This document shows positions 1 to 64,000 of a stretch of 64,000 nucleotides of DNA, one piece after another. The notes below the pieces were generated by a model. The model worked only from the letters and a program-made list of their open reading frames with translations, was not told where the DNA came from and ran no database searches. Both the position numbers and the translations under genes were made by a program. Location of the stretch: positions 62,001-126,000 of the forward strand of contig NZ_JASAMB010000016.1 of NCBI RefSeq assembly GCF_029948125.1, written 5' to 3'. Within the stretch, counting starts at the first letter, position 1; the number at the start of each line of letters is the position of its first letter. This DNA is from Catellatospora sp. KI3 (GTDB lineage: Bacteria > Actinomycetota > Actinomycetes > Mycobacteriales > Micromonosporaceae).

Positions 1-1
1 C

Positions 2-1663
2 GGCGTCATCTCCGACTCGTACGCCGACGGCGACCGCAACCCGCCCCGCTACGACCCCGCCACCTACTCGGTGACCATGCCCGAGTCGCTGCGCCGGGCC
101 TACCGGGCCTACATGGACGCCGAGTTCTGGCGGCTGGACCTGCCGGTCGAGGCGGGCGGCACCGCCGCGCCCCGGGCCCTGTGGTGGGCCCTGATCGAGC
201 TGGTCCAGGGCGGCAACGCACCCGTCTACATGTACGGCGGCGGCCCCGCCTTCGGCGGCCTGCTGCACACCATGGGCACCCCGGACCAGCGCCGCATCGC
301 CGAATACATGATCGAGAACGGCTGGGGCGCGACCATGGTGCTGACCGAGCCCGACGCGGGCTCCGATGTCGGCGCCGGGCGCACCCGCGCGGTCCCGCAG
401 CCCGACGGCTCCTGGCACATCGAGGGCGTCAAGCGGTTCATCACCTCGGCCGAGCACGACATGGCCGACAACATCATGCACTTCGTGCTGGCCCGGCCGG
501 TGGACACGCCCGGCGCGGGCGGCCCGGGCACCAAGGGGCTGTCCATGTTCCTGGTGCCCAAGTTCCACGTCGACCCGCAGACCGGCGAGCTGGGTGAGCG
601 CAACGGCGTGTTCGTCACCAACGTCGAGCACAAGATGGGCCTGAAGGTCTCCACCACCTGCGAGCTGACGTTCGGCGCGCACGGCGTGCCGGCCAAGGGG
701 TGGCTGGTCGGCGACGTGCACGACGGCATCGCGCAGATGTTCAAGGTGATCGAGTCGGCCCGGATGCAGGTCGGCGTCAAGGCGATCGCCGCCCTGTCGA
801 CCGGGTACCTCAACGCGCTCGACTACGCCCGCCAGCGGGTGCAGGGCGCCGACCTGACCCGGATGACCGACAAGACCGCCCCGCGCGTCACCATCGACCA
901 CCACCCCGACGTGCGCCGCATGCTCATGCTGCAGAAGGCGTACGCCGAGGGCCTGCGCGCGGTCTACCTCTACACCGCCGACTGGCTCGACCGCGGCCAC
1001 GAGCTCGGCGCCAGCGTGAACGACCTGCTGCTGCCCATCGTCAAGGGCGTGGGCTCGGAGCGGTCCTACGAGCTGCTGTCGCTGTCGCTGCAAACCCTCG
1101 GCGGCTCCGGCTTCCTGCAGGACTACCCGATGGAGCAGTACCTGCGCGACACGAAGATCGACACGCTGTACGAGGGCACGACCGGCATCCAGGGCCAGGA
1201 CTTCTTCTTCCGCAAGGTGGTGCGCGACCGGCGGGTCGCCTTCGACCTGGTCACCGGCGAGATCGACGAGTTCGTGAGCGGGCTGGAGCAGCGCGGCGAA
1301 CTCAAGACCGAGGCCGCCGCGCTGCGCGAGGCGCTGGCCGAGGTGCGGGCCATGGCCGCGACCATGCTCGGCTGGACGCGCGACTCCGCCGAGAGCCCGA
1401 CCGAGATATACCGCGTCGGTCAGAACACCACCCGGCTGCTGCTCAGCTTCGGCGACCTGCTCATCGGCTACCTGCTCACCAGGCAGGCGGCCGTGGCGGG
1501 TGCCGCGCTGGCCGCGGGCGGCACCGAGACCGCCTTCTACACCGGCAAGCTCGCCGTGGCCCGGTTCTTCGCCACCACCGTGCTGCCGGAGCTGTCCGCG
1601 CGGCGGGCGGTGCTGGAGCGGACCGACAACGCCCTGATGGACGTACCGGCGGACGCCTTCTGA
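2..1663 (+). CDS. Acyl-CoA dehydrogenase (5' end outside window)
   Basis: FAD-dependent acyl-CoA dehydrogenase (FadE-like) catalysing the first, alpha-beta desaturation step of fatty acyl-CoA breakdown. The open frame runs to the left edge without a start: the codons before the first ATG (at 71) translate to a family-like stretch ([16 protein letters not shown]), so the real start lies upstream and about 550 residues are visible. Visible motifs are the substrate/FAD segment [13 protein letters not shown], the glycine-rich [17 protein letters not shown] and the segment [14 protein letters not shown], whose Glu is the expected catalytic base. A C-terminal helical extension makes it one of the long (about 600-residue) family members. 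The stop overlaps the ATG of the following TetR gene (TGATG), so the two are probably co-transcribed. Chain-length preference cannot be read from sequence. Confidence 0.93.
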
Positions 1664-2250
1664 TGGACGACGCGCGCTCGCGCCTGGTCGCCGCCGCCAT
1701 CAGCGTCTTCGCCGAGGCGGGCTACGACGGCGCGTCCGTGCAGCAGGTCGTCAACCGGGCCGGGGTCACCAAGGGCAGCTTCTACTACTACTTCCCGTCC
1801 AAGGAGGAGCTGCTCTTCGAGATCTACGGCTCGGTGCTGGCGGCGCAGCTCGCGGGTTTGGAGGCGATCCTGGCCCGCGGGCTGGCGCCGGAGGCGGCGC
1901 TGCGCGCGATCGTCGCCGACGTCGTGGCCAGCACCGCCGAGCACATCACCGCCGCCACGATCTTCAGCCGGGAGTCCAGCCGCCTGGACCACGCGCACTG
2001 GCAGACCCTGCGCGACCGCTGGCGCCGCTACCTGGACCTGGTCCGCGAGGTCATCCGCGACGGGCAGCGGCGCGGCGACTTCTCCGCCGAGGCGTCCCCC
2101 GAGACGATCTCGTGGATGATCTTCGGAGTCACCACGAGCATGCCGACCTGGTACCGCGCGGACGGCCCCAAGACCCCGGCGCAGATCTCGGCCGAGATGT
2201 GCGCGGTGGTCTTCACCGGCCTCACGCGCGGACCAGCAGCTCCGGCGTGA
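1663..2250 (+). CDS. TetR/AcrR family transcriptional regulator
   Basis: 195-residue repressor-type regulator. The N-terminal TetR helix-turn-helix is clear (SVFAEAGYDGASVQQVV then AGVTKGSFYYYFPSKEELL, residues about 12-52), followed by a helical ligand-binding domain. Its ATG overlaps the stop of the acyl-CoA dehydrogenase gene, so translational coupling is likely. By context it may respond to acyl-CoA or fatty acids and control the upstream lipid-catabolism gene (inference). Its 3' end overlaps by 29 bp the 3' end of the convergent flavoenzyme gene. Confidence 0.92.
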   Translation: MDDARSRLVAAAISVFAEAGYDGASVQQVVNRAGVTKGSFYYYFPSKEELLFEIYGSVLAAQLAGLEAILARGLAPEAALRAIVADVVASTAEHITAATIFSRESSRLDHAHWQTLRDRWRRYLDLVREVIRDGQRRGDFSAEASPETISWMIFGVTTSMPTWYRADGPKTPAQISAEMCAVVFTGLTRGPAAPA

Positions 2251-3526
2251 GGTCGGCCAGGGACGCGCACCCGGCCAGGGCCATGGTCAGGTCCAGTTCG
2301 GCGCGCAGGTTCCGGATCACCTCGCGTACGCCCTGCTCCCCGGCCAGTGCCAGGCCGTAGAAGTAGGGGCGGCCCACGCACACCGCCCGCGCGCCCAGCG
2401 CCAGCGCCTTGACGACGTCGGCGCCGCCGCGCACGCCGCTGTCGAACAGCACCGGCACCCGCCCGCCGACCGCGTCCACGATCCCGGGCAGCGCGTCCAG
2501 CGAACCGGTCGCGCCGTCGACCTGCCGTCCGCCGTGGTTGGACACGATCACACCGTCCATCCCGGCGTCGAGGGCCCGGCGGGCGTCGTCGGGGTGCTGC
2601 AGGCCCTTGAGCACGATCGGCAGCTTCGTGCGCGCCCGCAGCCGCGCCAGATCGCCCCAGGTCAGATCCTGGCGCGAGAAGAGGTCCAGGAACGTCTCCA
2701 CGGCCGCCCTGGGCAGCGGCGACACGAGATTGCGCAGGGTGGGGCCCGGATGGCGGCGGGCGATCGAGACCAGCGAGCCGATCGCCGCCGGGGTGACCCG
2801 CGGCGCCGGGCCGGTCTTCGGCTGGGCGGCCCGCTCGGCGGCCAGCCGCCGGAACACCGGATCGCTCGTGTACTGCGCGATGCCCTGCCCCCGGCTGAAC
2901 GGCAGCGACCCGAGGTCCAGGTCGCGGGCGCGCCAGCCCAGCAGCGTGGTGTCGAGGGTGACCACCAGCGCCTCGCACCCGGCCGCCTCGGCTCGCGCCA
3001 GGAAACTGCCGACCAGCTCCTCCGACCGGCTCCAGTACAGCTGGAACCAGCGCGGCGCCGCGCCCGTCGCCGCCGCGACCTCCTCCATCGGCCGCGACGC
3101 CTGCGTGGACAGGATGTAGGGGACTCCTTCGGCGGCGGCCGCCCGCGCCACCGCGACGTCGGCCCCGGTGTGCGCCAGCTCCAGCACCCCGATCGGGGCC
3201 AGCAGCAGCGGCGATTCGAGCCGCCGACCGAGCAGCTCCACCGAGGTGTCCCGGGCCGACACGTCGCGCAGCATCCGGGGCACGATCCGCCACCGGTCGA
3301 ACGCCGCGCGGTTGGCCGCGTCGGTGGACTCCATGCCGGCACTGCCCGCCGCATAGGCGTACGCCTTGCGCGACAGCATCCGCTCGGCCCGCTCCCGCAG
3401 TGCCGGGTAGGCGGTCGGCACCGCCGGGGTCCGGCCGCTGACGCCGTCGCGGTAGACCGCGCCCTGGCGCTGCCTGCCGAAACCGCCGCCGGGCAGCGCC
3501 GGGTCGGTGGGAGAGGGGTCGGTCAT
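2222..3526 (-). CDS. FMN-dependent alpha-hydroxy-acid oxidizing protein, lactate 2-monooxygenase-like
   Basis: 434-residue flavoenzyme of the FMN-linked alpha-hydroxy-acid oxidase family (lactate oxidase, glycolate oxidase, LldD, lactate 2-monooxygenase). The TIM barrel is complete: FDRWRIVPRMLRDV near the N terminus, LLLAPIGVLEL, the FMN-contacting Lys in LPIVLKGL, the catalytic His in VSNHGGRQVD and the phosphate-binding end DSGVRGGADVVKAL then ALGARAVCVGRPYFYGL. The long insertion in the middle (around SLPFSRGQGIAQYTSD) resembles lactate 2-monooxygenases more than LldD. The ATG at 3526 is chosen because GAGGA precedes it at good spacing; a 30-residue upstream extension without an RBS was rejected. 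Substrate is likely a small 2-hydroxy acid. Confidence 0.88.
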   Translation of the reverse strand: MTDPSPTDPALPGGGFGRQRQGAVYRDGVSGRTPAVPTAYPALRERAERMLSRKAYAYAAGSAGMESTDAANRAAFDRWRIVPRMLRDVSARDTSVELLGRRLESPLLLAPIGVLELAHTGADVAVARAAAAEGVPYILSTQASRPMEEVAAATGAAPRWFQLYWSRSEELVGSFLARAEAAGCEALVVTLDTTLLGWRARDLDLGSLPFSRGQGIAQYTSDPVFRRLAAERAAQPKTGPAPRVTPAAIGSLVSIARRHPGPTLRNLVSPLPRAAVETFLDLFSRQDLTWGDLARLRARTKLPIVLKGLQHPDDARRALDAGMDGVIVSNHGGRQVDGATGSLDALPGIVDAVGGRVPVLFDSGVRGGADVVKALALGARAVCVGRPYFYGLALAGEQGVREVIRNLRAELDLTMALAGCASLADLTPELLVRA

Positions 3527-3557
3527 GGCTGTTCCTCGCTGGCGGCGGGTGGGGCGG

Positions 3558-4355
3558 TCATGGTAACCGGGGCAGTACGCAGTAGGCGACCGTCGCGTCG
3601 TCGGGGGCCGCGCCACCTGGGCGGCGCTCGGCCTCCCGTACCCGGTCGACGACCTCGGCCGGGCCGTGCGTGCCGAGCAGGCTCAGCACCTCGGGCCAGT
3701 CGGCCAGGGCGTACCGGTCGGCGATGCGGCTGGCCCCGTTGCTGAGCAGCGCCGCGGCGGTCAACCCGGTCACCGGCAGGCTGCCGGTGACCGCCTCGGC
3801 GGCCGCGCCCGGCTCGTCCTTGGCCACCCAGAAGCCGCCCGGGTGGTTGCGGTTGGCCCGCATCACGGACACCCCCTCCGCCCGCACCCGCTCGTACGCG
3901 GCCGAGCCCGGCTCGTGCGCGCCGAGCGCGTCCAGCAGCGGCTGCCGGAACTCCACCTCCCGCCGGTCGGTGACGACCAGGGGCTCGCGGCCGATCCGGT
4001 CGAGCAGGATCACACTGTCGCCGAGCAGCAGGTATTCGACCTGTTCGGCGTCGAAGCGCAGCATGGCCACGGTGGCCGACGGGCTGCTCGGGTCGGTCAC
4101 GTCGCAGGTGTCGCGGTGCGCGTCGGTCAGCTCGCCGATCGCCTCGGCCAGCAGCTCGGCCAGGTCGCGGCCGTCGTCGACCGACAGGCGGTGCAGCAGC
4201 GCGCCGCCCAGGCGGTGGGTGTACCAGGCGACGCCGTGGCGGCAGATCGCCTCGGCGCCCCGGATCCCCGCCCCGTCGAGCAGCACCACGGCGTGCGCGA
4301 CCGCCCCGGCGAAGTCCTCATTGACCCGGCCGGGCTCCTGGCCGCTGGTCGCCAT
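3558..4355 (-). CDS. PP2C-like protein phosphatase domain protein
   Basis: 265 residues, a whole PP2C-like domain without sensor or membrane parts. Expected metal-site landmarks: GRVNEDF near residue 10, VVLLDGAG near residue 23 (Asp-Gly of motif 2), and LLGDSVILLD (the GDS motif). The later SDG motif reads LLSNGASRI, with Asn replacing the usual Asp, so metal binding and activity may be altered. The start at 4355 (AGGTGG just upstream) gives the usual short N terminus; a GTG two codons upstream is an alternative. It is transcribed away from the DDN-like gene; no partner kinase is visible nearby. Confidence 0.8.
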   Translation of the reverse strand: MATSGQEPGRVNEDFAGAVAHAVVLLDGAGIRGAEAICRHGVAWYTHRLGGALLHRLSVDDGRDLAELLAEAIGELTDAHRDTCDVTDPSSPSATVAMLRFDAEQVEYLLLGDSVILLDRIGREPLVVTDRREVEFRQPLLDALGAHEPGSAAYERVRAEGVSVMRANRNHPGGFWVAKDEPGAAAEAVTGSLPVTGLTAAALLSNGASRIADRYALADWPEVLSLLGTHGPAEVVDRVREAERRPGGAAPDDATVAYCVLPRLP

Positions 4356-4493
4356 GCCCACCTGTACGGCCGCTCCCGCGCGCCGCCGCCCGGGACCGCC
4401 GGGTCCAGACACGTCGTACCCCTCTCCGCACGTCGAGGCGGAGGTGAGCATACCGTCGATGTCTCGCCTGACAGGCACCCTCGGTTCGGGTAA

Positions 4494-4955
4494 ATGTCCG
4501 ATTACAGTAATATGTTCCGAATGGACCTTACGGGGGAATATGTGCCGGGTACCTGGGCGAGCTCGGCGAAGCAGGTCGCCGCGTATGAGGCCAGCGACGG
4601 TGCCAAGGGCAACAAGCTCATGGGCAAGCCCGTGGTCATCGTGACGATGCGGGGCGCCAGGTCCGGCAAGATCCGCAAGACCCCGCTGATGCGCGTCGAG
4701 CACGACGGCAGCTACGCCCTGGTCGCGTCGGTCGGCGGAGCCCCGAACAACCCGGACTGGTACCACAACATCGCGACCAACCAGACGGTCATGCTGCAGG
4801 ACGGGCCGGTACGCAAGGAGTACAAGGCGCGCCTGGTCAGCGGGGCCGAGCGGGACCAGTGGTGGCGCCGGGCCGTCGAAGCCTTCCCGACCTACGAGTC
4901 GTTCCGGAAGAAGACCGGCCGCGAGATCCCGGTCTTCGTCCTCGACCCGTCCTGA
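4494..4955 (+). CDS. Nitroreductase/deazaflavin(F420)-dependent oxidoreductase family protein (DDN-like)
   Basis: 153 residues, split beta-barrel fold of the DDN family (F420-dependent quinone and nitroimidazole reductases of actinobacteria). Family landmarks: VVIVTMRGARSGKIRKTPLM (cofactor-phosphate binding strand), ALVASVGGAPNNPDWYHN and the C-terminal REIPVFVLDP. It likely reduces a quinone-like or enone substrate with reduced F420 (family inference). No clear RBS precedes the ATG at 4494; relatives begin at a sequence like MxLxGEYxP, so the ATG at 4521 is an alternative start that removes nine residues. Divergent from the PP2C-like gene. Confidence 0.88.
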   Translation: MSDYSNMFRMDLTGEYVPGTWASSAKQVAAYEASDGAKGNKLMGKPVVIVTMRGARSGKIRKTPLMRVEHDGSYALVASVGGAPNNPDWYHNIATNQTVMLQDGPVRKEYKARLVSGAERDQWWRRAVEAFPTYESFRKKTGREIPVFVLDPS

Positions 4956-4992
4956 GCCGCGTCCGTCGGACCCGGCCCCTATCCTGTGCCGC

Positions 4993-5280
4993 ATGGAGCT
5001 GCGATTCGAGGGCGAGATCTGGTTCTGGCGGGGCCCGGCGCCGTGGCACTTCGTCACCGTGCCGGACGAGCAGTCGGCCGCGCTCGAAGCGGCCTCGGCA
5101 CAGGTGACCTACGGCTGGGGCATGATCCCGGTCACCGCGCGGATCGGCGCGACCGACTGGACCACCTCGCTGTGGCCCAAGGACGGCGGCTACCTCGTCC
5201 CCGTCAAGGCCTCGGTGCGCCGGGCCGAGCGGCTGGAACTGGGCGACACGGTCACCATCCGGCTCGGCGTCGACATCTGA
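4993..5280 (+). CDS. DUF1905 domain-containing protein
   Basis: 95-residue beta-rich protein matching DUF1905 along its whole length: FEGEIWFWRGPAPWHFVTVP at the start, YGWGMIPVTARIG in the middle, and GYLVPVKASVRRAERLELGDTVTIRL at the end. The family has no established biochemical role; relatives are short stand-alone proteins or fused to a YdeI-like domain. It starts 37 bp after the DDN-like gene on the same strand and may share its transcript. Confidence 0.85.
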   Translation: MELRFEGEIWFWRGPAPWHFVTVPDEQSAALEAASAQVTYGWGMIPVTARIGATDWTTSLWPKDGGYLVPVKASVRRAERLELGDTVTIRLGVDI

Positions 5281-5432
5281 CGCGGCCCAGGATAGCGGCC
5301 GGGTGTCGTCATCGGACATCCGGTCGGAGTGACCTGTTCAACCCGCGCGTTCATTGACGTCGCCGCCTGTCGGCCCACACCATGGACCGTGGCCTCGATC
5401 CAGTTCGGGGCCACTGTGCGACGGGAGAGGCA

Positions 5433-7031
5433 GTGGAGCAGCAGGGCGGCATGCAACGCGGCATGCAGCGGCCGGGCCAGGACATGCCCGTGCCGGAGGG
5501 GGCAGCCCAGCGGCTGGCCGTGGTGGCGGAGTCGGCGGCGGGCGAGACCCGCGTGGCGGCGACCCCGGCGACGGTCAGAGCGCTGGTGGACCTCGGGTAC
5601 GAAGTGGAGGTCGAATCCGGCGCCGGTGCCCGGGCGAGCTTCGCCGACGAGGCGTACACCGCCGCCGGCGCGAAGATCTGCGACCGGGACGAATGCTGGC
5701 AGGCCGACGTCATCGTCAAGATCGACCCGCCCACGCCCGACGAGATCGCCAGACTGCGCCCTGCCACGACCCTGATCAGCCTCATCGGCCCGGCGATCCG
5801 TCCCGAGCTGGTCGACGCCCTCGCCCGGCGCCCGGTCACCGTGCTGGCCATGGACGCGGTGCCGCGCATCTCCCGGGCCCAGTCGATGGACGTGCTCAGC
5901 TCGATGGCCAACATCGCGGGCTACCGGGCCGTGGTCGAGGCCGCGCACGCGTTCGGCCGCTTCTTCGCCGGCCAGGTGACCGCGGCCGGCAAGGTCCCGC
6001 CGGCCAAGGTCCTGGTCGCCGGGGCCGGGGTCGCCGGGCTGGCCGCGATCGGCGCCGCCAAGAGCCTCGGCGCGATCGTCCGCGCCACCGATCCGCGCCC
6101 CGAGGTCGCCGAGCAGGTCCGCTCGCTGGGCGGTGACTTCCTGACCGTCGCCGCCGCGCAGGAGTCCAGCACCGACGGCTACGCCAAGCAGACCTCCGCC
6201 GAGTACGACCGCCGCGCCGCCGACCTCTACACCGAGCAGGCCGCCGACGTCGACATCATCATCACCACCGCGCTGATCCCGGGCCGCCCCGCCCCGAAGC
6301 TGATCACCGCCGAGCAGGTGGCGAGCATGCGGCCCGGCAGCGTCATCGTCGACATGGCCGCCGCCCAGGGCGGCAACGTCGCGGGCACGGTCGCGGGCGA
6401 GGCCGTCGTCACCGCCAACGGCGTCACCATCATCGGCTACACCGACCTGGCCGGGCGCCTGGCCACCCAGGCCTCGCAGCAGTACGGCACCAACCTGGTC
6501 AACCTGATGAAGCTGCTCACCCCCGGCAAGGACGGGCGGCTGGCGGTCGACTTCGACGACGTGATCGTGCGCGGCATGACCGTCGTGCGCGACGGGGAGA
6601 AGACCTGGCCCCCGCCGCCGGTGCAGGTCTCGGCCGCACCCGCCGCGGCCCCGCCCGCGCCGCAGCCGGCGGCCGTGCCCGCCCGGAAGCCGTCGCGGAC
6701 GTACACGCTGGTCGGAGTGGCCGCCGCCGGGCTGTTCGCGGTCACCGCGTTCGCGCCGCGCGAGTTCGCCGGCAACTTCACCGTCTTCGTGCTCGCCGTG
6801 GTCATCGGCTACTACGTCGTCGGCAAGGTGCACCACGCGCTGCACACCCCGCTGATGTCGGTCACCAACGCCATCAGCGGCATCATCGTGGTCGGCGCCC
6901 TGCTGCAGATCGGCCACGGCGACCCCACCGTCACCGTGCTGGCCTGCGCGGCCATTCTGCTGGCCACCATCAACATCGTCGGCGGGTTCGCCGTCACCCG
7001 GCGCATGCTCGGCATGTTCTCGAAGGGCTGA
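5433..7031 (+). CDS. pntA: NAD(P) transhydrogenase (proton-translocating, Re/Si-specific) subunit alpha
   Basis: Alpha subunit of the membrane proton-pumping transhydrogenase, which reduces NADP+ with NADH using the proton gradient. From the chosen start it is 532 residues: an AlaDH/PNT N-terminal domain, an NAD-binding Rossmann domain with [15 protein letters not shown] near residue 195, a Pro/Ala-rich linker ([18 protein letters not shown]) and four membrane helices near the C terminus, so the soluble and 4-TM parts are fused as in E. coli PntA. The GTG at 5433 is preferred because GGGAG lies five bases upstream; an in-frame ATG at 5382 lacks an RBS, and the Gln/Met-rich start leaves room for later ATGs (5451, 5463). 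Followed after 7 bp by pntB. Confidence 0.94.
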
Positions 7032-7038
7032 TCACACC

Positions 7039-8505
7039 ATGACCGCCGCCACCGCGGTGCAGGCCGCCTGCATCGTCGCCGCTCTGCTGTTCATCCTCAG
7101 CTTCGCCGGACTGTCCCGGCACGACAGCGCCCGCGCCGGGGTCGTCTTCGGCATCAGCGGCATGGCCGTCGCTCTCATCGCGACGGTCGCGCTCGCCTCC
7201 CGCAGCATCGACGCCACCGCCGGAGCCGTGCTCGCCGCCGCCATGCTCGTCGGCGGTGCGATCGGGCTGTGGCGCGCCCGCGTCGTGCAGATGACCGGCA
7301 TGCCCGAGCTGATCGCCATCCTGCACAGCTTCGTCGGCCTGGCCGCCGTGCTGGTCGGCTGGAGCGGCTACCTGGAGGTCGAGGCCGCCGACCACACCGA
7401 GCTGGCCGGGGCGATGCTGCGCATCCACCACGGCGAGGTGTTCGTCGGGGTGTTCATCGGCGCCGTCACATTCACCGGCTCGATCGTGGCGTACCTGAAG
7501 CTGTCGGCGCGCGTGTCGTCCAGCCCGCTGATGCTGCCCGGCCGCAACCTGCTCAACCTCGGCGCCCTGGCCGGATTCGCGGTGCTCACCGGCTTCTTCG
7601 TGGCCGGGCCGACACTCGGGCTGCTGATCGGGGTCACCGTGCTGGCGCTGGCACTGGGCTGGCACCTGGTCGCCTCCATCGGCGGCGGCGACATGCCGGT
7701 GGTGGTGTCGATGCTCAACAGCTACTCCGGCTGGGCCGCGGCGGCCTCCGGCTTCCTGCTGAACAACAACCTGCTCATCATCACCGGGGCGCTCGTCGGG
7801 TCGTCGGGCGCGTACCTGTCGTACATCATGTGCCAGGCCATGAACCGGTCCTTCATCTCCGTCATCGCGGGCGGGTTCGGCATCGAGGCCGGGCCGGCCG
7901 ACGACACGGACTACGGCACGCACCACGAGACCAGCGCGATCGAGACCGCGGCCCTGCTGGGCGACGCGACCTCCGTCATCATCACGCCGGGGTACGGCAT
8001 GGCCGTCGCCCAGGCGCAGGGGCCGGTCGCCGAGCTGACCCGGCTGCTGCGTGCCCGGGGGGTGCAGGTGCGCTTCGGCATCCACCCCGTCGCGGGGCGG
8101 CTGCCCGGACACATGAACGTGCTGCTGGCCGAGGCGAACGTGCCGTACGACATCGTCCTGGAGATGGACGAGATCAACGACGACTTCGCCAGGACGTCCG
8201 TGGTCCTCGTCATCGGCGCCAACGACACCGTGAACCCGGCCGCGGCCGACCCGGGCAGCCCCATCGCCGGGATGCCGGTGCTGCGGGTGTGGGAGGCCGA
8301 GCACGTGGTCGTGTTCAAGCGGTCCATGGCCGCCGGGTACGCGGGCGTGCAGAACCCGCTGTTCTTCCGCGACAACACCTCGATGCTGTTCGGCGACGCC
8401 AAGGCGCGGGTGGAGGACATCGTCCGGGCCCTCGGCCCGGCGGTGGCGACCCAGCGCGACGCGGCTGAGCCGGAGCGCAAGAAGGCGCTCGCCGGAGTCG
8501 GCTGA
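7039..8505 (+). CDS. pntB: NAD(P) transhydrogenase subunit beta
   Basis: 488-residue partner of PntA. The N-terminal half is a bundle of about nine membrane helices forming the proton channel ([20 protein letters not shown] and [18 protein letters not shown] are typical), and the C-terminal half is the soluble NADP-binding domain III with [36 protein letters not shown] and [14 protein letters not shown]. Length and order match the family. Starts 7 bp after pntA. A perfect 8-bp stem-loop directly follows its stop and probably ends the pntAB transcript. Confidence 0.95.
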
Positions 8506-8527
8506 GCCCGGATTCCCTCATCCGGGC
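8506..8527 (+). terminator. Stem-loop after pntB
   Basis: GCCCGGAT-TCCCTC-ATCCGGGC: an 8-bp perfect stem with a 6-nt loop starting at the first base after the pntB stop. No U-tract, as usual in actinomycetes. Likely intrinsic terminator or 3' stabiliser of the pntAB mRNA. Confidence 0.55.
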
Positions 8528-8552
8528 CCGGCCGCGGGCTATCGTCGAGCAC

Positions 8553-9014
8553 ATGGCCGAATCGGTGTGGGACTACCCGCGTCCGCCGCGCGTCGAGCAC
8601 GCGCCGCGGCACATCGTGGTGACCCACGCCGGTCAGGTCGTGGTCGACAGCCGGGACGCGGTGCGGGTGCTGGAGACGTCGCACCCGCCCGTGTACTACG
8701 TGCCGCCCGGCGACGTCCGGGTGCCGCTGCGCCGCCTCGACCACGCGTCGTTCTGCGAGTTCAAGGGCGCGGCGACGTACTGGGATGTGACCGTGGGCGA
8801 CGAGGTGGTGCGCCGGGCGGCGTGGTCGTACGAGCGTCCCGCGGCCGGATACGAGCAGCTGGCCGGGCTGCTCGCGTTCTACCCGTCGAAGTTCGACCGG
8901 TGCACCGTCGACGGCGAGCCGGTGACGGCGCAGCCGGGCGACTTCTACGGCGGCTGGATCACCGCCGACCTGGTCGGCCCGTTCAAGGGCGCGCCGGGCA
9001 CCATGGGCTGGTGA
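8553..9014 (+). CDS. DUF427 domain-containing protein
   Basis: 153 residues covering one DUF427 domain. Landmarks are the N-terminal ESVWDYPRPPRVE, SHPPVYYVPPGDVRVPL, FCEFKGAATYWDV and LLAFYPSKFDRCTVDGE. The family is a small beta-barrel common in actinobacteria and fungi with no assigned reaction. The stop overlaps the GTG of the following esterase gene by four bases (GTGA), so the two are probably translated together. Confidence 0.88.
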   Translation: MAESVWDYPRPPRVEHAPRHIVVTHAGQVVVDSRDAVRVLETSHPPVYYVPPGDVRVPLRRLDHASFCEFKGAATYWDVTVGDEVVRRAAWSYERPAAGYEQLAGLLAFYPSKFDRCTVDGEPVTAQPGDFYGGWITADLVGPFKGAPGTMGW

Positions 9015-9637
9015 GCGACGTGCCTTCCGTGATGTCCGGGCTGGTCCTGCTGCACGGATACGGCGACGACCGGGACGGGCTGCTCGCGCTGGCGGAGCTG
9101 CTCAGCGCCCCGGACCGGCTGGTGGTCGTCCCCGACGCGCCGCAGCCCAGCCCGGTCGGCGGCCGCCAGTGGTGGCCGCTGGACGGCGACGACCGGCCGA
9201 CCTGGGCCTGGCACGGCACCCCGGCCGCCCCCGGCCCGCGCCACCGGGGCGTCGAAGCCGCCCGCGCCCGGGTCCTGGAACTGGTCACCGACCTGCGCCA
9301 CCGGTACGACGTACGCCAGGTGTCCCTGGCCGGGTTCTCGCAGGGCGGCATGCTGGCCTTGGACGTGGCGCTCGGGCCCGGTTCCGGTGTGGACCGGGTC
9401 GCGGCGCTGTCGGCGGTGCTGCTCGCCGACACCGAGCGGCACCTGGACGACGGCGGCCGCCCCAGAATCCTGCTGGCGCACGGCGAGTCAGACGACCAGA
9501 TCCCGTTCGCGGCGGGGCAGAGCACCCGCGACCTCCTGGCCGGGCACGGGCACACCGTCGACTGGCTGCCGTTCCCCGGCGGCCACGACATCCCCGACGA
9601 GGTCGTCTGCGCGCTGGCGGCGTTCCTGGCGCTGTGA
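9011..9637 (+). CDS. Phospholipase/carboxylesterase family alpha/beta hydrolase
   Basis: 208-residue cytosolic serine esterase of the acyl-protein thioesterase/carboxylesterase type. The catalytic set is visible: nucleophile Ser in GFSQGGM (about residue 109), acid Asp in GESDDQIPF (about 161) and His in GGHDIPDE (about 192); the oxyanion segment is LVLLHGYGDDRDGLL. The start is taken as the GTG at 9011 overlapping the DUF427 stop; an in-frame ATG at 9032 is the alternative and would remove seven residues. Substrate unknown. Confidence 0.87.
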   Translation: MSDVPSVMSGLVLLHGYGDDRDGLLALAELLSAPDRLVVVPDAPQPSPVGGRQWWPLDGDDRPTWAWHGTPAAPGPRHRGVEAARARVLELVTDLRHRYDVRQVSLAGFSQGGMLALDVALGPGSGVDRVAALSAVLLADTERHLDDGGRPRILLAHGESDDQIPFAAGQSTRDLLAGHGHTVDWLPFPGGHDIPDEVVCALAAFLAL

Positions 9638-9775
9638 CCGCCGCGGTCAGGGCGGGGTCGGGCGGCTCTCCGCGATCGCCGTCGTGTCGGAGGATGTCGC
9701 GGCAGGGCTTCTTGACGCGGGTCGTGGCGGCGCATACGGTACGCGCGACAACCGAATATCTCGCTGAACGAACCA

Positions 9776-9957
9776 CGGCGGGAGAGTCCCGGCACCACCG
9801 GGACGCCGAAGGAGCAACTCTCCCCGGAATCTCTCAGGCCCATGTACCGCCGCGGCGAGGCGAACTCTGGAAAGTCGGGACCCGACGGTCCCGCGCCCAC
9901 GGTGCAAACCGTCCTGTGACGGTGAAGCTCTCAGGCTCCGATGACAGAGGGGGAGGC
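9776..9957 (+). promoter_or_regulatory. Tandem glycine riboswitch (two aptamers)
   Basis: Two consecutive glycine aptamers. Aptamer 1 (about 9776-9875) has the hallmark GGGAGAG start, GCCGAAGGAGCAA, the core GGAATCTCTCAGGC and GGCGAACTCTGGAAAG; aptamer 2 (about 9880-9957) has GGTGCAAACC, GGTGAAGCTCTCAGGCTCC, GATGACAGAGGGGGAGG. It ends about 50 bp before the gcvT start, so glycine binding would switch on gcvT-gcvH-glyA. This explains most of the 368-bp gap between the esterase gene and gcvT; 9638-9775 otherwise holds only the presumed promoter, which I cannot place. Confidence 0.95.
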
Positions 9958-10005
9958 CCACCATCACGGTGCCGCGTGCGCGGCACCCGGACCAGGGAGC
10001 CTCCC

Positions 10006-11175
10006 GTGAGCGCTGTCGCGCCACCCGCTGCCCTGCCCTGCTCCGAGCAGGGCGCAGCCGGGTCTGAACCTGTCGCCCGAACCACTCCGCTGCATGAGGC
10101 GCACGTCGCGCTGGGTGCGGTGCTCACCCCGTTCGCGGGGTGGACGATGCCGCTGCGCTACGGCAGCGAGCTGGCCGAGCACCACGCCGTACGCGGGGCC
10201 GCAGGGCTGTTCGACCTCAGCCACATGGGCCAGCTCGAGATCGACGGGGCCGACGCGGCCGCACTCCTCGACCACGCGCTGGTGGGCCGCCTGTCGGCGG
10301 TCCAGCCGGGCCGGGCCCGGTACACGATGATCTGCGCGCCCGACGGCGGCATCCTCGACGACCTGGTGGTCTACCGGCTGGAGCCGCACCGCTACCTGGT
10401 CGTCGCCAACGCCGCCAACACCGCCGCCGTGTTCACCGCGCTGACCGAGCGGGCCGCCGGCTTCGCGGCCGAGGTGCGCGACGTGTCGGCGCGGTGGGCG
10501 CTGATCGCGGTCCAGGGGCCGCGCGCCGCCGCGATCCTCGCCCCGCTGACCGGTGCCGACCTGGGGTCCCTGCGCTACTACGCGGTCGACCCGGCCTGGC
10601 TGGCCGGGCGGCCGGTGCTGCTGGCCCGTACCGGTTACACCGGCGAGGACGGGTTCGAGATCTACTGCGCGCCCGAGGACGCGCCCGGCATCTGGGCGGC
10701 GGTGGCGGCGGCGGGCACCCCGCACGGGCTGGTCCCGGCTGGGCTGGCCTGCCGGGACACGCTGCGGCTGGAGGCGGGCATGCCGCTGTACGGCAACGAG
10801 CTGACCGCGCGGGTCAGCCCGTACGAGGCGGGGCTGGGCCGGGTGGTGGCGCTGGACAAGCCGGACTTCGTCGGCCGGGCGGCGCTGGCCGCGCGCCGCG
10901 AGCAGGCGACCGAGGTGCTGGTCGGGCTGGTGTCGGGCGGACGCCGCGCGCCCCGGCACGACTACGCGGTGCTCGATCCGGACACCGGTGCCCGCGTCGG
11001 CACCGTCACCAGCGGCGCCCCGTCGCCGACGCTGGGCCGCCCGATCGCCATGGCGTACGTGGCCGCCGACCGCAGCGCCACGGGCACCGTGCTGGCCGTC
11101 GACGTACGCGGATCCCGCGAGACGGTAACCGTCGTGGAGCTGCCGTTCTACCGCCGTACCCAGGAAGGGCGCTGA
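10006..11175 (+). CDS. gcvT: Glycine cleavage system aminomethyltransferase (T protein)
   Basis: 389-residue tetrahydrofolate-dependent aminomethyltransferase, taking the aminomethyl group from lipoylated GcvH to form methylene-THF and ammonia. Recognisable segments: PLHEAHVALGAVLTPFAGW, LFDLSHMGQLEI (about residue 68), ALIAVQGPRA, RTGYTGEDGFEIY (about 209-221) and GLACRDTLRLEAGMPLYGNE. The GTG at 10006 is supported by GGGAG six bases upstream and by the riboswitch before it; it leaves an unusual 27-residue N-terminal tail before the family begins. The DNA coding that tail contains a CCCTGC/GCAGGG hairpin (10036-10052). First gene of the operon. Confidence 0.95.
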   Translation: MSAVAPPAALPCSEQGAAGSEPVARTTPLHEAHVALGAVLTPFAGWTMPLRYGSELAEHHAVRGAAGLFDLSHMGQLEIDGADAAALLDHALVGRLSAVQPGRARYTMICAPDGGILDDLVVYRLEPHRYLVVANAANTAAVFTALTERAAGFAAEVRDVSARWALIAVQGPRAAAILAPLTGADLGSLRYYAVDPAWLAGRPVLLARTGYTGEDGFEIYCAPEDAPGIWAAVAAAGTPHGLVPAGLACRDTLRLEAGMPLYGNELTARVSPYEAGLGRVVALDKPDFVGRAALAARREQATEVLVGLVSGGRRAPRHDYAVLDPDTGARVGTVTSGAPSPTLGRPIAMAYVAADRSATGTVLAVDVRGSRETVTVVELPFYRRTQEGR

Positions 11176-11177
11176 CC

Positions 11178-11552
11178 ATGATCCCGCAGGAGCTGAAGTA
11201 CACGCGCGAGCACGAGTGGCTGGCCGCCGACGGCGGTGAGGCGACGGTGGGCATAACCGCGTTCGCGGCCGACGCGCTCGGCGACGTCGTCTACGTCGAG
11301 CTGCCGCGCCCCGGCCAGGCCGTGGCGGCGGGGCAGCCGTGCGGCGAGGTGGAGTCGACCAAATCGGTCAGTGAGCTGTACGCCCCCGCCGACGGCGAGG
11401 TGGTCGCGGTCAACGAGGCGGTCGTGGCCGACCCGGGGCTGCTCAACTCCGACCCGTACGGCCAGGGCTGGCTGTTCCGGCTGCGCCTGGCCTCGGCGCC
11501 GGAGCTGCTCGACGCCGCCGCCTACGCGGCGCTGACCGGGGAGGCGGCATGA
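11178..11552 (+). CDS. gcvH: Glycine cleavage system H protein
   Basis: 124-residue lipoyl carrier shuttling the aminomethyl group between the P, T and L proteins. The lipoylation site is the Lys in [10 protein letters not shown] (residue 62), and the start [11 protein letters not shown] and the region [16 protein letters not shown] are standard. Two bases after gcvT; its stop overlaps the glyA start (ATGA). gcvP and the lipoyl-ligation genes are not in the window. Confidence 0.96.
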
Positions 11553-12820
11553 GCGTGCTGGACCGGCCGCTGGCCGACTTCGACCCCGAGGTGCACGCGG
11601 CGCTGCGCGCCGAGCTGGACCGCCAGCGCGACACCCTGGAGATGATCGCCAGCGAGAACTTCGCGCCGCTGGCGGTGCTGCAGGCGCAGGGCTCGGTGCT
11701 GACCAACAAGTACGCCGAGGGCTACCCGGGCCGCCGCTACTACGGCGGCTGCGAGCACGTCGACGTGGTCGAGCGGCTCGCCATCGAACGGGTCAGGGAG
11801 CTGTTCGGGGCCGGGTACGCCAACGTGCAGCCGCACTCGGGCGCGCAGGCCAACGCGGCGGCGATGATGGCGCTGATCCAGCCCGGCGACACCATCCTGG
11901 GCCTGGACCTGGCGCACGGCGGGCATCTCACCCACGGCATGCGGATCAACTTCTCCGGCCGCCTGTACCGCGCGGTCGGCTACCGGGTCCGCGCGGACGA
12001 CGGGCTGGTCGACTTGGACGAGGTGGCCCGGCTGGCGCGTGAGCACCGGCCCGCGCTGCTGATCGCGGGCTGGTCGGCGTACCCCCGGCAGCTGGACTTC
12101 GCGGCGTTCCGGGCCGTGGCCGACGAGGTCGGGGCGCGGCTGATGGTGGACATGGCGCACTTCGCGGGGCTGGTCGCCGCGGGCCTGCACCCGAACCCGG
12201 TGCCGTACGCCGACGTGGTGACCACCACGACCCACAAGACCCTGGGCGGTCCGCGCGGCGGGGTGATCCTCACCGACCACGAGGACGTCGCCCGCAAGGT
12301 CGACAGCGCCGTCTTCCCCGGTCAGCAGGGCGGACCGCTGGAGCACGTGGTGGCGGCCAAGGCGGTCGCGTTCCGGATGGCGGCCCAGCCGGAGTTCGCC
12401 GACCGGCAGCGCCGCACCCTGGCCGGGGCCAGGCTGCTGGCCGCGCGGCTCACCGCACCCGACGTCACCGGGGCCGGCGCGGCCGTGCTGACCGGCGGCA
12501 CCGACGTGCACCTGGTCCTGGTCGACCTGCGCCGGTCGGAGCTGGACGGGCGCCAGGCCGAGGACCGGCTGCACCGCGTCGGCATCACCGTCAACCGCAA
12601 CGCGGTGCCGGGCGACCCCCGGCCGCCGATGGTCACCTCGGGCCTGCGTATCGGCACCGCCGCGCTGGCCGCGCGCGGGTTCGGCGACGAGGCGTTCGCC
12701 GAGGTCGCCGACATCGTCGCGGCGGCGCTGCTGCCGACGTACGACGAGGTGTCGGCGGGGGCGCTGCGGGCGCGGGTCGCCACGCTGGCCGCGGCGTACC
12801 CGCTGTATCCGGGGCTGTGA
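11549..12820 (+). CDS. glyA: Serine hydroxymethyltransferase
   Basis: 423-residue PLP enzyme interconverting glycine plus methylene-THF with serine. Family motifs: [41 protein letters not shown] and the PLP-binding [14 protein letters not shown] with the lysine at residue 230. Overlaps gcvH by four bases. With gcvT and gcvH it lets excess glycine be oxidised and condensed to serine, which fits control by a glycine riboswitch. It may be a second, catabolic glyA paralogue because of this linkage (inference). Confidence 0.96.
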
Positions 12821-12826
12821 CGCGAC

Positions 12827-12865
12827 GGGCCGGGCCGTGGCGGGGCACCCGCCACGGCCCGGCCC
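12827..12865 (+). terminator. Strong stem-loop terminator after glyA
   Basis: An 18-bp perfect stem beginning GGGCCGGGCC with a 3-nt GCA loop, seven bases after the glyA stop. It lies before the metallophosphoesterase start and argues against starting that gene within it. Likely end of the gcvTH-glyA transcript. Confidence 0.8.
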
Positions 12866-12881
12866 GGCTAGGGTGTTCGCG

Positions 12882-13670
12882 GTGCGTAGACCATTGGACC
12901 GCATCGCGCTGATCTCCGACGTGCACGGCAACCTGACCGCCCTGGAAGCCGTGCTCGACGACATCGACGCCCGCGGCATCACCCGGATCTTCAACCTCGG
13001 CGACTACGTCGGCAAAGGGCCGCGCGGCCGGGAGGTGATCGACCTCTGCCGGCAGCGGTGCGAGGTCAACATCCTCGGCAACTGGGACGATTTCCTGCCC
13101 GACCCGGACCGCGCCCTCGACTCCCCGGCGCTGGCCTGGTGGCTGGCGCAGCTGGCGCCCGGGCAGGGCGAATGGCTGCGGGCGCTGCCGTTCAGCCACG
13201 ACTTCACCATCAGCGGCCGACGGGTGCGGCTGTTCCACGCCTCGTCCGCCTCGGTGCACACCCGCATCCGGTTCGACCACGACGAGCAGCAGTTCCTGTC
13301 GCTGTTCGCCAACACCCCGGCCACCGGCGACGGCCCGGAGCCGACCGTGGTCGGCTACGGCGACACCCACGACCCGTACTACGAGGTCGACCGGGCGCGG
13401 CGCACCGTCTTCAACACCGGCAGCGTCGGCAACAGCATGGACGACCCCACTCCGGTGTACGTGATCCTCGAAGGCGTCTACGGCTCCGAGGCCGAAGCGC
13501 CGTTCTCGATCCAGTTCGTGCGCGTGCCCTACGACGCCGAGGCCGAGCTCGCCGCCGCCCGCGACCTGGGCATGCCCGAGTACGGCGGCTACGAGTCCGA
13601 GCTGCGCCACGGCATCTACCGGGGCGAGAAGGGCGAGCCGACGTACCACCGCCAGCCGTACCCGGGGTAG
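12882..13670 (+). CDS. Metallophosphoesterase family protein
   Basis: 262-residue calcineurin-like phosphoesterase (YfcE/MJ0936-like). Metal ligands are visible in order: LISDVHGNLTALEAV (Asp, His), NLGDYVGKGP (Asp), LGNWDD (Asn of the usual GNHD, with Trp instead of His), RLFHAS (His) and GYGDTHDPYY (the usual GHTH pair). A physiological substrate cannot be named. The GTG at 12882 is chosen because farther-upstream frames lie in the terminator hairpin; GTG 12873 is also possible. Confidence 0.85.
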   Translation: MRRPLDRIALISDVHGNLTALEAVLDDIDARGITRIFNLGDYVGKGPRGREVIDLCRQRCEVNILGNWDDFLPDPDRALDSPALAWWLAQLAPGQGEWLRALPFSHDFTISGRRVRLFHASSASVHTRIRFDHDEQQFLSLFANTPATGDGPEPTVVGYGDTHDPYYEVDRARRTVFNTGSVGNSMDDPTPVYVILEGVYGSEAEAPFSIQFVRVPYDAEAELAAARDLGMPEYGGYESELRHGIYRGEKGEPTYHRQPYPG

Positions 13671-13741
13671 AAAAACCGTCCTGCGGCACAACCGGTCGCC
13701 GGGGTGCCCCGATCGAAGGGTGGAGTGAGCAGAGGAGTCGT

Positions 13742-14242
13742 ATGCGGGCAGAGCACGAACGGGCCTTCACCGAGTACGCGCAGGGCCGGGCCCTGGAGCT
13801 GCGGCGCACCGCGTACCGGCTGTGCGGCAGCTGGGACGAGGCGCACGACCTGCTGCAGAACGCGCTGGTGCGGCTCTACCGGCACTGGGAGCGGGTGTCG
13901 GCGGCCGACTCGCCCGACGCGTACGTGCGCCGGATGCTGGTCAACGTCTACCTGGAGCAGCGGCAGTCCTGGTGGTCGCGGGTGGTGCGCGCCTACGCCG
14001 AACCGCCCGACCGGCCCGCCCCGCCCGACGGGGTCGACGGGCGCCTGGACCTGATGGCGGCGCTGGCCAGGCTCGCCCCCGGCCAGCGGGCCGTGCTGGT
14101 GCTGCGCTACTGGGAGGGTCTGGACGTGGCGGAGACCGCCAACGCGCTGGGCTGCTCGACCGGCACCGTCAAGAGCCAGTCCGCGTACGCCATCGCCGCG
14201 CTGCGGCGGCTCATGCCCGACTATGTGGGAGGCGGCAAGTGA
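13742..14242 (+). CDS. SigE-family (TIGR02983-like) ECF RNA polymerase sigma factor
   Basis: 166-residue ECF sigma factor with region 2 (LRRTAYRLCGSWDEAHDLLQ, then LVRLYRHWERV) and region 4 (RAVLVLRYWEGLDVAETANA, then CSTGTVKSQSAYAIAAL). This matches the actinobacterial SigE family. The ATG has AGGAG at good spacing. The stop overlaps the GTG of the following gene, which encodes a short cytosolic segment, a membrane helix and an outside propeller: the usual sigma/anti-sigma arrangement for this family. Confidence 0.92.
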   Translation: MRAEHERAFTEYAQGRALELRRTAYRLCGSWDEAHDLLQNALVRLYRHWERVSAADSPDAYVRRMLVNVYLEQRQSWWSRVVRAYAEPPDRPAPPDGVDGRLDLMAALARLAPGQRAVLVLRYWEGLDVAETANALGCSTGTVKSQSAYAIAALRRLMPDYVGGGK

Positions 14243-15639
14243 ACGACCAGCAGCTCACGGACCTGTTCGCCGCCGCGGCGCCCGTCGTGGAGCCGCCGCT
14301 GCCGCCGGGCCACACCGAGCAGGTGCTCGGCGCCGCCCGCCGCGACCGGCGCCGCCGCCGGGCCACCGCCGCGCTCGCCGCGGTCGCGGCCCTGGTGCTC
14401 GGCGGTGCCGCGACCCTGCTCGGACCGGGGCTCGGCGGCACCGCCGTCGACCCGGCCGGGGGCAGGCCGGGCCTGCCCGACCGGATCGCGGGCTACTCGC
14501 CGCTGACCGGCAGCGTCAGCGACGCGCCGCCCGGCCGGGCGCTGCTGCTCTACGGGTACGGCAACGGCGAGCTGTTCCACACCTTCCAGGCGCTGGTGCT
14601 CGGCGCCGACGGCGACGTCTACCGGCAGCTCGACGCCGCGCCCGACCAGTCCGGGTCGTGGCTGCTGGCACCCGACGGACGCAGCGTCGTGCTGGCCGAT
14701 TCGAGCCGCAAGTCCTCCTCGGTGCGGATCGTCGACCTCGCGACCGGCCGTGTCGACTCCGTGCCGCTGGGCCGGACCGGCGGCGTCTACCCGCTGGCGC
14801 TGTCGCCGGACGGGCAGACCCTCGCGTACGGCATCGTCGACACCCCGCAGCTCGACCAGGATCTCGCGCAGGGCGTCGGCAACGCCATCACCTCCTACGG
14901 CTCAGGCTTCGGCACGCTCGTGCTGCTGAACCTGCGTACCGGTCAGTCGGTCGCGACCGACGTCACTCCGGTCACGGCGGTGGCGTTCTCGCCGGACGGC
15001 GGGCGCATGGCGGTGCAGACACGGCTGGAGACGTGGCTGGTGGGGGCGGACGGGCGCCGGGTCGAGCAGGTGCGGGTGCCGCAGGGGTACGGCATCACGC
15101 CGCACAACGCCTGGTCGCCCGACGGCACTCTGCTGGCTCTGACCTGGTGGCATCGGGACTCCTGGAGCACCGGCGGCGGGGGCGTCGGTGAGGCGTTCTA
15201 CCCCGACGTGTCCGTGGCCGAACCGTTCGGCGTCGTGCGGCTCGACCAGCCGGACCGGATGATCGTCAAACCGGACCGGGTGGAGACGTTCCTGGGCTGG
15301 CTGTCCGGTACGGAGCTGCTGAGCCTGTCCTGGGACTACGGTGCCGATACGGGCGCGCTGTGGGCCACGCCGGTCGACGGCGGGGCGGCTCGCCCGGTCA
15401 GCCACTTCGACAGCGGCCACCGCTGCGAGTACGGGACCCAGCGCTGCGTGCCGTACGACGTGATGGTGGCGTCGCGGCTGCTCGACGGGGCCTCGGTGCG
15501 GGTGGCGGGCGGGCCTGACCGGGGACCGTGGCCGGTCGGCTTCCGCTGGGCGGCCGCGGTGCCGGTGCTGGCCGCACTCGGCCTGGTCCTGTTGATCCGC
15601 CGCCGCAGGCGCCGCCGCTCGCGGGGCACCCCGGCCTGA
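14239..15639 (+). CDS. Membrane-anchored WD40/TolB-like beta-propeller protein, putative anti-sigma partner
   Basis: 466 residues. The first ~45 residues are cytosolic and end in an Arg-rich cluster, followed by a membrane helix (AALAAVAALVLGGAATLLG). The body is a predicted extracytoplasmic beta-propeller with repeated blade motifs LAPDGRSVVLAD, LSPDGQTLAYG, FSPDGGRMAVQ and WSPDGTLLALT. A second hydrophobic helix (AAVPVLAALGLVLLIRR) near the C terminus precedes an Arg-rich tail. Coupled by a 4-bp overlap to the sigma factor gene, it probably binds and senses for that sigma factor (inference from family arrangement; no zinc-finger motif is seen). Confidence 0.78.
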   Translation: MNDQQLTDLFAAAAPVVEPPLPPGHTEQVLGAARRDRRRRRATAALAAVAALVLGGAATLLGPGLGGTAVDPAGGRPGLPDRIAGYSPLTGSVSDAPPGRALLLYGYGNGELFHTFQALVLGADGDVYRQLDAAPDQSGSWLLAPDGRSVVLADSSRKSSSVRIVDLATGRVDSVPLGRTGGVYPLALSPDGQTLAYGIVDTPQLDQDLAQGVGNAITSYGSGFGTLVLLNLRTGQSVATDVTPVTAVAFSPDGGRMAVQTRLETWLVGADGRRVEQVRVPQGYGITPHNAWSPDGTLLALTWWHRDSWSTGGGGVGEAFYPDVSVAEPFGVVRLDQPDRMIVKPDRVETFLGWLSGTELLSLSWDYGADTGALWATPVDGGAARPVSHFDSGHRCEYGTQRCVPYDVMVASRLLDGASVRVAGGPDRGPWPVGFRWAAAVPVLAALGLVLLIRRRRRRRSRGTPA

Positions 15640-15684
15640 CCCGCGGTCCGGGCCCCGCCCGCCCCGCCCGCCGCCCCGCTTTGT

Positions 15685-15749
15685 ATTGACGCTGGCCTAT
15701 CCAGAGCACGGATTTCGCGAAACCGTCCTCTGGATAGGCCAGCGTCAAT
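15685..15749. repeat. 65-nt palindromic element with perfect 22-nt arms
   Basis: Left arm 15685-15706 begins ATTGACGCTGGCC and is the exact reverse complement of 15728-15749. The 21-nt loop itself contains a nested palindrome around TTTCGCGAAA, so the whole forms one long hairpin. It is less GC-rich than its surroundings and sits between the propeller gene and the VOC gene (both plus strand). It could end transcription, but length and base composition look more like a dispersed palindromic repeat. Nothing else is seen in 15640-15835. Confidence 0.75.
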
Positions 15750-15835
15750 GCTAAGGCGGGTGTGGCTCGGACTGCTGGGCTGGGGCGGGGCGCCCGTCGG
15801 GCGCGGATTCCGGGCGGTGGTGCGATGCTGGGGCG

Positions 15836-16168
15836 ATGGCACGGATTCGATCGGTCGTACTGCATGTCGGCGACATTCCGAGGGCGGCGGCGTTCTGGAC
15901 GCGGGCGCTCGGCTATGAGGCCGCACCGGACAACCCGGCGTTCCTGAGCCCGACCGACGGCGACGGCCCGGCACTGCACCTGGACGAGGACGACCGCACC
16001 CACCTCGACCTGGAGGTGGCCGACGCGCAGGAGCAGCGCGCCGAGGTCGAGCGGCTGATCTCCCTCGGTGCGACGAAGGTCGAGTGGGACTACCCCGACG
16101 ACGCGGACTTCGTGGTGTTCGCCGACACCGAGGGCAACCTGTTCTGCGTGGTCGACACCAGCGCGTGA
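15836..16168 (+). CDS. VOC (glyoxalase/bleomycin-resistance fold) family protein
   Basis: 110-residue single VOC domain: IRSVVLHVGDIPRAAAFWTR at the start, FLSPTDGDGPALHLDED in the middle and VVFADTEGNLFCVVD at the end, the signature of the family's second beta-alpha-beta-beta-beta unit. Such one-domain proteins dimerise; a specific substrate cannot be deduced. The gene is followed four bases after its stop by a 9-bp hairpin. Confidence 0.85.
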   Translation: MARIRSVVLHVGDIPRAAAFWTRALGYEAAPDNPAFLSPTDGDGPALHLDEDDRTHLDLEVADAQEQRAEVERLISLGATKVEWDYPDDADFVVFADTEGNLFCVVDTSA

Positions 16169-16171
16169 GAA

Positions 16172-16196
16172 AGGCCCCGGACGTCGCCCGGGGCCT
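16172..16196. terminator. Bidirectional stem-loop between VOC and HNH genes
   Basis: AGGCCCCGG-N7-CCGGGGCCT, a 9-bp stem between two convergent stop codons (16168 and 16213). Placed to end both transcripts. Confidence 0.6.
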
Positions 16197-16212
16197 GGTG
16201 CGGTGCGAGTCG

Positions 16213-16848
16213 TCAGCAGGTGGCGAGCATGCCGTTGAGGGCCGCCTTCTCCGCGCTGTCCACGGAGAGGTTGTAGTAGTACTTCACCTGGATCCAGGCA
16301 CGGGCGTAGGTGCAGCGGAACGATGCCAGCGACGGCTGCCACTCGGCCGGGTCCTTGTCGCCCTTGGACTGGTTCACGTTGTCGGTGACCGCCCACAGCT
16401 CCGGTCCGCCCAGGTCGTTGGCGTAGGTCTGCCGCTTGGCGGTGGTCCACGCCCAGGCGCCCGACGCCCAGGCCTCGGCCAGCGGCACCATGTGGTCGAT
16501 GTCGATGTCCGAGGCGTTGGTCCAGGTCGCGCCGTCGTACGGGCTGTACCAGGAGCCGGAGGTGGCCGCGCAGCTGCTGTCGACGACCACGCCGCTGCCG
16601 TCGCGCTTGAGGACCTGCTCGCGGGTGTTGCACGCGCCGCTGATGGTGATCCAGTGCGGGAACAGGTCGCGGTTGTAGGTCGAGCCGTGCGACTCGGCGG
16701 CGACGGTCAGGGTGGCCAGTCGGCTGACCGCGGTGCTGTACGACGGGATGTTGGGCGGGGTGGCGTGGGCGGGGCTCGCCGGGGTGAGGACCGCGACGGC
16801 GACGACGGTCGCCGCGACGGCCACGGCCGCCCTGAGGGTGCGGACCAC
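16213..16848 (-). CDS. Secreted DUF1524/HNH-family endonuclease-like protein
   Basis: 211 residues. A Sec-type signal peptide ([20 protein letters not shown] then TPASPAHA) is followed by the exported nuclease-like domain: an HNH-type motif around DIDHMVPLAEAWASGAW, the Asn in ELWAVTDNVNQSKGDKDP and the terminal CTYARAWIQVKYYYNLSV, all typical of secreted actinobacterial DUF1524 proteins. Several Cys residues suggest disulfides. GTG at 16848 is chosen for its AGGAG six bases upstream and because it puts the signal peptide at the N terminus. Probably an extracellular nuclease (family inference). Confidence 0.88.
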   Translation of the reverse strand: MVRTLRAAVAVAATVVAVAVLTPASPAHATPPNIPSYSTAVSRLATLTVAAESHGSTYNRDLFPHWITISGACNTREQVLKRDGSGVVVDSSCAATSGSWYSPYDGATWTNASDIDIDHMVPLAEAWASGAWAWTTAKRQTYANDLGGPELWAVTDNVNQSKGDKDPAEWQPSLASFRCTYARAWIQVKYYYNLSVDSAEKAALNGMLATC

Positions 16849-17061
16849 GGGGGACTCCTGACTGTCCGCCGTCGCGGCCGGTGAGGGTGGCCGGCAGGGG
16901 GCACGACAGGCGGGACGGATAGACGATCCCGTATACCGGCGATCCGAGCACGATCTTGTTATGAAATTGGCACGAACGTCGTGTGAAGACAGAACCTGAT
17001 CGCGGCGGCCCTGCGCGGTATCTCCGTTGCCGCGTACGGGCCGGGCTGGGAGCATCGACGC

Positions 17062-17188
17062 GGGCCGGTGGCCGAGTCAGGTCGATGGCGAGCCCCGGGT
17101 CGTTGGCCGTGCACGCACGGCGACCCGGGGCGTGTGGGGGTAGCTGGCGTGCCGGTCCCCACCGCGGGTTCGAATCCCGTCCGGCCCG
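17062..17188 (+). ncRNA. tRNA-like RNA with extended arm in place of the anticodon loop
   Basis: A 127-nt tRNA-shaped sequence. Acceptor: GGGCCGG (17062-17068) with CCGGCCC (17181-17187), extendable by one pair. T8 G9 follow. D arm 17071-17089: GCC/GGC stem, loop with A14, G18-G19 and A21 equivalents. T arm 17164-17180: GCGGG-TTCGAAT-CCCGT, with TTC and A58 invariants. A long type-II variable arm is 17132-17163 (GTGGGG/CCCCAC). Where a 5-bp/7-nt anticodon arm belongs there is a continuous helix: 17092-17102 pairs perfectly (11 bp) with 17121-17131, topped by CCGTG/CACGG with a 4-nt CACG loop. No anticodon is readable and no CCA is encoded. The D arm resembles serine tRNAs as I remember them. 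It ends 3 bp before the convergent stop at 17191. The rest of the 342-bp gap (16849-17061) holds the HNH promoter region, nothing recognised. Confidence 0.65.
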
Positions 17189-17190
17189 CT

Positions 17191-17916
17191 TCAGCTACCG
17201 CCCGCGTTCGGGTGGGCCAGGGCCGAGGGCGTCCGGCAGCCCACGATGGCCGGCGCTTCGTGGACCAGGCGGTCGTTCTCCAGCGCCGCCACCATGAACA
17301 GCGCGAAGTCCACGCGGCGGGTGATGTTGCTCCTGAGCGGGGGATCACCGACGTGCCGGCTCCATACGGGCAGGCCCTGGCTCTCGCCCTCCTCCAGGTC
17401 GCTGCCGCGGACCACCGTCCACCGGGTGTCGCTGGCGAACACCCGTCGGCATGCCTCTATCTGATCGTCGATGTCGGCGAAGCGGGCCGCTCGCGCCACC
17501 ACACCGAAGACCTTGGCGAACGCTCTGAGCGTCCAGCGGTAGACGTCCTGGCCGTCGCGTGTGATGTGCCAGCCGCACGAGAAGACCAGGCGTGCGCCTC
17601 GGGGTGCGAAGTCCAGCACCGCCTGCGCCGTTCCCGTCGAGTAGCCGTGCACGCCCCACGGGACCAGGACGGTCAGGACACCGTCGCAGCCGGCGACCGC
17701 ACGTCGGATGACGTCACGGTCGTCCGTCGGGCCCGCGACGACGGTGATCCGCTCCTTGACCGGGTCCAGCTTGCCCACGCTGCGCGCGCGGCACACGCCG
17801 ACCACCTCGTAACCCCGGTCCAGGGCGTGCCGCACCATGTACCGGCCGAGCTTCCCTGAGGCCCCGACGATACAGACCTTTTTGATCACACGACTGTCCG
17901 ATTCGATCTCTGGCAT
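17191..17916 (-). CDS. NAD(P)-binding Rossmann-fold protein (NmrA/atypical SDR-like)
   Basis: 241 residues with an N-terminal dinucleotide-binding motif KKVCIVGASGKLGRYMV (GxxGxxG) and the typical second strand GYEVVGVCRA; DDRDVIRRAVAGCDGVLTVL is the usual loop after strand 4. No catalytic YxxxK is obvious, so it resembles NAD(P)H sensors or reductases of the NmrA type. Its ATG follows the stop of the XRE gene by one base, so it is the third gene of a coupled membrane-protein/XRE/NAD(P) operon. Confidence 0.8.
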   Translation of the reverse strand: MPEIESDSRVIKKVCIVGASGKLGRYMVRHALDRGYEVVGVCRARSVGKLDPVKERITVVAGPTDDRDVIRRAVAGCDGVLTVLVPWGVHGYSTGTAQAVLDFAPRGARLVFSCGWHITRDGQDVYRWTLRAFAKVFGVVARAARFADIDDQIEACRRVFASDTRWTVVRGSDLEEGESQGLPVWSRHVGDPPLRSNITRRVDFALFMVAALENDRLVHEAPAIVGCRTPSALAHPNAGGS

Positions 17917-17917
17917 C

Positions 17918-18160
17918 TCAATCCGTCCCCTCGTTCGCGGACGGCTCCTCGGGGTACTGGAAGACCTGGTCCAGCGGCACGCCGAAGGCTCGGGCGATCT
18001 GGAAGGCCAGCTCCAGGGACGGTGAGTAGCGACCCTGCTCGATAGCGATGACCGTCTGCCGCGTGACGCGGATGCGTTCGGCGAGTTCGGCCTGCGTCAT
18101 CTCGCCGTGGGCGAAGCGCAGGGCGCGGATGCGGTTGGTGACCCGCGTGGGTTTAACCAT
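17918..18160 (-). CDS. XRE family helix-turn-helix regulator
   Basis: 80-residue stand-alone Cro/CI-type HTH: IRALRFAHGEMTQAELAERI, RVTRQTVIAIEQGRYSPSL and FQIARAFGVPLDQVFQY. It closely fits the small XRE regulators that accompany small membrane proteins in Gram-positives. Its ATG lies inside the end of the membrane-protein gene (ATGGTTAA), so the two are translationally coupled. It probably represses its own operon through the palindrome at 18644-18661. Confidence 0.92.
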   Translation of the reverse strand: MVKPTRVTNRIRALRFAHGEMTQAELAERIRVTRQTVIAIEQGRYSPSLELAFQIARAFGVPLDQVFQYPEEPSANEGTD

Positions 18161-18629
18161 GGAAGGTGCCGTGATAGGCGCGGATCTTGGCGATGGACCC
18201 GAGCGTCGCGCCGACCGAGCCGATCAGGAACAGCGCGTTGCCGATCCAGAAGTGGTCGGCCTCGACCATGACGAGCACGAGGACGGCGGCGGTCCCGAAG
18301 GCGGTGACGGACTGGGCCAGCCGGTCACCGTGGCGGTCGATCTGCTTGTCGCGCACGTCCTCGCCGGACTCGAGCACACCGCGGTTGGCGATGCCCGAGG
18401 CGATGGAGACGAGGATGAAACCGATGATGGTACCGACCATCGTGGCGCCGATCGTCCACAGCATCGGCGCCACCCAGGACACCTCTGCCGCGGGCTGGAC
18501 GCGCAGCCGCGGGAGGACCACCGCGAAGTAGGCGATGGTGGCCGCGGGCATGACGAACGCGGCCACCCACGCGTTCCGCTGTCCGAACGTCATGGCGACG
18601 CGTTCTTCCCGGGGAGTGTCGGGGGTCAT
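18153..18629 (-). CDS. Four-TM membrane protein of the XRE-linked (DUF2178-like) type
   Basis: 158 residues with four hydrophobic helices (WVAAFVMPAATIAYFAVVLP; WVAPMLWTIGATMVGTIIG; LAQSVTAFGTAAVLVLVMVE; IGNALFLIGSVGATLGSIA) and a charged connector EDVRDKQIDRHGDR in the middle, resembling the DERDxxI motif of membrane proteins paired with tiny XRE regulators. Function unknown; the pair may sense envelope state. The start at 18629 has GGTGGGAAG upstream. First gene of the operon. Confidence 0.75.
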   Translation of the reverse strand: MTPDTPREERVAMTFGQRNAWVAAFVMPAATIAYFAVVLPRLRVQPAAEVSWVAPMLWTIGATMVGTIIGFILVSIASGIANRGVLESGEDVRDKQIDRHGDRLAQSVTAFGTAAVLVLVMVEADHFWIGNALFLIGSVGATLGSIAKIRAYHGTFHG

Positions 18630-18643
18630 CTTCCCACCTTCCA

Positions 18644-18695
18644 TGTCAAACATTATTGACACATCGAAGGTAAGGTATTGCCGACACCGAGTCAA
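18644..18695 (-). promoter_or_regulatory. Promoter and overlapping operator of the membrane protein/XRE operon
   Basis: Reading the minus strand: -35 TTGACT (18695-18690), 17-bp spacer, -10 TACCTT (18672-18667). The expected transcription start falls in the palindrome TGTCAA-N6-TTGACA (18644-18661), which would let the XRE protein block its own promoter. The rest of 18630-18911 is only moderately GC-rich and holds the presumed promoter of the next plus-strand gene, not resolved. Confidence 0.55.
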
Positions 18696-18911
18696 GAATT
18701 CCTTACACCAATCTGGATGGCCGGACAGTCCGATGCGGTCGGTCCGTATTCCCGCGGACTTCTTCCATCGGGCGCAGTCGCCGTCGGTGAACGGTGCTGG
18801 CCAGCGTGTGCCGCCGGGTGCGCGCCGCCGCGCATCACCGAAGAACACGCGCGGGCGCGCGGCCGGTACTTGTGGACGTACACCCCCAACCCCCAAGTGA
18901 GGGAGTACACC

Positions 18912-19829
18912 GTGCACAGGCGAACACTGATGGCCGCGGCACTGGCCGTACCGGTCGGGGCCGTCGTCGGCGCCGAAGCTGCTCAGGCGCACCGTCCCGG
19001 ACCCCGCCTCCCGGCCACCATCGCCCTGCCCGACGGCTTCTGCCCCGAGGGCATCACCCACGGCACCGGCGGCAAGGCGTACATCGGCTCGATGCGCGAC
19101 GGCGCGATCTACTGCGCCGACCTGAAGACCGGCCACGGCATGCCGCTGGTGGCGGGCACCGAGGGCGGCAAGGCCACCGGTCTGGCATTCGACGCCGAAT
19201 GCCGGATCTGGGCCGCCTGCGGCACGATGGGCGGCACCGCCGTCTACGACGAGTCCGGCACCTGCCTGGCCATGTACCACCTCGGCGGCAACGTCCACGG
19301 TGTCGCCGCCACCTCGAAGAACGTCTTCTTCACCGACGCCGACCAGGGCAACGTCTACTGCGTCGGCCTCGGCCGGCACGGCAGCCTGCCCGGCGGCGAC
19401 GCCGTCATGACGCTGGCCCTGCCCGGCGGCCTCGGCGAGGCCGGGGCCTGCAACAAGGGCATCGTCGCGGCGTGGAACGGCTGCCTGATCATCGTGCAGG
19501 CCGCCGCCAACCGCCTGTACGCCTTCGACCCGACGACCCGCATGGCCAAGCGCATCGACATCGGCCGCGCCTCGGTGGCCGGCGCCGACGGCCTGCTGCT
19601 GCGCGGCCGCACCCTGTACGTCGTGCGCCCCGGCAAGGACCGGGTGTCGAAGTTCCACCTGAGCCACGACCTGTCCCGGGCCACGCTGGTGGACCGGATC
19701 ACCGACGCCGACCTGGACTGCCCGTCGACGGTCACCGCCTTCGGCGGCTCGCTGTACGCGGTCAACGCCCGGTTCAGCACCCCGCCCGCGACCAGCACCG
19801 AGTACTGCCTGGTCCGCCTGCGCGACTGA
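18912..19829 (+). CDS. Secreted SMP-30-like beta-propeller protein
   Basis: 305 residues beginning with a short export signal (VHRRTLMAAALAVPVGAVVG, cleavage after AQA). The mature part is a six-bladed propeller-like protein of the SMP-30/gluconolactonase or superoxide-dismutase-like secreted type: FCPEGITHGTGGKAYIGS, GKATGLAFDAECRIWAACG, NVHGVAATSKNVFFTD, GADGLLLRGRTLYVV. No enzyme activity can be assigned. GTG at 18912 is supported by AGGGAG six bases upstream. Followed by a strong bidirectional hairpin. Confidence 0.82.
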   Translation: MHRRTLMAAALAVPVGAVVGAEAAQAHRPGPRLPATIALPDGFCPEGITHGTGGKAYIGSMRDGAIYCADLKTGHGMPLVAGTEGGKATGLAFDAECRIWAACGTMGGTAVYDESGTCLAMYHLGGNVHGVAATSKNVFFTDADQGNVYCVGLGRHGSLPGGDAVMTLALPGGLGEAGACNKGIVAAWNGCLIIVQAAANRLYAFDPTTRMAKRIDIGRASVAGADGLLLRGRTLYVVRPGKDRVSKFHLSHDLSRATLVDRITDADLDCPSTVTAFGGSLYAVNARFSTPPATSTEYCLVRLRD

Positions 19830-19833
19830 TGAC

Positions 19834-19877
19834 TCGGCGGGGGTCACCCGGGCCGTGGCCCGGGTGACCCCCGCCGA
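19834..19877. terminator. Bidirectional 21-bp stem-loop terminator
   Basis: TCGGCGGGGGTCACCCGGGC... pairs perfectly with its complement in 19857-19877, giving a stem of about 20 bp with a tiny loop. It lies between the convergent propeller gene (stop 19829) and hydrolase gene (stop 19878). Confidence 0.8.
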
Positions 19878-20720
19878 CTACGGCAGCTCCGCCAAGTAGG
19901 TCCGCAGGGCCCGCGCGAACGCCTCAGGCTCCTCGATCCAGGGCAGGTGCCCGGCGGAGGGGAACGTCACCCGGTGCACCCGCGGCAGTGCCCGGAACAG
20001 CGGGTCGACGGCGTCCCGGGGCCTCGGGTCCTGCGCGCCGTCGAGGATGAGCGTCGGCACGGCCAGCCGCCCGCACCGCGCCAGCAGTCCGCTCTCGTCG
20101 AGCCGTCTCACCTCGGCGCCCAGGGCCCGGTTGCACTCCCAGTTGATCGGGAACCAGGGGGTGGCCAGCTCCTCGGCCCGGCGCCGCGCCGTTTCGGGTA
20201 CCGCGAAGTCGACCGTCCAGGACAGGACGGCCAGTTCGCGGTCCTCCGCCTCGGTGCGCTCGCGGCCTTCGAGGTCCGCGAGCCGGGCGGTGGCGGGCTC
20301 GTCCCGCCGCGCGGCGACGTTGGCGTGCCACTGCTCCTTCCAGCCCTGCCCGGTGCCGACGCCCGACACGTAGATCAGAGCGCGCACGCGGTGCGGTAAG
20401 GACAGCGCGTAGAACAGGGCCAGGCTGGCGCCCCACGAGTGGCCGAGCAGCACGACCGGGCCGTCGGACACCGAGTCGATGACCTGGTCGAGGTCGCCGG
20501 TGAACCGGTCGATCGTGTACGGCCCGGTGCGTTCGGAGCGGCCGCAGCCGCGCTGGTCCCACCGTACGACGTGGGTGTGCCCGTCGAGCAGCGCCGCCAC
20601 CGGGCCGAGGTAGTCGGCCAGGCCGGGGCCGCCGTGGCACAGGACGACCGGGTCACCCGTGCCGGTGCGCTCGGTCCAGAGGCGGCAGCCGTCCTCCGTG
20701 ACCACGTCTGTCTGCGGCAT
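19878..20720 (-). CDS. Alpha/beta hydrolase, prolyl aminopeptidase-like
   Basis: 280 residues of the proline iminopeptidase (peptidase S33) type: VVLCHGGPGLADYL (oxyanion HGGP), VVRWDQRGCGRSERTGPYT, nucleophile Ser in VVLLGHSWGASLAL (about residue 95), Asp in TLILDGAQDPR and His in SAGHLPWIEEP. The DQRGCGRS motif is characteristic of proline iminopeptidases, but many annotated members hydrolyse other small substrates. Soluble, no signal peptide. Divergent from the BtuF-like gene with a 68-bp gap. Confidence 0.85.
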   Translation of the reverse strand: MPQTDVVTEDGCRLWTERTGTGDPVVLCHGGPGLADYLGPVAALLDGHTHVVRWDQRGCGRSERTGPYTIDRFTGDLDQVIDSVSDGPVVLLGHSWGASLALFYALSLPHRVRALIYVSGVGTGQGWKEQWHANVAARRDEPATARLADLEGRERTEAEDRELAVLSWTVDFAVPETARRRAEELATPWFPINWECNRALGAEVRRLDESGLLARCGRLAVPTLILDGAQDPRPRDAVDPLFRALPRVHRVTFPSAGHLPWIEEPEAFARALRTYLAELP

Positions 20721-20788
20721 CGGGCCAGTGTCGCACCGATGCCCTGCCGCCGCCCGGCAGCCGGAGCGCGGTCTGGGACAGTGCAGGG

Positions 20789-21643
20789 ATGCGGATCGTA
20801 TCGCTGCTGCCCGCGGCCACTGACATCGTCGCCTCGCTGGGTGCCGTGGACCGGCTGGTGGGGCGCACCCACGAGTGTGACTGGCCGCCGGGGCGGCTCG
20901 ACGGCGTGCCGGTGGTGACCCGGACGGGGCTGGCGCACGGGCTGGCCATCCGGGAGATCAATCTCGCGGTGGCCGGGGCGCACCGCGGCTCGGGCATCTA
21001 CGACCTGGACCATGACGCGATCGAGGCGCTGCGGCCGGACCTGATCCTGACCCAGGACCTGTGCGACGTCTGCGCGGTGTCGTACCAGACGGTCAACGAG
21101 GCGGTCCGGGTGCTGCGGCTGGACACGACCGTGGTGTCGCTGCAGCCCCGGACGATCGAGGAGATCCTCACCGCGGTCACGACCGTGGGGGACCTGATCG
21201 GTGCGGCGGACGCGGCGGCCGGGGTGGTGGCCGGGGCCAGGCGGCGGCTCGCGGCCCTGCCCGGGCCGGATCCGCAGGGGCCCCGGGTGCTGTTCGTGGA
21301 GTGGCTGGAGCCGCTGATGCCGGGCGGCCACTGGGTGCCGGAGCAGATCGCGTACGCCGGGGGCCGGTCGCTGCTCACCTCGCCGGGCGAGCACAGCACG
21401 CCGTACCCGCCGGAGACGGTCGCGGGGCTCGACCCGGACGTCATCGTGGTCGGCCCGTGCGGTTTCGCGCCCGAGCAGACCCGCGCAGAGCTGGCCGTGC
21501 TCGCCGACTCGCCGGGATGGGCGGACCTCGCCGCGGTCCGCTCCGGCCGGGTGCACGTGGTGGACGGCCCGGCCTACTTCAACCGCCCCGGCCCCCGCGT
21601 CGTCGACGGCGCCGAGCTCCTGGCGCGCCTGCTGGCGCGCTGA
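20789..21643 (+). CDS. BtuF/FhuD-like cobalamin- or siderophore-binding fold protein, cytosolic
   Basis: 284 residues matching the helical-backbone metal-receptor (class III solute-binding protein) fold: MRIVSLLPAATDIVASLGAV at the start, then LVGRTHECDWPP, LRPDLILTQDLCDVCAV and GLDPDVIVVGPCGF. It has no signal peptide or lipobox and no ABC permease nearby, so it belongs to the stand-alone 'cobalamin-binding protein' group rather than a true transporter receptor. The Cys pair in DLCDVCAV is conserved in that group as I recall. Role unknown. Confidence 0.82.
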   Translation: MRIVSLLPAATDIVASLGAVDRLVGRTHECDWPPGRLDGVPVVTRTGLAHGLAIREINLAVAGAHRGSGIYDLDHDAIEALRPDLILTQDLCDVCAVSYQTVNEAVRVLRLDTTVVSLQPRTIEEILTAVTTVGDLIGAADAAAGVVAGARRRLAALPGPDPQGPRVLFVEWLEPLMPGGHWVPEQIAYAGGRSLLTSPGEHSTPYPPETVAGLDPDVIVVGPCGFAPEQTRAELAVLADSPGWADLAAVRSGRVHVVDGPAYFNRPGPRVVDGAELLARLLAR

Positions 21644-21645
21644 GC

Positions 21646-21710
21646 GTGCAGTTTCGGGGAAAGTGCGGGAAATCCGGCCCGGCATTCGTGCACCTTCCCC
21701 GAAACTGCAC
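21646..21710. repeat. 65-nt palindromic element with 21-nt arms
   Basis: GTGCAGTTTCGGGGAAAGTG... at 21646-21666 is the reverse complement of 21690-21710 at 20 of 21 positions, separated by 23 nt. It starts 3 bases after the BtuF-like stop. It may end that transcript, but its length, A/T content and shape parallel the element at 15685-15749. Confidence 0.7.
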
Positions 21711-21742
21711 CAACCCCGGGCGGTGCGGAGAACGGGCCTAGG

Positions 21743-21768
21743 GAAAATGACACACGCGTGTTATTTTC
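21743..21768. promoter_or_regulatory. Near-perfect palindromic operator before the GPH/beta-galactosidase operon
   Basis: GAAAATGACAC-ACGC-GTGTTATTTTC: 11-bp arms with one mismatch around a 4-bp centre, ending 6 bp before the ATG at 21775. Good candidate site for the TetR regulator encoded as the last gene of this operon (26252-26911). Confidence 0.6.
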
Positions 21769-21774
21769 TCGCGC

Positions 21775-23205
21775 ATGTCGATCGGGACCCTCGCCGCGCC
21801 GCCCACGAGTTGGCGTACCAAGGTCGCCTACGGCTGGGGGAGCCTGGGCAACAACATCGTGTACGGCTTCATCGCCACCTACCTGGCCGTCTTCTACACC
21901 GACCACTACGGGCTCGCCCCGGGCGACGTCGCGCTGCTGTTCTTCCTGGTACGCACCGCCGACGCGCTGCTCGACCCGGTCATGGGCGCGCTGGTGGACC
22001 GCACCCGCACCCGCTGGGGCCGGTTCCGGCCGTACCTGGTCTTCGTGCCGCCGGTGCTCGCGGCCGCGACCGTCGTCTGCGTCAGCGCCCCGCAGCTGGG
22101 CGGCGGTGGCAAGCTCGTGTTCGCCTACCTCAGCTACCTGCTGTGGGGGATGGCCTTCACGGCCATGGACGTGCCGTACTGGTCGATGTCGGCGGCGCTG
22201 AGCACCGACGCGCAGGACCGCACCGCGATCGTGATGGTGCCGCGCACCCTGGCCAGCGTCGGCTACATCGGCGTCAACATCGTCACGCTGCCGCTGGTCG
22301 GACTGTTCTCCGGCGGCGGCGAACTGCGCGGCTGGCTGCTGGTCGCGGTGGTCTACGGCGCCGCCGCGACCGCGCTGACCTGGCTCACCGCCGCCTCCGT
22401 CCGCGAGCGCCCGGCCCCGCCCGCGCAGCCGTACGGCCCGCGCACCATGCTGCGGCTGCTGGGCGCCAACCGGCCGCTGCAACTGGTGCTGGCCGCGATG
22501 CTGGTCACCGAGCTGGTCTTCGCGGTACGCAGCATCGTCCCGATCTACTACCTGACCTACAACTTCGACGCCCCGGGCCTGGTGCCCGCCTTCATCGGCG
22601 TGTTCGCGGTCGCGACCATCATCGGTTCGCTGGCCAGCCCGCTGCTGGCCCGCCGCTTCGGCAAGCGCCGCCTCGCCGTGGCGGGCATCGCGCTGACCTC
22701 GCTGACCTCGATCGCGGCCTGGTTCACCGGGTACGCCACGCTCGGGCCGGTGCTGGCCTGGACGGCGGTCGGCGGCGTCGGGTTCGGGCTGGCCAACATC
22801 ACGCTGCTGTCCATGCTCACCGACACCGTCGAGTACGGGCAGTGGCGCACCGGGCGGCGTACCGAGGGCCTGGTCTTCTCCGTGAACATCGTCAAGACGA
22901 AGATCGCTTCGGCGCTGGGGGCCGGGCTGTCGCTGGCGGTGCTCGGCGCGGTCGGGTACGTCGCAAACCAGGAGCAGACGCGGGCGGCGCTGGACGGCCT
23001 GCACCTGCTGATGACGCTGGCACCGGGGCTGGGCGGCCTGCTGGCCGTCGCGTTCCTGGTCCGGTACCCGCTCAGCGAGCAGCAGCACGCCGACCTGGTA
23101 GCCGAGCTGCGGGGCCGGGAGGCCGTCGGAGGGGTAGCCGAGCTGCGGGGCCGGGAGGCCGTCGGAGGGGTAGCCGAGCTGCGGGGCCGGGAGGCCGCCG
23201 CGTGA
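21775..23205 (+). CDS. GPH-family (glycoside-pentoside-hexuronide:cation symporter) MFS sugar transporter
   Basis: 476 residues with about 12 membrane helices. GPH landmarks: KVAYGWGSLGNNIVYGFIAT, DALLDPVMGALVDRTRTRWG with GRFRPYLVF, and the C-terminal-half ANITLLSMLTDTVEYGQWRT (the DxVExxxxxTG motif). It is coupled by a 4-bp overlap to a GH2 beta-galactosidase, so it likely imports a beta-galactoside, cation-driven. The last 36 residues are three copies of VAELRGREAVGG encoded by a tandem DNA repeat. Preceded by an operator-like palindrome. Confidence 0.92.
   Translation: MSIGTLAAPPTSWRTKVAYGWGSLGNNIVYGFIATYLAVFYTDHYGLAPGDVALLFFLVRTADALLDPVMGALVDRTRTRWGRFRPYLVFVPPVLAAATVVCVSAPQLGGGGKLVFAYLSYLLWGMAFTAMDVPYWSMSAALSTDAQDRTAIVMVPRTLASVGYIGVNIVTLPLVGLFSGGGELRGWLLVAVVYGAAATALTWLTAASVRERPAPPAQPYGPRTMLRLLGANRPLQLVLAAMLVTELVFAVRSIVPIYYLTYNFDAPGLVPAFIGVFAVATIIGSLASPLLARRFGKRRLAVAGIALTSLTSIAAWFTGYATLGPVLAWTAVGGVGFGLANITLLSMLTDTVEYGQWRTGRRTEGLVFSVNIVKTKIASALGAGLSLAVLGAVGYVANQEQTRAALDGLHLLMTLAPGLGGLLAVAFLVRYPLSEQQHADLVAELRGREAVGGVAELRGREAVGGVAELRGREAAA
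23098..23204 (+). repeat. 36-bp tandem repeat (about 2.8 copies) at the transporter 3' end
   Basis: The unit beginning GTAGCCGAGCTGCGGGGCCG is repeated at 23098, 23134 and 23170; the first two units are identical and the third is diverged only after the first 29 bases, where the stop arises. Each unit adds the 12 residues VAELRGREAVGG to the cytosolic C-terminal tail. Likely a variable-number site. Confidence 0.9.
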
Positions 23206-26200
23206 GCGGCTGGCGGGACGCGCTGCGCCGCGACGTGGAGGATCCGGCGACGGTCGGCCGGGGCAGGCTGCCCGCCCGCGCCGACACCGAGTGGACCGAC
23301 GCCGCCCGGTGGACGGTCGAACTGGACGGGCGCTGGCCTTTCCACTGGTCACCGCGGCGTGACCAGGTCCCCGAGGGCTTCGAGGCGCCGGAGTTCGACG
23401 ACGGCGGCTGGGGCACCGTGGCGGTGCCCGGCGTGTGGGAGCTGCAGGGCTACGGCACGCCGTACTACCTCGGGTTCGGGTTCCCGCCGTCGCTGGGCGT
23501 ACGCGGGCGGCGGCTGGGCACGATCGATCCGGCCGACAGCCCCACCGGTGCGCACCGCACCTGGTTCCAGGTGCCGCCGCAGTGGTCCGGCCGCCGCGTC
23601 GTGCTGCGCTTCGGCGGGGTGAAGGCCGCGATGCACGTGTGGGTCAACGGGGTGCCGGTCGGCTACAGCGAAGGGTCGATGACGCCGGCGGAGTTCGATG
23701 TCAGCGGGCTGGTGCGCCCCGGCGCGAACCTGCTCGCGGTGCTGGTGCACCGCTACTGCACCGGTTCGTTCCTGGAGGGCCAGGACATGTGGTCGCTGTC
23801 CGGGATCACCCGCGGGGTGACGGTGACGGCCGAGCCCGCGTACGCCCCCTGGGACCTCGCGGTCGAGGCCGACCGCGACCCGGCCGGCGGCGACGGCACG
23901 CTGGCCCTGACCGTGACCGGCGGCACCGGCCGGTGCCGGGTGCTGCTGACCGACCGCGGCACCGGCGCCACCGCGGAACTCGGCACGGCCGACCTCGACG
24001 GAGCGCAGACCCTGCTGCGGTACGCGGTCGCCGGTACGGCCCCGTGGAGCGCCGAGGCGCCGCACCTGTACGACCTGACCGTCGAGCTCGTCCGCGCGGG
24101 CGAGGTGTGGCGGGCGACCCGGGCCGTCGGCTTCCGCCGCGTGGAGATCGCCGGTACGGAGATCCGCGTGAACGGCCGGCCCGTAATCTTCCACGGCGTG
24201 AACCGGCACGACTTCCACCCGCGCCGGATCTGGGACGTGCCCTCGGCGGTGCGCCGCCAGGACTTCACCCTGATGAAGCGCGCCAACGTCAACGCCGTGC
24301 GGATGTCGCACTATCCGAACCCGACCGAGGTCTACCGGCTCTGCGACGAGCTCGGCCTGTACGTGGTGGACGAGGCGGAGATCGAGTCGCACGGGGTGCG
24401 CCGCCGGGGTCTGCCCGGCGCCGATCCCCGCTGGCACGCCTCGGTCGCCGACCGGATCGAGCGCATGGTGCGGCGCAGCCGCTCGCACCCGAGCGTGGTG
24501 ATGTGGTCGCTGGGCAACGAGGCGGGCGACGGCACCGCGTTCGACCTGGCCCGGCGGACCGTGCTGGCGCTGGACCAGACCCGGCCGGTCCACTACGAGG
24601 GCGACACCGACCTGCGCAACAGCGACGTGCTGTCCATGATGTACCCGACCCCCGACGACGAGCGCGTCCTGGGCGAGCGGCGCGACCTGCGCATCACCCT
24701 GGTGCAGCGGGCGCTCAACGTGATCGCGGCCGACCACAAGTCCTTCCGCGCCGACCAGTACGCCGACCGCCCGATCCTGGCCTGCGAGTACGCGCACGCG
24801 ATGGAGAACAGCCTGGGCAACCTCGCCGAGCACGTCGAGAACTTCCACCGCTACCCGAACTGGGCGGGCGGGTTCATCTGGGACTGGGTCGACCAGACCA
24901 TCGACGTGGACCTGCCCGACGGGCGGGTGCGCCGCGCATACGGCGGGGACTTCGGCGACCGGCCCAGCGACCGGTACTTCTGCGCGAACGGCCTGGTGGC
25001 GGCCGATCGTGAGCCGCATCCGGCGCTGGCCGAGGTGGCGCGGGTGTACCAGCACGTCGTCTTCGAGCACGGCGACGGCGGGCTGCGGCTGCGCAGCCGG
25101 TACGCGTTCGACGACCTGTCCGGGTTCGTGCTGCGCTGGCGGGCCGACCGGCACGGCGAGCCGCTGCTGCGCGGCGAGGTCCCCGACGTCCGCACCTGCC
25201 CGGGCGGGCAGCTCCTGGTGGCGCTGCCCGAGCTGCCCGGCGACGCCACGACGCTGACCGCGAGCCTGGTGCACCGGGGCGCGACGGCGTGGGCCGAGGC
25301 CGGGTTCGAGCAGGCGTGGGCGCAGTTCCGGCTGGGCGATCCGGCACCGGCACCGCTGCCGCTGGTCGCGGCGGCCGAAGACGCGGGCGGCTGGGAGCTG
25401 AGCCGGGCGGGGCATCTGATCACACTGTCGCGCGGGCCGCGGAGCATCACGTTGGACACCGCCGCCGCGAGGATCACCGCGCTGCGGCTCGGGGGCCGCG
25501 AGCTGCTGACCGAGCCGCTGCGGCTCAACCTGTGGCGGGCCGAGACCGACAACGACCGGGGCTGGGCGAACTTCAAGCCGGTGCTGGCACCGCTGATCCC
25601 GGCCCGGCGCTGGCGGCGGGCCATGGACCGGGTACGCGGCCGCCGGGCGCGGGTGCGGCGCGACGGCGCCGATCACGAGGTGGTGGTGCGGCTGGCCGTG
25701 CCCGGTGCGCGGGGGCGGCTCAGCGTCGCGACCCGGGGCGGTGAGCTGCTGCTCGGCCTGGAGCTGGTGCCCCGGCGCGCGCCGGTGCGGGTGGGCTGGC
25801 TCGGCACGTTCGCCCCCGAGCTGACCGACGTCGACTGGTACGGCCGCGGGCCGCACGAGAACCACCGCGACCGCAGCACCGGGGCGCGGCTGGGGCGCTG
25901 GTCGGCGCCGGTGTCGCAGCTGCCGCACGGGTACGCCCGGCCGCAGGAGAACGGCAACCGCACCGACCTGGACTGGCTGCTGCTGCACGGGGGCGGGCTG
26001 GCGGTCGGGTTCGGCCGGGTCGAGGGGGAGCCGTTCGAGGCGTCGGTGCGGCCGTACCCGCAGGAGCTGCTGGCGGCCGCCGAGCACGCCGACGAGCTGC
26101 CGGTCGCGGGGCCGCCGACGGTCTCGCTGGACATCGCGCAGCGCGGGGTGGGCGGCGACCAGCCGGGCGAGTTGGCGCTGCGGGAGTACGCGCGGCTGCC

Positions 26201-26255
26201 GGCGGGGCGGCGCTATCGTCTGACCATGGCGCTGCACTGGCAGGAGTCGGCGTGA
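23202..26255 (+). CDS. lacZ: Glycoside hydrolase family 2 beta-galactosidase (LacZ-like)
   Basis: 1017 residues, the full five-domain LacZ length. N-terminal jelly roll (FDDGGWGTVAVPGVWELQGY), Ig-like domains, TIM barrel with acid/base Glu in VVMWSLGNEAGDG (about residue 438) and nucleophile Glu in ILACEYAHAMENSLGN (about 530), then the beta-gal small domain (LWRAETDNDRGW, DWYGRGPHENHRDR, RPQENGNRTD). No signal peptide, so it cuts imported sugar in the cytosol. GTG at 23202 overlaps the transporter stop; the 3' end overlaps the TetR gene, making a three-gene operon. Confidence 0.93.
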   Translation: MSGWRDALRRDVEDPATVGRGRLPARADTEWTDAARWTVELDGRWPFHWSPRRDQVPEGFEAPEFDDGGWGTVAVPGVWELQGYGTPYYLGFGFPPSLGVRGRRLGTIDPADSPTGAHRTWFQVPPQWSGRRVVLRFGGVKAAMHVWVNGVPVGYSEGSMTPAEFDVSGLVRPGANLLAVLVHRYCTGSFLEGQDMWSLSGITRGVTVTAEPAYAPWDLAVEADRDPAGGDGTLALTVTGGTGRCRVLLTDRGTGATAELGTADLDGAQTLLRYAVAGTAPWSAEAPHLYDLTVELVRAGEVWRATRAVGFRRVEIAGTEIRVNGRPVIFHGVNRHDFHPRRIWDVPSAVRRQDFTLMKRANVNAVRMSHYPNPTEVYRLCDELGLYVVDEAEIESHGVRRRGLPGADPRWHASVADRIERMVRRSRSHPSVVMWSLGNEAGDGTAFDLARRTVLALDQTRPVHYEGDTDLRNSDVLSMMYPTPDDERVLGERRDLRITLVQRALNVIAADHKSFRADQYADRPILACEYAHAMENSLGNLAEHVENFHRYPNWAGGFIWDWVDQTIDVDLPDGRVRRAYGGDFGDRPSDRYFCANGLVAADREPHPALAEVARVYQHVVFEHGDGGLRLRSRYAFDDLSGFVLRWRADRHGEPLLRGEVPDVRTCPGGQLLVALPELPGDATTLTASLVHRGATAWAEAGFEQAWAQFRLGDPAPAPLPLVAAAEDAGGWELSRAGHLITLSRGPRSITLDTAAARITALRLGGRELLTEPLRLNLWRAETDNDRGWANFKPVLAPLIPARRWRRAMDRVRGRRARVRRDGADHEVVVRLAVPGARGRLSVATRGGELLLGLELVPRRAPVRVGWLGTFAPELTDVDWYGRGPHENHRDRSTGARLGRWSAPVSQLPHGYARPQENGNRTDLDWLLLHGGGLAVGFGRVEGEPFEASVRPYPQELLAAAEHADELPVAGPPTVSLDIAQRGVGGDQPGELALREYARLPAGRRYRLTMALHWQESA

Positions 26256-26911
26256 CCGCCGTCCGTTCCGAGGTACGGCCCCCGGTGGAGAACGCCCGGC
26301 TGCGCGCCCGCCGCCGGGCCGACCTGCTGGCCGCCGCGCGGGCGCTGTTCCTGGCGCACGGGGTGGACGCGGTCACGGTCGAGCAGATCGCCGACCACGC
26401 CGCGGTGACCCGGCGGACCGTGTACCGCTACTTCCCGAGCCGGGACCACCTCGCGCTGGCGATCGAGGCCGAGATCCTGGAGCGCTGGGCGGGGCTGGCC
26501 GAGCAGGCCGCGCAGGCCCTGGCCGGTGACGGCGCGCAGCGGCTGGCCGGGTACCTGGGCCGGGTGGAGGCGCTGGTGGACGGGGCGGCCGAGGAGATCG
26601 GCTTCACCCGGGTGTTCGACGCGACGGCGCTGGGCGTGCGCGAGGACTGCGCCGAGGCGGCCGCGTACGCGGCGGCGATCCGGCGGCTGCAGGCACCGCT
26701 GGTCGGCATCCTGCGGACGGGGGCCGCCGACGGCAGCCTGGCGGTGCCGGAGCCGGTCGAGCTGACCGCGGCGACCATCGCCAACGGGTACCTGGCGCTG
26801 GCCCAGCGGGTGCACGGGCGGGGCGAGGCGATCACGGGTGAGCAGGGGGTGGTGGCGCGCGACATGCTCACGGCGTACGCGGCGCTGATCCGGCGAGGGC
26901 TGAGGCCCTGA
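26252..26911 (+). CDS. TetR family regulator of the beta-galactoside operon
   Basis: 219 residues. HTH: ALFLAHGVDAVTVEQIADHA then AAVTRRTVYRYFPSRDHLAL (residues about 32-70), followed by a helical effector domain. The GTG start overlaps the lacZ stop by four bases. Sugar operons of this type are more often under LacI control; a coupled TetR is less usual. The palindrome at 21743-21768 is its likely operator (inference). Confidence 0.88.
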   Translation: MTAVRSEVRPPVENARLRARRRADLLAAARALFLAHGVDAVTVEQIADHAAVTRRTVYRYFPSRDHLALAIEAEILERWAGLAEQAAQALAGDGAQRLAGYLGRVEALVDGAAEEIGFTRVFDATALGVREDCAEAAAYAAAIRRLQAPLVGILRTGAADGSLAVPEPVELTAATIANGYLALAQRVHGRGEAITGEQGVVARDMLTAYAALIRRGLRP

Positions 26912-26986
26912 CCACTTCGCATAGTAGCCTGGCGGTGACCGTGTGTGACGTCGGCTCGTCCGGCGGCTCAAGGAGGGCCAGGGGTT

Positions 26987-27451
26987 ATGGATCTCAAGTT
27001 CGAAGCGGTGGTCATCCCGGTATCGGATGTGGATCGCGCGAAGGCTTTCTACGCCGACACGCTGGGCTGGCGCGAGGACATCGACTACTCGGCGGCGAGC
27101 TACGGCGAGGCCATCGGCTTCCGCAACCCCGGCGCCGACAGCTACCGGATCATCCAGCTGACCCCGCCCGGCTCGGCCTGCTCGATCCACATCGGCAAGG
27201 GCGTCAGCCGCGCCGAGCCCGGCTCGTTCAAGAACATGCACCTGGTCACCTCGGACCTGGAGGCCACCCGCGAGGACCTGGTCAAGCGCGGGGTGGCCGT
27301 CAGCGAGCCGTTCCACTTCGGACCTGAGGGCAGGACGCCCGGGCTCGAACCGTCGCGCGCCGACTACAGCAGCTACCTGACCTTCGACGACCCGGACGGC
27401 AACACCTGGGTGGTGCAGGAGATCGTCAAGCGGCTGCCCGGCCGGGAGTGA
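26987..27451 (+). CDS. VOC family protein (glyoxalase superfamily)
   Basis: 154-residue VOC domain: FEAVVIPVSDVDRAKAFYAD, GWREDIDYSA, HLVTSDLEATREDLVKRGV and YLTFDDPDGNTWVVQEI. Longer central loop than the VOC protein at 15836. AGGAGG lies ten bases upstream of the ATG. Possible roles include glyoxalase-like isomerisation or antibiotic binding; not assignable. Confidence 0.87.
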   Translation: MDLKFEAVVIPVSDVDRAKAFYADTLGWREDIDYSAASYGEAIGFRNPGADSYRIIQLTPPGSACSIHIGKGVSRAEPGSFKNMHLVTSDLEATREDLVKRGVAVSEPFHFGPEGRTPGLEPSRADYSSYLTFDDPDGNTWVVQEIVKRLPGRE

Positions 27452-27511
27452 GACCGCGCGGTGGAGTTCCTCGTCGTAGACGGTCGCACGGACGCCGTAG
27501 GTTGAGCGGCT

Positions 27512-28546
27512 ATGCGCAGCGAACCGGTCCGCGACCTCGGACTCACCCTGCCCGTGCTCGCCGCGCCGATGGCGGGCGGCGCGGGCACCCCGGCGCTGGT
27601 CGAGGCGGCCGCCCGCGCCGGCGGGCTGGGCTTCCTGGCCGCCGGATACCGTACGCCGCAGCAGCTCGCCGAGCAGATCACGGCCACCGCCGCGACCGGG
27701 CTGCCGTTCGGGGTGAACCTGTTCGCCCCGAACCCGCTGCCCGTCGACCCCGCCGCCCTGCGCCGCTACGCCGAGCTGATCGCCGTCGAGGCCGACCGGC
27801 TCGGCGTCGCGCTGGACACGGCGGCGCCTCCGGTCGAGGACGACGACGGCTGGCAGGGCAAAGTCGACGTGCTGCGGGCGCAGCCGGTGCCCGTGGTCAG
27901 CTTCGCCTTCGGCATCCCGCCCCGGGCCGACCTGGCGGCGCTGCGCCGTACGGGTGCGCTGCTGGTGCAGACCGTCACCACCGCGGCCGAGGCCCGCGCC
28001 GCCGCCGAGGCCGGGGTGGACGCCCTGGCGGTGCAGGCGCCCGTGGCGGGCGGCCACTCCGGCACCCTGACCCCGACCCGGCCGCCGGCCGACATCGCGC
28101 TGGACGACCTGGTCGCGGCGGTGCGCCACGCGGTCGACCTGCCCGTGATCGCCTGCGGCGGACTGGCCACACCCGAGGCGGTTGCCGCGGCGGTACGGGC
28201 CGGGGCGCAGGCTGTCGCCGTCGGCACCGCGCTGCTGCGCAGCGACGAGGCCGGCACCTCGGCGGCGCACCGGGCCGCCCTGGCCGAGCCGGACCGGACC
28301 ACCGTGCTCACCCGCGCGTTCACCGGGCGTCCCGCCCGCGCGCTGCGCAACGCCTTCACCGACCGGTACGGCCCGGCCGCCCCCTACGGCTACCCCGCGC
28401 TGCACCACCTGACCGGCCCGATCCGCCGGGCCGCCGCGGCGGCCGGGGACGCCGAGCGCCTGCACCTGTGGGCCGGGACCGGGTTCCGCCACGCCGCCGC
28501 CCAGCCGGCGGCCGTGATCCTGCGACGCCTCGCCGACCAGCTGTGA
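27512..28546 (+). CDS. Nitronate monooxygenase / 2-nitropropane dioxygenase family flavoprotein
   Basis: 344-residue FMN TIM-barrel. Landmarks: LPVLAAPMAGGAGTPALVEA at the start, GLGFLAAGYRTPQQL, GLPFGVNLFAPNP, VDALAVQAPVAGGHSGTL with the His of the family active site, and PVIACGGLATPEAVAAAVRA plus VAVGTALLRSDEAGTS for FMN phosphate binding. It probably oxidises nitronates such as propionate-3-nitronate. Starts 60 bp after the VOC gene on the same strand. Confidence 0.9.
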   Translation: MRSEPVRDLGLTLPVLAAPMAGGAGTPALVEAAARAGGLGFLAAGYRTPQQLAEQITATAATGLPFGVNLFAPNPLPVDPAALRRYAELIAVEADRLGVALDTAAPPVEDDDGWQGKVDVLRAQPVPVVSFAFGIPPRADLAALRRTGALLVQTVTTAAEARAAAEAGVDALAVQAPVAGGHSGTLTPTRPPADIALDDLVAAVRHAVDLPVIACGGLATPEAVAAAVRAGAQAVAVGTALLRSDEAGTSAAHRAALAEPDRTTVLTRAFTGRPARALRNAFTDRYGPAAPYGYPALHHLTGPIRRAAAAAGDAERLHLWAGTGFRHAAAQPAAVILRRLADQL

Positions 28547-28574
28547 TTCCGCACCGACAGTCACGGAGAACGCC

Positions 28575-28943
28575 ATGAGCAGCCAAGAGCACGAGATCCT
28601 GCGGCCGCTGCTGGAGCGGTGGCAGTCCGGGGTGGACGGGCACGAACCGGACGCGATCGCGGCGGTCTTCACCGACGACGCGATCTTCCAGGGCCTGCAC
28701 CCGTACAGCGTCGGGCCGCGGGGCGTGGCGGCGTACTACGCCGCGCAGCCGCCGGGGCTGAGCGTCACGTACCAGGTCCGGGAGGTCCGGCGGCTGGCCG
28801 AGGACGTGGTGCTGGGCTACCTGGCCGCCGAGTTCGCCTTCACCGACGGCCGCGAGCCGCTGCCGGTGCACCTGTGCGTGATCGCACGCCGTACCGGTGC
28901 GGGCTGGCGCCTGGCCCATTACCAGGTGTCCCGGCTGAACTGA
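28575..28943 (+). CDS. SnoaL-like/NTF2-fold protein (SgcJ/EcaC type)
   Basis: 122 residues in the NTF2-like fold: LLERWQSGVDGHEPDAIAAV, FTDDAIFQGLHPYSVGPRGV, then the beta sheet ending CVIARRTGAGWRLAHYQVS. Members of this group are small cone-shaped enzymes or binding proteins with variable activities. GGAGAA precedes the ATG. Only 28 bp after the nitronate monooxygenase gene, so probably co-transcribed. Confidence 0.82.
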   Translation: MSSQEHEILRPLLERWQSGVDGHEPDAIAAVFTDDAIFQGLHPYSVGPRGVAAYYAAQPPGLSVTYQVREVRRLAEDVVLGYLAAEFAFTDGREPLPVHLCVIARRTGAGWRLAHYQVSRLN

Positions 28944-29031
28944 CAGTGCCGGGCGCGAACAGCCACTCATCCGAATGAAGCATGTTTGCCCGATATCGAC
29001 ATCTCGTGTGGACACACCCTAGATTTCCGGT

Positions 29032-29577
29032 ATGGCGACGGAGATGCAGCTACGCAAACTGGACAAGGCCTTCAGCCACCTGGACGCCGACGGCAGCGGC
29101 TATGTCGAGCAGCAGGACCTCAACAACCTCGGCGTACGGCTGCTGGCGAACTTCGGCGTGGTCCACGACGCGCCCAAGGCCCAGCGCCTGGCCGAGGACT
29201 TCGGCACGTTCTGGCAGGAGCTGGCCAAGGTGCTCGACGTCGACCACGACCGGCGGCTCAGCCCGCAGGAGTGGCGCGACGGGATGACCTCGGCGTTCGT
29301 ACACGGAGACGCCTTCGACCGCAGTTTCCGCCCCGGCGCGCTGGCGGTGCTGCGGCTGGCCGACACCGACGACGACGGGCGGGTCAGCCGCGACGAGTTC
29401 GCCACCATGCAGCGCGCCTTCGGCACCCCCGTCGGCGAGATCAACATCGCCTTCGACAAGCTCGACGCCGACGAGGACGGCTACCTCACCATCGACGAAC
29501 TGATGACCGGCGTACGCCAGTTCTACATCGGCGCCGACGAGACCGCCCCCGGCAACTGGTTCTTCGGCACCATCTGA
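29032..29577 (+). CDS. Four-EF-hand calcium-binding protein (calerythrin-like)
   Basis: 181 residues with four EF-hand loops: DADGSGYVEQQD near residue 19, DVDHDRRLSPQEW near 69, DTDDDGRVSRDEF near 113 and DADEDGYLTIDEL near 147, each with the 1-3-5-12 acidic pattern (loop 2 has Arg at positions 6-7). The layout resembles actinobacterial calerythrin and sarcoplasmic calcium-binding proteins. Soluble; probably a calcium buffer or sensor. Its own promoter is likely in the 88 bp upstream, an A/T-richer patch. Followed by a large hairpin. Confidence 0.92.
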   Translation: MATEMQLRKLDKAFSHLDADGSGYVEQQDLNNLGVRLLANFGVVHDAPKAQRLAEDFGTFWQELAKVLDVDHDRRLSPQEWRDGMTSAFVHGDAFDRSFRPGALAVLRLADTDDDGRVSRDEFATMQRAFGTPVGEINIAFDKLDADEDGYLTIDELMTGVRQFYIGADETAPGNWFFGTI

Positions 29578-29603
29578 ACCCGAGCCGAGTCGAAGACCGC
29601 TCA

Positions 29604-29658
29604 AGTCGCCCGGCGATCGGGGGTGTCCTGGTCCGGATACCCCGATCGCCGGGCGACT
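29604..29658. repeat. 55-nt palindromic element
   Basis: AGTCGCCCGGCGATCGGGG at 29604-29622 is the exact complement of the 3' arm ending at 29658; the stem continues with one bulge and one wobble to a loop of six. Lies between the EF-hand gene and a TIGR03086 gene, both plus strand. Terminator or dispersed palindrome. The rest of 29578-29736 holds nothing else I can identify. Confidence 0.65.
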
Positions 29659-29736
29659 CCGGCCTGGTCATGGGCTTGGCGGCCGGGGCGGGCCCTAGGA
29701 TGGGGCGGGTGTGGACGATCGAAGGGCGGGGGCGCC

Positions 29737-30291
29737 GTGACGCGTGCGGCCGACGAGCACCGGACTGTCGCCGGTGCCTTCACCGATCGCGTGCTGGGCG
29801 CGGCACCGTCGGCCTGGGACGCTCCCGCGCCCTGCGCCGGGTGGGCGGCCCGCGACGTGGTGCGGCACCTGGTCGAGTGGTTCCCCGCGTTCCTGCACGC
29901 CGGTGCGGGGGTCGACCTGCCGAAGGGCCCGTCGGCGGACGAGGACCCGGTGGCCGCCTGGACCGTGCACCGCGACGGTGTGCAGGCGCTGCTGGACGAC
30001 CCGAGCACGGCCCGGCGGACCCTGACCAACCCGCACGTGGGCTCGCTGCCGCTGGATCAGGCGATCGACACGTTCTACACCGGCGACGTCTTCCTGCACA
30101 CGTGGGACCTGGCCCGGGCCACCGGCCAGGACGAGCGGCTCGACCCGGCCAGGTGCGCGCGGATGCTCGACGGCATGCTGCCGATGGACCAGGCGCTGCG
30201 CGAGAGCGGCCACTACGGACCCCGGGTCGAGGTGCCCGCCGACGCCGACGCGCAGACACGGCTGCTCGCCTTCATCGGGCGGGTCGTGTGA
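29737..30291 (+). CDS. TIGR03086/maleylpyruvate isomerase-like (DinB-fold) protein
   Basis: 184 residues. The N-terminal segment SAWDAPAPCAGWAARDVVRH, then LVEWFPAFL and DTFYTGDVFLHTWDLARATG, match the mycothiol-dependent maleylpyruvate isomerase N-terminal (DinB-like) four-helix fold found in actinobacterial TIGR03086 proteins. The His residues in VRHLVEW and FLHTWDLA are the usual metal ligands. GTG at 29737 chosen as the start nearest the family N terminus; there is no good RBS. Reaction unknown. Confidence 0.82.
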   Translation: MTRAADEHRTVAGAFTDRVLGAAPSAWDAPAPCAGWAARDVVRHLVEWFPAFLHAGAGVDLPKGPSADEDPVAAWTVHRDGVQALLDDPSTARRTLTNPHVGSLPLDQAIDTFYTGDVFLHTWDLARATGQDERLDPARCARMLDGMLPMDQALRESGHYGPRVEVPADADAQTRLLAFIGRVV

Positions 30292-30307
30292 TCCCACCCG
30301 ACCGCCG

Positions 30308-31339
30308 GTGACCGCCGGACTGGCCGCGCCGGTCCAGGCCGGCGCCGGGGCCACCGGGGTGGCCGTCGACCTGTTCCTGGTGTGCGGGCAGGTCGGCGAG
30401 CTGTCGGCGGCCGCCGCGCTGCGGGCGGCGACCGGGTACGCCCAGGCCGCCGAGGCCGCGGGCTTCGACGGCGTATGGCTGGCCGAGCACCACTTCATCA
30501 GCTACGGCGCCTGCCCCTCGGCGGTGGCGCTGGCGGCCTTCCTGCTCGGCCGGACCAGCCGCATCCGGGTGGGCACCGCCGCCGCGATCCTGTCCAACCG
30601 CCACCCGGTCGCGCTGGCCGAGGAGGCGATCCTGCTGGACGTCGTCTCCGGCGGCCGGTTCGGCCTCGGTGTCGGCCGCGGCGGCCCCTGGGTCGACCTG
30701 GAGGTGTTCGGCACCGGGCTGGACCGGTACGAGCGCGGCTTCACCGAATCGCTGGACCTGCTGCTACGGGCGCTGTCCGGGGACGGCGCCGTCGGCGCGG
30801 CCGGGCCGACGTTCGCGTTCCGGCCGGTGCCCGTGGTGCCCGCGCCCGTGCGGCCGGTGCCGGTATGGGTGGCCGCCACCTCGCCCGCCACCGCCCGGAC
30901 GGCGGCGCAGCGGGGGTTGCCGCTGCTGCTCGGCGTGCACGAGGACCTCGCCGGGCGCCAGAGCATGCTCGCGGAGCACGCCCGCCACTGCGGCACCCCG
31001 GTCGAGCACGTGTCGGCGCACCTGGCCCTCACCGGCGATCCGGCGCGGGCGCGGCACACCCTGACCGCCTGGCTGCGGCGCACCGGCGAGTACGTGCGCC
31101 TCGCACCGTCCGCGACGGCCGCCCGCGACCTCGACGCCTACGCCGACCGCCTGCTCGACCTGCACCCGCCCGCGCCCGCCGCCGGGCTGGCCGAGCGGCT
31201 GGCCCTGGCCGCCGAGGCCACCGGCGTGCGGCGGCTGATGCTGATGGTCGAGGCGGCGGGCGACCCGGCCGAGGTCGCCGACGTGATCGGTGAGCTCGGC
31301 GGCGAGGTGCTGCCGGTGCTGCGCGCCCGCCGCACCTGA
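30308..31339 (+). CDS. LLM-class flavin-dependent oxidoreductase (luciferase-like)
   Basis: 343 residues. Luciferase-like TIM barrel: YAQAAEAAGFDGVWLAEHHF, RTSRIRVGTAAAILSNRHPV, ILLDVVSGGRFGLGVGRGG and RPVPVWVAATSPATARTAAQ. Uses FMN or F420; which cannot be told. GTG at 30308 has no strong RBS and follows the previous stop by 16 bp, suggesting coupling. Substrate unknown. Confidence 0.87.
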   Translation: MTAGLAAPVQAGAGATGVAVDLFLVCGQVGELSAAAALRAATGYAQAAEAAGFDGVWLAEHHFISYGACPSAVALAAFLLGRTSRIRVGTAAAILSNRHPVALAEEAILLDVVSGGRFGLGVGRGGPWVDLEVFGTGLDRYERGFTESLDLLLRALSGDGAVGAAGPTFAFRPVPVVPAPVRPVPVWVAATSPATARTAAQRGLPLLLGVHEDLAGRQSMLAEHARHCGTPVEHVSAHLALTGDPARARHTLTAWLRRTGEYVRLAPSATAARDLDAYADRLLDLHPPAPAAGLAERLALAAEATGVRRLMLMVEAAGDPAEVADVIGELGGEVLPVLRARRT

Positions 31340-31346
31340 CCCGGTC

Positions 31347-31739
31347 CTACGGCTGGAGTGAGGCCAGGTCCGGCGGCACGTCCACCGCGTGCGGCCGCAG
31401 CACCTCCAGCGGGATGATCTCCAGTGCCCGCTCGTTGGTCGAGGCGAGCACCACCGGCGCCGCCGCGCCGTCCTTGAACGCCTGCAGCCAGCGCACCGCC
31501 ACCACGCACCAGCGGTCGCCGGGGCGCAGGCCGGGGAAGTCCCACTCCGGCCGCGGGGTGATCAGATCGTTGCCGACCCGTTGCTGGTGGGCCAGGAACT
31601 CGGCGGTGACCACCGCGCACACGGTGTGGCTGCCGATGTCCTGCGGCCCGGTGGTGCAGCATCCGTCCCGGTGGAAGCCGGTCATCGGATCGGTGCCGCA
31701 CGGTTCCAGCTCGCCGCCGAGCACGTTGCGATCGGTCAT
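31347..31739 (-). CDS. DUF2237 family protein
   Basis: 130 residues covering the whole DUF2237 family: NVLGGELEPCGTDPMTGFHR, DGCCTTGPQDIGSHTVCAVV, TAEFLAHQQRVGNDLITPRP and PGDRWCVVAVRWLQAF. The conserved Cys in EPCGTDP and DGCC are family hallmarks. No biochemical role is established. Convergent with the LLM gene; 7 bp separate the stops. Confidence 0.88.
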   Translation of the reverse strand: MTDRNVLGGELEPCGTDPMTGFHRDGCCTTGPQDIGSHTVCAVVTAEFLAHQQRVGNDLITPRPEWDFPGLRPGDRWCVVAVRWLQAFKDGAAAPVVLASTNERALEIIPLEVLRPHAVDVPPDLASLQP

Positions 31740-31957
31740 GCCTGCAAGCTTCCCATCCGGATCAACCCCGGCGGAAAGGGCATCCCGGTCGGTGCGCCGA
31801 AGCTGGGCCGGGCGGGCCGACGCAGCCCCTGATCAGGGCCGTCGGGCCGAGCGGGGCCACGCCGATGGAGAGCACGAACGAAGGCGCCCGTCGCCGGCGC
31901 GGTCCGCCGCGATCGCCACGCCACGGTGGAGTCGTGGGCGGCGACCGCGGCGGGTGG

Positions 31958-32398
31958 TCAGACGGCGGCGGCGACCGCGGCGGCGATGAAGAGGACCTGC
32001 AGGACCGTACGCTGCGGCAGCGGGGTGACCGGCTTGCCGCCGAGGCTGAGTCCGCGGCGGGCGGCCGACACGTTGGCCGGGAACATCGCCGCCATCAGCA
32101 GCGCCAGCCCGGCGGCGGCCAGCGGGGCGGTGCGGGGGACGAGCAGCCCGGCGGCCCCGGCGAGTTCGAGCACGCCGGTGACGGTGACCAGCAGGTCCGG
32201 GCGGGGCAGTCGCGACGGGACCATCGCGATCATGTCGCGGCGCCAGGAGGGTATGAAGTGGACCACCCCGGTGGTCACGAACATGAGGGCCAGTCCGCCG
32301 CGCAGTGCGGGCTGCCAGGCGTCGAGGGCGTCCACTCCGGACAGGCCCAGCAGGCGCAGCAGCACGGTCCCGGCGACGAGTGCGATGAGGGGAGCCAT
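31958..32398 (-). CDS. DoxX family membrane protein
   Basis: 146 residues with four membrane helices: MAPLIALVAGTVLLRLLGLS, GGLALMFVTTGVVHFIP, DLLVTVTGVLELAGAAGLLV and the C-terminal VLQVLFIAAAVAAAV. The DoxX signature GVVHF and LELAGAAGLL are clear. DoxX-like proteins are linked to thiol or quinone redox homeostasis. GGAGAAGG gives a good RBS. Two palindromes just upstream suggest control by a dedicated repressor, not identified in the window. The 218-bp gap 31740-31957 shows nothing recognisable. Confidence 0.85.
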   Translation of the reverse strand: MAPLIALVAGTVLLRLLGLSGVDALDAWQPALRGGLALMFVTTGVVHFIPSWRRDMIAMVPSRLPRPDLLVTVTGVLELAGAAGLLVPRTAPLAAAGLALLMAAMFPANVSAARRGLSLGGKPVTPLPQRTVLQVLFIAAAVAAAV

Positions 32399-32408
32399 TG
32401 CCTTCTCC

Positions 32409-32462
32409 AATCTTGTCGTTGACAAGATTGCGCTCTCCATCCCATCTTGTCAACGACAAGAT
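32409..32462 (-). promoter_or_regulatory. Paired palindromic operator upstream of doxX
   Basis: Two sites of the form ATCTTGTC-N3-GACAAGAT, at 32410-32428 (spacer GTT) and 32444-32462 (spacer AAC), 34 bp centre to centre. They are also inverted copies of each other, so the pair can form one long hairpin. Position just before the doxX RBS fits repressor sites of a TetR/MarR-type protein. Confidence 0.65.
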
Positions 32463-32493
32463 TGGTGAGCCGCGACACGGCGGCCGGGATGCG

Positions 32494-32529
32494 GCGGGCC
32501 GGAGCTCCGAAGTGGGAGGTCCGGCCCGC
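32494..32529 (-). terminator. Stem-loop after the small secreted protein gene
   Basis: GCGGGCCGGA with TCCGGCCCGC, 10 bp, 16-nt loop, 15 bases beyond the stop at 32545 on the minus strand. Probable terminator separating that gene from doxX. Confidence 0.5.
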
Positions 32530-32544
32530 GCGGTCAACCGCGGA

Positions 32545-32952
32545 TCAGTAGGCGATGGTGCCGTAGATCGGCCGCCCCACCGGGCCGCCGAGCAGCTTCA
32601 CCTTGAACGCCGCGCCGTTCGGGATGCCGGAGCCGCCGCTGGGGACGACCCAGCTCGTGCCGACGCTGGTGTAGCTCGAGCAGTCGGACTGCCCCTGGTA
32701 CGTGCGGATCACGCAGGCGCGGAACGCGGAACTGGTGGTGTGGATGTTCACGTCGTTGCAGTGCGTCGACCCGTACAGGGTCGGAGTGAGCACGTAGTCG
32801 CTCGACGTGTCGACCATGAAGCCCAGCGGGTAGGTCACGGCGGTGTAGCAGTCGCCGGCCAGGGTGGTGGCGCCGCCCGCGGAGGCGGGTGCGGCCAGGC
32901 CGGTGAGGGCGAGGGCGGTCGCGGCGGCGACGCCCAGGACGCGCTTGATCAT
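32545..32952 (-). CDS. Small secreted protein of unknown function
   Basis: 135 residues. Signal peptide MIKRVLGVAAATALALTGLA with AxA cleavage near residue 25, then a mature domain of about 110 residues with four Cys (DCYTAV, HCNDVN, ACVIRTY, DCSSY) likely forming two disulfides. I do not recognise the family. ATG at 32952 has GGGAG five bases upstream. Lies 158 bp upstream, in its direction of transcription, of nothing else; next minus-strand gene upstream is the STAND regulator. Confidence 0.82.
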   Translation of the reverse strand: MIKRVLGVAAATALALTGLAAPASAGGATTLAGDCYTAVTYPLGFMVDTSSDYVLTPTLYGSTHCNDVNIHTTSSAFRACVIRTYQGQSDCSSYTSVGTSWVVPSGGSGIPNGAAFKVKLLGGPVGRPIYGTIAY

Positions 32953-33110
32953 TCTGTCTCCCTCGTGTGGTGGCGATGTGCCGCGCACGACGTTTCCACG
33001 GGCGGCCTGGGCCGACAACGCCCGCTCAATCGACATGCATAGATGTTCCGAACTGCCGCCCGGAACTGCCGCCTGGGCGGCGTACGGGCAGGTCGGCAGT
33101 GATCTGCCGG

Positions 33111-35984
33111 TCAGCCCAGGCGGCTGCTCGCCTCGTCCGCGCGAGGATGCCCGAGCTGGTCGAAGATCTCCCACGCCGCCCGCCACGCCGAGCGGGCAGC
33201 CGCGCCGCGCCCGGCGGAGGCGTACGCGTCACCCAGGTGGAGCAGCACGTCCGCCTCGTTGAACCGGTCCCCGGCGGACCGGAACACCGCCAGGGACTGC
33301 CGCAGGCAGCGCACCGCCTCGGTGTGCTCGCCCAGGCGGTGGTGGGCCACGCCCAGGCTGTCCCAGATCGCACCCCGGCCGTACCCGTCGTCGACCTGCT
33401 CGTTGCGGGCCAGCGCCTGCCGGCACAGGGCGAAGCCCTGGGCGACGTCGCCGAGGTTGAGGTGGGCCCAGCCCACCGCGTTGAGGGTCCGGGCCTCGCC
33501 GATCCCGTGGCCGCGTCGGCGGTAGAGCGCCAGCGCGGTCTGCCGCTGCCGCAGCGCCCGCTCGTGGTCGCCGTGCATCTCCGCCATCCAGGACAGGCTC
33601 ATCAGGGTATGGGCGTGCCCGACCGCGTCGTCGAGGTCGGCGTAGCACCGCGCGGCGGCCCGGTAGTGGTCCGCGGCTTCGGCGTACCGCTCCAGCTGCG
33701 TGTAGCCGCGCCCGAGGATGCGGTGGGCGTAGGCCTCGCCGCGCCGGTCGCCCGCGCGTACGGCCGCCCGCAGGGCGATCTCCTCCACCGCGATCCAGTC
33801 CGTCCAGTGGCCCTGATGGTCCAGGTAGTCCAGCAGGGACCAGGCGAGATGCCAGGCCTGCCGGTCCTGGCCCAGCGCCTCGGCCTGCGCCACCGCGGCG
33901 ACCAGCGTCGGATGCTCGGCAGCGAGCCACGCCATCGCCGCGTCGGCGTCAGCGGGCTCGGCCGGGACCGGGCCGGCGCCCTCCGCGCCGATCGGCTCCC
34001 GGTGCGGCTCCACCAGCACCGCCGCCCGGTGCGCGGTCGCCTCGTACCAGGCCAGCACGCGCAGCGCCGCCGCCGTACCCTCCTCGGCGGTCAGCAGCTG
34101 CCGGGCATACGCCCGAAGCAGGTCGTGCAGCCCGAATCGGCCCGGCGCCACCTCACTGACCTGATGCGCGCGCACCAGGTCCTCGATCACCGCCCGCGCG
34201 CGCGGCACTGGCCAGCCGGCCAGCGCGGCCGCCCCGGCGGCGGTGAAGTCCGGGCCGGGATGCGCGGCGGACAGCCGCAGCAGGCGGCGCGCGTCGGCGT
34301 CCAGGCGCGCGTACGACCAGTCGAACGCCGCCCGCACCGCGCCGAACTCGTGCCCGCTCGCGTGCAGCTGCTCGGCGACCAGCCGCAGCGGCACCTCGGG
34401 CCGTCCGGCCGCACGCGCGGCCACGACGCTGATGGCCAGCGGCAGCCGGGCGCAGTTGGCCGCGATCTGGTCGGCCGCGGCCGGGTCGCCGGCCACCCGC
34501 TCGGCGCCCAGGCGCCGCGCGAGCAGGTCGCGGGCCTCGCCGGGGGACAGCAGCCCGACGGTGATCGGGGCGACCCCGGTCGCCGCCGTCAGGTCGATCA
34601 GCTGGTCGCGGCTGGTCACGATGGTCCGGTTGCCGGGGCCGCCGGGCAGCAGCGGCAGGAGCTGCGCGCCGTCGCGGGCGTTGTCCAGCACGATCAGCAC
34701 CCGCCGGTCGGCCAGCAGGCTGCGCAGCAGCCCGGTCTGCCCGTCGACCCGGGCCGGGACGCGTTCCGGGGCGACGCCCAGCGCGTCGAGGAACCCCCGC
34801 AGCACCGTCTCGGGCGCGACCGCGACCGCGTCCGGCGTGTACCCGCGCAGGTCGGCATAGAGCTGGCCGTCGGGGAACGAACCGCGCTCGCGCTGCGCCC
34901 AGTGCACCGCCAGGGTGCTCTTGCCGACCCCGGCGCTGCCGACCACCAGCGACAGGGTCTCGTCCTCGTCGAGGCGCTTGAGCAGGTCCTTGCGGCCGAC
35001 GAAGCCGGTGACCGCGGCAGGCAGCTGCGCCGGCAGCGGCCAGGCCGCCGCGGCCGGAGCCCGCCCCAGGACCTGCGCGTACGTGTGCTGCAGCTCGTCG
35101 CCGGGTTCGGCGCCCCACTCGTCGGCCAGCCGACCCGTGATCTCCGCGTACGCCAGCAGGGCGCCCGCGCGGTCGCCGAGCTCGGCCAGCGCCGCCATCA
35201 GCGCGGCGTGCACCTGCTCGTGCAGCGGAACGTCCCGGGCCAGCGCCCGCAGCGGCTCGGCGGCGGCCGGGGCGTCCAGCGCGGCCAGCGCGAGCGCGGC
35301 CGCGATACGGCGCTGGTTCAGCGCCGCCGCGGCCGGATGGTTGCGCAGTGCCCCGCCGAGCAGCACGGGTCCCCGCCACAGGTCCAGCGCGGCGGCCAGC
35401 GCGGCGGCGGCCGCCGGCGCGGGCTGTCCGTCGGCCTGGCGGACCAGGGTGTCGAACCGGGCGGCGTCCAGGTGCGGCCCGGCGGCGAGGGCCGGTCCGC
35501 CGCCGTCCCCGGTGACGCGGGACCCGTCGAGCAGCCGGTCCAGCGCGGTGATGGCGGCGCGGACCTGCCTGGCGGCGCTGCGGGGCGGGGCGGTGCCCCA
35601 GTGCGCGGCGGCGATGTCGGCGACCGGGACGGGTTCACCGGCACGCAGTGCCAGCAGTGCCAGCAGCGTCCGGTGCAGGGGCGGTCCCAACTCGACGGCG
35701 GCCCCGCCGCGGCGGGCGCGCAGCGGCCCCAGGATCTCCACCTGCACGGGCCCGGTGCTCGCGGGCGGGGCGAGCGCCTCGTGCTCGGCGGCGGTCAGGC
35801 CCAGCGTCTCGGCCAGCCGCCGCACGGTCGCCGGGCGCGGGTGCGCGCGGCCGTTCTCCACATCCCGGATCGCCCGCAGGCTCAGACCGCTGCGCGCCGC
35901 CAACTCCTGCTGCGTCATGCCTGCCCGGCGGCGGTGCTCCCGCAGGCGCCCGCCCGCCCCGGGCGGCTGGACAGTGCCGCTCAC
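33111..35984 (-). CDS. STAND-type transcriptional regulator: XRE HTH, BTAD, NB-ARC and TPR domains
   Basis: 957-residue AfsR-like signalling ATPase. Residues about 10-70: XRE HTH (LREHRRRAGMTQQELAARSG, IRDVENGRAHPRP). About 82-310: winged-helix plus bacterial transcriptional activation domain (VQVEILGPLRARRGG; ALDLWRGPVLLGGAL). About 325-580: NB-ARC with Walker A VVGSAGVGKSTLAVHW, Walker B RRVLIVLDNARD and GNRTIVTSRDQ. About 640-950: TPR repeats (LGRGYTQLERYAEAADHYRA; LGVAHHRLGEHTEAVRCLRQ). Such proteins switch on nearby genes when a signal triggers NTP-driven oligomerisation. GTG at 35984 has GGGAGG six bases upstream. Targets unknown; the neighbouring secreted M4 protease is a candidate. 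Confidence 0.93.
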   Translation of the reverse strand: MSGTVQPPGAGGRLREHRRRAGMTQQELAARSGLSLRAIRDVENGRAHPRPATVRRLAETLGLTAAEHEALAPPASTGPVQVEILGPLRARRGGAAVELGPPLHRTLLALLALRAGEPVPVADIAAAHWGTAPPRSAARQVRAAITALDRLLDGSRVTGDGGGPALAAGPHLDAARFDTLVRQADGQPAPAAAAALAAALDLWRGPVLLGGALRNHPAAAALNQRRIAAALALAALDAPAAAEPLRALARDVPLHEQVHAALMAALAELGDRAGALLAYAEITGRLADEWGAEPGDELQHTYAQVLGRAPAAAAWPLPAQLPAAVTGFVGRKDLLKRLDEDETLSLVVGSAGVGKSTLAVHWAQRERGSFPDGQLYADLRGYTPDAVAVAPETVLRGFLDALGVAPERVPARVDGQTGLLRSLLADRRVLIVLDNARDGAQLLPLLPGGPGNRTIVTSRDQLIDLTAATGVAPITVGLLSPGEARDLLARRLGAERVAGDPAAADQIAANCARLPLAISVVAARAAGRPEVPLRLVAEQLHASGHEFGAVRAAFDWSYARLDADARRLLRLSAAHPGPDFTAAGAAALAGWPVPRARAVIEDLVRAHQVSEVAPGRFGLHDLLRAYARQLLTAEEGTAAALRVLAWYEATAHRAAVLVEPHREPIGAEGAGPVPAEPADADAAMAWLAAEHPTLVAAVAQAEALGQDRQAWHLAWSLLDYLDHQGHWTDWIAVEEIALRAAVRAGDRRGEAYAHRILGRGYTQLERYAEAADHYRAAARCYADLDDAVGHAHTLMSLSWMAEMHGDHERALRQRQTALALYRRRGHGIGEARTLNAVGWAHLNLGDVAQGFALCRQALARNEQVDDGYGRGAIWDSLGVAHHRLGEHTEAVRCLRQSLAVFRSAGDRFNEADVLLHLGDAYASAGRGAAARSAWRAAWEIFDQLGHPRADEASSRLG

Positions 35985-36035
35985 GGTGATCCTCCCCGCC
36001 GGGAAGCCTACCCGCGCGCGGCACCGTCGACTGCC

Positions 36036-36097
36036 CGCTCCGTCCGGGATGGACGGAGCGGAGAGGTGGTCCGGGCACCGGCCGGCGCCCGGACCAC
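36036..36097 (-). terminator. Two tandem stem-loops after the M4 protease gene
   Basis: GTGGTCCGGGC/GCCCGGACCAC (36066-36097, 11 bp) lies nine bases beyond the protease stop and a second hairpin CGCTCCGTCC/GGACGGAGCG (36036-36060, 10 bp) follows. Together they separate the protease transcript from the STAND gene start at 35984. They fill the 121-bp gap. Confidence 0.65.
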
Positions 36098-36105
36098 ACT
36101 GCCGG

Positions 36106-38331
36106 TCACGGCAGGGCGTACTTGGACTTCAGGTAGTTCTGGGTGGAGACGCGGGCGGCGTCGGTCAGGGCGCTGGAGTAGACCAGCAGCTCGGCCAGGT
36201 CGCCCTGCATGAAGTACGACGAGTAGTACGCGCCGATCTGGTTGATCGCCCAGCCGCCGCTGGCCGACCCCGACGTGGTGCTGTAGAGCGTCCCGTCGCG
36301 GTAGACCTTGAGCGTGGCGCCGTCGTACCGGATCACCAGGTCGTGGAAGACCCGGGTGTTGCCGATGGTGGTCGTGGCCGTCGGCAGGCCGTTGGAGCCG
36401 TAGACCAGCGCCTGGGTGCCGTTCTCCCAGCGCAGCTGGTTGTTGGCGCTGTCCCCGCCCGGCCCGAGGATCATGCTGAACGACTCGGTCGTCTTGGTGT
36501 TCTTGCCGACCACGAAGATGGTGAACGCCGACGGGTTGATCGCGGTCAGCGCCAGCGACTGGCTGCCGCCGAAGCGGATGACCGGCTTGCCGTTGACGAC
36601 GCCGCTGACCACGGTGGGCTGGCGGGCGGCGACGGTCATGCTGGCGTGGTGCGCGGTGCCGCTCTGGTCGGCCCAGTTGCTGACCTTGCCGGCGCTGCTG
36701 GTCACGCCCGCGTCGGCGCGCAGCCAGACCAGGCTGCCCGCGACCGGCCCGGTGGCGCACGGGTCGGTGCCGACCACGTTGACCGCGGCCCAGGCCAGGT
36801 GCACGGCCTTGTGCTCGGTCGAGCAGGCGCCGTAGAGGTCGGCCGCGGCGGCCAGGGTGTGCGTGCGGGCCTGCGCGTACGTCTCACTGGTCACGAAGTA
36901 CACGTCCAGCGCCCGGTACCAGATCTTCTCCGCCTTGGCCCGGCCGATGCCGGTCACCGCGGCGGCCGACCCGCAGATCGGGCTGGTGCCGTACGCGGTG
37001 GCGCCGGTGCCCTCGGCCAGGTCGAAGTAGAAGTGGTTGGCCACGCCGGAGGAGTAGTGCGGGTCGGCGCTGCCGATGCCGGAGAACCAGCAGCCGTACG
37101 ACGAGCCGTCCAGCGGCGGGTTGTACATGTAGCGCAGCGGCGCCCCGGTGCCGAAGATGTCGATCTTCTCGCCGACCAGGTAGTCGCCCGGGTCGGCGGC
37201 CACGCCGGCGTAGAACTCCACCATGTTGCCGAAGATGTCGCTGGTCGCCTCGTTGAGGCCGCCGGACTCGCCGGAGTAGACCAGCCCGGCCAGCGCCTCG
37301 GTCACGCCGTGGCTCATCTCGTGGCCGGCCACGTCCAGCGCGGTCAGCGGCCGGAGGTTGCTCGAGCCGTCGCCGTAGGTCATCTGGGTGCCGTCCCAGA
37401 AGGCGTTGACGTAGTTGCTGCCGTAGTGCACCCGCGAGGTGACCCCGGCGCAGGCGCCCAGGATGCCGCAGCGGCTGTGCACGTTCTTGAAGTAGTCGTA
37501 GGTCTTGGCGGCGCCGAAGTGGGCGTCGACCCCGGCGGTCTGCGGGCTGCTCGTCGCGCCGTTGCCCCAGATGTTGTCGGCGTCGGTCATCACCGCGCAG
37601 GTGCCGCCGGTGAGGTTGCTCATGCTGCAGACCTTGTTGTTGCCGTGCGACGGGTCGATCAGCGAGTACACCACCGGCGACACCGAGGTCTGCGTGGTGT
37701 CGATCGAGACGGTCCCGGAGTACTGCGAGTAGCCGGTGCCCAGCACGGACTCGACCTCGTCGAAGCTGCCGCGCACGGTGCCGGTCAGCGCGTCGGTCAG
37801 GACGTGCAGCACCGAGGGGGTCTGGCCGTCGGGCGCCCACCCGCGTACGACGGTCTCCCAGGCCAGCCGCGGCGCGGCCGGGGTGCTGGCGTCGACGAAC
37901 AGCTCGCTGCCGCCGACGGAGGTGATCCGGCCCTCGAACGCCTTGGCTGCGGCGGTCTGCGCGGCGGCCGCGGTGACCTTGGGCAGGACGCCGAGGGTCA
38001 GCGGCGCGGTGAGGCCGGTCGCGGCGCCCGCGAAGGCGCCGTTCGGGGCGGTGTGCACCACCAGGTCACCGCCGTAGACCCGCAGGCCGTGGTAGCTGCG
38101 CTGGTAGCGGACGTGGCCGGCGCCGGAGGTGTCGGCGATGACGCGCCCGGCGGTGTACGTCTCGGCGTCGGTGCCGTGGATCACGTCGCGGTGCTGTGCC
38201 AGCGCGGCGGCGGCAGTGGCGGCCAGGCTCGGCGCGCCGGTGGGCGCGGCGGCGGACGCGGCCGCCGGCAGCGGGGTGAGCAGGGCGGCCAGCAGGACTG
38301 CGCCGGCGGCACCCGCGAGGGTACGTCTCAT
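36106..38331 (-). CDS. Secreted M4 (thermolysin-family) metalloprotease with C-terminal LamG-like module
   Basis: 741 residues: signal peptide (MRRTLAGAAGAVLLAALLTP), FTP/PepSY propeptide to about residue 215, the M4 catalytic domain, and a C-terminal concanavalin-like domain of about 210 residues (LVWLRADAGVTSSAGKVSNW to AELLVYSSALTDAARV). Zinc site: HEMSH near residue 333 and Glu in GLNEATSDIFG, 25th from the first His as in thermolysin; the catalytic His region is DPHYSSGVANHFYFDLA. The C-terminal module may bind glycans or substrate. ATG at 38331 has GGAGAGG six bases upstream. A/T-rich sequence at 38345-38420 probably carries its promoter. Confidence 0.94.
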   Translation of the reverse strand: MRRTLAGAAGAVLLAALLTPLPAAASAAAPTGAPSLAATAAAALAQHRDVIHGTDAETYTAGRVIADTSGAGHVRYQRSYHGLRVYGGDLVVHTAPNGAFAGAATGLTAPLTLGVLPKVTAAAAQTAAAKAFEGRITSVGGSELFVDASTPAAPRLAWETVVRGWAPDGQTPSVLHVLTDALTGTVRGSFDEVESVLGTGYSQYSGTVSIDTTQTSVSPVVYSLIDPSHGNNKVCSMSNLTGGTCAVMTDADNIWGNGATSSPQTAGVDAHFGAAKTYDYFKNVHSRCGILGACAGVTSRVHYGSNYVNAFWDGTQMTYGDGSSNLRPLTALDVAGHEMSHGVTEALAGLVYSGESGGLNEATSDIFGNMVEFYAGVAADPGDYLVGEKIDIFGTGAPLRYMYNPPLDGSSYGCWFSGIGSADPHYSSGVANHFYFDLAEGTGATAYGTSPICGSAAAVTGIGRAKAEKIWYRALDVYFVTSETYAQARTHTLAAAADLYGACSTEHKAVHLAWAAVNVVGTDPCATGPVAGSLVWLRADAGVTSSAGKVSNWADQSGTAHHASMTVAARQPTVVSGVVNGKPVIRFGGSQSLALTAINPSAFTIFVVGKNTKTTESFSMILGPGGDSANNQLRWENGTQALVYGSNGLPTATTTIGNTRVFHDLVIRYDGATLKVYRDGTLYSTTSGSASGGWAINQIGAYYSSYFMQGDLAELLVYSSALTDAARVSTQNYLKSKYALP

Positions 38332-38482
38332 GTGTGTCCTCTCCAACTCGTCAACCGCCGCCGATGAATTGACGGCAGTTGATATCTATCGAAGAAAACG
38401 ACAGTTGTAAATATAGATGAATGGCGCTCACTCAGCCTCGGGTGGCGGCGGGGCCGGCAGTGCCGGACCCCGCCGCCACGGC

Positions 38483-40645
38483 TCAGCGGTTGCCGGTGCG
38501 GTCGAGGCTGAGCTCGGCCGCGGCACCGGTGAGCGGGCCGGCGGCCGACACCTCGACGGCCCGGCCGCCACTGGCGGGCAGCGCGCCGCGCTGGTGGCGG
38601 CCCGGTCGCGACGGCCACCAGAACCGCTGCCCCAGCAGCATGGCGATGGCCGGGACGACCAGGGTCCGCACCAGCAGCGTGTCCAGCAGTACGCCGATGC
38701 CGACGATGACGCCCAGCTGGGTCAGCACGATCACCGGCAGCACGCCCAGCACGGTGAACACGGCCGCGAGCAGCACGCCCGCCGAGGTGATCACTCCGCC
38801 GGTGGCCGACAGCGCCTTCAGCATGCCGGCGCGGGTGTCGCCGCGCTGCTCGGTCTCCTCCCGGGCCCGGGTGACCAGGAAGATGTTGTAGTCGACCCCG
38901 AGCGCCACCAGGAACAGGAACGCCAGCAGCGGGACGCTGGCGGCCAGGGCCGGGATGTCGAGCAGCTGGAACACCAGGCTCGCCGCGCCGAGGCTCGCGG
39001 CGTAGCTGACCACGACGGTGAGCAGCAGCAGGAGCGGGCCGACCAGCGAACGCAGCAGCACGATCAGTACCAGCAGGACCACGGCCAGGACCAGTGGGGC
39101 GACGACCATGTCGTCGCGGGTGTTGGCGTCGCGCTGGTCCAGATCGGCGGCCGGCTGCCCGCCCACCAGGGCCTGCGCGCCCGGCACGGCGGCCAGCCGC
39201 TGGCGCAGCGCGGTGACGGTGCGGTCGGCGGCGGCGGTGCCGGACTCGTCGGCCAGCTGGATCGAGAACTGCGCGAGGGTGCCGTCGAGCGAGACCTCGG
39301 TGCGGCCGACGGCGGTCACTCCCGGCGTCTGGCGGGCGGTGTCGGCCGCCGCCGGGGCGGTCTGGGCGGTGGTCACGGCGACCACGGGCTGCGCCGATCC
39401 GGCCGGGAAGTGCCGGGCCAGCGTCTGCTGCGCGCGTACCGACTCGACCTCGGTGCGGAACTGCTCGGTCTGCGACAGCCCGATCCGGGTGGTGAGCAGG
39501 CCGGCGGACAGGGCCGTGAGGATGACGACGGCGACGGCCAGGACCGCTGCCGGGCGGCGGCTGACTAGCCGGGCGATACGCGCCCAGAGCCCCGACTCGG
39601 TGGTGTCGGCGCTGCCGGGGGTGGGCGTACGCGGCCAGAACGCACCGCGCGGCACGCAGGCCAGCGCGGCGGGCAGCACGATCAGCCCGAACAGCAGCGC
39701 GACGGCGACCCCGGCCGCGGCGGCCACGCCGAGCGTGCGGTTGCTGGTCAGCACCGCGGTGAGCAGGGTGAGCAGCGCCAGGATGACGGTGCCGGCGCTG
39801 CCGATGATCGCGGGTCCGGCCGACCGGACGGCGGTGGCCAGCGCCGCGCGCCGGTCGGGGGTGCGGCGCAGCTCCTCGCGGTAGCGCGAGATGAGCAGCA
39901 GCGCGTAGTCGGTGCCCGCGCCGAACACCAGCACCGAGACGATGCCCGCGACGGAGGCGTCGGTCGGTTCGCCGATGAGTCGCCCGATGCCGGGCAGCAG
40001 CTTGGCGGTCACCTGGTCGGCCAGGCCGATGACGGTGAGCGGGATGAGCCACAGGATCGGGCTGCGGTACGTGATGAGCAGCAGCACGGCCACGACCGCG
40101 GCGGTGGCGGCCAGCAGCGTCACGTCCGCGCCCTCGAACGCGGCCGAGATGTCGCGCCCGAACGCCGCACCGCCGGTGACCTGCGCGCTGACCCCGGTGG
40201 GCAGGCCGTCGCCGGTGCTCAGCCGCGCGCGCACCTGGTCGACGGTGGCGTTGACCGTGTCGCGGTCCAGGTCCGGTGTGAAGGGCAGCACCACCAGGGC
40301 CGCCCGGCCGTCGTCGGAGTACCGCGCGGGCGGTGCGTCGCCGATGCCGTCGAGGCCGGTCAGCGCGGTGGCGGTCGCGGCCAGCGCGGTGCGGTCGGCC
40401 TCGGTGAGGGGACCCTCGGGGCGTTCGAACACGACGATGGCGGAGGTGGCGCGGCCGCTGGCGAACCGGTCGAGCAGCGCGGTCACGCGCGTGGACTGCG
40501 CGCCCTCGGGCAGGCCGTCGGTGGGGCTCGCCTCGGGCTGCGCCGGTGTCATGAGCAACGCCAGTGTCGACAGGGCCACCGTGGCCAGCAGGACGAGCAC
40601 GGCTCCGATCCGGCTGGTGATCCAGGTGGCGATGCGCTCACCCAT
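38483..40645 (-). CDS. MMPL/RND family exporter
   Basis: 720 residues, two tandem halves each of one helix, a large outside domain and five helices. Landmarks: N-terminal MGERIATWITSRIGAVLVLL, GTDYALLLISRYREELRR in the first half, VALGVDYNIFLVTRAREETE in the second (the GxDYxxxL/F proton-relay segments). The family exports lipids, antibiotics or dyes with proton drive. The AGGAG lies 11 bases before the ATG at 40645. Divergent from a MarR gene with twin operator sites between, so it is probably a MarR-controlled efflux pump. Confidence 0.92.
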   Translation of the reverse strand: MGERIATWITSRIGAVLVLLATVALSTLALLMTPAQPEASPTDGLPEGAQSTRVTALLDRFASGRATSAIVVFERPEGPLTEADRTALAATATALTGLDGIGDAPPARYSDDGRAALVVLPFTPDLDRDTVNATVDQVRARLSTGDGLPTGVSAQVTGGAAFGRDISAAFEGADVTLLAATAAVVAVLLLITYRSPILWLIPLTVIGLADQVTAKLLPGIGRLIGEPTDASVAGIVSVLVFGAGTDYALLLISRYREELRRTPDRRAALATAVRSAGPAIIGSAGTVILALLTLLTAVLTSNRTLGVAAAAGVAVALLFGLIVLPAALACVPRGAFWPRTPTPGSADTTESGLWARIARLVSRRPAAVLAVAVVILTALSAGLLTTRIGLSQTEQFRTEVESVRAQQTLARHFPAGSAQPVVAVTTAQTAPAAADTARQTPGVTAVGRTEVSLDGTLAQFSIQLADESGTAAADRTVTALRQRLAAVPGAQALVGGQPAADLDQRDANTRDDMVVAPLVLAVVLLVLIVLLRSLVGPLLLLLTVVVSYAASLGAASLVFQLLDIPALAASVPLLAFLFLVALGVDYNIFLVTRAREETEQRGDTRAGMLKALSATGGVITSAGVLLAAVFTVLGVLPVIVLTQLGVIVGIGVLLDTLLVRTLVVPAIAMLLGQRFWWPSRPGRHQRGALPASGGRAVEVSAAGPLTGAAAELSLDRTGNR

Positions 40646-40668
40646 GATGTGTGCACTCCTCATATTTA

Positions 40669-40697
40669 TTCGCTGAACGAAAGGTTCGATCGCCGAA
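40669..40697. promoter_or_regulatory. Twin TTCG-N5-CGAA operator sites between mmpL and marR
   Basis: TTCG-CTGAA-CGAA (40669-40681) and TTCG-ATCGC-CGAA (40685-40697), 16 bp apart, fill an A/T-richer 69-bp divergent promoter region. Most likely MarR binding sites controlling both genes. Confidence 0.6.
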
Positions 40698-40714
40698 ATG
40701 ATAGACTCACCGCC

Positions 40715-41203
40715 ATGGTGCGGCAACCTGAGCCCCCGGCCGAGCGACCGGCGGCGCTGGCGGAGCTGATCTCGGCCCTGCGCGAGAGCAGCGTGGAGAG
40801 CGACGTCTTCGTGGACGTGTTCGCGCGGGCGCACCGGCTCGGCCGCAGCGACCTCAACGCCGTCATGTGGATCACGTCGGCGGCGCAGGAGGGCACCCCG
40901 CTGACCGCCGGGGAGCTGGCCGCGCGCCTCGGGCTGGGCGCCCCCGCGACGACTTCGCTGATCGACCGGCTGGAGGCGTCCGGGCACGTGGAACGCACCC
41001 GCGACCCGCACGACCGGCGCCGCGTCACGCTGGCCATGAAGCCGTCGGCGCTGCTGATGGCGTACGACTTCTTCCAGCCGCTGGGCGCCCGGATCGAGAC
41101 CGCGCTGACCGACCTGCCCACCGCCGACCTGCTGGTGGCCGCCGCGGTGCTCAGGCGGATGACCGCCGCCATCGTCGAGTCGCGCGAGGCCGCACGCGCC
41201 TGA
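40715..41203 (+). CDS. MarR family transcriptional regulator
   Basis: 162 residues with the MarR winged helix: DLNAVMWITSAAQEGTPLTA, GELAARLGLGAPATTSLIDR and the wing VERTRDPHDRRRVTLAM (residues about 49-110). Divergent from the MMPL exporter; it probably represses the pump and itself until a ligand binds. No clear RBS before the ATG at 40715, so the mRNA may be nearly leaderless. Confidence 0.92.
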   Translation: MVRQPEPPAERPAALAELISALRESSVESDVFVDVFARAHRLGRSDLNAVMWITSAAQEGTPLTAGELAARLGLGAPATTSLIDRLEASGHVERTRDPHDRRRVTLAMKPSALLMAYDFFQPLGARIETALTDLPTADLLVAAAVLRRMTAAIVESREAARA

Positions 41204-41270
41204 ACCGGCCGCGTCTGGACGACGCGCCCCCCGCTGCCCACACTGGAGCCCGGCTGAGGAGGGCCGCATC

Positions 41271-42056
41271 GTGCTGTGGGTGAACTTAGCGGTCAGCGGG
41301 CTGGCCGCGCTGGCGGTGGTGCTGGCGGCGTTCGCCGTCGGCGTCGGCAAGGGCCTGCACCGGGTGGTGGACGTGGCCTGGGGCCTGGGCTTCGCCGCGG
41401 TGGCGGTCACGACGTACGCGCTGTCGGCCGGGCACGGCGATCCGGTCCGGCGGGCGCTGGTGACGGTGCTGACCGTGGTCTGGGGTGTCCGGCTGGCGGC
41501 GCACATCGCCTGGCGGGGGCGCGGCCACGGCGAGGACCCGCGCTACGAGAAGCTGCTGTCGCGGGCCCGGGGCAGCCGCACCTGGTACGCGCTGCGGACG
41601 GTGTACCTGCTGCAGTGGGCCATCATGTGGTTCGTCTCGCTGCCGGTGCAGGTCGCGCAGTACGACGCCGATCCGCCGACCTGGTGGCTGGCGCCCGGCG
41701 CGGCCCTGTGGGCGGTCGGGCTGTTCTTCGAGGCGGTCGGCGACGCGCAGCTGGTGCGCTTCACCGCGGACCCGGCCAATCGCGGCAAGGTGCTGGACAC
41801 GGGCTTGTGGCGCTATACCCGGCACCCGAACTACTTCGGGGACGCGTGCGTGTGGTGGGGGCTGTGGCTGCTGGCCGCCGCGAGCGGCTGGGCCGGGGCG
41901 GCCACGGTGCTGTCGCCGCTGCTGATGACGTGGCTGCTCGCGGCCAAGAGCGGCAAGCCGCTGCTGGAGGCCGGGCTGCTGCGGCGGCGGCCGGGCTACC
42001 GCGAGTACATCGAGCGGACCAGCGGCTTCGTGCCCCGGCCGCCCCGGCGGCGGTAG
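41271..42056 (+). CDS. DUF1295 (steroid reductase-like) membrane protein
   Basis: 261 residues with six to seven membrane helices. The C-terminal signature is DTGLWRYTRHPNYFGDACVW plus GLWLLAAASG and GYREYIERTSGFVPRPP, typical of DUF1295/ICMT-like membrane reductases or methyltransferases. Substrate unknown, probably lipid-like. GTG at 41271 has GAGGAGGG seven bases upstream. The sixth codon (41286-41288) is TTA, a rare leucine codon in such genomes, which could make translation depend on a bldA-type tRNA. Confidence 0.85.
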   Translation: MLWVNLAVSGLAALAVVLAAFAVGVGKGLHRVVDVAWGLGFAAVAVTTYALSAGHGDPVRRALVTVLTVVWGVRLAAHIAWRGRGHGEDPRYEKLLSRARGSRTWYALRTVYLLQWAIMWFVSLPVQVAQYDADPPTWWLAPGAALWAVGLFFEAVGDAQLVRFTADPANRGKVLDTGLWRYTRHPNYFGDACVWWGLWLLAAASGWAGAATVLSPLLMTWLLAAKSGKPLLEAGLLRRRPGYREYIERTSGFVPRPPRRR

Positions 42057-42130
42057 GTTGCCGGGTGCCCGGGTGCGGAGCAGCCGCGCTAGCGTGTGCG
42101 GGTCTGTCTCCTTCCACGATCGGTATTGCG

Positions 42131-42598
42131 ATGAGCCAGCTCGAAGACGTAGGCGACCAGGACGGCTGGCGCTGCTGGGTATGCGACGAACGGGTCGACC
42201 CCGGGGTCTCGGTGAACGACCCGCGCGGGCCGAGTGTCGACAGCAGGACCGCGAACCCGAAGTCGGCGAAGAAGGGCGGCGGTGACTACGCGGGCGGGGA
42301 GCGGCTGGCCCACCGCGCCTGCAACACCCGCAAAGGCGCGGTGACCGCGGTGATCCCGTGGCCGGTGGAGCTGATCGTGTTCGACCCGGCGCCGCTGACG
42401 TCGGTGGCCGAGCGGCTGGACCGCAAGGGCGGCCGCGAGGTCGTCGCCCGGTGCGCGGACCGCGCCGACGCCCAGCGGGTGGCCGACTGGCTGGTCGACC
42501 GCTTCTCCCGGCTGGCGCCCGCGCTGGACGTCAGCGCGAGTGTCGACCCGGGCGGCGGCCAGTTCCTGGTCGCCCTGACCACCGGCCGCCGCCGCTGA
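42131..42598 (+). CDS. HNH-like zinc-finger protein of unknown function
   Basis: 155 residues. An N-terminal Cys pair (RCWVCDERVDP, residues 15-18) and a second ligand set (LAHRACNTRKG, near residue 60) have the spacing of HNH zinc-ribbon endonucleases, with the final RxCNxRKG typical of them, but the central Asp-His catalytic pair is not evident. The C-terminal half (VVARCADRADAQRVADWLVD) is an unrelated alpha/beta segment. May be a degenerate HNH protein or a nucleic-acid binder. 74 bp after the DUF1295 gene. Confidence 0.7.
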   Translation: MSQLEDVGDQDGWRCWVCDERVDPGVSVNDPRGPSVDSRTANPKSAKKGGGDYAGGERLAHRACNTRKGAVTAVIPWPVELIVFDPAPLTSVAERLDRKGGREVVARCADRADAQRVADWLVDRFSRLAPALDVSASVDPGGGQFLVALTTGRRR

Positions 42599-42642
42599 TC
42601 CCACTCGTCTCCACCCGCTCACGTTGAACCCGTCGAGCGTTG

Positions 42643-42688
42643 AGAAGGGTCCCTTCTACGTCGGATTCCGATAAGAAGGGACCCTTCC
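42643..42688. repeat. Palindromic intergenic repeat, AGAAGGGTCCCTTCT family, copy 1
   Basis: AGAAGGGTCCCTTCT (42643-42657, itself a palindrome) and AGAAGGGACCCTTCC (42674-42688) flank a loop with a small TCGG-ATT-CCGA stem. Arms match at 14 of 15 positions. A second copy is at 53782-53827. Sits between convergent genes. Confidence 0.85.
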
Positions 42689-42705
42689 TTCGTGTGCGGC
42701 GGGGG

Positions 42706-42960
42706 TCAGGGGCAGGGCTCGGAGGTGATCTCGTAGTACGAGGTGTAGGCGCCCCAGTGGTAGCTGGGGTCGCCGGGGCACTCGCTGAAGGTGGAGGCGC
42801 CGACGAGGTTGCTGTGCGCCGCGTCGTCGAAGTACGCGACGAAGACGATGTTGCCGTTGGCCTGGGCGGGCGTGGCGCCGGCGACCAGGCCGAGTCCGGT
42901 CACCGCGGCGATGGCGGCGAGTCGTACGGCGATCCGGGTGCGGGTTCGTGACCTGCGCAT
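42706..42960 (-). CDS. Small secreted DUF6289-like protein
   Basis: 84 residues: signal peptide (RIAVRLAAIAAVTGLGLVAG, cleavage after AQA) then a mature peptide of about 50 residues. Two Cys remain in the mature part (SECPGD and EPCP at the very end), and the segment VAYFDDAAHSNLVGASTFSE, then GDPSYHWGAYTSYYE, fits the DUF6289 family of short secreted actinobacterial proteins. Strong RBS AGGAGG five bases before the ATG at 42960. Role unknown. Confidence 0.8.
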   Translation of the reverse strand: MRRSRTRTRIAVRLAAIAAVTGLGLVAGATPAQANGNIVFVAYFDDAAHSNLVGASTFSECPGDPSYHWGAYTSYYEITSEPCP

Positions 42961-43025
42961 TGGTGCCTCCTGAAGGCAGACGGATAGCCAATCATACATT
43001 CAAGTACGCCGATGCGCATGGTGGA

Positions 43026-43820
43026 TCAGGCGGCGCGCTTGTGCTCGGCGGTGGCGGGGGTGCCGGAGTGGACCCGGACCGGCAGCGGCAGCACCGGGGC
43101 GAGCGGCCCCTCGTCGTCGGGCCCGGTGTCGCCGAGCCGCCAGGAGCTCCCCGGGCGGCGCAGGCTGCCCGGCGGCCGCCGCCCGCCGAACCGGGGCAGG
43201 TTGAGCAGCAGCAGGAGCGCGTACCCGGCCAGCACCAGGCTGTGCGAGAGGATCCGGGCCGCCTCGACCCGGCCGAAGACGGCGTCGTTGGCGGTGAGCA
43301 GTCCCAGCACGACCACGAACGCCGTCATCACCGGCAGCAGCCCGTTGGGCCGGGTACGCCGCCAGGCCAGCCAGGCCAGCGCCGCGCCGATGGCGACGTT
43401 CCAGGCCGCCGACTCGTGCCACAGGTGCCCGGACGACACCGATCCGAACCCGGCGTGGTGCGCGTCGGCGGCGGCGAGGCTGCTGATCTGCGCCACCCCG
43501 AGCAGGAACTGCGCCAGGCCCACGGCCAGCAGCGCCAGGCGCAGTGCTCTCTCGGCCAGCGGGCTGCGCCGGGTGGATCCGGTCGCCGGGGGCGCGACCG
43601 GGGCCGCGGCCAGGATCGTCGCGAGTGCGTCGGGGCCGAGCGCGGGGGCGGGGAGTGCGGCGGCGGTACGGGTCAGGCGGGTCACCTGGTCGGCCCGCTC
43701 GGCCCAGGCCGTACAGCTCGCGCACCCGGCCGCGTGCGCGTCGACCGCCGCCGAGGCGGCCGGGTCGTGCTCGCCGTCGAGGCGGGCCGACAGCTGCTCG
43801 CGTGCCTGCGCACAGTCCAT
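43026..43820 (-). CDS. zf-HC2 membrane protein, putative SigC-linked anti-sigma factor
   Basis: 264 residues. N-terminal zinc-binding anti-sigma domain MDCAQAREQLSARLDGE then DAHAAGCASCTAW (His-x3-Cys-x2-Cys), then about four to five membrane helices starting near residue 85 (RLALLAVGLAQFLLGVAQI) and a His-containing loop (AHHAGFGSVSSGHLWHESAA) that could bind metal. The gene is divergent from sigC rather than downstream. A promoter GGGAAC-N17-CGACA ends at 43842, giving a predicted start of transcription near 43836; this favours initiation at 43820 or 43832 over the upstream ATG at 43841. Confidence 0.83.
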   Translation of the reverse strand: MDCAQAREQLSARLDGEHDPAASAAVDAHAAGCASCTAWAERADQVTRLTRTAAALPAPALGPDALATILAAAPVAPPATGSTRRSPLAERALRLALLAVGLAQFLLGVAQISSLAAADAHHAGFGSVSSGHLWHESAAWNVAIGAALAWLAWRRTRPNGLLPVMTAFVVVLGLLTANDAVFGRVEAARILSHSLVLAGYALLLLLNLPRFGGRRPPGSLRRPGSSWRLGDTGPDDEGPLAPVLPLPVRVHSGTPATAEHKRAA

Positions 43821-43841
43821 CCCCACTGCCATGCCCCCCAT

Positions 43842-43869
43842 TGTCGTACCTGCCCGCCGAAAAGTTCCC
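43842..43869 (-). promoter_or_regulatory. ECF-type promoter of the zf-HC2 gene
   Basis: On the minus strand: -35 GGGAAC (43869-43864), 17-bp spacer, -10 CGACA (43846-43842). The same format and spacing occur before ycnI (45374-45347). The rest of the sigC divergent region shows no matching plus-strand element. Confidence 0.6.
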
Positions 43870-43946
43870 AGCCGGGCGTGTGACCTGCGCTGCCGCCGCG
43901 ACCCGGCCCATCGCATCGACGACCGTCCAACGATACGATTCCCGGC

Positions 43947-44525
43947 ATGTCCTACGGCGCCCACGACGACCAGACCACGGCCCTGGCCCTGGCCGCCCGC
44001 GCGGGCGACGTACGGGCGGCCGAGGCGTTCGTCGCCGCGACCCAGCGCGACGTCATCCGGTTCCTGGCGCACCTGGCCGGTCCGGCCGACGCCGAGGACC
44101 TGGCCCAGGAGACGTTCCTGCGCGCCATGCGGGCGCTGCCCGGGTATGAGGGCCGCTCGAGCGCCCGCACCTGGCTGCTGTCCATCGCCCGGCACACGGC
44201 CATCGACCACCTGCGCGCGCTGACCCGCCGTCCCCGGACCGCGGACCTGTCCGACTGGGCCGCCACCGCCGACGCGGCCCGGACCGCCCAGGGCCCCCGG
44301 TTCGACGAGCAGGTGCTGATCAACCGGCTCATCAGCCAGCTCGATCCGGACCGGCGGGAGGCGTTCGTCGCCACGCAGGTCCTGGGCCTGTCCTATCTCG
44401 AAGCCGCCGAGGTGGTCGGCTGTCCGGTCGGGACGATCCGCTCGCGGGTGTCGCGTGCCCGCGAGGACCTGGCCGCCGCGCTGGCGGCAGACAACGCTCC
44501 GCACCGGCATCTGCGGGCCGTCTGA
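43947..44525 (+). CDS. sigC: ECF RNA polymerase sigma factor, SigC family
   Basis: 192 residues. Region 2: TQRDVIRFLAHLAGPADAED, LAQETFLRAMRALPGYEGRS, SARTWLLSIARHTAIDHLRA. Region 4: VATQVLGLSYLEAAEVVGCP and VGTIRSRVSRAREDLA. These stretches are close to Mycobacterium tuberculosis SigC as I remember it. SigC has been linked to copper acquisition there. Flanked by the zf-HC2 membrane gene (divergent) and ycnI (convergent), both with identical-format promoters that it probably recognises. No such promoter is seen before sigC itself. Confidence 0.9.
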   Translation: MSYGAHDDQTTALALAARAGDVRAAEAFVAATQRDVIRFLAHLAGPADAEDLAQETFLRAMRALPGYEGRSSARTWLLSIARHTAIDHLRALTRRPRTADLSDWAATADAARTAQGPRFDEQVLINRLISQLDPDRREAFVATQVLGLSYLEAAEVVGCPVGTIRSRVSRAREDLAAALAADNAPHRHLRAV

Positions 44526-44530
44526 CCGGC

Positions 44531-44558
44531 CGGCAGCCCGCCGGGCGGCGGGCTGCCG
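44531..44558. terminator. Bidirectional terminator between sigC and ycnI
   Basis: CGGCAGCCCGCC-GGGC-GGCGGGCTGCCG: 12-bp perfect stem, 4-nt loop, between the convergent stops at 44525 and 44567. Confidence 0.75.
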
Positions 44559-44566
44559 ACGCGCGG

Positions 44567-45271
44567 TCAGGCTGCCGCGGGCCTGCGGCGTACTGCCACG
44601 ACCAGCGCGGCGAGGGCGACGACCAGCGCGGCGATGCTGAGACCGAGGGGCCAGCCGTCGCCGTCGTCGCCGGTCGCGGGGCTCGCGACGGCCGCCGCGG
44701 TCGGGGCGGCCGAGGCGGGCGCGGCGGGCTTGGGCAGCACCTTCAGCACCGGCGCCGGGTGGTCGACCTCCTCGCCGGGCTTGGCCTCGTCGATCCAGCG
44801 GACGACCTCGCCGTCGGAGTACGTCTGCAGCGCCTTGAACACGATCTGCGGCACGTCCGGCACCGGCCCGGCCGAGACGTCGAACTCCTGGAACTGGCCC
44901 GGCTTGATCGCCGACGCGGCGTCCGCCGTCCAGATGATCTTCGAGACGGCCTCGGTGATCTCGGAATCGTGGCTCTTGATCGGCGTGGCGAGCTGCCGCT
45001 TCTCGACCGTCGCGGTCCAGCCGGGGACGGGCTTGACCGACACGCTCGCGAACGGCGCGTCCTCCGGCAGCACGACCTCCAGCTTCACCGTCGAGGCGGC
45101 GGGCTTCTCATTGGGTACGCGGAAGGTCAGCTTCGCGTAGCCACCGACGGTGGCCTCCTTCGGGTTGACGGTCACGTGCGCGGCGGCGGGCACTGCGGCG
45201 AGTGCGACGATCGCCGCGACCAGGGCGGTCACGACGCCGGCCCGCCGACGGGCGGTTGCACCGAACTTCAT
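44567..45271 (-). CDS. ycnI: YcnI-like (DUF1775) copper-binding membrane-anchored protein
   Basis: 234 residues: signal peptide (VVTALVAAIVALAAVPAAA) cleaved to expose an N-terminal His (HVTVNPKEATVGGYAKLTFR), the His of the copper 'monohistidine brace' known for Bacillus YcnI; the Trp of VVRWIDEA and Glu in the domain complete the expected site. A Pro/Ala linker and C-terminal membrane helix (LSIAALVVALAALVVAV) with an RRRP stop-transfer anchor it outside the membrane. Likely copper chaperone. Transcribed from a GGGAAC-N17-CGACA promoter with two leader hairpins. Confidence 0.9.
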   Translation of the reverse strand: MKFGATARRRAGVVTALVAAIVALAAVPAAAHVTVNPKEATVGGYAKLTFRVPNEKPAASTVKLEVVLPEDAPFASVSVKPVPGWTATVEKRQLATPIKSHDSEITEAVSKIIWTADAASAIKPGQFQEFDVSAGPVPDVPQIVFKALQTYSDGEVVRWIDEAKPGEEVDHPAPVLKVLPKPAAPASAAPTAAAVASPATGDDGDGWPLGLSIAALVVALAALVVAVRRRPAAA

Positions 45272-45296
45272 CGGCTGTCCTTCGCGAATGGGGGGA

Positions 45297-45337
45297 CGGG
45301 GCACGCGGAGGTGCCCCGGCGGGCCGTAACGGCCCGC
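45297..45337 (-). promoter_or_regulatory. Tandem hairpins in the ycnI 5' leader
   Basis: CGGGGCAC-N6-GTGCCCCG (45297-45318) and GCGGGCC-GTAAC-GGCCCGC (45319-45337) abut without a gap. With the promoter at 45347-45374 they would be the first transcribed part of the mRNA, 26 bases before the ycnI start. They could be a leader control element or simply stabilise the 5' end. The rest of the 309-bp gap 45272-45580 holds the presumed promoter of the DHFR-fold gene, not resolved. Confidence 0.5.
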
Positions 45338-45346
45338 GACCACACG

Positions 45347-45374
45347 TGTCGACCGCGGCCGGGCTCCGGTTCCC
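45347..45374 (-). promoter_or_regulatory. ECF-type promoter of ycnI
   Basis: Minus strand: -35 GGGAAC (45374-45369), 17-bp spacer, -10 CGACA (45351-45347), identical in both boxes and spacing to the promoter before the zf-HC2 gene; the two spacers are unrelated, so the match is not due to duplication. Confidence 0.6.
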
Positions 45375-45580
45375 GCTGTGCGGGCCGTCACTCGCGGTTC
45401 GCGGGACTGCGGCGGCCGGGCTGCCGTCACCGCCGTACACGATGGTGCTGCTCGGTCGTTCTTCTCGGAAGTCGGAGGCGGTCGGAGCTTTTTCGGGCCG
45501 GGATGTCGATCTGCGGCGGGCCGGTTCGACTGACTGTTGGAGAGGGCCGTGCGTGCGGCGCTGAACAGGGGGAGATTGTG

Positions 45581-46180
45581 ATGGGTAAGGTCACCTGCGA
45601 CATCTCGGTGTCGGTCGACGGATACGCGGCCGGTCCGAACCAGCGGCTGGAGGCGCCGCTCGGTGACGGCGCGGAGCGCCTCCTGCACCGGTGGATGTTC
45701 GAGGACGTGGAGAGCAACCAGGCGGAACTCGCGGCGATCACGGCGGCGGGCGCCTTCATCATGGGCCGCAACATGTTCGGCCCCGGCCGGGGCGAGTGGG
45801 ACCTGGACTGGACGGGCTGGTGGGGCGCTGAGCCGCCGTACCACGCGCCGGTGTTCGTGCTGACCCACCACGAGCGGGACTCGGTGCCGATGCGGGGCGG
45901 CACGGTCTTCCACTTCGTGACCGGCGGGGTCGGCGAGGCGCTGGCGCGGGCGCGGGACGCGGCGGGCGGGCAGGACGTGGCGGTCGCGGGCGGTGCCGCC
46001 ACGGTGAACCAGTTCCTGGCCGCCGGGCTGCTCGACGAGCTGCGGCTGCACGTCTCGCCGGTGCTGCTCGGTCGCGGCGAGCGGCTGTTCGAGGGCCTGG
46101 GGCGGACGGAGCTGGTCCAGGTGGGGGTACGCCACACCGACCTGGTCACGCACCTGCGCTACGAGCCCGTGCGCGGGTAG
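45581..46180 (+). CDS. Dihydrofolate reductase-fold (RibD C-terminal-like) family protein
   Basis: 199 residues: VTCDISVSVDGYAAGPNQRL at the start, AAGAFIMGRNMFGPGRGEWD, PVFVLTHHERDSVPM, QDVAVAGGAATVNQFLAAGL and LDELRLHVSPVLLGRGERLF. This is the YyaP/YwjB-like actinobacterial group related to the RibD reductase domain, NADPH-dependent, substrate unknown. ATG at 45581 has GGGGAG six bases upstream. Followed by an inverted repeat. Confidence 0.87.
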   Translation: MGKVTCDISVSVDGYAAGPNQRLEAPLGDGAERLLHRWMFEDVESNQAELAAITAAGAFIMGRNMFGPGRGEWDLDWTGWWGAEPPYHAPVFVLTHHERDSVPMRGGTVFHFVTGGVGEALARARDAAGGQDVAVAGGAATVNQFLAAGLLDELRLHVSPVLLGRGERLFEGLGRTELVQVGVRHTDLVTHLRYEPVRG

Positions 46181-46188
46181 CCGCTGAG

Positions 46189-46215
46189 AACTATCGGTCC
46201 CGGGAACCGATAGTT
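46189..46215. promoter_or_regulatory. Inverted repeat AACTATCGGT-N7-ACCGATAGTT upstream of the CE15 gene
   Basis: A perfect 10-bp inverted repeat around CCCGGGA, nine bases after the DHFR-fold stop and 110 bp before the CE15 start. Its size and low GC suit an operator of a sugar-responsive regulator; a terminator for the upstream gene is the alternative. Confidence 0.45.
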
Positions 46216-46324
46216 TCCGGAATATGTTGACGCTTCGCGATGTCCTGCTCGACCCTTGGACATGCCATGGCATCCGTGTCTGTCTATCACGCATGCCGCT
46301 TCCACTGCCCGGAAGGAGGCTTCC

Positions 46325-47986
46325 ATGTTCATCAGCCCGGACCGCGCCCGCATCCGATCCGCGATCGTCGCACTCACGGTGTCGGCGATCGCGTTCGCGG
46401 GCGCGGTGACCCTCGCCCGGTCCACCACCGCCGCCGCGGCCGCGCCCCTGGCCGCCGGGGTCGAGGACGAGGGCGCGGACTGCGCCGTCAACCTGCCCGG
46501 CACCACCACGGCCGGCGCCAAGCTGCCCGATCCGTTCAAGAGACTGGACGGCACCCGCGTCACCACCAGATCCGACTGGCGCTGCCGCCGGGAGGAGATC
46601 AGGAAACTGTCCGAGCGGTACGTCTACGGCACCAAACCCGCCCGCCCGGCCGGCGTCACCGGCACCGTCTCGCGGACCGGCATCACCGTGAACGTGTCCG
46701 ACGGCGGCCGCAGCGCCGGCTTCTCGGCCACCGTCAGCGTGCCCGGCGGCACCGGACCGTTCCCGGCCGTCGTGGTCGTCGGCGGGCTCGGCGCCGACAC
46801 GGCCACCATCCTGGCGGCCGGGGTCGCCGTGATCAACTACGACCCGCTCGCGGTCGGCAAGGAGGGTACGGCCCGCGGTAACAAGCAGGGCGCCTTCTAC
46901 TCCGTTTACGGCGCGACGAGCAGCACCGGGCTGCTGGCCGCGTGGGCGTGGGGCGTCAGCCGCATCATCGACGTCATCGAGCAGTCGGGCGGCACCGTCC
47001 TGAAAGCCGACTCGCTGGGCGTCACCGGCTGCTCCCGATACGGCAAGGGCGCCTTCGCCATCGGCGCCTTCGACCAGCGCATCGCGCTGACCATGCCGAT
47101 CGAGTCGGGCAGCGGCGGGGTGCCCGCCTTCCGCGCCATCGCGGGGGAGTCCGGCGCCCAGCCGCTGAGCAGCGCGTACTCGGAGCAGCCGTGGCTGGGG
47201 GACGCGTTCGGGCCGTACACCGGCAATCCGGCCGGGCTGCCGGTGGACCAGCACGAGACGGTGGCCATGATCGCCCCGCGCGGGCTGTTCATCATGGAGA
47301 ATCCGCGCATCGACTGGCTGGCGGCCCGCTCCGGCAGCGTGTCGGCGCTGGCCGGGGCCGAGGTCTACAAGGCGCTGGGCGCGGGCGACAACATCACCTA
47401 CTGGTCCGACGTCGCGGACGGAACCCATTGCGCGGTACGGCCGGAGTGGCGCACCCCGCTGCAGCAGCACCTGCAGAAGTTCCTGCTGCGTACCGGCAGC
47501 GCGGCGGGCACCTTCCGGATCTCCAGCCTGAAGGCGGGCAACCTGGCCGAGTGGCGCGACTGGCAGACGCCGGTGCTGACCGATACCCCGCCGTCCTCGC
47601 CCCCGCCCTCGCCGTCGCCGTCCGGGGCCTCGCCCTCGCCGTCCAGGCCGCCCTCGCCCTCGCCGTCGGCGTCCTCGTCGCCGCCGCCGACCGGCGCCTG
47701 CGTGGCGGCGTTCCGGACCGTCAACTCGTGGCCGGGAGGGTTCCAGGGTGAGGTGACCGTGACCGCGGGCGCCTCGGCGATCAGCGGCTGGACCGCCGCC
47801 TGGACGCTGGGCGGCGGTCAGAGCATCAGCCAACTGTGGAACGGCACGCTGACCGTGACCGGTTCGGCGGCCACCGTGAAGAACCTCTCCTGGAACGGGG
47901 CGCTCGGCGCGGGCGCGTCGACCGCGTTCGGGTTCCTCGGCACCGGCAGCCCGGCCGCCTCCGGCCTGGCCTGCACCAGCCCCTGA
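46325..47986 (+). CDS. Secreted CE15 glucuronoyl esterase-like protein with C-terminal CBM2-like module
   Basis: 553 residues: signal peptide (SAIVALTVSAIAFAGAVTLA), then a CE15-type alpha/beta hydrolase with the family motif VTGCSRYGKGAF holding the nucleophile Ser (near residue 239), Glu in LTMPIESGSGG, and His in VADGTHCAVRPEW. A Ser/Pro linker rich in PSPSPS (about 420-455) leads to a ~95-residue cellulose-binding-type domain (CVAAFRTVNSWPGGFQGEVT; WTAAWTLGGGQSISQLWNGT) with one flanking Cys at each end and three Trp. It would cleave lignin-glucuronoxylan esters. Ideal RBS AAGGAGG five bases upstream. Confidence 0.9.
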   Translation: MFISPDRARIRSAIVALTVSAIAFAGAVTLARSTTAAAAAPLAAGVEDEGADCAVNLPGTTTAGAKLPDPFKRLDGTRVTTRSDWRCRREEIRKLSERYVYGTKPARPAGVTGTVSRTGITVNVSDGGRSAGFSATVSVPGGTGPFPAVVVVGGLGADTATILAAGVAVINYDPLAVGKEGTARGNKQGAFYSVYGATSSTGLLAAWAWGVSRIIDVIEQSGGTVLKADSLGVTGCSRYGKGAFAIGAFDQRIALTMPIESGSGGVPAFRAIAGESGAQPLSSAYSEQPWLGDAFGPYTGNPAGLPVDQHETVAMIAPRGLFIMENPRIDWLAARSGSVSALAGAEVYKALGAGDNITYWSDVADGTHCAVRPEWRTPLQQHLQKFLLRTGSAAGTFRISSLKAGNLAEWRDWQTPVLTDTPPSSPPPSPSPSGASPSPSRPPSPSPSASSSPPPTGACVAAFRTVNSWPGGFQGEVTVTAGASAISGWTAAWTLGGGQSISQLWNGTLTVTGSAATVKNLSWNGALGAGASTAFGFLGTGSPAASGLACTSP

Positions 47987-47990
47987 CCGC

Positions 47991-48028
47991 GGACGGGCCG
48001 TCCCGCCCGGCGCGGCGACGGCCCGTCC
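47991..48028 (+). terminator. Stem-loop after the CE15 esterase gene
   Basis: GGACGGGCCGTC pairs perfectly with GACGGCCCGTCC (12 bp, 14-nt loop), four bases after the stop. Nothing else recognised in 47987-48148. Confidence 0.65.
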
Positions 48029-48148
48029 ACCGGACTCGCGTACGGCCGATACCGTGCGCCGACGTCCGTCGACGAGACCACCGCACGAGCGACCGCCGGG
48101 CGGCAGCGGGACGCGGCGGGCGCCGCGACGGCCGCTAGGATCCTCCCC

Positions 48149-49093
48149 GTGGATCTGGACGACATCGCCGCTCGCCTCGCAGTCCCCGTCGCGGAGGTCG
48201 AGCGCGTGCACCGGCTCGCCGGGGACCTGCCCTCGGCCCCGTTGCCCGCCAAGGCCGACGCGCCCGCGATCCTCGACCGGCTCGCGGTGCACCCGGACGA
48301 TGCCGCCGAGATCATGGCCGGCTGGCCCGATCCCGACTCTCCGCTGTGGACCCCCGAGCTGCGCTGGCTGCTCGACCGAGTGATCGCCCTGGTCCGCGCC
48401 GATCTGGGCGGCCACGGCTGGCTGCCGCCCGGTCCGGAGCTGCCGCGCGAGCGCGGCCACGCCTGGCGGCACCTGTACGTGTACGCGTACCTGGCCCTGG
48501 CCGACGTCGCCATGGGATACCACCGCGACCACGGCATCTCCGCCGACGTGTCCTGGACGACCCTTGCCGACCTGGGCCGCAACCTCGCCGTCGACCGGCG
48601 GATGAACGGCGAGGGCTGGCCGGTCATGCAGAGCTGGCTGACCCTGCACGCGCGCGGCGGCCTCTACGAACTGGGCCGGCTCCAGCACCATCGCGGCGAC
48701 ACCGACATCAGCCTGCACATCCCCGACGCGGGGCCGCTGACCCCGGAGGCGGTCTCCGCCTCGCTCGACCAGGCCCGCGCGTTCTTCCCGCGCCACTTCC
48801 CCGACGAGCACTACACGCACTTCGCCTGCGGTTCCTGGCTGCTCGACCCGCAGCTGCTGGAGTACCTGCCGGAGGACTCCAACATCATCCGGTTCCAGCG
48901 GCGGTTCGAACTGGAGCCGTACGAGGAGCCCGAGGGGCTGGACCCCGACGTGGAGGTGCTGCGCTTCGGGTTCCGCACCCTCACCACGCCGCTGGACCAG
49001 CTGCCGCGCCGCACCGCGCTCCAGCGCGCGATCATCGACCACCTGCGGTCCGGCCGGCACTGGCACTGGCGCCGGGGCCGCTTCCCGATCTGA
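48149..49093 (+). CDS. Acyltransferase-domain (GNAT-like) protein of unknown function
   Basis: 314 residues, soluble. An N-terminal helical part (VDLDDIAARLAVPVAEVERV) precedes the conserved stretch LADVAMGYHRDHGISADVSW, TLADLGRNLAVDRRMNGEGW, then LYELGRLQHHRGDTDISLHI, HIPDAGPLTPEAVSASLDQA and FACGSWLLDPQLLEYLPEDS. This matches proteins annotated in actinobacteria as 'acyltransferase domain-containing' (DUF5596-like); actual chemistry unproven. GTG at 48149 with AGGA eight bases before it. Confidence 0.78.
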   Translation: MDLDDIAARLAVPVAEVERVHRLAGDLPSAPLPAKADAPAILDRLAVHPDDAAEIMAGWPDPDSPLWTPELRWLLDRVIALVRADLGGHGWLPPGPELPRERGHAWRHLYVYAYLALADVAMGYHRDHGISADVSWTTLADLGRNLAVDRRMNGEGWPVMQSWLTLHARGGLYELGRLQHHRGDTDISLHIPDAGPLTPEAVSASLDQARAFFPRHFPDEHYTHFACGSWLLDPQLLEYLPEDSNIIRFQRRFELEPYEEPEGLDPDVEVLRFGFRTLTTPLDQLPRRTALQRAIIDHLRSGRHWHWRRGRFPI

Positions 49094-49102
49094 CCGTCCG
49101 TC

Positions 49103-49291
49103 CTAGCCGCGCAGCTCGTCCATGTGCCGACCGGCCGCGCCGACCGCCTCGTCGGCGGACCTGCCCTCGGCCCGCGCCACGATGTACGGCGCGTACCAGT
49201 CCGACCAGTGGTGGGCGGGGGCGACGGCCTCGTACGCGCCGTGGTGCTGCTCTGCCTCGCGCAGCAGCTCACTGAGGGTCGCAACGTCCAT
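49103..49291 (-). CDS. Small conserved protein (62 residues)
   Basis: A 62-residue acidic helical protein, MDVATLSELLREAEQHHGAY then HHWSDWYAPYIVARAEGRSA and DEAVGAAGRHMDELRG. The HHWxDWYAxYxxAR motif is one I associate with short actinobacterial proteins found next to, or at the ends of, VOC proteins. Real gene: it has an ideal AGGAGG RBS five bases before the ATG. Convergent with the acyltransferase-like gene (9 bp apart). Confidence 0.72.
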   Translation of the reverse strand: MDVATLSELLREAEQHHGAYEAVAPAHHWSDWYAPYIVARAEGRSADEAVGAAGRHMDELRG

Positions 49292-49388
49292 GGTGACCTC
49301 CTCGTCGCGGCGACACGGCCATTGTCGCCGGTCGGCGGCGCGCGGCGGCGGCTTATCGAGCAGCAGGCCCGTCCGGCGCGAGCGCGGG

Positions 49389-51641
49389 TCAGCTCTGCCG
49401 TCGGGCCCGGTCGAGCACCTTCGTGGCGAACTCCAGCGCGTGCTGGGCGCTGGTCAGCGATTCCCCGGCGCACTGCTCGTCGACCTGGCGGGCCCGCTGC
49501 CGGGGCAGGCCGAGGCTCTCCCGCATGGTCCGGGCGAACTCCTCGACCGATACCAGGTTGACCTGGTTCGGCGTCGGGGACAGGTAGCCGAGCTTGAAGA
49601 AGGAGCCGGGCAGCCGGGCCGCGCAGCGGTAGAGGCAGGTCAGCAGGGGCAGCCGGTAGTTGTAGAGGCGGCGGGCGCGCTCGGTGGCCAGCAGCGCGTG
49701 CAGCGACCACTGCTCGATCCGGCGGGACAGGTCGCGGATGTCGCGGCTGGTCGACTTGTCGCCGCCGTTGCCGCCCGACATGCCGGTGGCCCGGTCCCAC
49801 AGCCGGGCGAAGCGCTGCGACAGGTCCAGGTCCCGCGCCTGCCACGACTGCGGGTTGGCCCGGGAGCTGTCGCTGAACTCCTCCAGGCTCTCGGTGGAGG
49901 AGTCGCGCATGAAGTGCCACAGCTCGTCGTAGCTGGTGCGGAACCGGCTGGTGCCCAACCGGCCCACCCGCAGCAGCCAGCCGAGCATCAGCAGCGCGGA
50001 GGCGAGCAGCAGCGCGCCGAGGAACAGGCTCAGCCCGGCCGACCAGGCGGCCACGCCCTCGGTCGCCAGCCAGGACACCGGCTTCATGTCGACGGTGGCG
50101 TCGGCGACGGTGACGACACCGACCAGGGCGATGCTGATGCCGAACAGCATGCTCGCCCGCTGCAGCGCGTCGCCCTCGCGGACCCGGCGCTCGTCGAAGG
50201 CCTTGGTGATCGCGTCGAGCAGGCTCTGGTAGTTGCGCTGCACCACGATGGCCTGGGCGGCGACCTCGTCGCTGCCGCGGACCAGCTTGCTGATCAGGCC
50301 GGTCTCGGTGAGGGCCGCGCGTACGCCGCCGGTCTGGCCGGTCAGGTGCCGCTCGGTGATCGCGTCGTCGTAGATGTCGCCGAGCTCCGCGGCGGTGGCG
50401 CTGACCTGGGCCCGGCAGCTCTGGGTCAGCCCGGCCAGGTGGGACAGGTCGGCGATGCCCTGCAGCAGCACCTGGTGCATCAGGTCCATCGACCCGTGCA
50501 CCTTGCCCAGCTTGCGCCACTGCAGCACCGGCAGGTGCGTGGCCAGCGAGTCCCACAGCCGGGCGCCGCGCCCGGCGACGGTCTGGTACACGTCGAGGTG
50601 GTTGCGCCAGACGTAGAGGTCGTGCTGCACGTCGTCGAGCAGGTCCCCGGCGCGCGCCTCCAGGTCGGCGAGCTTGAGGACCAGCCGGTGGACGCCGTGC
50701 TCGACATCGGCGTCAGCGCCGCCGCAGGCGGCCGGGACGATCAGGTACAGCGGCGCGTACTCGGGGTCGTTCGGGCCGGGCTTGCGGCTGATGCGGCGCA
50801 GGGTGAGGAAGTCGCCGTTGAGCACCGAGGTGGTGACGACGTCGTCGCGCATGTCGCCGACCATGAGGACCTTGCGGGTCAGCTCGTTGATCGTGCTGCT
50901 CTGGATCGGGTCGCAGACGTAGTCCGCCGGATCGGCGGCCGTGTTCGCCGGTACGCCGATCCAGAAGTCGGCCTGCAGGTAGGTGCGGTCCAGGACCCGG
51001 AACGTCGCGTGGTCGAGGAATTCGCGCAGCAGGTCCTCGGCCTTGCGGGCGGCGCGGGCGAACCGCTGGCGGCATTCGGCGGCCGAGCCGCTGACCGGCT
51101 GCGCGCCGCCGTCGGCGAGCTCCTGCGGGCGGTGCTGCGGGTGGTGGGGCAGCCTGCTGTCGACGGAGATGCTCGCGTGCCAGCGCAGGTCGGTGCGGAT
51201 CTGGTACAGGCGCAGGTCGAAGGTCACGTACCGGATGTCGGGGTGGGTGTCGACGCCGGTGAGGGCGGCGAACCTGGTCGCGTCCATGAACACCCGGTGC
51301 CGCAGCTGGGCCACGGCGGTGTGGGTGTCCTGGACCGAGTCGCCGCCCGGCAGCTTCGCGAGCAGGGTGCGCAGCTGGTCGGTGAGCCGGTCGACCAGGG
51401 TGTCGGCGTCCTCGCCGCTGAGGTAGGGGACCGGGGCCGGATCATCGGTGCCGACGCGGGGGTCGGCGCAGATCCAGGCCTGGCCGTGCGGGCTGCCGTG
51501 CAGCAGGCGCTGCAGCAGCTCCCGCAGCCGCGACGGCGGGTCGCCGCCGGTGACCCCGTCGCCGGAGACGAGCCAGGCCGAGGTGGCGACGACGGTCAGC
51601 CGGCGCAGGGGGCTGGTCGTCGTCGCGGCGGTGGAGTCCAT
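49389..51641 (-). CDS. Large predicted membrane protein of unknown family (750 residues)
   Basis: I do not recognise this protein. N terminus: RRLTVVATSAWLVSGDGVTG, no signal peptide. Residues about 100-330 look alpha/beta (DIRYVTFDLRLYQIRTDLRW; DFWIGVPANTAADPADYVCD; APLYLIVPAACGGADADVEH). Residues about 330-510 are a long helical, probably coiled-coil stretch (LVLKLADLEARAGDLLDDVQ; VVQRNYQSLLDAITKAFDER). Two membrane helices follow (SMLFGISIALVGVVTVADAT; GLSLFLGALLLASALLMLGW), then about 190 cytosolic residues. The coil-before-two-helices order recalls CorA-like proteins, without the GMN motif. Next to an ion channel gene on the same strand; preceded by a compact operator-like site. Confidence 0.75.
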   Translation of the reverse strand: MDSTAATTTSPLRRLTVVATSAWLVSGDGVTGGDPPSRLRELLQRLLHGSPHGQAWICADPRVGTDDPAPVPYLSGEDADTLVDRLTDQLRTLLAKLPGGDSVQDTHTAVAQLRHRVFMDATRFAALTGVDTHPDIRYVTFDLRLYQIRTDLRWHASISVDSRLPHHPQHRPQELADGGAQPVSGSAAECRQRFARAARKAEDLLREFLDHATFRVLDRTYLQADFWIGVPANTAADPADYVCDPIQSSTINELTRKVLMVGDMRDDVVTTSVLNGDFLTLRRISRKPGPNDPEYAPLYLIVPAACGGADADVEHGVHRLVLKLADLEARAGDLLDDVQHDLYVWRNHLDVYQTVAGRGARLWDSLATHLPVLQWRKLGKVHGSMDLMHQVLLQGIADLSHLAGLTQSCRAQVSATAAELGDIYDDAITERHLTGQTGGVRAALTETGLISKLVRGSDEVAAQAIVVQRNYQSLLDAITKAFDERRVREGDALQRASMLFGISIALVGVVTVADATVDMKPVSWLATEGVAAWSAGLSLFLGALLLASALLMLGWLLRVGRLGTSRFRTSYDELWHFMRDSSTESLEEFSDSSRANPQSWQARDLDLSQRFARLWDRATGMSGGNGGDKSTSRDIRDLSRRIEQWSLHALLATERARRLYNYRLPLLTCLYRCAARLPGSFFKLGYLSPTPNQVNLVSVEEFARTMRESLGLPRQRARQVDEQCAGESLTSAQHALEFATKVLDRARRQS

Positions 51642-51666
51642 GCTGGCCCGTCCCTATCGCGCTCGG

Positions 51667-51695
51667 GTAACGACATGAGCGCTCATAGTAACGAC
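51667..51695 (-). promoter_or_regulatory. Direct repeat flanking a 12-bp palindrome upstream of the 750-residue gene
   Basis: GTAACGAC at 51667-51674 and again at 51688-51695, 21 bp apart (two helical turns), flank the perfect palindrome ATGAGCGCTCAT at 51675-51686. The block lies 26-54 bp before the start at 51641, in the 107-bp gap after the channel gene. Confidence 0.55.
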
Positions 51696-51748
51696 GGGTG
51701 TCCACGCGGCCGCATCGCCGGATCGTTTGTGGACGGTCGACCGGAAGG

Positions 51749-53608
51749 TCAGTCCTCGGCGACGACGATGACGCTGTCCTCGGCCGTGAAGGTGACCAGG
51801 TCCGCCTTTGCGGGGTTGAGCACGACGCGGTCGCCGGACTCGGTGTCGGCGCGGGCGATGCGGTAGCCGATCGGGGTCTCGTTCCGGCGCCGCGCGGCCT
51901 CGATCACCGTCGCGTACGTGACGGGCGTGCCCGCGGTGATGTAGTCGGCGGCGGGCTTGAGGTGGATCTCGGAGCCCTCGGGGTCGAACAGGTCGGCGAA
52001 GACCGACAGCAGGTGCGGGTTCTCCGACAGCTGGGTCATCAGCAGGCTGATCAGCCGCGCCGAGACGATGAAGTCGTCGGCGCGGGTGACCTGGGCGACC
52101 TCGCGGTTGGAGTCGTCGTTCATCTCGGTCACGATCGAGTACGGGTCGCCCAGCCGGTCCTCGATGTCGCGCAGGTGCAGCAGCGTGACCAGCGTCCGGT
52201 CGTCGGCCCGGTCCGGGTCGGCCGAGTCGTCGGCCAGCACGACGATGCGGGTGTAGCCGCCGGGGTCCAGGGTCTCCAGCGAGCGGCGGCTGGCCGGCTC
52301 GCAGCGCTTGTACCCCACGGTCAGGTGCTTGAGCTGGTCGAACGTGTTCTCCGGCGGCTGCGGCGCGGCGACGTCCACGATGGAGTCGGGGATCGCGTTG
52401 CGGTCCAGCAGGTTGATGATCTTCTCGGCCCGGTCGTTCCAGCCGATCAGCAGCGTCCGGTCGGGCTGGGCCCGGCCGACCGGCTCGGCGACGATCGCGC
52501 CGGTGTCGACCGGCACCGGCTCCAGCGCCGGTTTGATGAGCAGGTCGTCCTCGGCGATCAGCACGATCTGGTCGCCCGCCTCGACCGCGGTGTCCATCGG
52601 CGGATTGAGCACCACGTCGCCGTCGGCCCGGCACAGGCCGATCGGCGCGCCCAGCTCGAAGTAGTCCAGCGCCTCGCCGTAGGTCCGGCCCGCCAGCCGC
52701 GGCTCGGCGCGCAGGTAGATCTCGTTGCCGGCGAAGTCGAGCAGGTCGGTGCAGACCGCCGACAGGCCCGACTGCCGGTGGGACTGGGCGACCAGCCGTA
52801 CCGCGATGTCGTCGGCGTCGATGATGTGCGCGAGCGGGCCGCCGGCCAGGCGCGCGGCGGCGATGTTGGCCGACTCCTGCACCGCGGCGATCACATGCGG
52901 TCGGGCGGTCGGCCACGGGCGGTTGTTGAGCAGCAGCAGGACCTTGATGACGTCGATGTCGGGGTCGCGGCCGGGCGGCGTCATCACGATCACCGAGCGG
53001 GCCGTGTCCAGGCTGGTCAGGTCCAGCGCCGCGCGCTTGAGCGGGCTGCCGGAGCGGCAGATGACCCGGGTGCGCCCGGTGTCGCCGACCCGCACCCGCA
53101 GCTGCTCCTCCATGTCTAGCTTGTCGTGGTCGGCCAGGACCACCACCGCCGACCTGGTCCGCCCCGCGTTGGCCCGCGCCAGCTCGGCGATGACCGTGAA
53201 CACCTGGTCGGACCAGCCCAGGATGACGGTATGGCCGCGCTCGATCACCCGCGACCGCCCCCGGCGCAGCTGGGTGATCTGGTTGTCCAGCCCGGTGGTG
53301 AGCACCCCGATCAGCGACGACACCAGGAAGATGCCGCCGATGGTCACCACCAGCATCAGCGCCAGGAACGGCGCGCTGCCCGTGTCGGCGCCCATCGTGC
53401 CCGGGTCGAGCGTGCGCAGCAGGCTCATCCACAGCACGCCCAGCCAGCCCTTGTTGGCCGCGACGTCGTCGCCGGTCAGCAGCCAGGCAGCGAACGTGAC
53501 CACGACGATCAGCGCCAGCGACGCGATGCCCAGCCAGCCGATCAGGGCCGGGGTGCCGCGGTCCATGGTGGAGTCGAACCACGACCGCAACCGGTCACGC
53601 GTCCGCAT
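51749..53608 (-). CDS. CASTOR/POLLUX-related putative ion channel with RCK domains
   Basis: 619 residues. Two N-terminal membrane helices (LIGWLGIASLALIVVVTFAA; FLALMLVVTIGGIFLVSSLI) flank a pore-loop-like segment (WMSLLRTLDPGTMGAD), followed by tandem cytosolic RCK (TrkA-N/C-like) domains: HTVILGWSDQVFTVIAELAR with Rossmann-type start, RTLLIGWNDRAEKIINLLDR at the second, and TrkA-C-like ends. This architecture and the GWSDQ/GWND motifs match the CASTOR/POLLUX/DMI1-type channels, which conduct K+ or Ca2+ across membranes in plants; bacterial roles are unclear. ATG at 53608 follows GGGAGG at long spacing; GTG at 53614 is an alternative. Confidence 0.88.
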   Translation of the reverse strand: MRTRDRLRSWFDSTMDRGTPALIGWLGIASLALIVVVTFAAWLLTGDDVAANKGWLGVLWMSLLRTLDPGTMGADTGSAPFLALMLVVTIGGIFLVSSLIGVLTTGLDNQITQLRRGRSRVIERGHTVILGWSDQVFTVIAELARANAGRTRSAVVVLADHDKLDMEEQLRVRVGDTGRTRVICRSGSPLKRAALDLTSLDTARSVIVMTPPGRDPDIDVIKVLLLLNNRPWPTARPHVIAAVQESANIAAARLAGGPLAHIIDADDIAVRLVAQSHRQSGLSAVCTDLLDFAGNEIYLRAEPRLAGRTYGEALDYFELGAPIGLCRADGDVVLNPPMDTAVEAGDQIVLIAEDDLLIKPALEPVPVDTGAIVAEPVGRAQPDRTLLIGWNDRAEKIINLLDRNAIPDSIVDVAAPQPPENTFDQLKHLTVGYKRCEPASRRSLETLDPGGYTRIVVLADDSADPDRADDRTLVTLLHLRDIEDRLGDPYSIVTEMNDDSNREVAQVTRADDFIVSARLISLLMTQLSENPHLLSVFADLFDPEGSEIHLKPAADYITAGTPVTYATVIEAARRRNETPIGYRIARADTESGDRVVLNPAKADLVTFTAEDSVIVVAED

Positions 53609-53781
53609 CTTCACGTCGCCTCCCACGCCTTCCATGCCGGCAGTGCCGGAGGAGTCCAGGCGCGCCACGACCGCAAGAACCTATCAACCCGCGCGGCGGC
53701 GGCGAAGCGGCCGGTACGGTTCTTCCTTCCGCCCTACCGTCCACTCTGGATCGCCGCTCCGGTCCCGCGCCGGGGCGGTTG

Positions 53782-53827
53782 GGAAGGGACCCTTCTTCGT
53801 CATGAAGCGATAAGAAGGGTCCCTTCC
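53782..53827. repeat. Palindromic intergenic repeat, AGAAGGGTCCCTTCC family, copy 2
   Basis: GGAAGGGACCCTTCTT (53782-53797) is the exact reverse complement of 53812-53827, with a 14-nt loop. Shares ATAAGAAGGGNCCCTTCCTT with copy 1 at 42643. It lies in the 327-bp gap 53609-53935 between divergent channel and lipoprotein genes; the rest of that gap shows no other feature. Confidence 0.85.
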
Positions 53828-53935
53828 TTACCCCGGGGCGGGGCGAGTGTCGTCGTGGCGACTCCGGGAGCGGTGCGGCAGATCATGGCCATAGGGTGCG
53901 GTGACCCATCGTCATCGCACCGAAGGACACCACCC

Positions 53936-54571
53936 ATGCCGCACCCCCGCCGGCGCCCCGTACTCCTGCTGCTCGCGTCGACTCTGCTGCTGAGCCCGCT
54001 GGCCGCCTGCAAGAAGACCGACGAGCCCGCCGCCGCGCCGTCGGCGGTCACCGTGGTCAGCCAGCCGCCCGCCGCGAGCCCGGCCGCGCCGAAGGTGCCC
54101 GCGCCGACCTGCGCCGAGGTCCGCGACGCCGTGGTACGCGGCCTGATCGACCCCTACTACGCCTTCGGCGACGACGGCGCACCGCTGCAGGAGGGCCAGC
54201 ACGCGGGCGAGGACGGCCTGGTCCTGGCCGTGCAGCAGCCCTGCGCCACCGGAGACCTGGGCGGGGAGCTCGGCGACGTCACCGTCGGCACCATCATGAG
54301 CAGCGTGGTCGACACCACCGGCCGCTTCTGGGCGGTCATGGTCTGCACCAAGCCCGCCGACCGGGCGCAGTGCACCGTGCACTTCATGCTCGACGACCGC
54401 GACCCGATCGAGTCCGTCGCCATCGCCGACCACAAGCTCACCCTGGTGTACCTCACCCGGCCCGCCGACGGGGCCTCGGCCGGGGTCGCCGTGAAGCGGA
54501 CCGCCGTGTACGCGGTCGAGGGCAGCATCCTCAAGGAGCTGTCGCACACCGACGAGCCGTACACGCCGTGA
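53936..54571 (+). CDS. Lipoprotein of unknown function
   Basis: 211 residues. N-terminal lipoprotein signal RRPVLLLLASTLLLSPLAAC with lipobox LAAC at Cys 25, a low-complexity Ala/Pro linker (PAAAPSAVTVVSQPPAASPA), then a ~150-residue globular domain with three further Cys (TCAEVRD; QPCATGD; VCTKPADRAQC). The domain is not recognised. Expected location: outer face of the cell membrane. GAAGGA precedes the ATG. Confidence 0.82.
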   Translation: MPHPRRRPVLLLLASTLLLSPLAACKKTDEPAAAPSAVTVVSQPPAASPAAPKVPAPTCAEVRDAVVRGLIDPYYAFGDDGAPLQEGQHAGEDGLVLAVQQPCATGDLGGELGDVTVGTIMSSVVDTTGRFWAVMVCTKPADRAQCTVHFMLDDRDPIESVAIADHKLTLVYLTRPADGASAGVAVKRTAVYAVEGSILKELSHTDEPYTP

Positions 54572-54577
54572 CCGGGT

Positions 54578-54612
54578 GCGGCCCGGCAGGCCGTCGGGGC
54601 GTGCCGGGCCGC
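54578..54612 (+). terminator. Stem-loop after the lipoprotein gene
   Basis: GCGGCCCGGCA pairs with TGCCGGGCCGC (11 bp, 13-nt loop), seven bases after the stop. Confidence 0.65.
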
Positions 54613-54640
54613 GTTCGCGCGGTGCCGCTACCGTGAGCGC

Positions 54641-55159
54641 ATGCCGGTGCGCCACTCCCACTGCTCGTACTGCGGAAACGCCTTCACCGCCGACCTGCCC
54701 TGGCCGCGCCGGTGCGCCGGGTGCGAGCAGGTCAGCTACCTGAACCCGGTACCGGTGGCGGTCGCCGTGCTGCCCGTCGGCGACGCGCTGCTCGGCGTGC
54801 GGCGCATCATCCCGCCGGGCGCGGGGCGGGTGGCGCTGCCCGGCGGCTTCATCGACTTCGGCGAGGCGTGGCAGGACGCGGTCGTGCGCGAACTGTGGGA
54901 GGAGACCGGCGTACGCGCCGACGCCCGCGACGTCAGCCTGTACGACACCCTCAGCGCGCCCGACGGCACCCTGCTGGTCTTCGGCCTGCTGCCCCGCCGC
55001 GAACCCGTCGACCTGCCGCCCTCGGCGGCCAACGCCGAATCGGCCGGCTGGGAACTGGTCACCCCGGCGACCCCGCTCGCGTTCAGCCTGCACACCGCGG
55101 TCGCGGCCCGCTACTTCGCCGGTACGCCGGAGTCCGGCCCCGCGCAGGCGGCGGCGTAG
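54641..55159 (+). CDS. NUDIX hydrolase with N-terminal zinc ribbon
   Basis: 172 residues: a zinc-ribbon start (SHCSYCGNAFTADLPWPRRC then CAGCEQVSYLNP) followed by a NUDIX domain with box GGFIDFGEAWQDAVVRELWE and EETGV (GX5EX7REUXEEXGU satisfied). The zinc ribbon plus NUDIX layout recalls NudC-like or ADP-ribose pyrophosphatases. Its last 49 bp overlap the 3' end of the convergent AraC gene. Confidence 0.9.
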   Translation: MPVRHSHCSYCGNAFTADLPWPRRCAGCEQVSYLNPVPVAVAVLPVGDALLGVRRIIPPGAGRVALPGGFIDFGEAWQDAVVRELWEETGVRADARDVSLYDTLSAPDGTLLVFGLLPRREPVDLPPSAANAESAGWELVTPATPLAFSLHTAVAARYFAGTPESGPAQAAA

Positions 55160-55941
55160 GCGGCCGGTGCCATCCCGACCGTGGCCGTGAAGTCGCGGAC
55201 CAGATGCGCCTGGTCGCTGTAGCCCAGCTCGGCGGCGAGTCCGGCCCAACTCGCCGCCGGCGCGGCCTGCGCCAGCGCCTCGTGGATCCGGTACCGCAGC
55301 AGCACCCACTTCGGGCCGACGCCGACCCACGCCACGAACAACCGCTGCAGCGCGCGGACCGACAGGCCGGCGACGTCGGCCACCTGGTCTACCCGGCGCA
55401 GCGTACGGTCGGTGCGAATCCGCTCCACCAGCGCCGTCGCCGACGCGGCGGCCTCCGATGCCACCGGACCGACCCCGCGCAGCAGGCTGTCGAGCGCGCG
55501 GGCCCGGCCAGGGTCGTCGGCCGCCGCGACCACCGCGGGCACCGCCGCCTCGGCCGTCGGCAGCTCGTCGCGCAGCGGCACCCGCCGGTCGGTCAGCGCT
55601 GCGGGCGAGCGACCCGAGAACGGCCGGAAGCCGCCGGGCCGGAACTGCACGCCGCGCACCCAGCCGCGCCCCGCGAGGGTGATCGAGAACGTGCCACGGA
55701 CGACCCCGGCCACCTCGGCGCTCACCTGCGGGTTGCCGTCCGCGCCCAGCAGCACCAGGTTGACCGACGGGTGACCGAGGACCAGCTGCTCCCGGGGTAC
55801 GGCCAGGTCCCAGTCGATGAACCAGTAGTGCTCCACCAGTTCGGCCAGCTCCCGGGCCGGGGCCGCCCGCCGGAACGAGACCCGGTCCAGCAGGCCGCCC
55901 GGGTCGACGATGCCCCGGGTGTCGCGGCGCGGCTGTCGCAT
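55111..55941 (-). CDS. AraC family transcriptional regulator
   Basis: 276 residues: N-terminal DUF6597-like sensor region (ELAELVEHYWFIDWDL; VNLVLLGADG; VQFRPGGFRPFSG) and a C-terminal AraC double HTH (DVAGLSVRALQRLFVAWVGV, GPKWVLLRYRIHEAL, AAELGYSDQAHLVRDFTATV, MAPAAYA). The ATG at 55941 has AGGAG 11 bases upstream and GAAGAA adjacent. Divergent by 42 bp from the TIGR03086 gene, which is its likely target. Confidence 0.9.
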   Translation of the reverse strand: MRQPRRDTRGIVDPGGLLDRVSFRRAAPARELAELVEHYWFIDWDLAVPREQLVLGHPSVNLVLLGADGNPQVSAEVAGVVRGTFSITLAGRGWVRGVQFRPGGFRPFSGRSPAALTDRRVPLRDELPTAEAAVPAVVAAADDPGRARALDSLLRGVGPVASEAAASATALVERIRTDRTLRRVDQVADVAGLSVRALQRLFVAWVGVGPKWVLLRYRIHEALAQAAPAASWAGLAAELGYSDQAHLVRDFTATVGMAPAAYAAACAGPDSGVPAK

Positions 55942-55983
55942 TTCTTCAATAACTCCTGCCCGGTACGAGGTTAACGTGGTCCG

Positions 55984-56553
55984 ATGACGACCGTAGCGAA
56001 CCTGCTGCGCCGCAGCGCCGACGCGGCCCTGCCGGTCCTGCGCGGCATCGGCGACAACCAGCTGGACCTGCCGACGCCGTGCGCCGAGTACCGGGTGGGG
56101 GCGCTGATCGACCATCTCTTTCTCGTGGTGGTCAACTTCCAGGGGCTGGCGCGGCGCGAGCCGGTCGACTTCTCCGCCACCCCGGATGTGCTCGGCACGC
56201 CGTGGCGCGACCGCTTCGCGACCGAAGCCGAGGCGCTGGTCGGGGCGTGGTCCGAACCGTCCGCGCTGGACGGGGTCTCGCCGGGGATGGGTCTGCCGCA
56301 GCCGGTGGTCGGGCAGATGGCCCTGCTCGACCTGACCCTGCATCCGTGGGACCTGGCGGTGGCCACCGGGCAGCCGTACCAGCCGGATCCGGGGGCGGTC
56401 GCGCAGCTGCACGAGCTGGTCGACCTGATGGGCGACCGGGCCCGCCAGATGAAGGTGCTCGGCGCCGAGGTGCCGGTCGCGGCCGATGCGGGGCCGTTCG
56501 AGCGCCTACTCGGCCGCGCCGGCCGCGACCCGGACTGGACCGCGGCCGCGTAG
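55984..56553 (+). CDS. TIGR03086 family (DinB-fold, metal-binding) protein
   Basis: 189 residues. Family features: NQLDLPTPCAEYRVGALIDH near the N terminus with the metal-ligand His, LLDLTLHPWDLAVATGQPYQ in the middle. Second member of this family in the window (the other at 29737). Divergent from the AraC regulator. Followed by a 144-bp gap to the convergent GGDEF-EAL gene in which I see no clear hairpin. Confidence 0.85.
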   Translation: MTTVANLLRRSADAALPVLRGIGDNQLDLPTPCAEYRVGALIDHLFLVVVNFQGLARREPVDFSATPDVLGTPWRDRFATEAEALVGAWSEPSALDGVSPGMGLPQPVVGQMALLDLTLHPWDLAVATGQPYQPDPGAVAQLHELVDLMGDRARQMKVLGAEVPVAADAGPFERLLGRAGRDPDWTAAA

Positions 56554-56697
56554 CCCGCGACCGAGCCGGCCACCAGCCCCCGTTCCTCGCTCGACGATCA
56601 TCGCCACCGGAGCCTCGAAGATCCCAGTTCTGGGTCAGATCGGCGCTGCCGGGCCGCGCTTTCGACCCGAGACGGTGATCATGATTCGCTGCCGTGG

Positions 56698-58791
56698 TCA
56701 GGAGGGGCAGGTGGCCGGGATGCCGCGGTGGATCGGTGCGGCCGGGTGGGGCGGCTTCGGCGGCCTGCGGGTCGTGGCGGCGGCGGTGACCAGGCGCGGG
56801 ATGTCGCCGGCCGGGACGGCGGGGGAGAGGAGCCAGCCCTGCATCAGGCCGCAGCCTGCCGCGCGCAGCCGCTCGCGGGTCTGGACGTCCTCGATGCCCT
56901 CGGCGACGGTACGCAGGCCGAGCGTGCGGGCGAGCGCGATGACCGAGGTCACGATCGCGTCGTCGTGCCGGTTCGTGGTCATACCGCTGACGAAGGATTT
57001 GTCGATCTTGATTTCGTCGAGCGGGATGCGCCGCAGGTGCTGCAGCGACGAGAAGCCGGTGCCGAAGTCGTCCAGGGCCAGGCCGACCCCGATCTCGCGC
57101 AGCGCCATGATGGTGCGCATGGCGCGGGTCGGATCGGCCATCAGCGCGCTCTCGGTGATCTCCAGCTGCACCGAGCCCGCCGGCAGCCGGTGCGCGGCGG
57201 CGCTGCGGCGCAGGTTGGCGACCAGGTCGTCGCGGAACAGGTCGCGGATGCTGACGTTGACCGAGGTGCGCAGCTCCAGCCCGGCGGCGCGCCAGCGGGC
57301 GGTCTGGGCGAACGCATCGTCGATGACGCGGTCGGTGAGCTGGTGCATGACCGGGCTGTGCTCGATCATCGAGATCAGCACGTCCGGCGGCACGGGCCGC
57401 CCGTCCGGGCCGGTCCAGCGCAGCAGCGCCTCGACGCCGACGATCTCGCCGGTGCTCAGGTCGGCCTGCGGCTGGTAGTGCAGCGCGAAGGCGGTGCGGT
57501 CATCGGTCGAGATCGCGTGCCGGACCTGGTCCAGCACCTCCAGGCGCTGGGCGTGGCGGTCGGTGCCGGGCAGGTACAGGGCCACGCCGCCGTGGTCGCG
57601 CTTGGCGTCGTACATGGCGATGTCGGCGTGGCGCATCAGGGAGGCGAAGTCGTCGCCGTGCTGCGGGCTGACCGCGACGCCGACCGCCGCCGCCACCTCG
57701 ACCTCGAGGCCGCCGAGCTGCACCGGCCCGTTGACCGCGGCGCTGATCGCCTCGGCGGTGCGGCGGGCCCTGCCCGCGTCCGACTCGCGCAGCAGCACGC
57801 CGAACTCGTCGCCGCCGAGCCGGGCCGCGAGCGCGCCCTCGGGCAGGGCGGCGGTCAGCCGCTGCGCGACGGCGGTGAGCATCTGGTCGCCGGTGTCGTG
57901 GCCCAGGGCGTCGTTGACGTACTTGAAGCCGTCCAGGTCCATGAGCAGCAGGGACGGGCCGCGGCGGTGGCGGGGCCGGTCGGCCCGGATCCGCGCGAAC
58001 GCCGTCTGCAGGCTGGCCCGGTTGCCCAGGCCGGTCAGCGCGTCGGTGTGCGCGGCGCGCTGGCGGTCCTGGGAGAGCCGGGCCATCCGCTGCACGGCGT
58101 ACAGCGGCACGATGACCAGGGGCACGAAGCCCAGGCTGACGTGGCCGGTCACGGCGAGCACCGGGCTGAGCATGGTCAGCGCGGTCAGGTGCACGGCCGG
58201 GTCCTTCAGCCCGGCCAGGCGCTCGCGCACGCCGCCGGTGCTCGGGGAGCGCGGTCCGCCGGCGAGCACCGACCAGCCGTACGCGGCGGTGAAGACGAGC
58301 GACGCGATGCTCACGGCGGCGGTGTCGTTGGCCAGGTCGGTCAGCGAGGAGCTGTGGAAGGGGTCCGGCTCGCCGATGAGCAGCACGAGGTAGGCCGCGC
58401 CGAGCGCGACGAGGTAGCGGGCGCCGCTGAGCACGGCCTCGGGCAGGCTCTGGCGGGCCCGGATCGCGATGATCGCGACGGTGAGCGCCTGGATCGCGAT
58501 GGCGGGACCGAGGTCCCAGCAGAGCAGGATCGCGAAGGTGAAGCAGAGCGACGGGCTGACCACCATGCCCCGGATCGGCCGGCCCGGCGGCAGGTAGGTG
58601 ACCGCCGCGGCGGCCAGCGCCAGCGCTGTCATGACCCAGAACGGGGTCTCGTGCAGTGCCGCCGGCACCTGGCCGATCGTGGCGATGGTCAGGGTGATCG
58701 CGGTGGCGACCAGGGCGATCGGGATCGCCGCTCGTCGCAGGGCTGCCATTCGTCCCGTTAGTGGCGTCAGCGCCACTGGCAGCGGAGTCAC
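56698..58791 (-). CDS. Membrane GGDEF-EAL cyclic-di-GMP enzyme
   Basis: 697 residues. About seven N-terminal membrane helices (IPIALVATAITLTIATIGQV; WVMTALALAAAAVTYLPPG; LVALGAAYLVLLIGE), then a GGDEF domain with intact RLGGDEFGVLL (near residue 380) but no RxxD inhibitory site five residues before it, then an EAL domain with all key residues: GVEALLRW, TSVNVSIRDL, LEITESALM, ALDDFGTGFSS, KIDKSFV and VAEGIED. It could both make and break c-di-GMP. GTG at 58791 is chosen for its AGGAGG at short spacing. Confidence 0.93.
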   Translation of the reverse strand: MTPLPVALTPLTGRMAALRRAAIPIALVATAITLTIATIGQVPAALHETPFWVMTALALAAAAVTYLPPGRPIRGMVVSPSLCFTFAILLCWDLGPAIAIQALTVAIIAIRARQSLPEAVLSGARYLVALGAAYLVLLIGEPDPFHSSSLTDLANDTAAVSIASLVFTAAYGWSVLAGGPRSPSTGGVRERLAGLKDPAVHLTALTMLSPVLAVTGHVSLGFVPLVIVPLYAVQRMARLSQDRQRAAHTDALTGLGNRASLQTAFARIRADRPRHRRGPSLLLMDLDGFKYVNDALGHDTGDQMLTAVAQRLTAALPEGALAARLGGDEFGVLLRESDAGRARRTAEAISAAVNGPVQLGGLEVEVAAAVGVAVSPQHGDDFASLMRHADIAMYDAKRDHGGVALYLPGTDRHAQRLEVLDQVRHAISTDDRTAFALHYQPQADLSTGEIVGVEALLRWTGPDGRPVPPDVLISMIEHSPVMHQLTDRVIDDAFAQTARWRAAGLELRTSVNVSIRDLFRDDLVANLRRSAAAHRLPAGSVQLEITESALMADPTRAMRTIMALREIGVGLALDDFGTGFSSLQHLRRIPLDEIKIDKSFVSGMTTNRHDDAIVTSVIALARTLGLRTVAEGIEDVQTRERLRAAGCGLMQGWLLSPAVPAGDIPRLVTAAATTRRPPKPPHPAAPIHRGIPATCPS

Positions 58792-58957
58792 ATCGCCTCC
58801 TCCGGCGTCGGCTGGTGGCACACGAAGCCGCCAGCTTATCCGACAAAAACCTGAAAACGAGCAATTCCCACGTATCGGACATCGATTCTGGCGGGTGGAA
58901 TGCGCCTGTATTCCGTTTTGCCCGAGTAGTTGATGGGCAGTACATAGGCTCTGCGAC

Positions 58958-59260
58958 ATGGGGGCCTGGCTCAAGGGCCACTCCGGCGACGCTTCCGTTC
59001 GTGCTGCGGGAGTCGAGATCTCCGCGCGGTACGCCGCTGGCGGCCGCCCTCGTCGTGTTCGGTCCGCCTCGACTCCGGTCGTCGGCTACGTCCTCGATGA
59101 GGACGGCGGCTGGTTCACGGTGATGCTGGAGGACGATCGGCGGGTGGTGACCATACCGGCGGCGCAGATCGCGCAGCGGGAGCCGTGTTCGCGCGGAGAC
59201 GAGCGGACGCCGCTGGTCCTGCTGGTGCGGCCGAGGGCGGCGGAGTACCCGGACTGCTGA
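58958..59260 (+). CDS. Hypothetical protein, 100 residues
   Basis: A short frame with strong third-position G/C. The C-terminal half VVGYVLDEDGGWFTVMLEDD, RRVVTIPAAQIAQREPC looks like a small beta-barrel domain; the N-terminal third is Arg/Gly-rich and may not be translated from this start. No family recognised. Upstream, TTGCCC and TACATA 17 bp apart (58919 to 58948) could form its promoter, divergent from the GGDEF-EAL gene. Confidence 0.55.
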   Translation: MGAWLKGHSGDASVRAAGVEISARYAAGGRPRRVRSASTPVVGYVLDEDGGWFTVMLEDDRRVVTIPAAQIAQREPCSRGDERTPLVLLVRPRAAEYPDC

Positions 59261-59328
59261 GCGGGCGCGGGGTGCCGCGCCGGCGGCGGACTGCCCGCCG
59301 GCGCGGCTACCCGGGTGTGCCTATCCGG

Positions 59329-60501
59329 TCAGCACCAGCCGTTGATCGGGCCGTTCAGGCCGGTCCAGGCGAAGGCGTCGCTGATCCAGGTGCCGTCGGA
59401 CATCTTGTTCCACAGCGCGGTGGTGCCGTACCGGCCGGTGTGCGAGGTCCCGTTGGCCGAGCACGCGACGGTGAAGGTGGCGCCGTCGGCGATCGAGCCG
59501 ACCACCCCGTAGCCGGTGCCCGGACCGGACCGGCGGTTGACCGTGCCGCCGCCGAACGCGTCGACCAGGCCCTGGTTCAGGCCGAGGGCGCCGTAGTTGT
59601 ACAGCGCGCCGCCCGCGTTCACCTGGACGCTGCCGTGCAGCGCCGAGCCGGCGTACGCGGAGCCGCCCTGGTTGAGGACCCACTTGCCGTAGTTGTGCCC
59701 GGTGACCGCGACGTACGCGGAGTTCTGGCGCAGGGCGAAGTGGACGTGGGCGCCGTTGGCCGAGCCGCCGCAGGAGACGTCGGTGCCGGTGTTGCCCAGG
59801 AAGGTGCCCTCGGACACGGCGAGCCCGTTGGCGGCGATGTTGTTGAACAGGTGGTAGTAGTCCGTCGCGTAGCCGCGGTCGTGGATCACCCGGATCCAGC
59901 CGCGCCCGCTGGCGCACATCGTGTACGCCGTCCCGGCCCGCGCCGCGAGCACCCGGCCGTCGCCGCCGGACAGGTCGATCGAGCTGTACGGGGTGTCCGA
60001 CCCGCCCCAGCCGTGCGGGCCGCCGCCCATGTACCAGGACTGGCCGACGGTGAACGGCAGCCGCATGCCGGTGCGGAAGTCGCCGCCGGCGAAGGCGGGC
60101 GCGGCCCCGCCGAGCTGGCCGAGCAGCCGCTTCTCGGTGCCGTCGGTCAGCGGCGTCTGCCGGCTGAGCTGTGCGAACGCCGGTTCGCCTTCGAAGGCGA
60201 CCTGCCACGTCCGGCCGTCGCGGCGGGCGACGAACAGCCAACCGAGCGGGTGGGCGTCCGCGGTGTGCGGTGCGGTGAGCACGGCCGAGCCGAAGGCCCA
60301 GCCTGAGGCGCTCTGGCGCAGCAGGTTGACCTGCGTGGTCGCGGCGAGGCCGCGCTGGTCGGCGGCCGCCGCGTAGGTGTGCAGCTTCGCGGTGACGGCG
60401 CCGCCGAGGTCGGTCGGGGCGGCCTGGGCGGCGGGTGGCGCCATGGCGATGAGGCAGGCGGCGAGCAGGCCGCCGATGCTCAGTCGCAGGGTGGGGGTCA
60501 T
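59329..60501 (-). CDS. Secreted M23 (LasA-like) metallopeptidase with C-terminal SH3-like domain
   Basis: 390 residues: signal peptide (RLSIGGLLAACLIAMAPPAA, cleavage after AQA), an N-terminal region of about 130 residues, then the M23 domain: MGGGPHGWGGSDTPYSSIDL with the first His and Asp zinc ligands, and NGAHVHFALRQ with the HxH. The C-terminal part (GPGTGYGVVGSIADGATFTV; MSDGTWISDAFAWTG) is an SH3b-like cell-wall-binding domain. Likely peptidoglycan endopeptidase or protease. AAGGAGG lies seven bases before the ATG at 60501. Confidence 0.9.
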   Translation of the reverse strand: MTPTLRLSIGGLLAACLIAMAPPAAQAAPTDLGGAVTAKLHTYAAAADQRGLAATTQVNLLRQSASGWAFGSAVLTAPHTADAHPLGWLFVARRDGRTWQVAFEGEPAFAQLSRQTPLTDGTEKRLLGQLGGAAPAFAGGDFRTGMRLPFTVGQSWYMGGGPHGWGGSDTPYSSIDLSGGDGRVLAARAGTAYTMCASGRGWIRVIHDRGYATDYYHLFNNIAANGLAVSEGTFLGNTGTDVSCGGSANGAHVHFALRQNSAYVAVTGHNYGKWVLNQGGSAYAGSALHGSVQVNAGGALYNYGALGLNQGLVDAFGGGTVNRRSGPGTGYGVVGSIADGATFTVACSANGTSHTGRYGTTALWNKMSDGTWISDAFAWTGLNGPINGWC

Positions 60502-60583
60502 GGGGTGGCCTCCTTCTCGCCGGGCGCTGGGGTGGGTGGCCCGGCCTGGCGGTCGGCGGTCGCCGACACTGGGGAAAGCCATA

Positions 60584-60612
60584 ATCTTAAAAACATAGAT
60601 TTAACGATGCAA
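60584..60612 (-). promoter_or_regulatory. Probable promoter of the M23 peptidase gene
   Basis: Minus strand: -35 TTGCAT (60612-60607), 17-bp spacer, -10 TAAGAT (60589-60584) in an A/T-rich island within the 244-bp gap 60502-60745. Leaves an mRNA leader of about 75 nt; no riboswitch motif recognised in it. Confidence 0.5.
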
Positions 60613-60679
60613 TATATGCGGGTACGGGCGTACCGGGGCAGGTCGTGGCGGGCCCGGTGCGTAGCATGGCGCCGCAGTT

Positions 60680-60707
60680 CTTAGCTCCCGCTTCGCGTCC
60701 TCTTAGC
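60680..60707. promoter_or_regulatory. CTTAGC direct repeat upstream of the response-regulator gene
   Basis: CTTAGC at 60680-60685 and 60702-60707, 22 bp apart (two helical turns), 39 bp before the GTG start. Format suits an OmpR-type dimer site, hence autoregulation. A third CTTAGC occurs at 62830 in the kinase gene's 3' end. Confidence 0.5.
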
Positions 60708-60745
60708 CGCGGCGGCGAGGATGTGGCTGGCCCGAGGAGGACGGC

Positions 60746-61435
60746 GTGCGGATCTTGGTGGTCGACGACGACGCGGCGGTCCGCGACTCCCTCGCGCGCA
60801 GCCTGCGCTTCGAGGGCTACGCGGTGGAGACGGCCGCGGACGGCACCGCCGCGCTCGCCGCGATCACCGCCGCCGAACCCGACGCGGTCGTGCTGGACGT
60901 CATGATGCCCGGCACCGACGGCATCCAGGTGTGCCAGACGCTGCGTGAACGCGGCATCGTCGTGCCCGTCCTGATGCTGACCGCCCGCGACAGCGTCGGC
61001 GACCGGGTGGCCGGACTCGACGCGGGTGCCGACGACTACCTGGTCAAACCGTTCGCGCTGCAGGAGCTGCTGGCCCGGCTGCGCGCCCTGCTGCGCCGCG
61101 CCGTGCGCACCGCCGCGGGCGCGGCCGAGGAGGTGCTGCGCTTCGCCGGGCTCGCCATGAACCCGGTCACCCGCGAGGTGGTCTTCGCGGGGCAGCCGCT
61201 GCGGCTCACCCGTACGGAGTTCAGCATCCTGGAGGTGTTCCTGCGCCACCCGCGCCAGGTGCTCACCCGCACCGCGCTGTTCGAGCAGGTGTGGGGCTAC
61301 GACTTCGGCGAGGGCTCCAACAGCCTGCACGTCTACCTCGGCTACCTGCGCCGCAAGCTGGAGGCCGACGGGCAGGACCGGCTGCTGCACACCGTACGCG
61401 GGGTCGGCTACGTGCTGCGGGAGACGCCGCTGTGA
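60746..61435 (+). CDS. OmpR/PhoB-family response regulator (MprA-like)
   Basis: 229 residues: receiver domain ([20 protein letters not shown]; phosphorylated Asp in VVLDVMMPG at residue 51-52; conserved TARD and LVKPF) and a winged-helix effector ([40 protein letters not shown]). Most similar in pattern to MprA. GTG start has AGGAGG five bases upstream. Stop overlaps the kinase start. Confidence 0.94.
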
Positions 61436-62856
61436 ACCTCACGACCCGCCTGGGCACCATCGCCGCCGGGGCTGTCGCCGTCGCCGTGGTCGGAGTCGGC
61501 GCGCTGGCGTTCGTGCTGGTGCGCGAGGAGCTGTACCGGCAGCTCGACACGCAGCTGGCCAGCGACGCCCGGACCGTGGCCGCCCAGCCGGAGCGCTGGA
61601 TCACCCGGGTGCCCGGCCCCGGCCCCGGCCCCGACCCCGGCCCGCTGCCCGTGCCGTCGCGGCAGCGCCGCGGCTTCAACGAGAACGACCTCGGCCCCCG
61701 CTGGCAGGTGCTCAGCCCGGACGGGCGCCCCTACAGCGCGGCGCTGCCGGTCACCGACGGGGCGCTGGCCGTGGTGGCCGGGCGGGCGGGGCGCCGGGTG
61801 GAGAACGTACACGTCGAGGGCGAGCAGCTGCGGATGATGACGCTGCCGATGACCGGCGGCGGGGCCGTCCAGATGGCGCAGCCGCTGGAGCCCGTACACC
61901 ACACCCTGGCCCGGCTCGCGGCGCTGCTGGCGGTCGGCTGTCTGGGCGGGGTGGCGCTGGCGGCGCTGCTCGGTCGCAGCGTGGCCCGGGCCGGGCTGGC
62001 CCCGATCCACCAGCTGACCGGGGCGGTGGAGCGGGTCGCCCAGACCGGCGACCTGGCCGTGCCGATCCCGGTGCGCGGTCAGGACGAGGTGGCGCGGCTG
62101 TCGCGGGCGTTCAACGGGATGCTCGGCGCGCTGACCGAGTCGCGGGCGGCGCAGCGGGCACTGGTCGAGGACGCCGGGCACGAGCTGCGTACGCCGCTGA
62201 CGAGTCTGCGTACCAACATCGAGCTGCTGGCCCGTGCCGAGCAGGAGCCGGCCTCCGGGCGGGTGCTGCCCCCGGCGGACCGGGCCCGGCTCATGCAGGA
62301 CCTGCAGACCCAGGTGGTGGAGCTGACCCAGCTCACCAACGAGCTGGTCGACCTCGCGCGGGAGGAGACCAGCCCCGAGCGGGCCGAGGCGCTCGACCTG
62401 GCCGAGGTCGTCGCCGCCGCGGTCGACCGCTGCCGGGTACGCGCCAGCGTACCGATCGACGCCGACCTGGCCCCGGCCGGGCTGCTGGGCCGTCCGGCGG
62501 CGCTGGAGCGCATGGTGCTCAACCTGCTGGACAACGCGGCGAAGTGGAGCCCGCCCGGCGGCCGGGTCGCGGTGCGGCTGCGCGCGGACGCCGAGCTGGT
62601 CGAACTGACCGTCGCCGACGCGGGGCCGGGCATCGACGAGGCCGACCGCCCGCGAGTGTTCGAGCGGTTCTACCGCGCCCCGGCGGCCCGGTCGATGCCG
62701 GGGTCGGGCCTGGGGCTGGCCATCGTGGCGCAGACGGTGGCCCAGCACGGCGGCACGGTCACCGCCGAGGCCGCCACCGGCGGTGGCGCGCTGCTGCGCG
62801 TGGTGCTGCCGTCGGATTCATCGCGTTTTCTTAGCCGGGAGGGTGGCGCGATTTAG
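61432..62856 (+). CDS. Sensor histidine kinase (MprB-like)
   Basis: 474 residues: N-terminal helix ([20 protein letters not shown]), outside sensor domain with a Gly/Pro-rich stretch ([20 protein letters not shown]), second helix ([20 protein letters not shown]), HAMP, HisKA with phospho-accepting His in [18 protein letters not shown], and HATPase with N box [11 protein letters not shown]1 DAGPGI and G2 [13 protein letters not shown]. Four-base overlap with the response regulator. An IS605-type element begins 25 bp after its stop; the gene looks intact. Confidence 0.94.
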
Positions 62857-62880
62857 TTCGCCGCGCGAGCCTGTGCTGCG

Positions 62881-64000
62881 TGACATCCTCCCCGCCCTAA
62901 AGGACGGGGATTCCCTTGGTCGCCCTCGGGTGTTCCTGTTTCGCCGACGACTGCCCCGTCCGAGAGGATTCTCGTTGAGGTCTTACATCGTCTCCGCAGG
63001 CTGTCACCGCCAGTCCGGCGGCCAGGATGTTGCGTGCGGCGTTGACGTCGCGGTCGTGGAGGGCCCCGCAGCGGCAGGTCCATTCCCGTACGTCCAGGGG
63101 CATCGGTTGTGCGAGTGCGCCGCAGGTCGAGCAGAGTCGGGTCGAGGGGAACCAGCGGTCCACGGCGATCAGGGTGCGGCCGTGCCAGGCCGTCTTGTAC
63201 TCCAGCATGGTGCGCAGTTGCCGCCAGGCCGCGTCCGAGATGGCGCGGGCCAGGCGGTGGTTCTTGACCATGTTGCGCACGGCGAGGTCCTCGATCACGA
63301 TCGTTTGAGTTTCACGAACGAGCCGAGTCGTCAGTTTGTGCAGGTGGTCATGTCTGCGGTCGGTGATGCGGGCGTGGATGCGGGCGAGTTTGATCCGGGC
63401 TTTGGCCCGGTTGGCCGAGCCTTTCTGCTTGCGGGCCAGGTCGCGTTGGGCGCGGGCCAGCCGTTTGCGGTCGGCGCGTTCGTGCCGGGGGTTGGTGATC
63501 TTCTCGCCGGTGGACAGGGTGAGCAGGCTGTCGATGCCGGCGTCGATCCCGACCGCGCCGGCGGCGGGGGTGGGGGTGATCGTGTCGTCGCAGAGCAGGG
63601 ACACGAACCAGCGTCCGGCCGCGTCCTGCGACACGGTCACCGTCGAGGGCGTACAGCCCTGCGGCAGCGGCCGCGACCACACGACGTCGAGGGGTTCGGT
63701 CATCTTGGCCAGGGTCAAGGTGCCGTCGCGCCACCGGAACGCGCTGGCGGTGTACTCCGCCGACCGGCGCGAGCGCTTCTTGGACTTGAACCTCGGATGC
63801 TGGGCGCGTCTGGCCCAGAAGTCGGTGAACGCGGTCTGCAGGTGCCGCAGCGCCTGCTGCAGCGGCACGGACGAGACCTCGTTGAGAAACGCCAGTTCGT
63901 CGGTCTTCTTCCACGCGGTGAGCAGGGCCGAGGTGGCGTTGTAGTTGATCCGTTCCCGGCGCAGGGTCCATGCCTCGGTCCTGGCCTGCAAGGCCATGTT
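62881..64000 (-). mobile_element. IS605/IS607-type element, right end and tnpB (continues beyond window)
   Basis: The right end is marked by the subterminal hairpin CCCCGCCC-TAAA-GGACGGGG (about 62890-62909) and terminal GACATCCTCC, near-identical to the ends of many IS605-group elements. It holds a tnpB frame; the left end is off the window. It lies just after the two-component pair and is GC-matched to its surroundings. Confidence 0.82.
62897..64000 (-). CDS. tnpB: RNA-guided endonuclease TnpB family protein (N terminus outside window)
   Basis: At least 367 residues, lacking the first 20-40. OrfB_IS605 helical part (TEAWTLRRERINYNATSALL; ARRAQHPRFKSKKRSRRSAE) leads to the RuvC-like nuclease: Asp in VGIDAGIDSLLT, Glu in TIVIEDLAVRN, zinc ribbon CSTCG/CRCG, Asp in DRDVNAARNILAAG; all catalytic residues are present. 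TnpB is a guide-RNA nuclease whose RNA comes from the 3' end of its own gene and flanking DNA. The stop TAG at 62897 lies in the loop of the right-end hairpin (protein ends TKGIPVL). No TnpA visible. Confidence 0.9.
   Translation of the reverse strand, partial: NMALQARTEAWTLRRERINYNATSALLTAWKKTDELAFLNEVSSVPLQQALRHLQTAFTDFWARRAQHPRFKSKKRSRRSAEYTASAFRWRDGTLTLAKMTEPLDVVWSRPLPQGCTPSTVTVSQDAAGRWFVSLLCDDTITPTPAAGAVGIDAGIDSLLTLSTGEKITNPRHERADRKRLARAQRDLARKQKGSANRAKARIKLARIHARITDRRHDHLHKLTTRLVRETQTIVIEDLAVRNMVKNHRLARAISDAAWRQLRTMLEYKTAWHGRTLIAVDRWFPSTRLCSTCGALAQPMPLDVREWTCRCGALHDRDVNAARNILAAGLAVTACGDDVRPQRESSRTGQSSAKQEHPRATKGIPVL

Follow-up and report, generated by a model that had tools for sequence, protein, structure and literature searches.

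A tRNA-Ser-like RNA gene of actinomycetes with a long hairpin in place of the anticodon arm: a candidate non-decoding tRNA mimic

What might a gene do that holds the parts of a tRNA in their proper order and lacks the one that reads the codon? This question is raised by a locus of Catellatospora sp. KI3, found in a 64-kb stretch of DNA (64,000 nucleotides, called here, as a whole, the window). An initial annotation, made from the letters alone, had described at positions 17062–17188 a tRNA-like gene of the tRNA-Ser type without a usable anticodon. All the tRNA parts that it listed were indeed present in the sequence and in the fold, and both of its wider claims were supported: a long hairpin stands in place of the anticodon loop, and the long variable arm and G73 agree with a tRNA-Ser type. 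The features are given below, A1 being the alignment of copies of the window's own type.

17027–17032, + strand: possible −35 hexamer TTGCCG, 17 nt before the −10-like hexamer (by eye)
17050–17055, + strand: −10-like hexamer GAGCAT, 6 nt before G1; hexamer position conserved in window-type copies
17062–17188, + strand: tRNA-like RNA, from position 1 to position 73, CCA not encoded (sequence, fold, homologs, covariation)
17060–17068, + strand: acceptor 5' strand, 7 bp (17062–17068) plus two extra upstream pairs (sequence, fold; 99.4% paired in A1)
17071–17089, + strand: D arm, with a 3-bp stem, GCC (17071–17073) and GGC (17087–17089), and a loop with G17080–G17081 (sequence, A1 alignment)
17092–17131, + strand: long hairpin replacing the anticodon arm, with 11 bp, a TTGG bulge (17103–17106) and an apical hairpin (sequence, fold, A1 covariation)
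17111–17116, + strand: hairpin-tip 6-mer GCACGC, proposed kissing partner 1 (loop-loop complementarity across copies)
17134–17162, + strand: type-II variable arm (sequence, fold; 96.1% paired in A1)
17147–17152, + strand: variable-arm loop 6-mer GCGTGC, proposed kissing partner 2 (loop-loop complementarity across copies)
17164–17180, + strand: T arm with loop TTCGAAT (sequence, permissive Rfam match; 99.1% paired in A1)
17181–17189, + strand: acceptor 3' strand, with G73 at 17188 and a C at 17189 (sequence, fold, covariation)

The acceptor is formed by GGGCCGG (17062–17068) and CCGGCCC (17181–17187), extended by the pairing of 17060–17061 with 17188–17189, and is followed by the U8 equivalent at 17069. 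Acceptor, D arm, T arm and T loop come in the order of a decoding tRNA, and the long variable arm and G73 are those of a tRNA-Ser; where a decoding tRNA has a 7-nt anticodon loop with U33, the element has instead the long hairpin. Its 11-bp helix is made of GCCCCGGGTCG (17092–17102) and CGACCCGGGGC (17121–17131), and is capped, beyond the bulge, by an apical hairpin in which CCGTG (17107–17111) pairs with CACGG (17116–17120) around the loop CACG (17112–17115). The hairpin tip GCACGC and the variable-arm loop GCGTGC are exact reverse complements of each other.

The minimum free energy of 17060–17190 was −84.9 kcal/mol, compared to a mean of −70.9 for shuffled sequences (z −3.47), and none of 200 shuffles folded as well. 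This result, together with the conserved homologs found in relatives, ruled out a chance fold, in agreement with the earlier opinion that chance assembly was unlikely. ARAGORN reported no tRNA anywhere in the 64-kb window and, among 45 loci with copies, called one at the element in a single case (L155, as tRNA-Asn). Over the window element, Rfam gave no match at the gathering score, and weak or partial matches under permissive filters; seven relative loci likewise lacked a gathering match with default filters. Under permissive filters, one relative (L137) scored 32.5 bits against the Rfam tRNA family (RF00005), whose gathering score is 29, and the window element stayed below that score.

When 200 genomes of the window's family were searched at the DNA level, 46 of them yielded matches at E 0.001 or better; about two dozen of the matches listed cover most of the element at 71–81% identity, and the others are short pieces. 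Alignment of 22 sequences (A1) provided a covariance model, R1. The initial annotation had proposed such a search of related actinomycetes, and with R1 it returned, over 350 family genomes, a match at E 0.001 or better in 65 and a match of at least 63 bits in 42 (47 such matches), the remaining listed matches reaching 52.5 bits at most and being mostly of tRNA-Ser length. Within the window's genus, 6 of 11 genomes matched. An exact pattern recovered 15 stretches, in Actinoplanes, Catellatospora, Dactylosporangium, Micromonospora, Jidongwangia and Virgisporangium. The element is single-copy in its own genome and present twice in some others; in one of these (L045, G160) the two copies lie 3.6 kb apart on opposite strands. 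No plasmid matched the window element. A phage gene was ruled out by the lack of matches in phages and, by exact pattern, in viral contigs.

Several copies are degraded: L135 lacks both middle arms, L056, L128 and L052 lack their 5' halves, and L125 and L127 lack their T arms. The upstream sequence of L135 (G329) is nearly identical to that of L083 (G264), and L135 retains only acceptor, D and T parts, its long arm and most of its variable arm being gone. The element is thus accessory, being missing from most genomes searched and broken in some. Relatives lacking the element, or uncompensated mutations in the long helix, had been named beforehand as signs of a pseudogene or a chance fold. The first was observed in part, in that most family genomes lack it (42 of 350 carry a match of at least 63 bits) but intact copies exist; the second was not seen in any intact copy.

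A search of the class with R1 led to a second type of the RNA. One locus (L134, G491), scoring 53 bits over 121 nt, presented the same architecture with another sequence, and when used as a DNA query against 199 genomes of its genus it matched over a long stretch, among the matches listed, in 23, two of which show a match to part of the query; the further matches listed were short and mostly confined to the T-arm end. The genus is Streptomyces, as judged by its named plasmid matches: four plasmid records carry this type, three from Streptomyces (linear plasmids included) and one from Embleya. In 12 of 150 genomes of the Streptomyces-type family, and in 5 of 17 genera, a second model, R2, gave matches with E values of 1e-11 or lower. 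When 394 genomes sampled from the class were searched with it, scores above 100 bits were found, among the matches listed, in four genomes, all of the Streptomyces-type genus; the other listed matches were of tRNA length and reached 67 bits at most. The range seen thus comprises two families, and weak relatives may exist at or below the scores of tRNA-Ser.

The Streptomyces type has an acceptor helix of 13 bp, the six additional pairs being paired in 95.3% of cells of its alignment (A3), and one position of the extension shows U-A, U-G, C-G and G-C. It is also preceded, by some 30 nt, by a covarying leader hairpin (97.6% of cells paired), the loop of which is often self-complementary by eye (GCGCGC, CACGTG, TGCGCA) and might permit dimers. 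R1 gives this type (53 bits) a score no better than that of ordinary tRNA-Ser, and with R2 the window element is not listed among the matches at E 1e-5 or better. The apparent kinship of the two types therefore rests on the shared architecture, and they may have either a common ancestor or two separate origins from tRNA-Ser. A joint MAFFT alignment misaligned the arms, and the types were analysed in separate alignments.

The proposed structure is borne out by covariation in both types. Over the nested helices and the loop pairing, 93.2% of cells are paired in A1 and 96.2% in A3, compared to 38–51% with slid partners, and changes on both sides were found at 17 of 43 pairs in A1 and 15 of 41 in A3. 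With shuffles that, like the partner swaps described below, leave shared ancestry in, none of 500 attained the observed value on any of five covariation measures in either alignment. The initial annotation had considered the long helix compensatory, and this stood in so far as, in A1, four pairs with two-sided changes occur in each of the two helices of the long arm, the one at its base and the second one. The uninterrupted run of 11 bp did not prove general: in many window-type relatives a small internal loop separates the two helices, and the window has the closed version.

The loop-loop complementarity goes, like the second type, beyond what had been noticed before. Among the window-type copies, 34 of 40 can form all six tip:variable-loop pairs, G-U being allowed, and among those of the Streptomyces type 21 of 25 can do so. 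The window-type set consists of the best 41 of 59 matches (86 bits or more), minus one dropped for a loop gap, with the register of L059 and L061 set by hand; it leaves out six truncated or diverged matches at 63–72 bits, and the others are background or fragments. When partners were swapped, the observed mean was reached in none of 5000 trials in each type and pooled, and in 6 and 10 of 5000 when distinct loop pairs only were counted. In A3, four of the six loop pairs change on both sides, a number reached by 1 of 500 shuffles. The first A1 alignment alone, in which two rows were out of register, did not place the loop pairing above shuffles, 142 of 500 reaching its paired percentage. Later-found copies, collected with a model that does not score the tip and loop pairs together, had all six pairs in 7 of 10 cases. 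The loops were taken from the alignment; folding each arm alone often picked the wrong loop in the window type, and it gave at least six consecutive pairs in 35 of 66 copies, compared to fractions of 0.417 for swaps within a type and 0.000 for swaps across types. Compensated loops include GTACGC:GCGTAC (L121), GCACAC:GTGTGC (L123), GCGTAC:GTACGC (L059 and L061), GTGCCT:GGGCAC (L199) and AGACTC:GGGTCT (L200). The geometry is common to both types and the letters are not (tip GCACGC versus AGGTCC), which is in our view the strongest argument that the two loops would pair.

The relation to tRNA-Ser is apparent from the searches themselves, since ordinary tRNA-Ser genes form the main background of both R1 and R2: at 25 of the 26 background loci submitted to ARAGORN a tRNA-Ser was called at the matched place, the other (L133) being a tRNA-Asp. 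The element shares with tRNA-Ser the 7/5 stack, the D and T loops, the long variable arm, a single unpaired base ahead of the T stem, and G73. The long variable arm and G73 are identity elements for seryl-tRNA synthetase (SerRS). In contrast, tRNA-Ser has a 7-nt anticodon loop where the element has a long hairpin with a tip complementary to the variable-arm loop, and it lacks the 13-bp acceptor helix of the Streptomyces type. One locus (L132, G010) contains a dense cluster of 16 tRNA genes in 2.1 kb, among them a tRNA-Ser(GCT) with a D arm very like that of the element by eye; it is a possible source of the RNA.

Regarding expression, a strict consensus scan at the window element found neither promoter nor terminator. 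Of 42 window-type copies, 36 have a NANNNT hexamer with its last base at −7 or −6 relative to G1, compared to 2.4 copies on average and 8 at most for other positions, and 41 have a pyrimidine at −1. This −10-like hexamer at a fixed distance and the pyrimidine at −1 suggest that transcription of the window type would begin at G1 or beside it. For nine pairs of relatives, sequence identity within the element was 0.78–0.95, compared to 0.48 for random sequence; it was 0.49–0.84 in the 50 nt before the element and 0.46–0.65 farther upstream, and 0.33–0.83 in the next 30 nt downstream and 0.47–0.53 from 30 to 180 nt. Behind the RNA, at +9 to +26, 17 of 41 window-type copies have a tail motif, TGCCRY, compared to 3% in shuffles; the motif is absent in the window, and by eye, its core could pair with the D-arm strand GTGGCAG. 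An upstream inverted repeat, considered as an operator, was present in 3 of 41 copies and was dropped.

Taken as a whole, the structure and conservation of the element are, on the sequence data, very probably as described here, and the reading we prefer, to which we would assign a probability of roughly three in four, is that of a non-decoding RNA that mimics a tRNA and whose target is left open. The gene would stand alone and encode a non-coding RNA of serine-tRNA descent, which has kept the type-II body and exchanged the anticodon arm for a long hairpin, so that the place of the anticodon is occupied. Its RNA, transcribed in the window type from near G1, would close upon itself by the kissing of the two loops within one molecule. 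Given the tRNA body, the Ser-type variable arm, G73 and the occupied anticodon position, this closed, tRNA-shaped RNA would be seen and bound by tRNA-recognising proteins and escape use by the ribosome.

SerRS is the first candidate partner, whether the RNA acts as a decoy or as a seryl carrier, because this enzyme recognises its tRNA by the variable arm and is not known to need the anticodon; that it is the actual target must nevertheless be considered doubtful. Comparison of 28 carriers with 26 genomes without an intact copy (in five of which, G102, G113, G149, G215 and G118, there is a fragment or a degraded or diverged copy) gave no sign of a dedicated second SerRS: 52 of the 54 genomes have one SerRS over the cut-off, and the two with two, G001 and G017, are both without the RNA, so SerRS copy number does not follow the RNA. 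The absent CCA and the 13-bp acceptor helix of the Streptomyces type speak against aminoacylation without processing and favour a decoy over an aminoacyl donor.

It may be, tentatively and with the odds somewhat against so complete a picture, that these RNAs form an undescribed actinomycete class, a tRNA-Ser withdrawn from decoding by a kissing lock and serving as a tRNA-shaped regulator in trans (for example as a SerRS decoy or seryl carrier), encoded by a compact 200-bp gene in two families. No description of this RNA was recognised in the open-access literature searched and, to our knowledge, few RNAs have a whole tRNA body and yet do not decode. If the types arose separately from tRNA-Ser, the same kissing lock would have evolved twice. 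The covarying closure over the anticodon position would offer an example of contact between anticodon arm and variable arm in a tRNA fold, and the presence of the family in antibiotic-producing actinomycetes would make the targets of tRNA mimics among tRNA-binding proteins testable.

The alternative that survives best, improbable as it is, regards the locus as a compact mobile or island-borne element, the RNA of which mainly serves its own spread or shields a mobile element from tRNA-directed attack. The conservation of about 200 bp in otherwise unrelated places, the two copies in some genomes and the copies on linear Streptomyces plasmids fit this notion; against it, the searches of phages and, by exact pattern, of viral contigs were negative, and no integrase or transposase gene next to the element is shared across 46 loci. 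These loci, of both types, did not share a neighbour gene of any kind: among 437 predicted ORFs, no cluster covered more than five loci, and the clusters found reflect synteny in two groups or common families, as judged by eye.

Slightly less probable still is a tRNA mimic working like the bacterial Y RNA YrlA, with the tRNA-like module engaging proteins that bind tRNA or degrade RNA, PNPase for instance, while the paired ends bind a protein of the Ro60/Rsr kind. In our ranking, YrlA would be the closest RNA to work alike: it does not decode, and it combines a tRNA-like module with a stem formed by its paired ends, according to the part of the source consulted (PMC8394870). The element has the tRNA-like module, and the Streptomyces type adds the covarying 13-bp end helix and the leader hairpin. 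However, the window's genome has no match to the TROVE domain of Ro60/Rsr, and such matches, which cover part of the domain, were found in 15 of 28 carriers versus 9 of 22 non-carriers in the window's family, and in 8 of 13 carriers versus 11 of 13 non-carriers in the Streptomyces genus; a Ro60 partner was discarded, there being no association with the RNA over these 76 genomes. The seven loci without an Rfam gathering match also count against a YrlA-like RNA, and the full variable arm and the loop-loop contact are not mentioned for YrlA in the part of that source consulted (PMC8394870).

That the gene is a relic, namely a tRNA-Ser enlarged by an insertion in the anticodon loop, is very unlikely: degraded copies exist and the element is accessory, but in intact copies the helices and loops covary and conservation is far above that of the flanks. 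On these grounds a pseudogene was rejected for the intact copies, and the earlier suggestion of a tRNA-Ser pseudogene grown by duplication was not sustained for them. Least likely of all is an intron-bearing tRNA that would decode once the hairpin is excised, for, even though many relatives have a 5-bp stem at the base of the arm and then a small internal loop, like an anticodon stem with an insert, removal of the hairpin does not, by eye, consistently leave a U33 or an anticodon, the arm in the window is without such an internal loop, and the hairpin tip is preserved in its complementarity to the variable arm.

As for the preferred reading of a non-decoding tRNA mimic, some other RNAs invite comparison. 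Mimicry of tRNA with pseudoknot-like contacts is found in tmRNA and in viral tRNA-like structures. A tmRNA combines a recognised tRNA-like domain with a tag reading frame, and ARAGORN recorded none for the element in the window and the 45 loci; the viral structures end viral genomes, whereas the element is a stand-alone chromosomal RNA. Allo-tRNAs and selC* tRNA-Cys (Mukai et al. 2017) are, in the portion of the source consulted, unusual tRNAs, some of them with SerRS identity elements and without a proven decoding role; they have an anticodon and 8/4 or 9/3 acceptor branches, 8/4 in selC* (PMC7609411). The acceptor/T arm of the element is 7/5 in both A1 and A3, not divided as 8/4 or 9/3 like the 12-bp branch of allo-tRNAs, and the window type has no anticodon loop.

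Two minor observations concern the surroundings. At one locus (L201, NZ_CP108555.1) the locus tags jump from RS48450 to RS48440 across the element, so that an unlisted RNA gene or pseudogene may be present at this place in the original record. In the window itself, the only Rfam matches at gathering level are two tandem glycine riboswitch aptamers at 9769–9949 (+ strand), and the ORFs behind them read by eye like gcvT, gcvH and glyA, as in an ordinary glycine cleavage operon.
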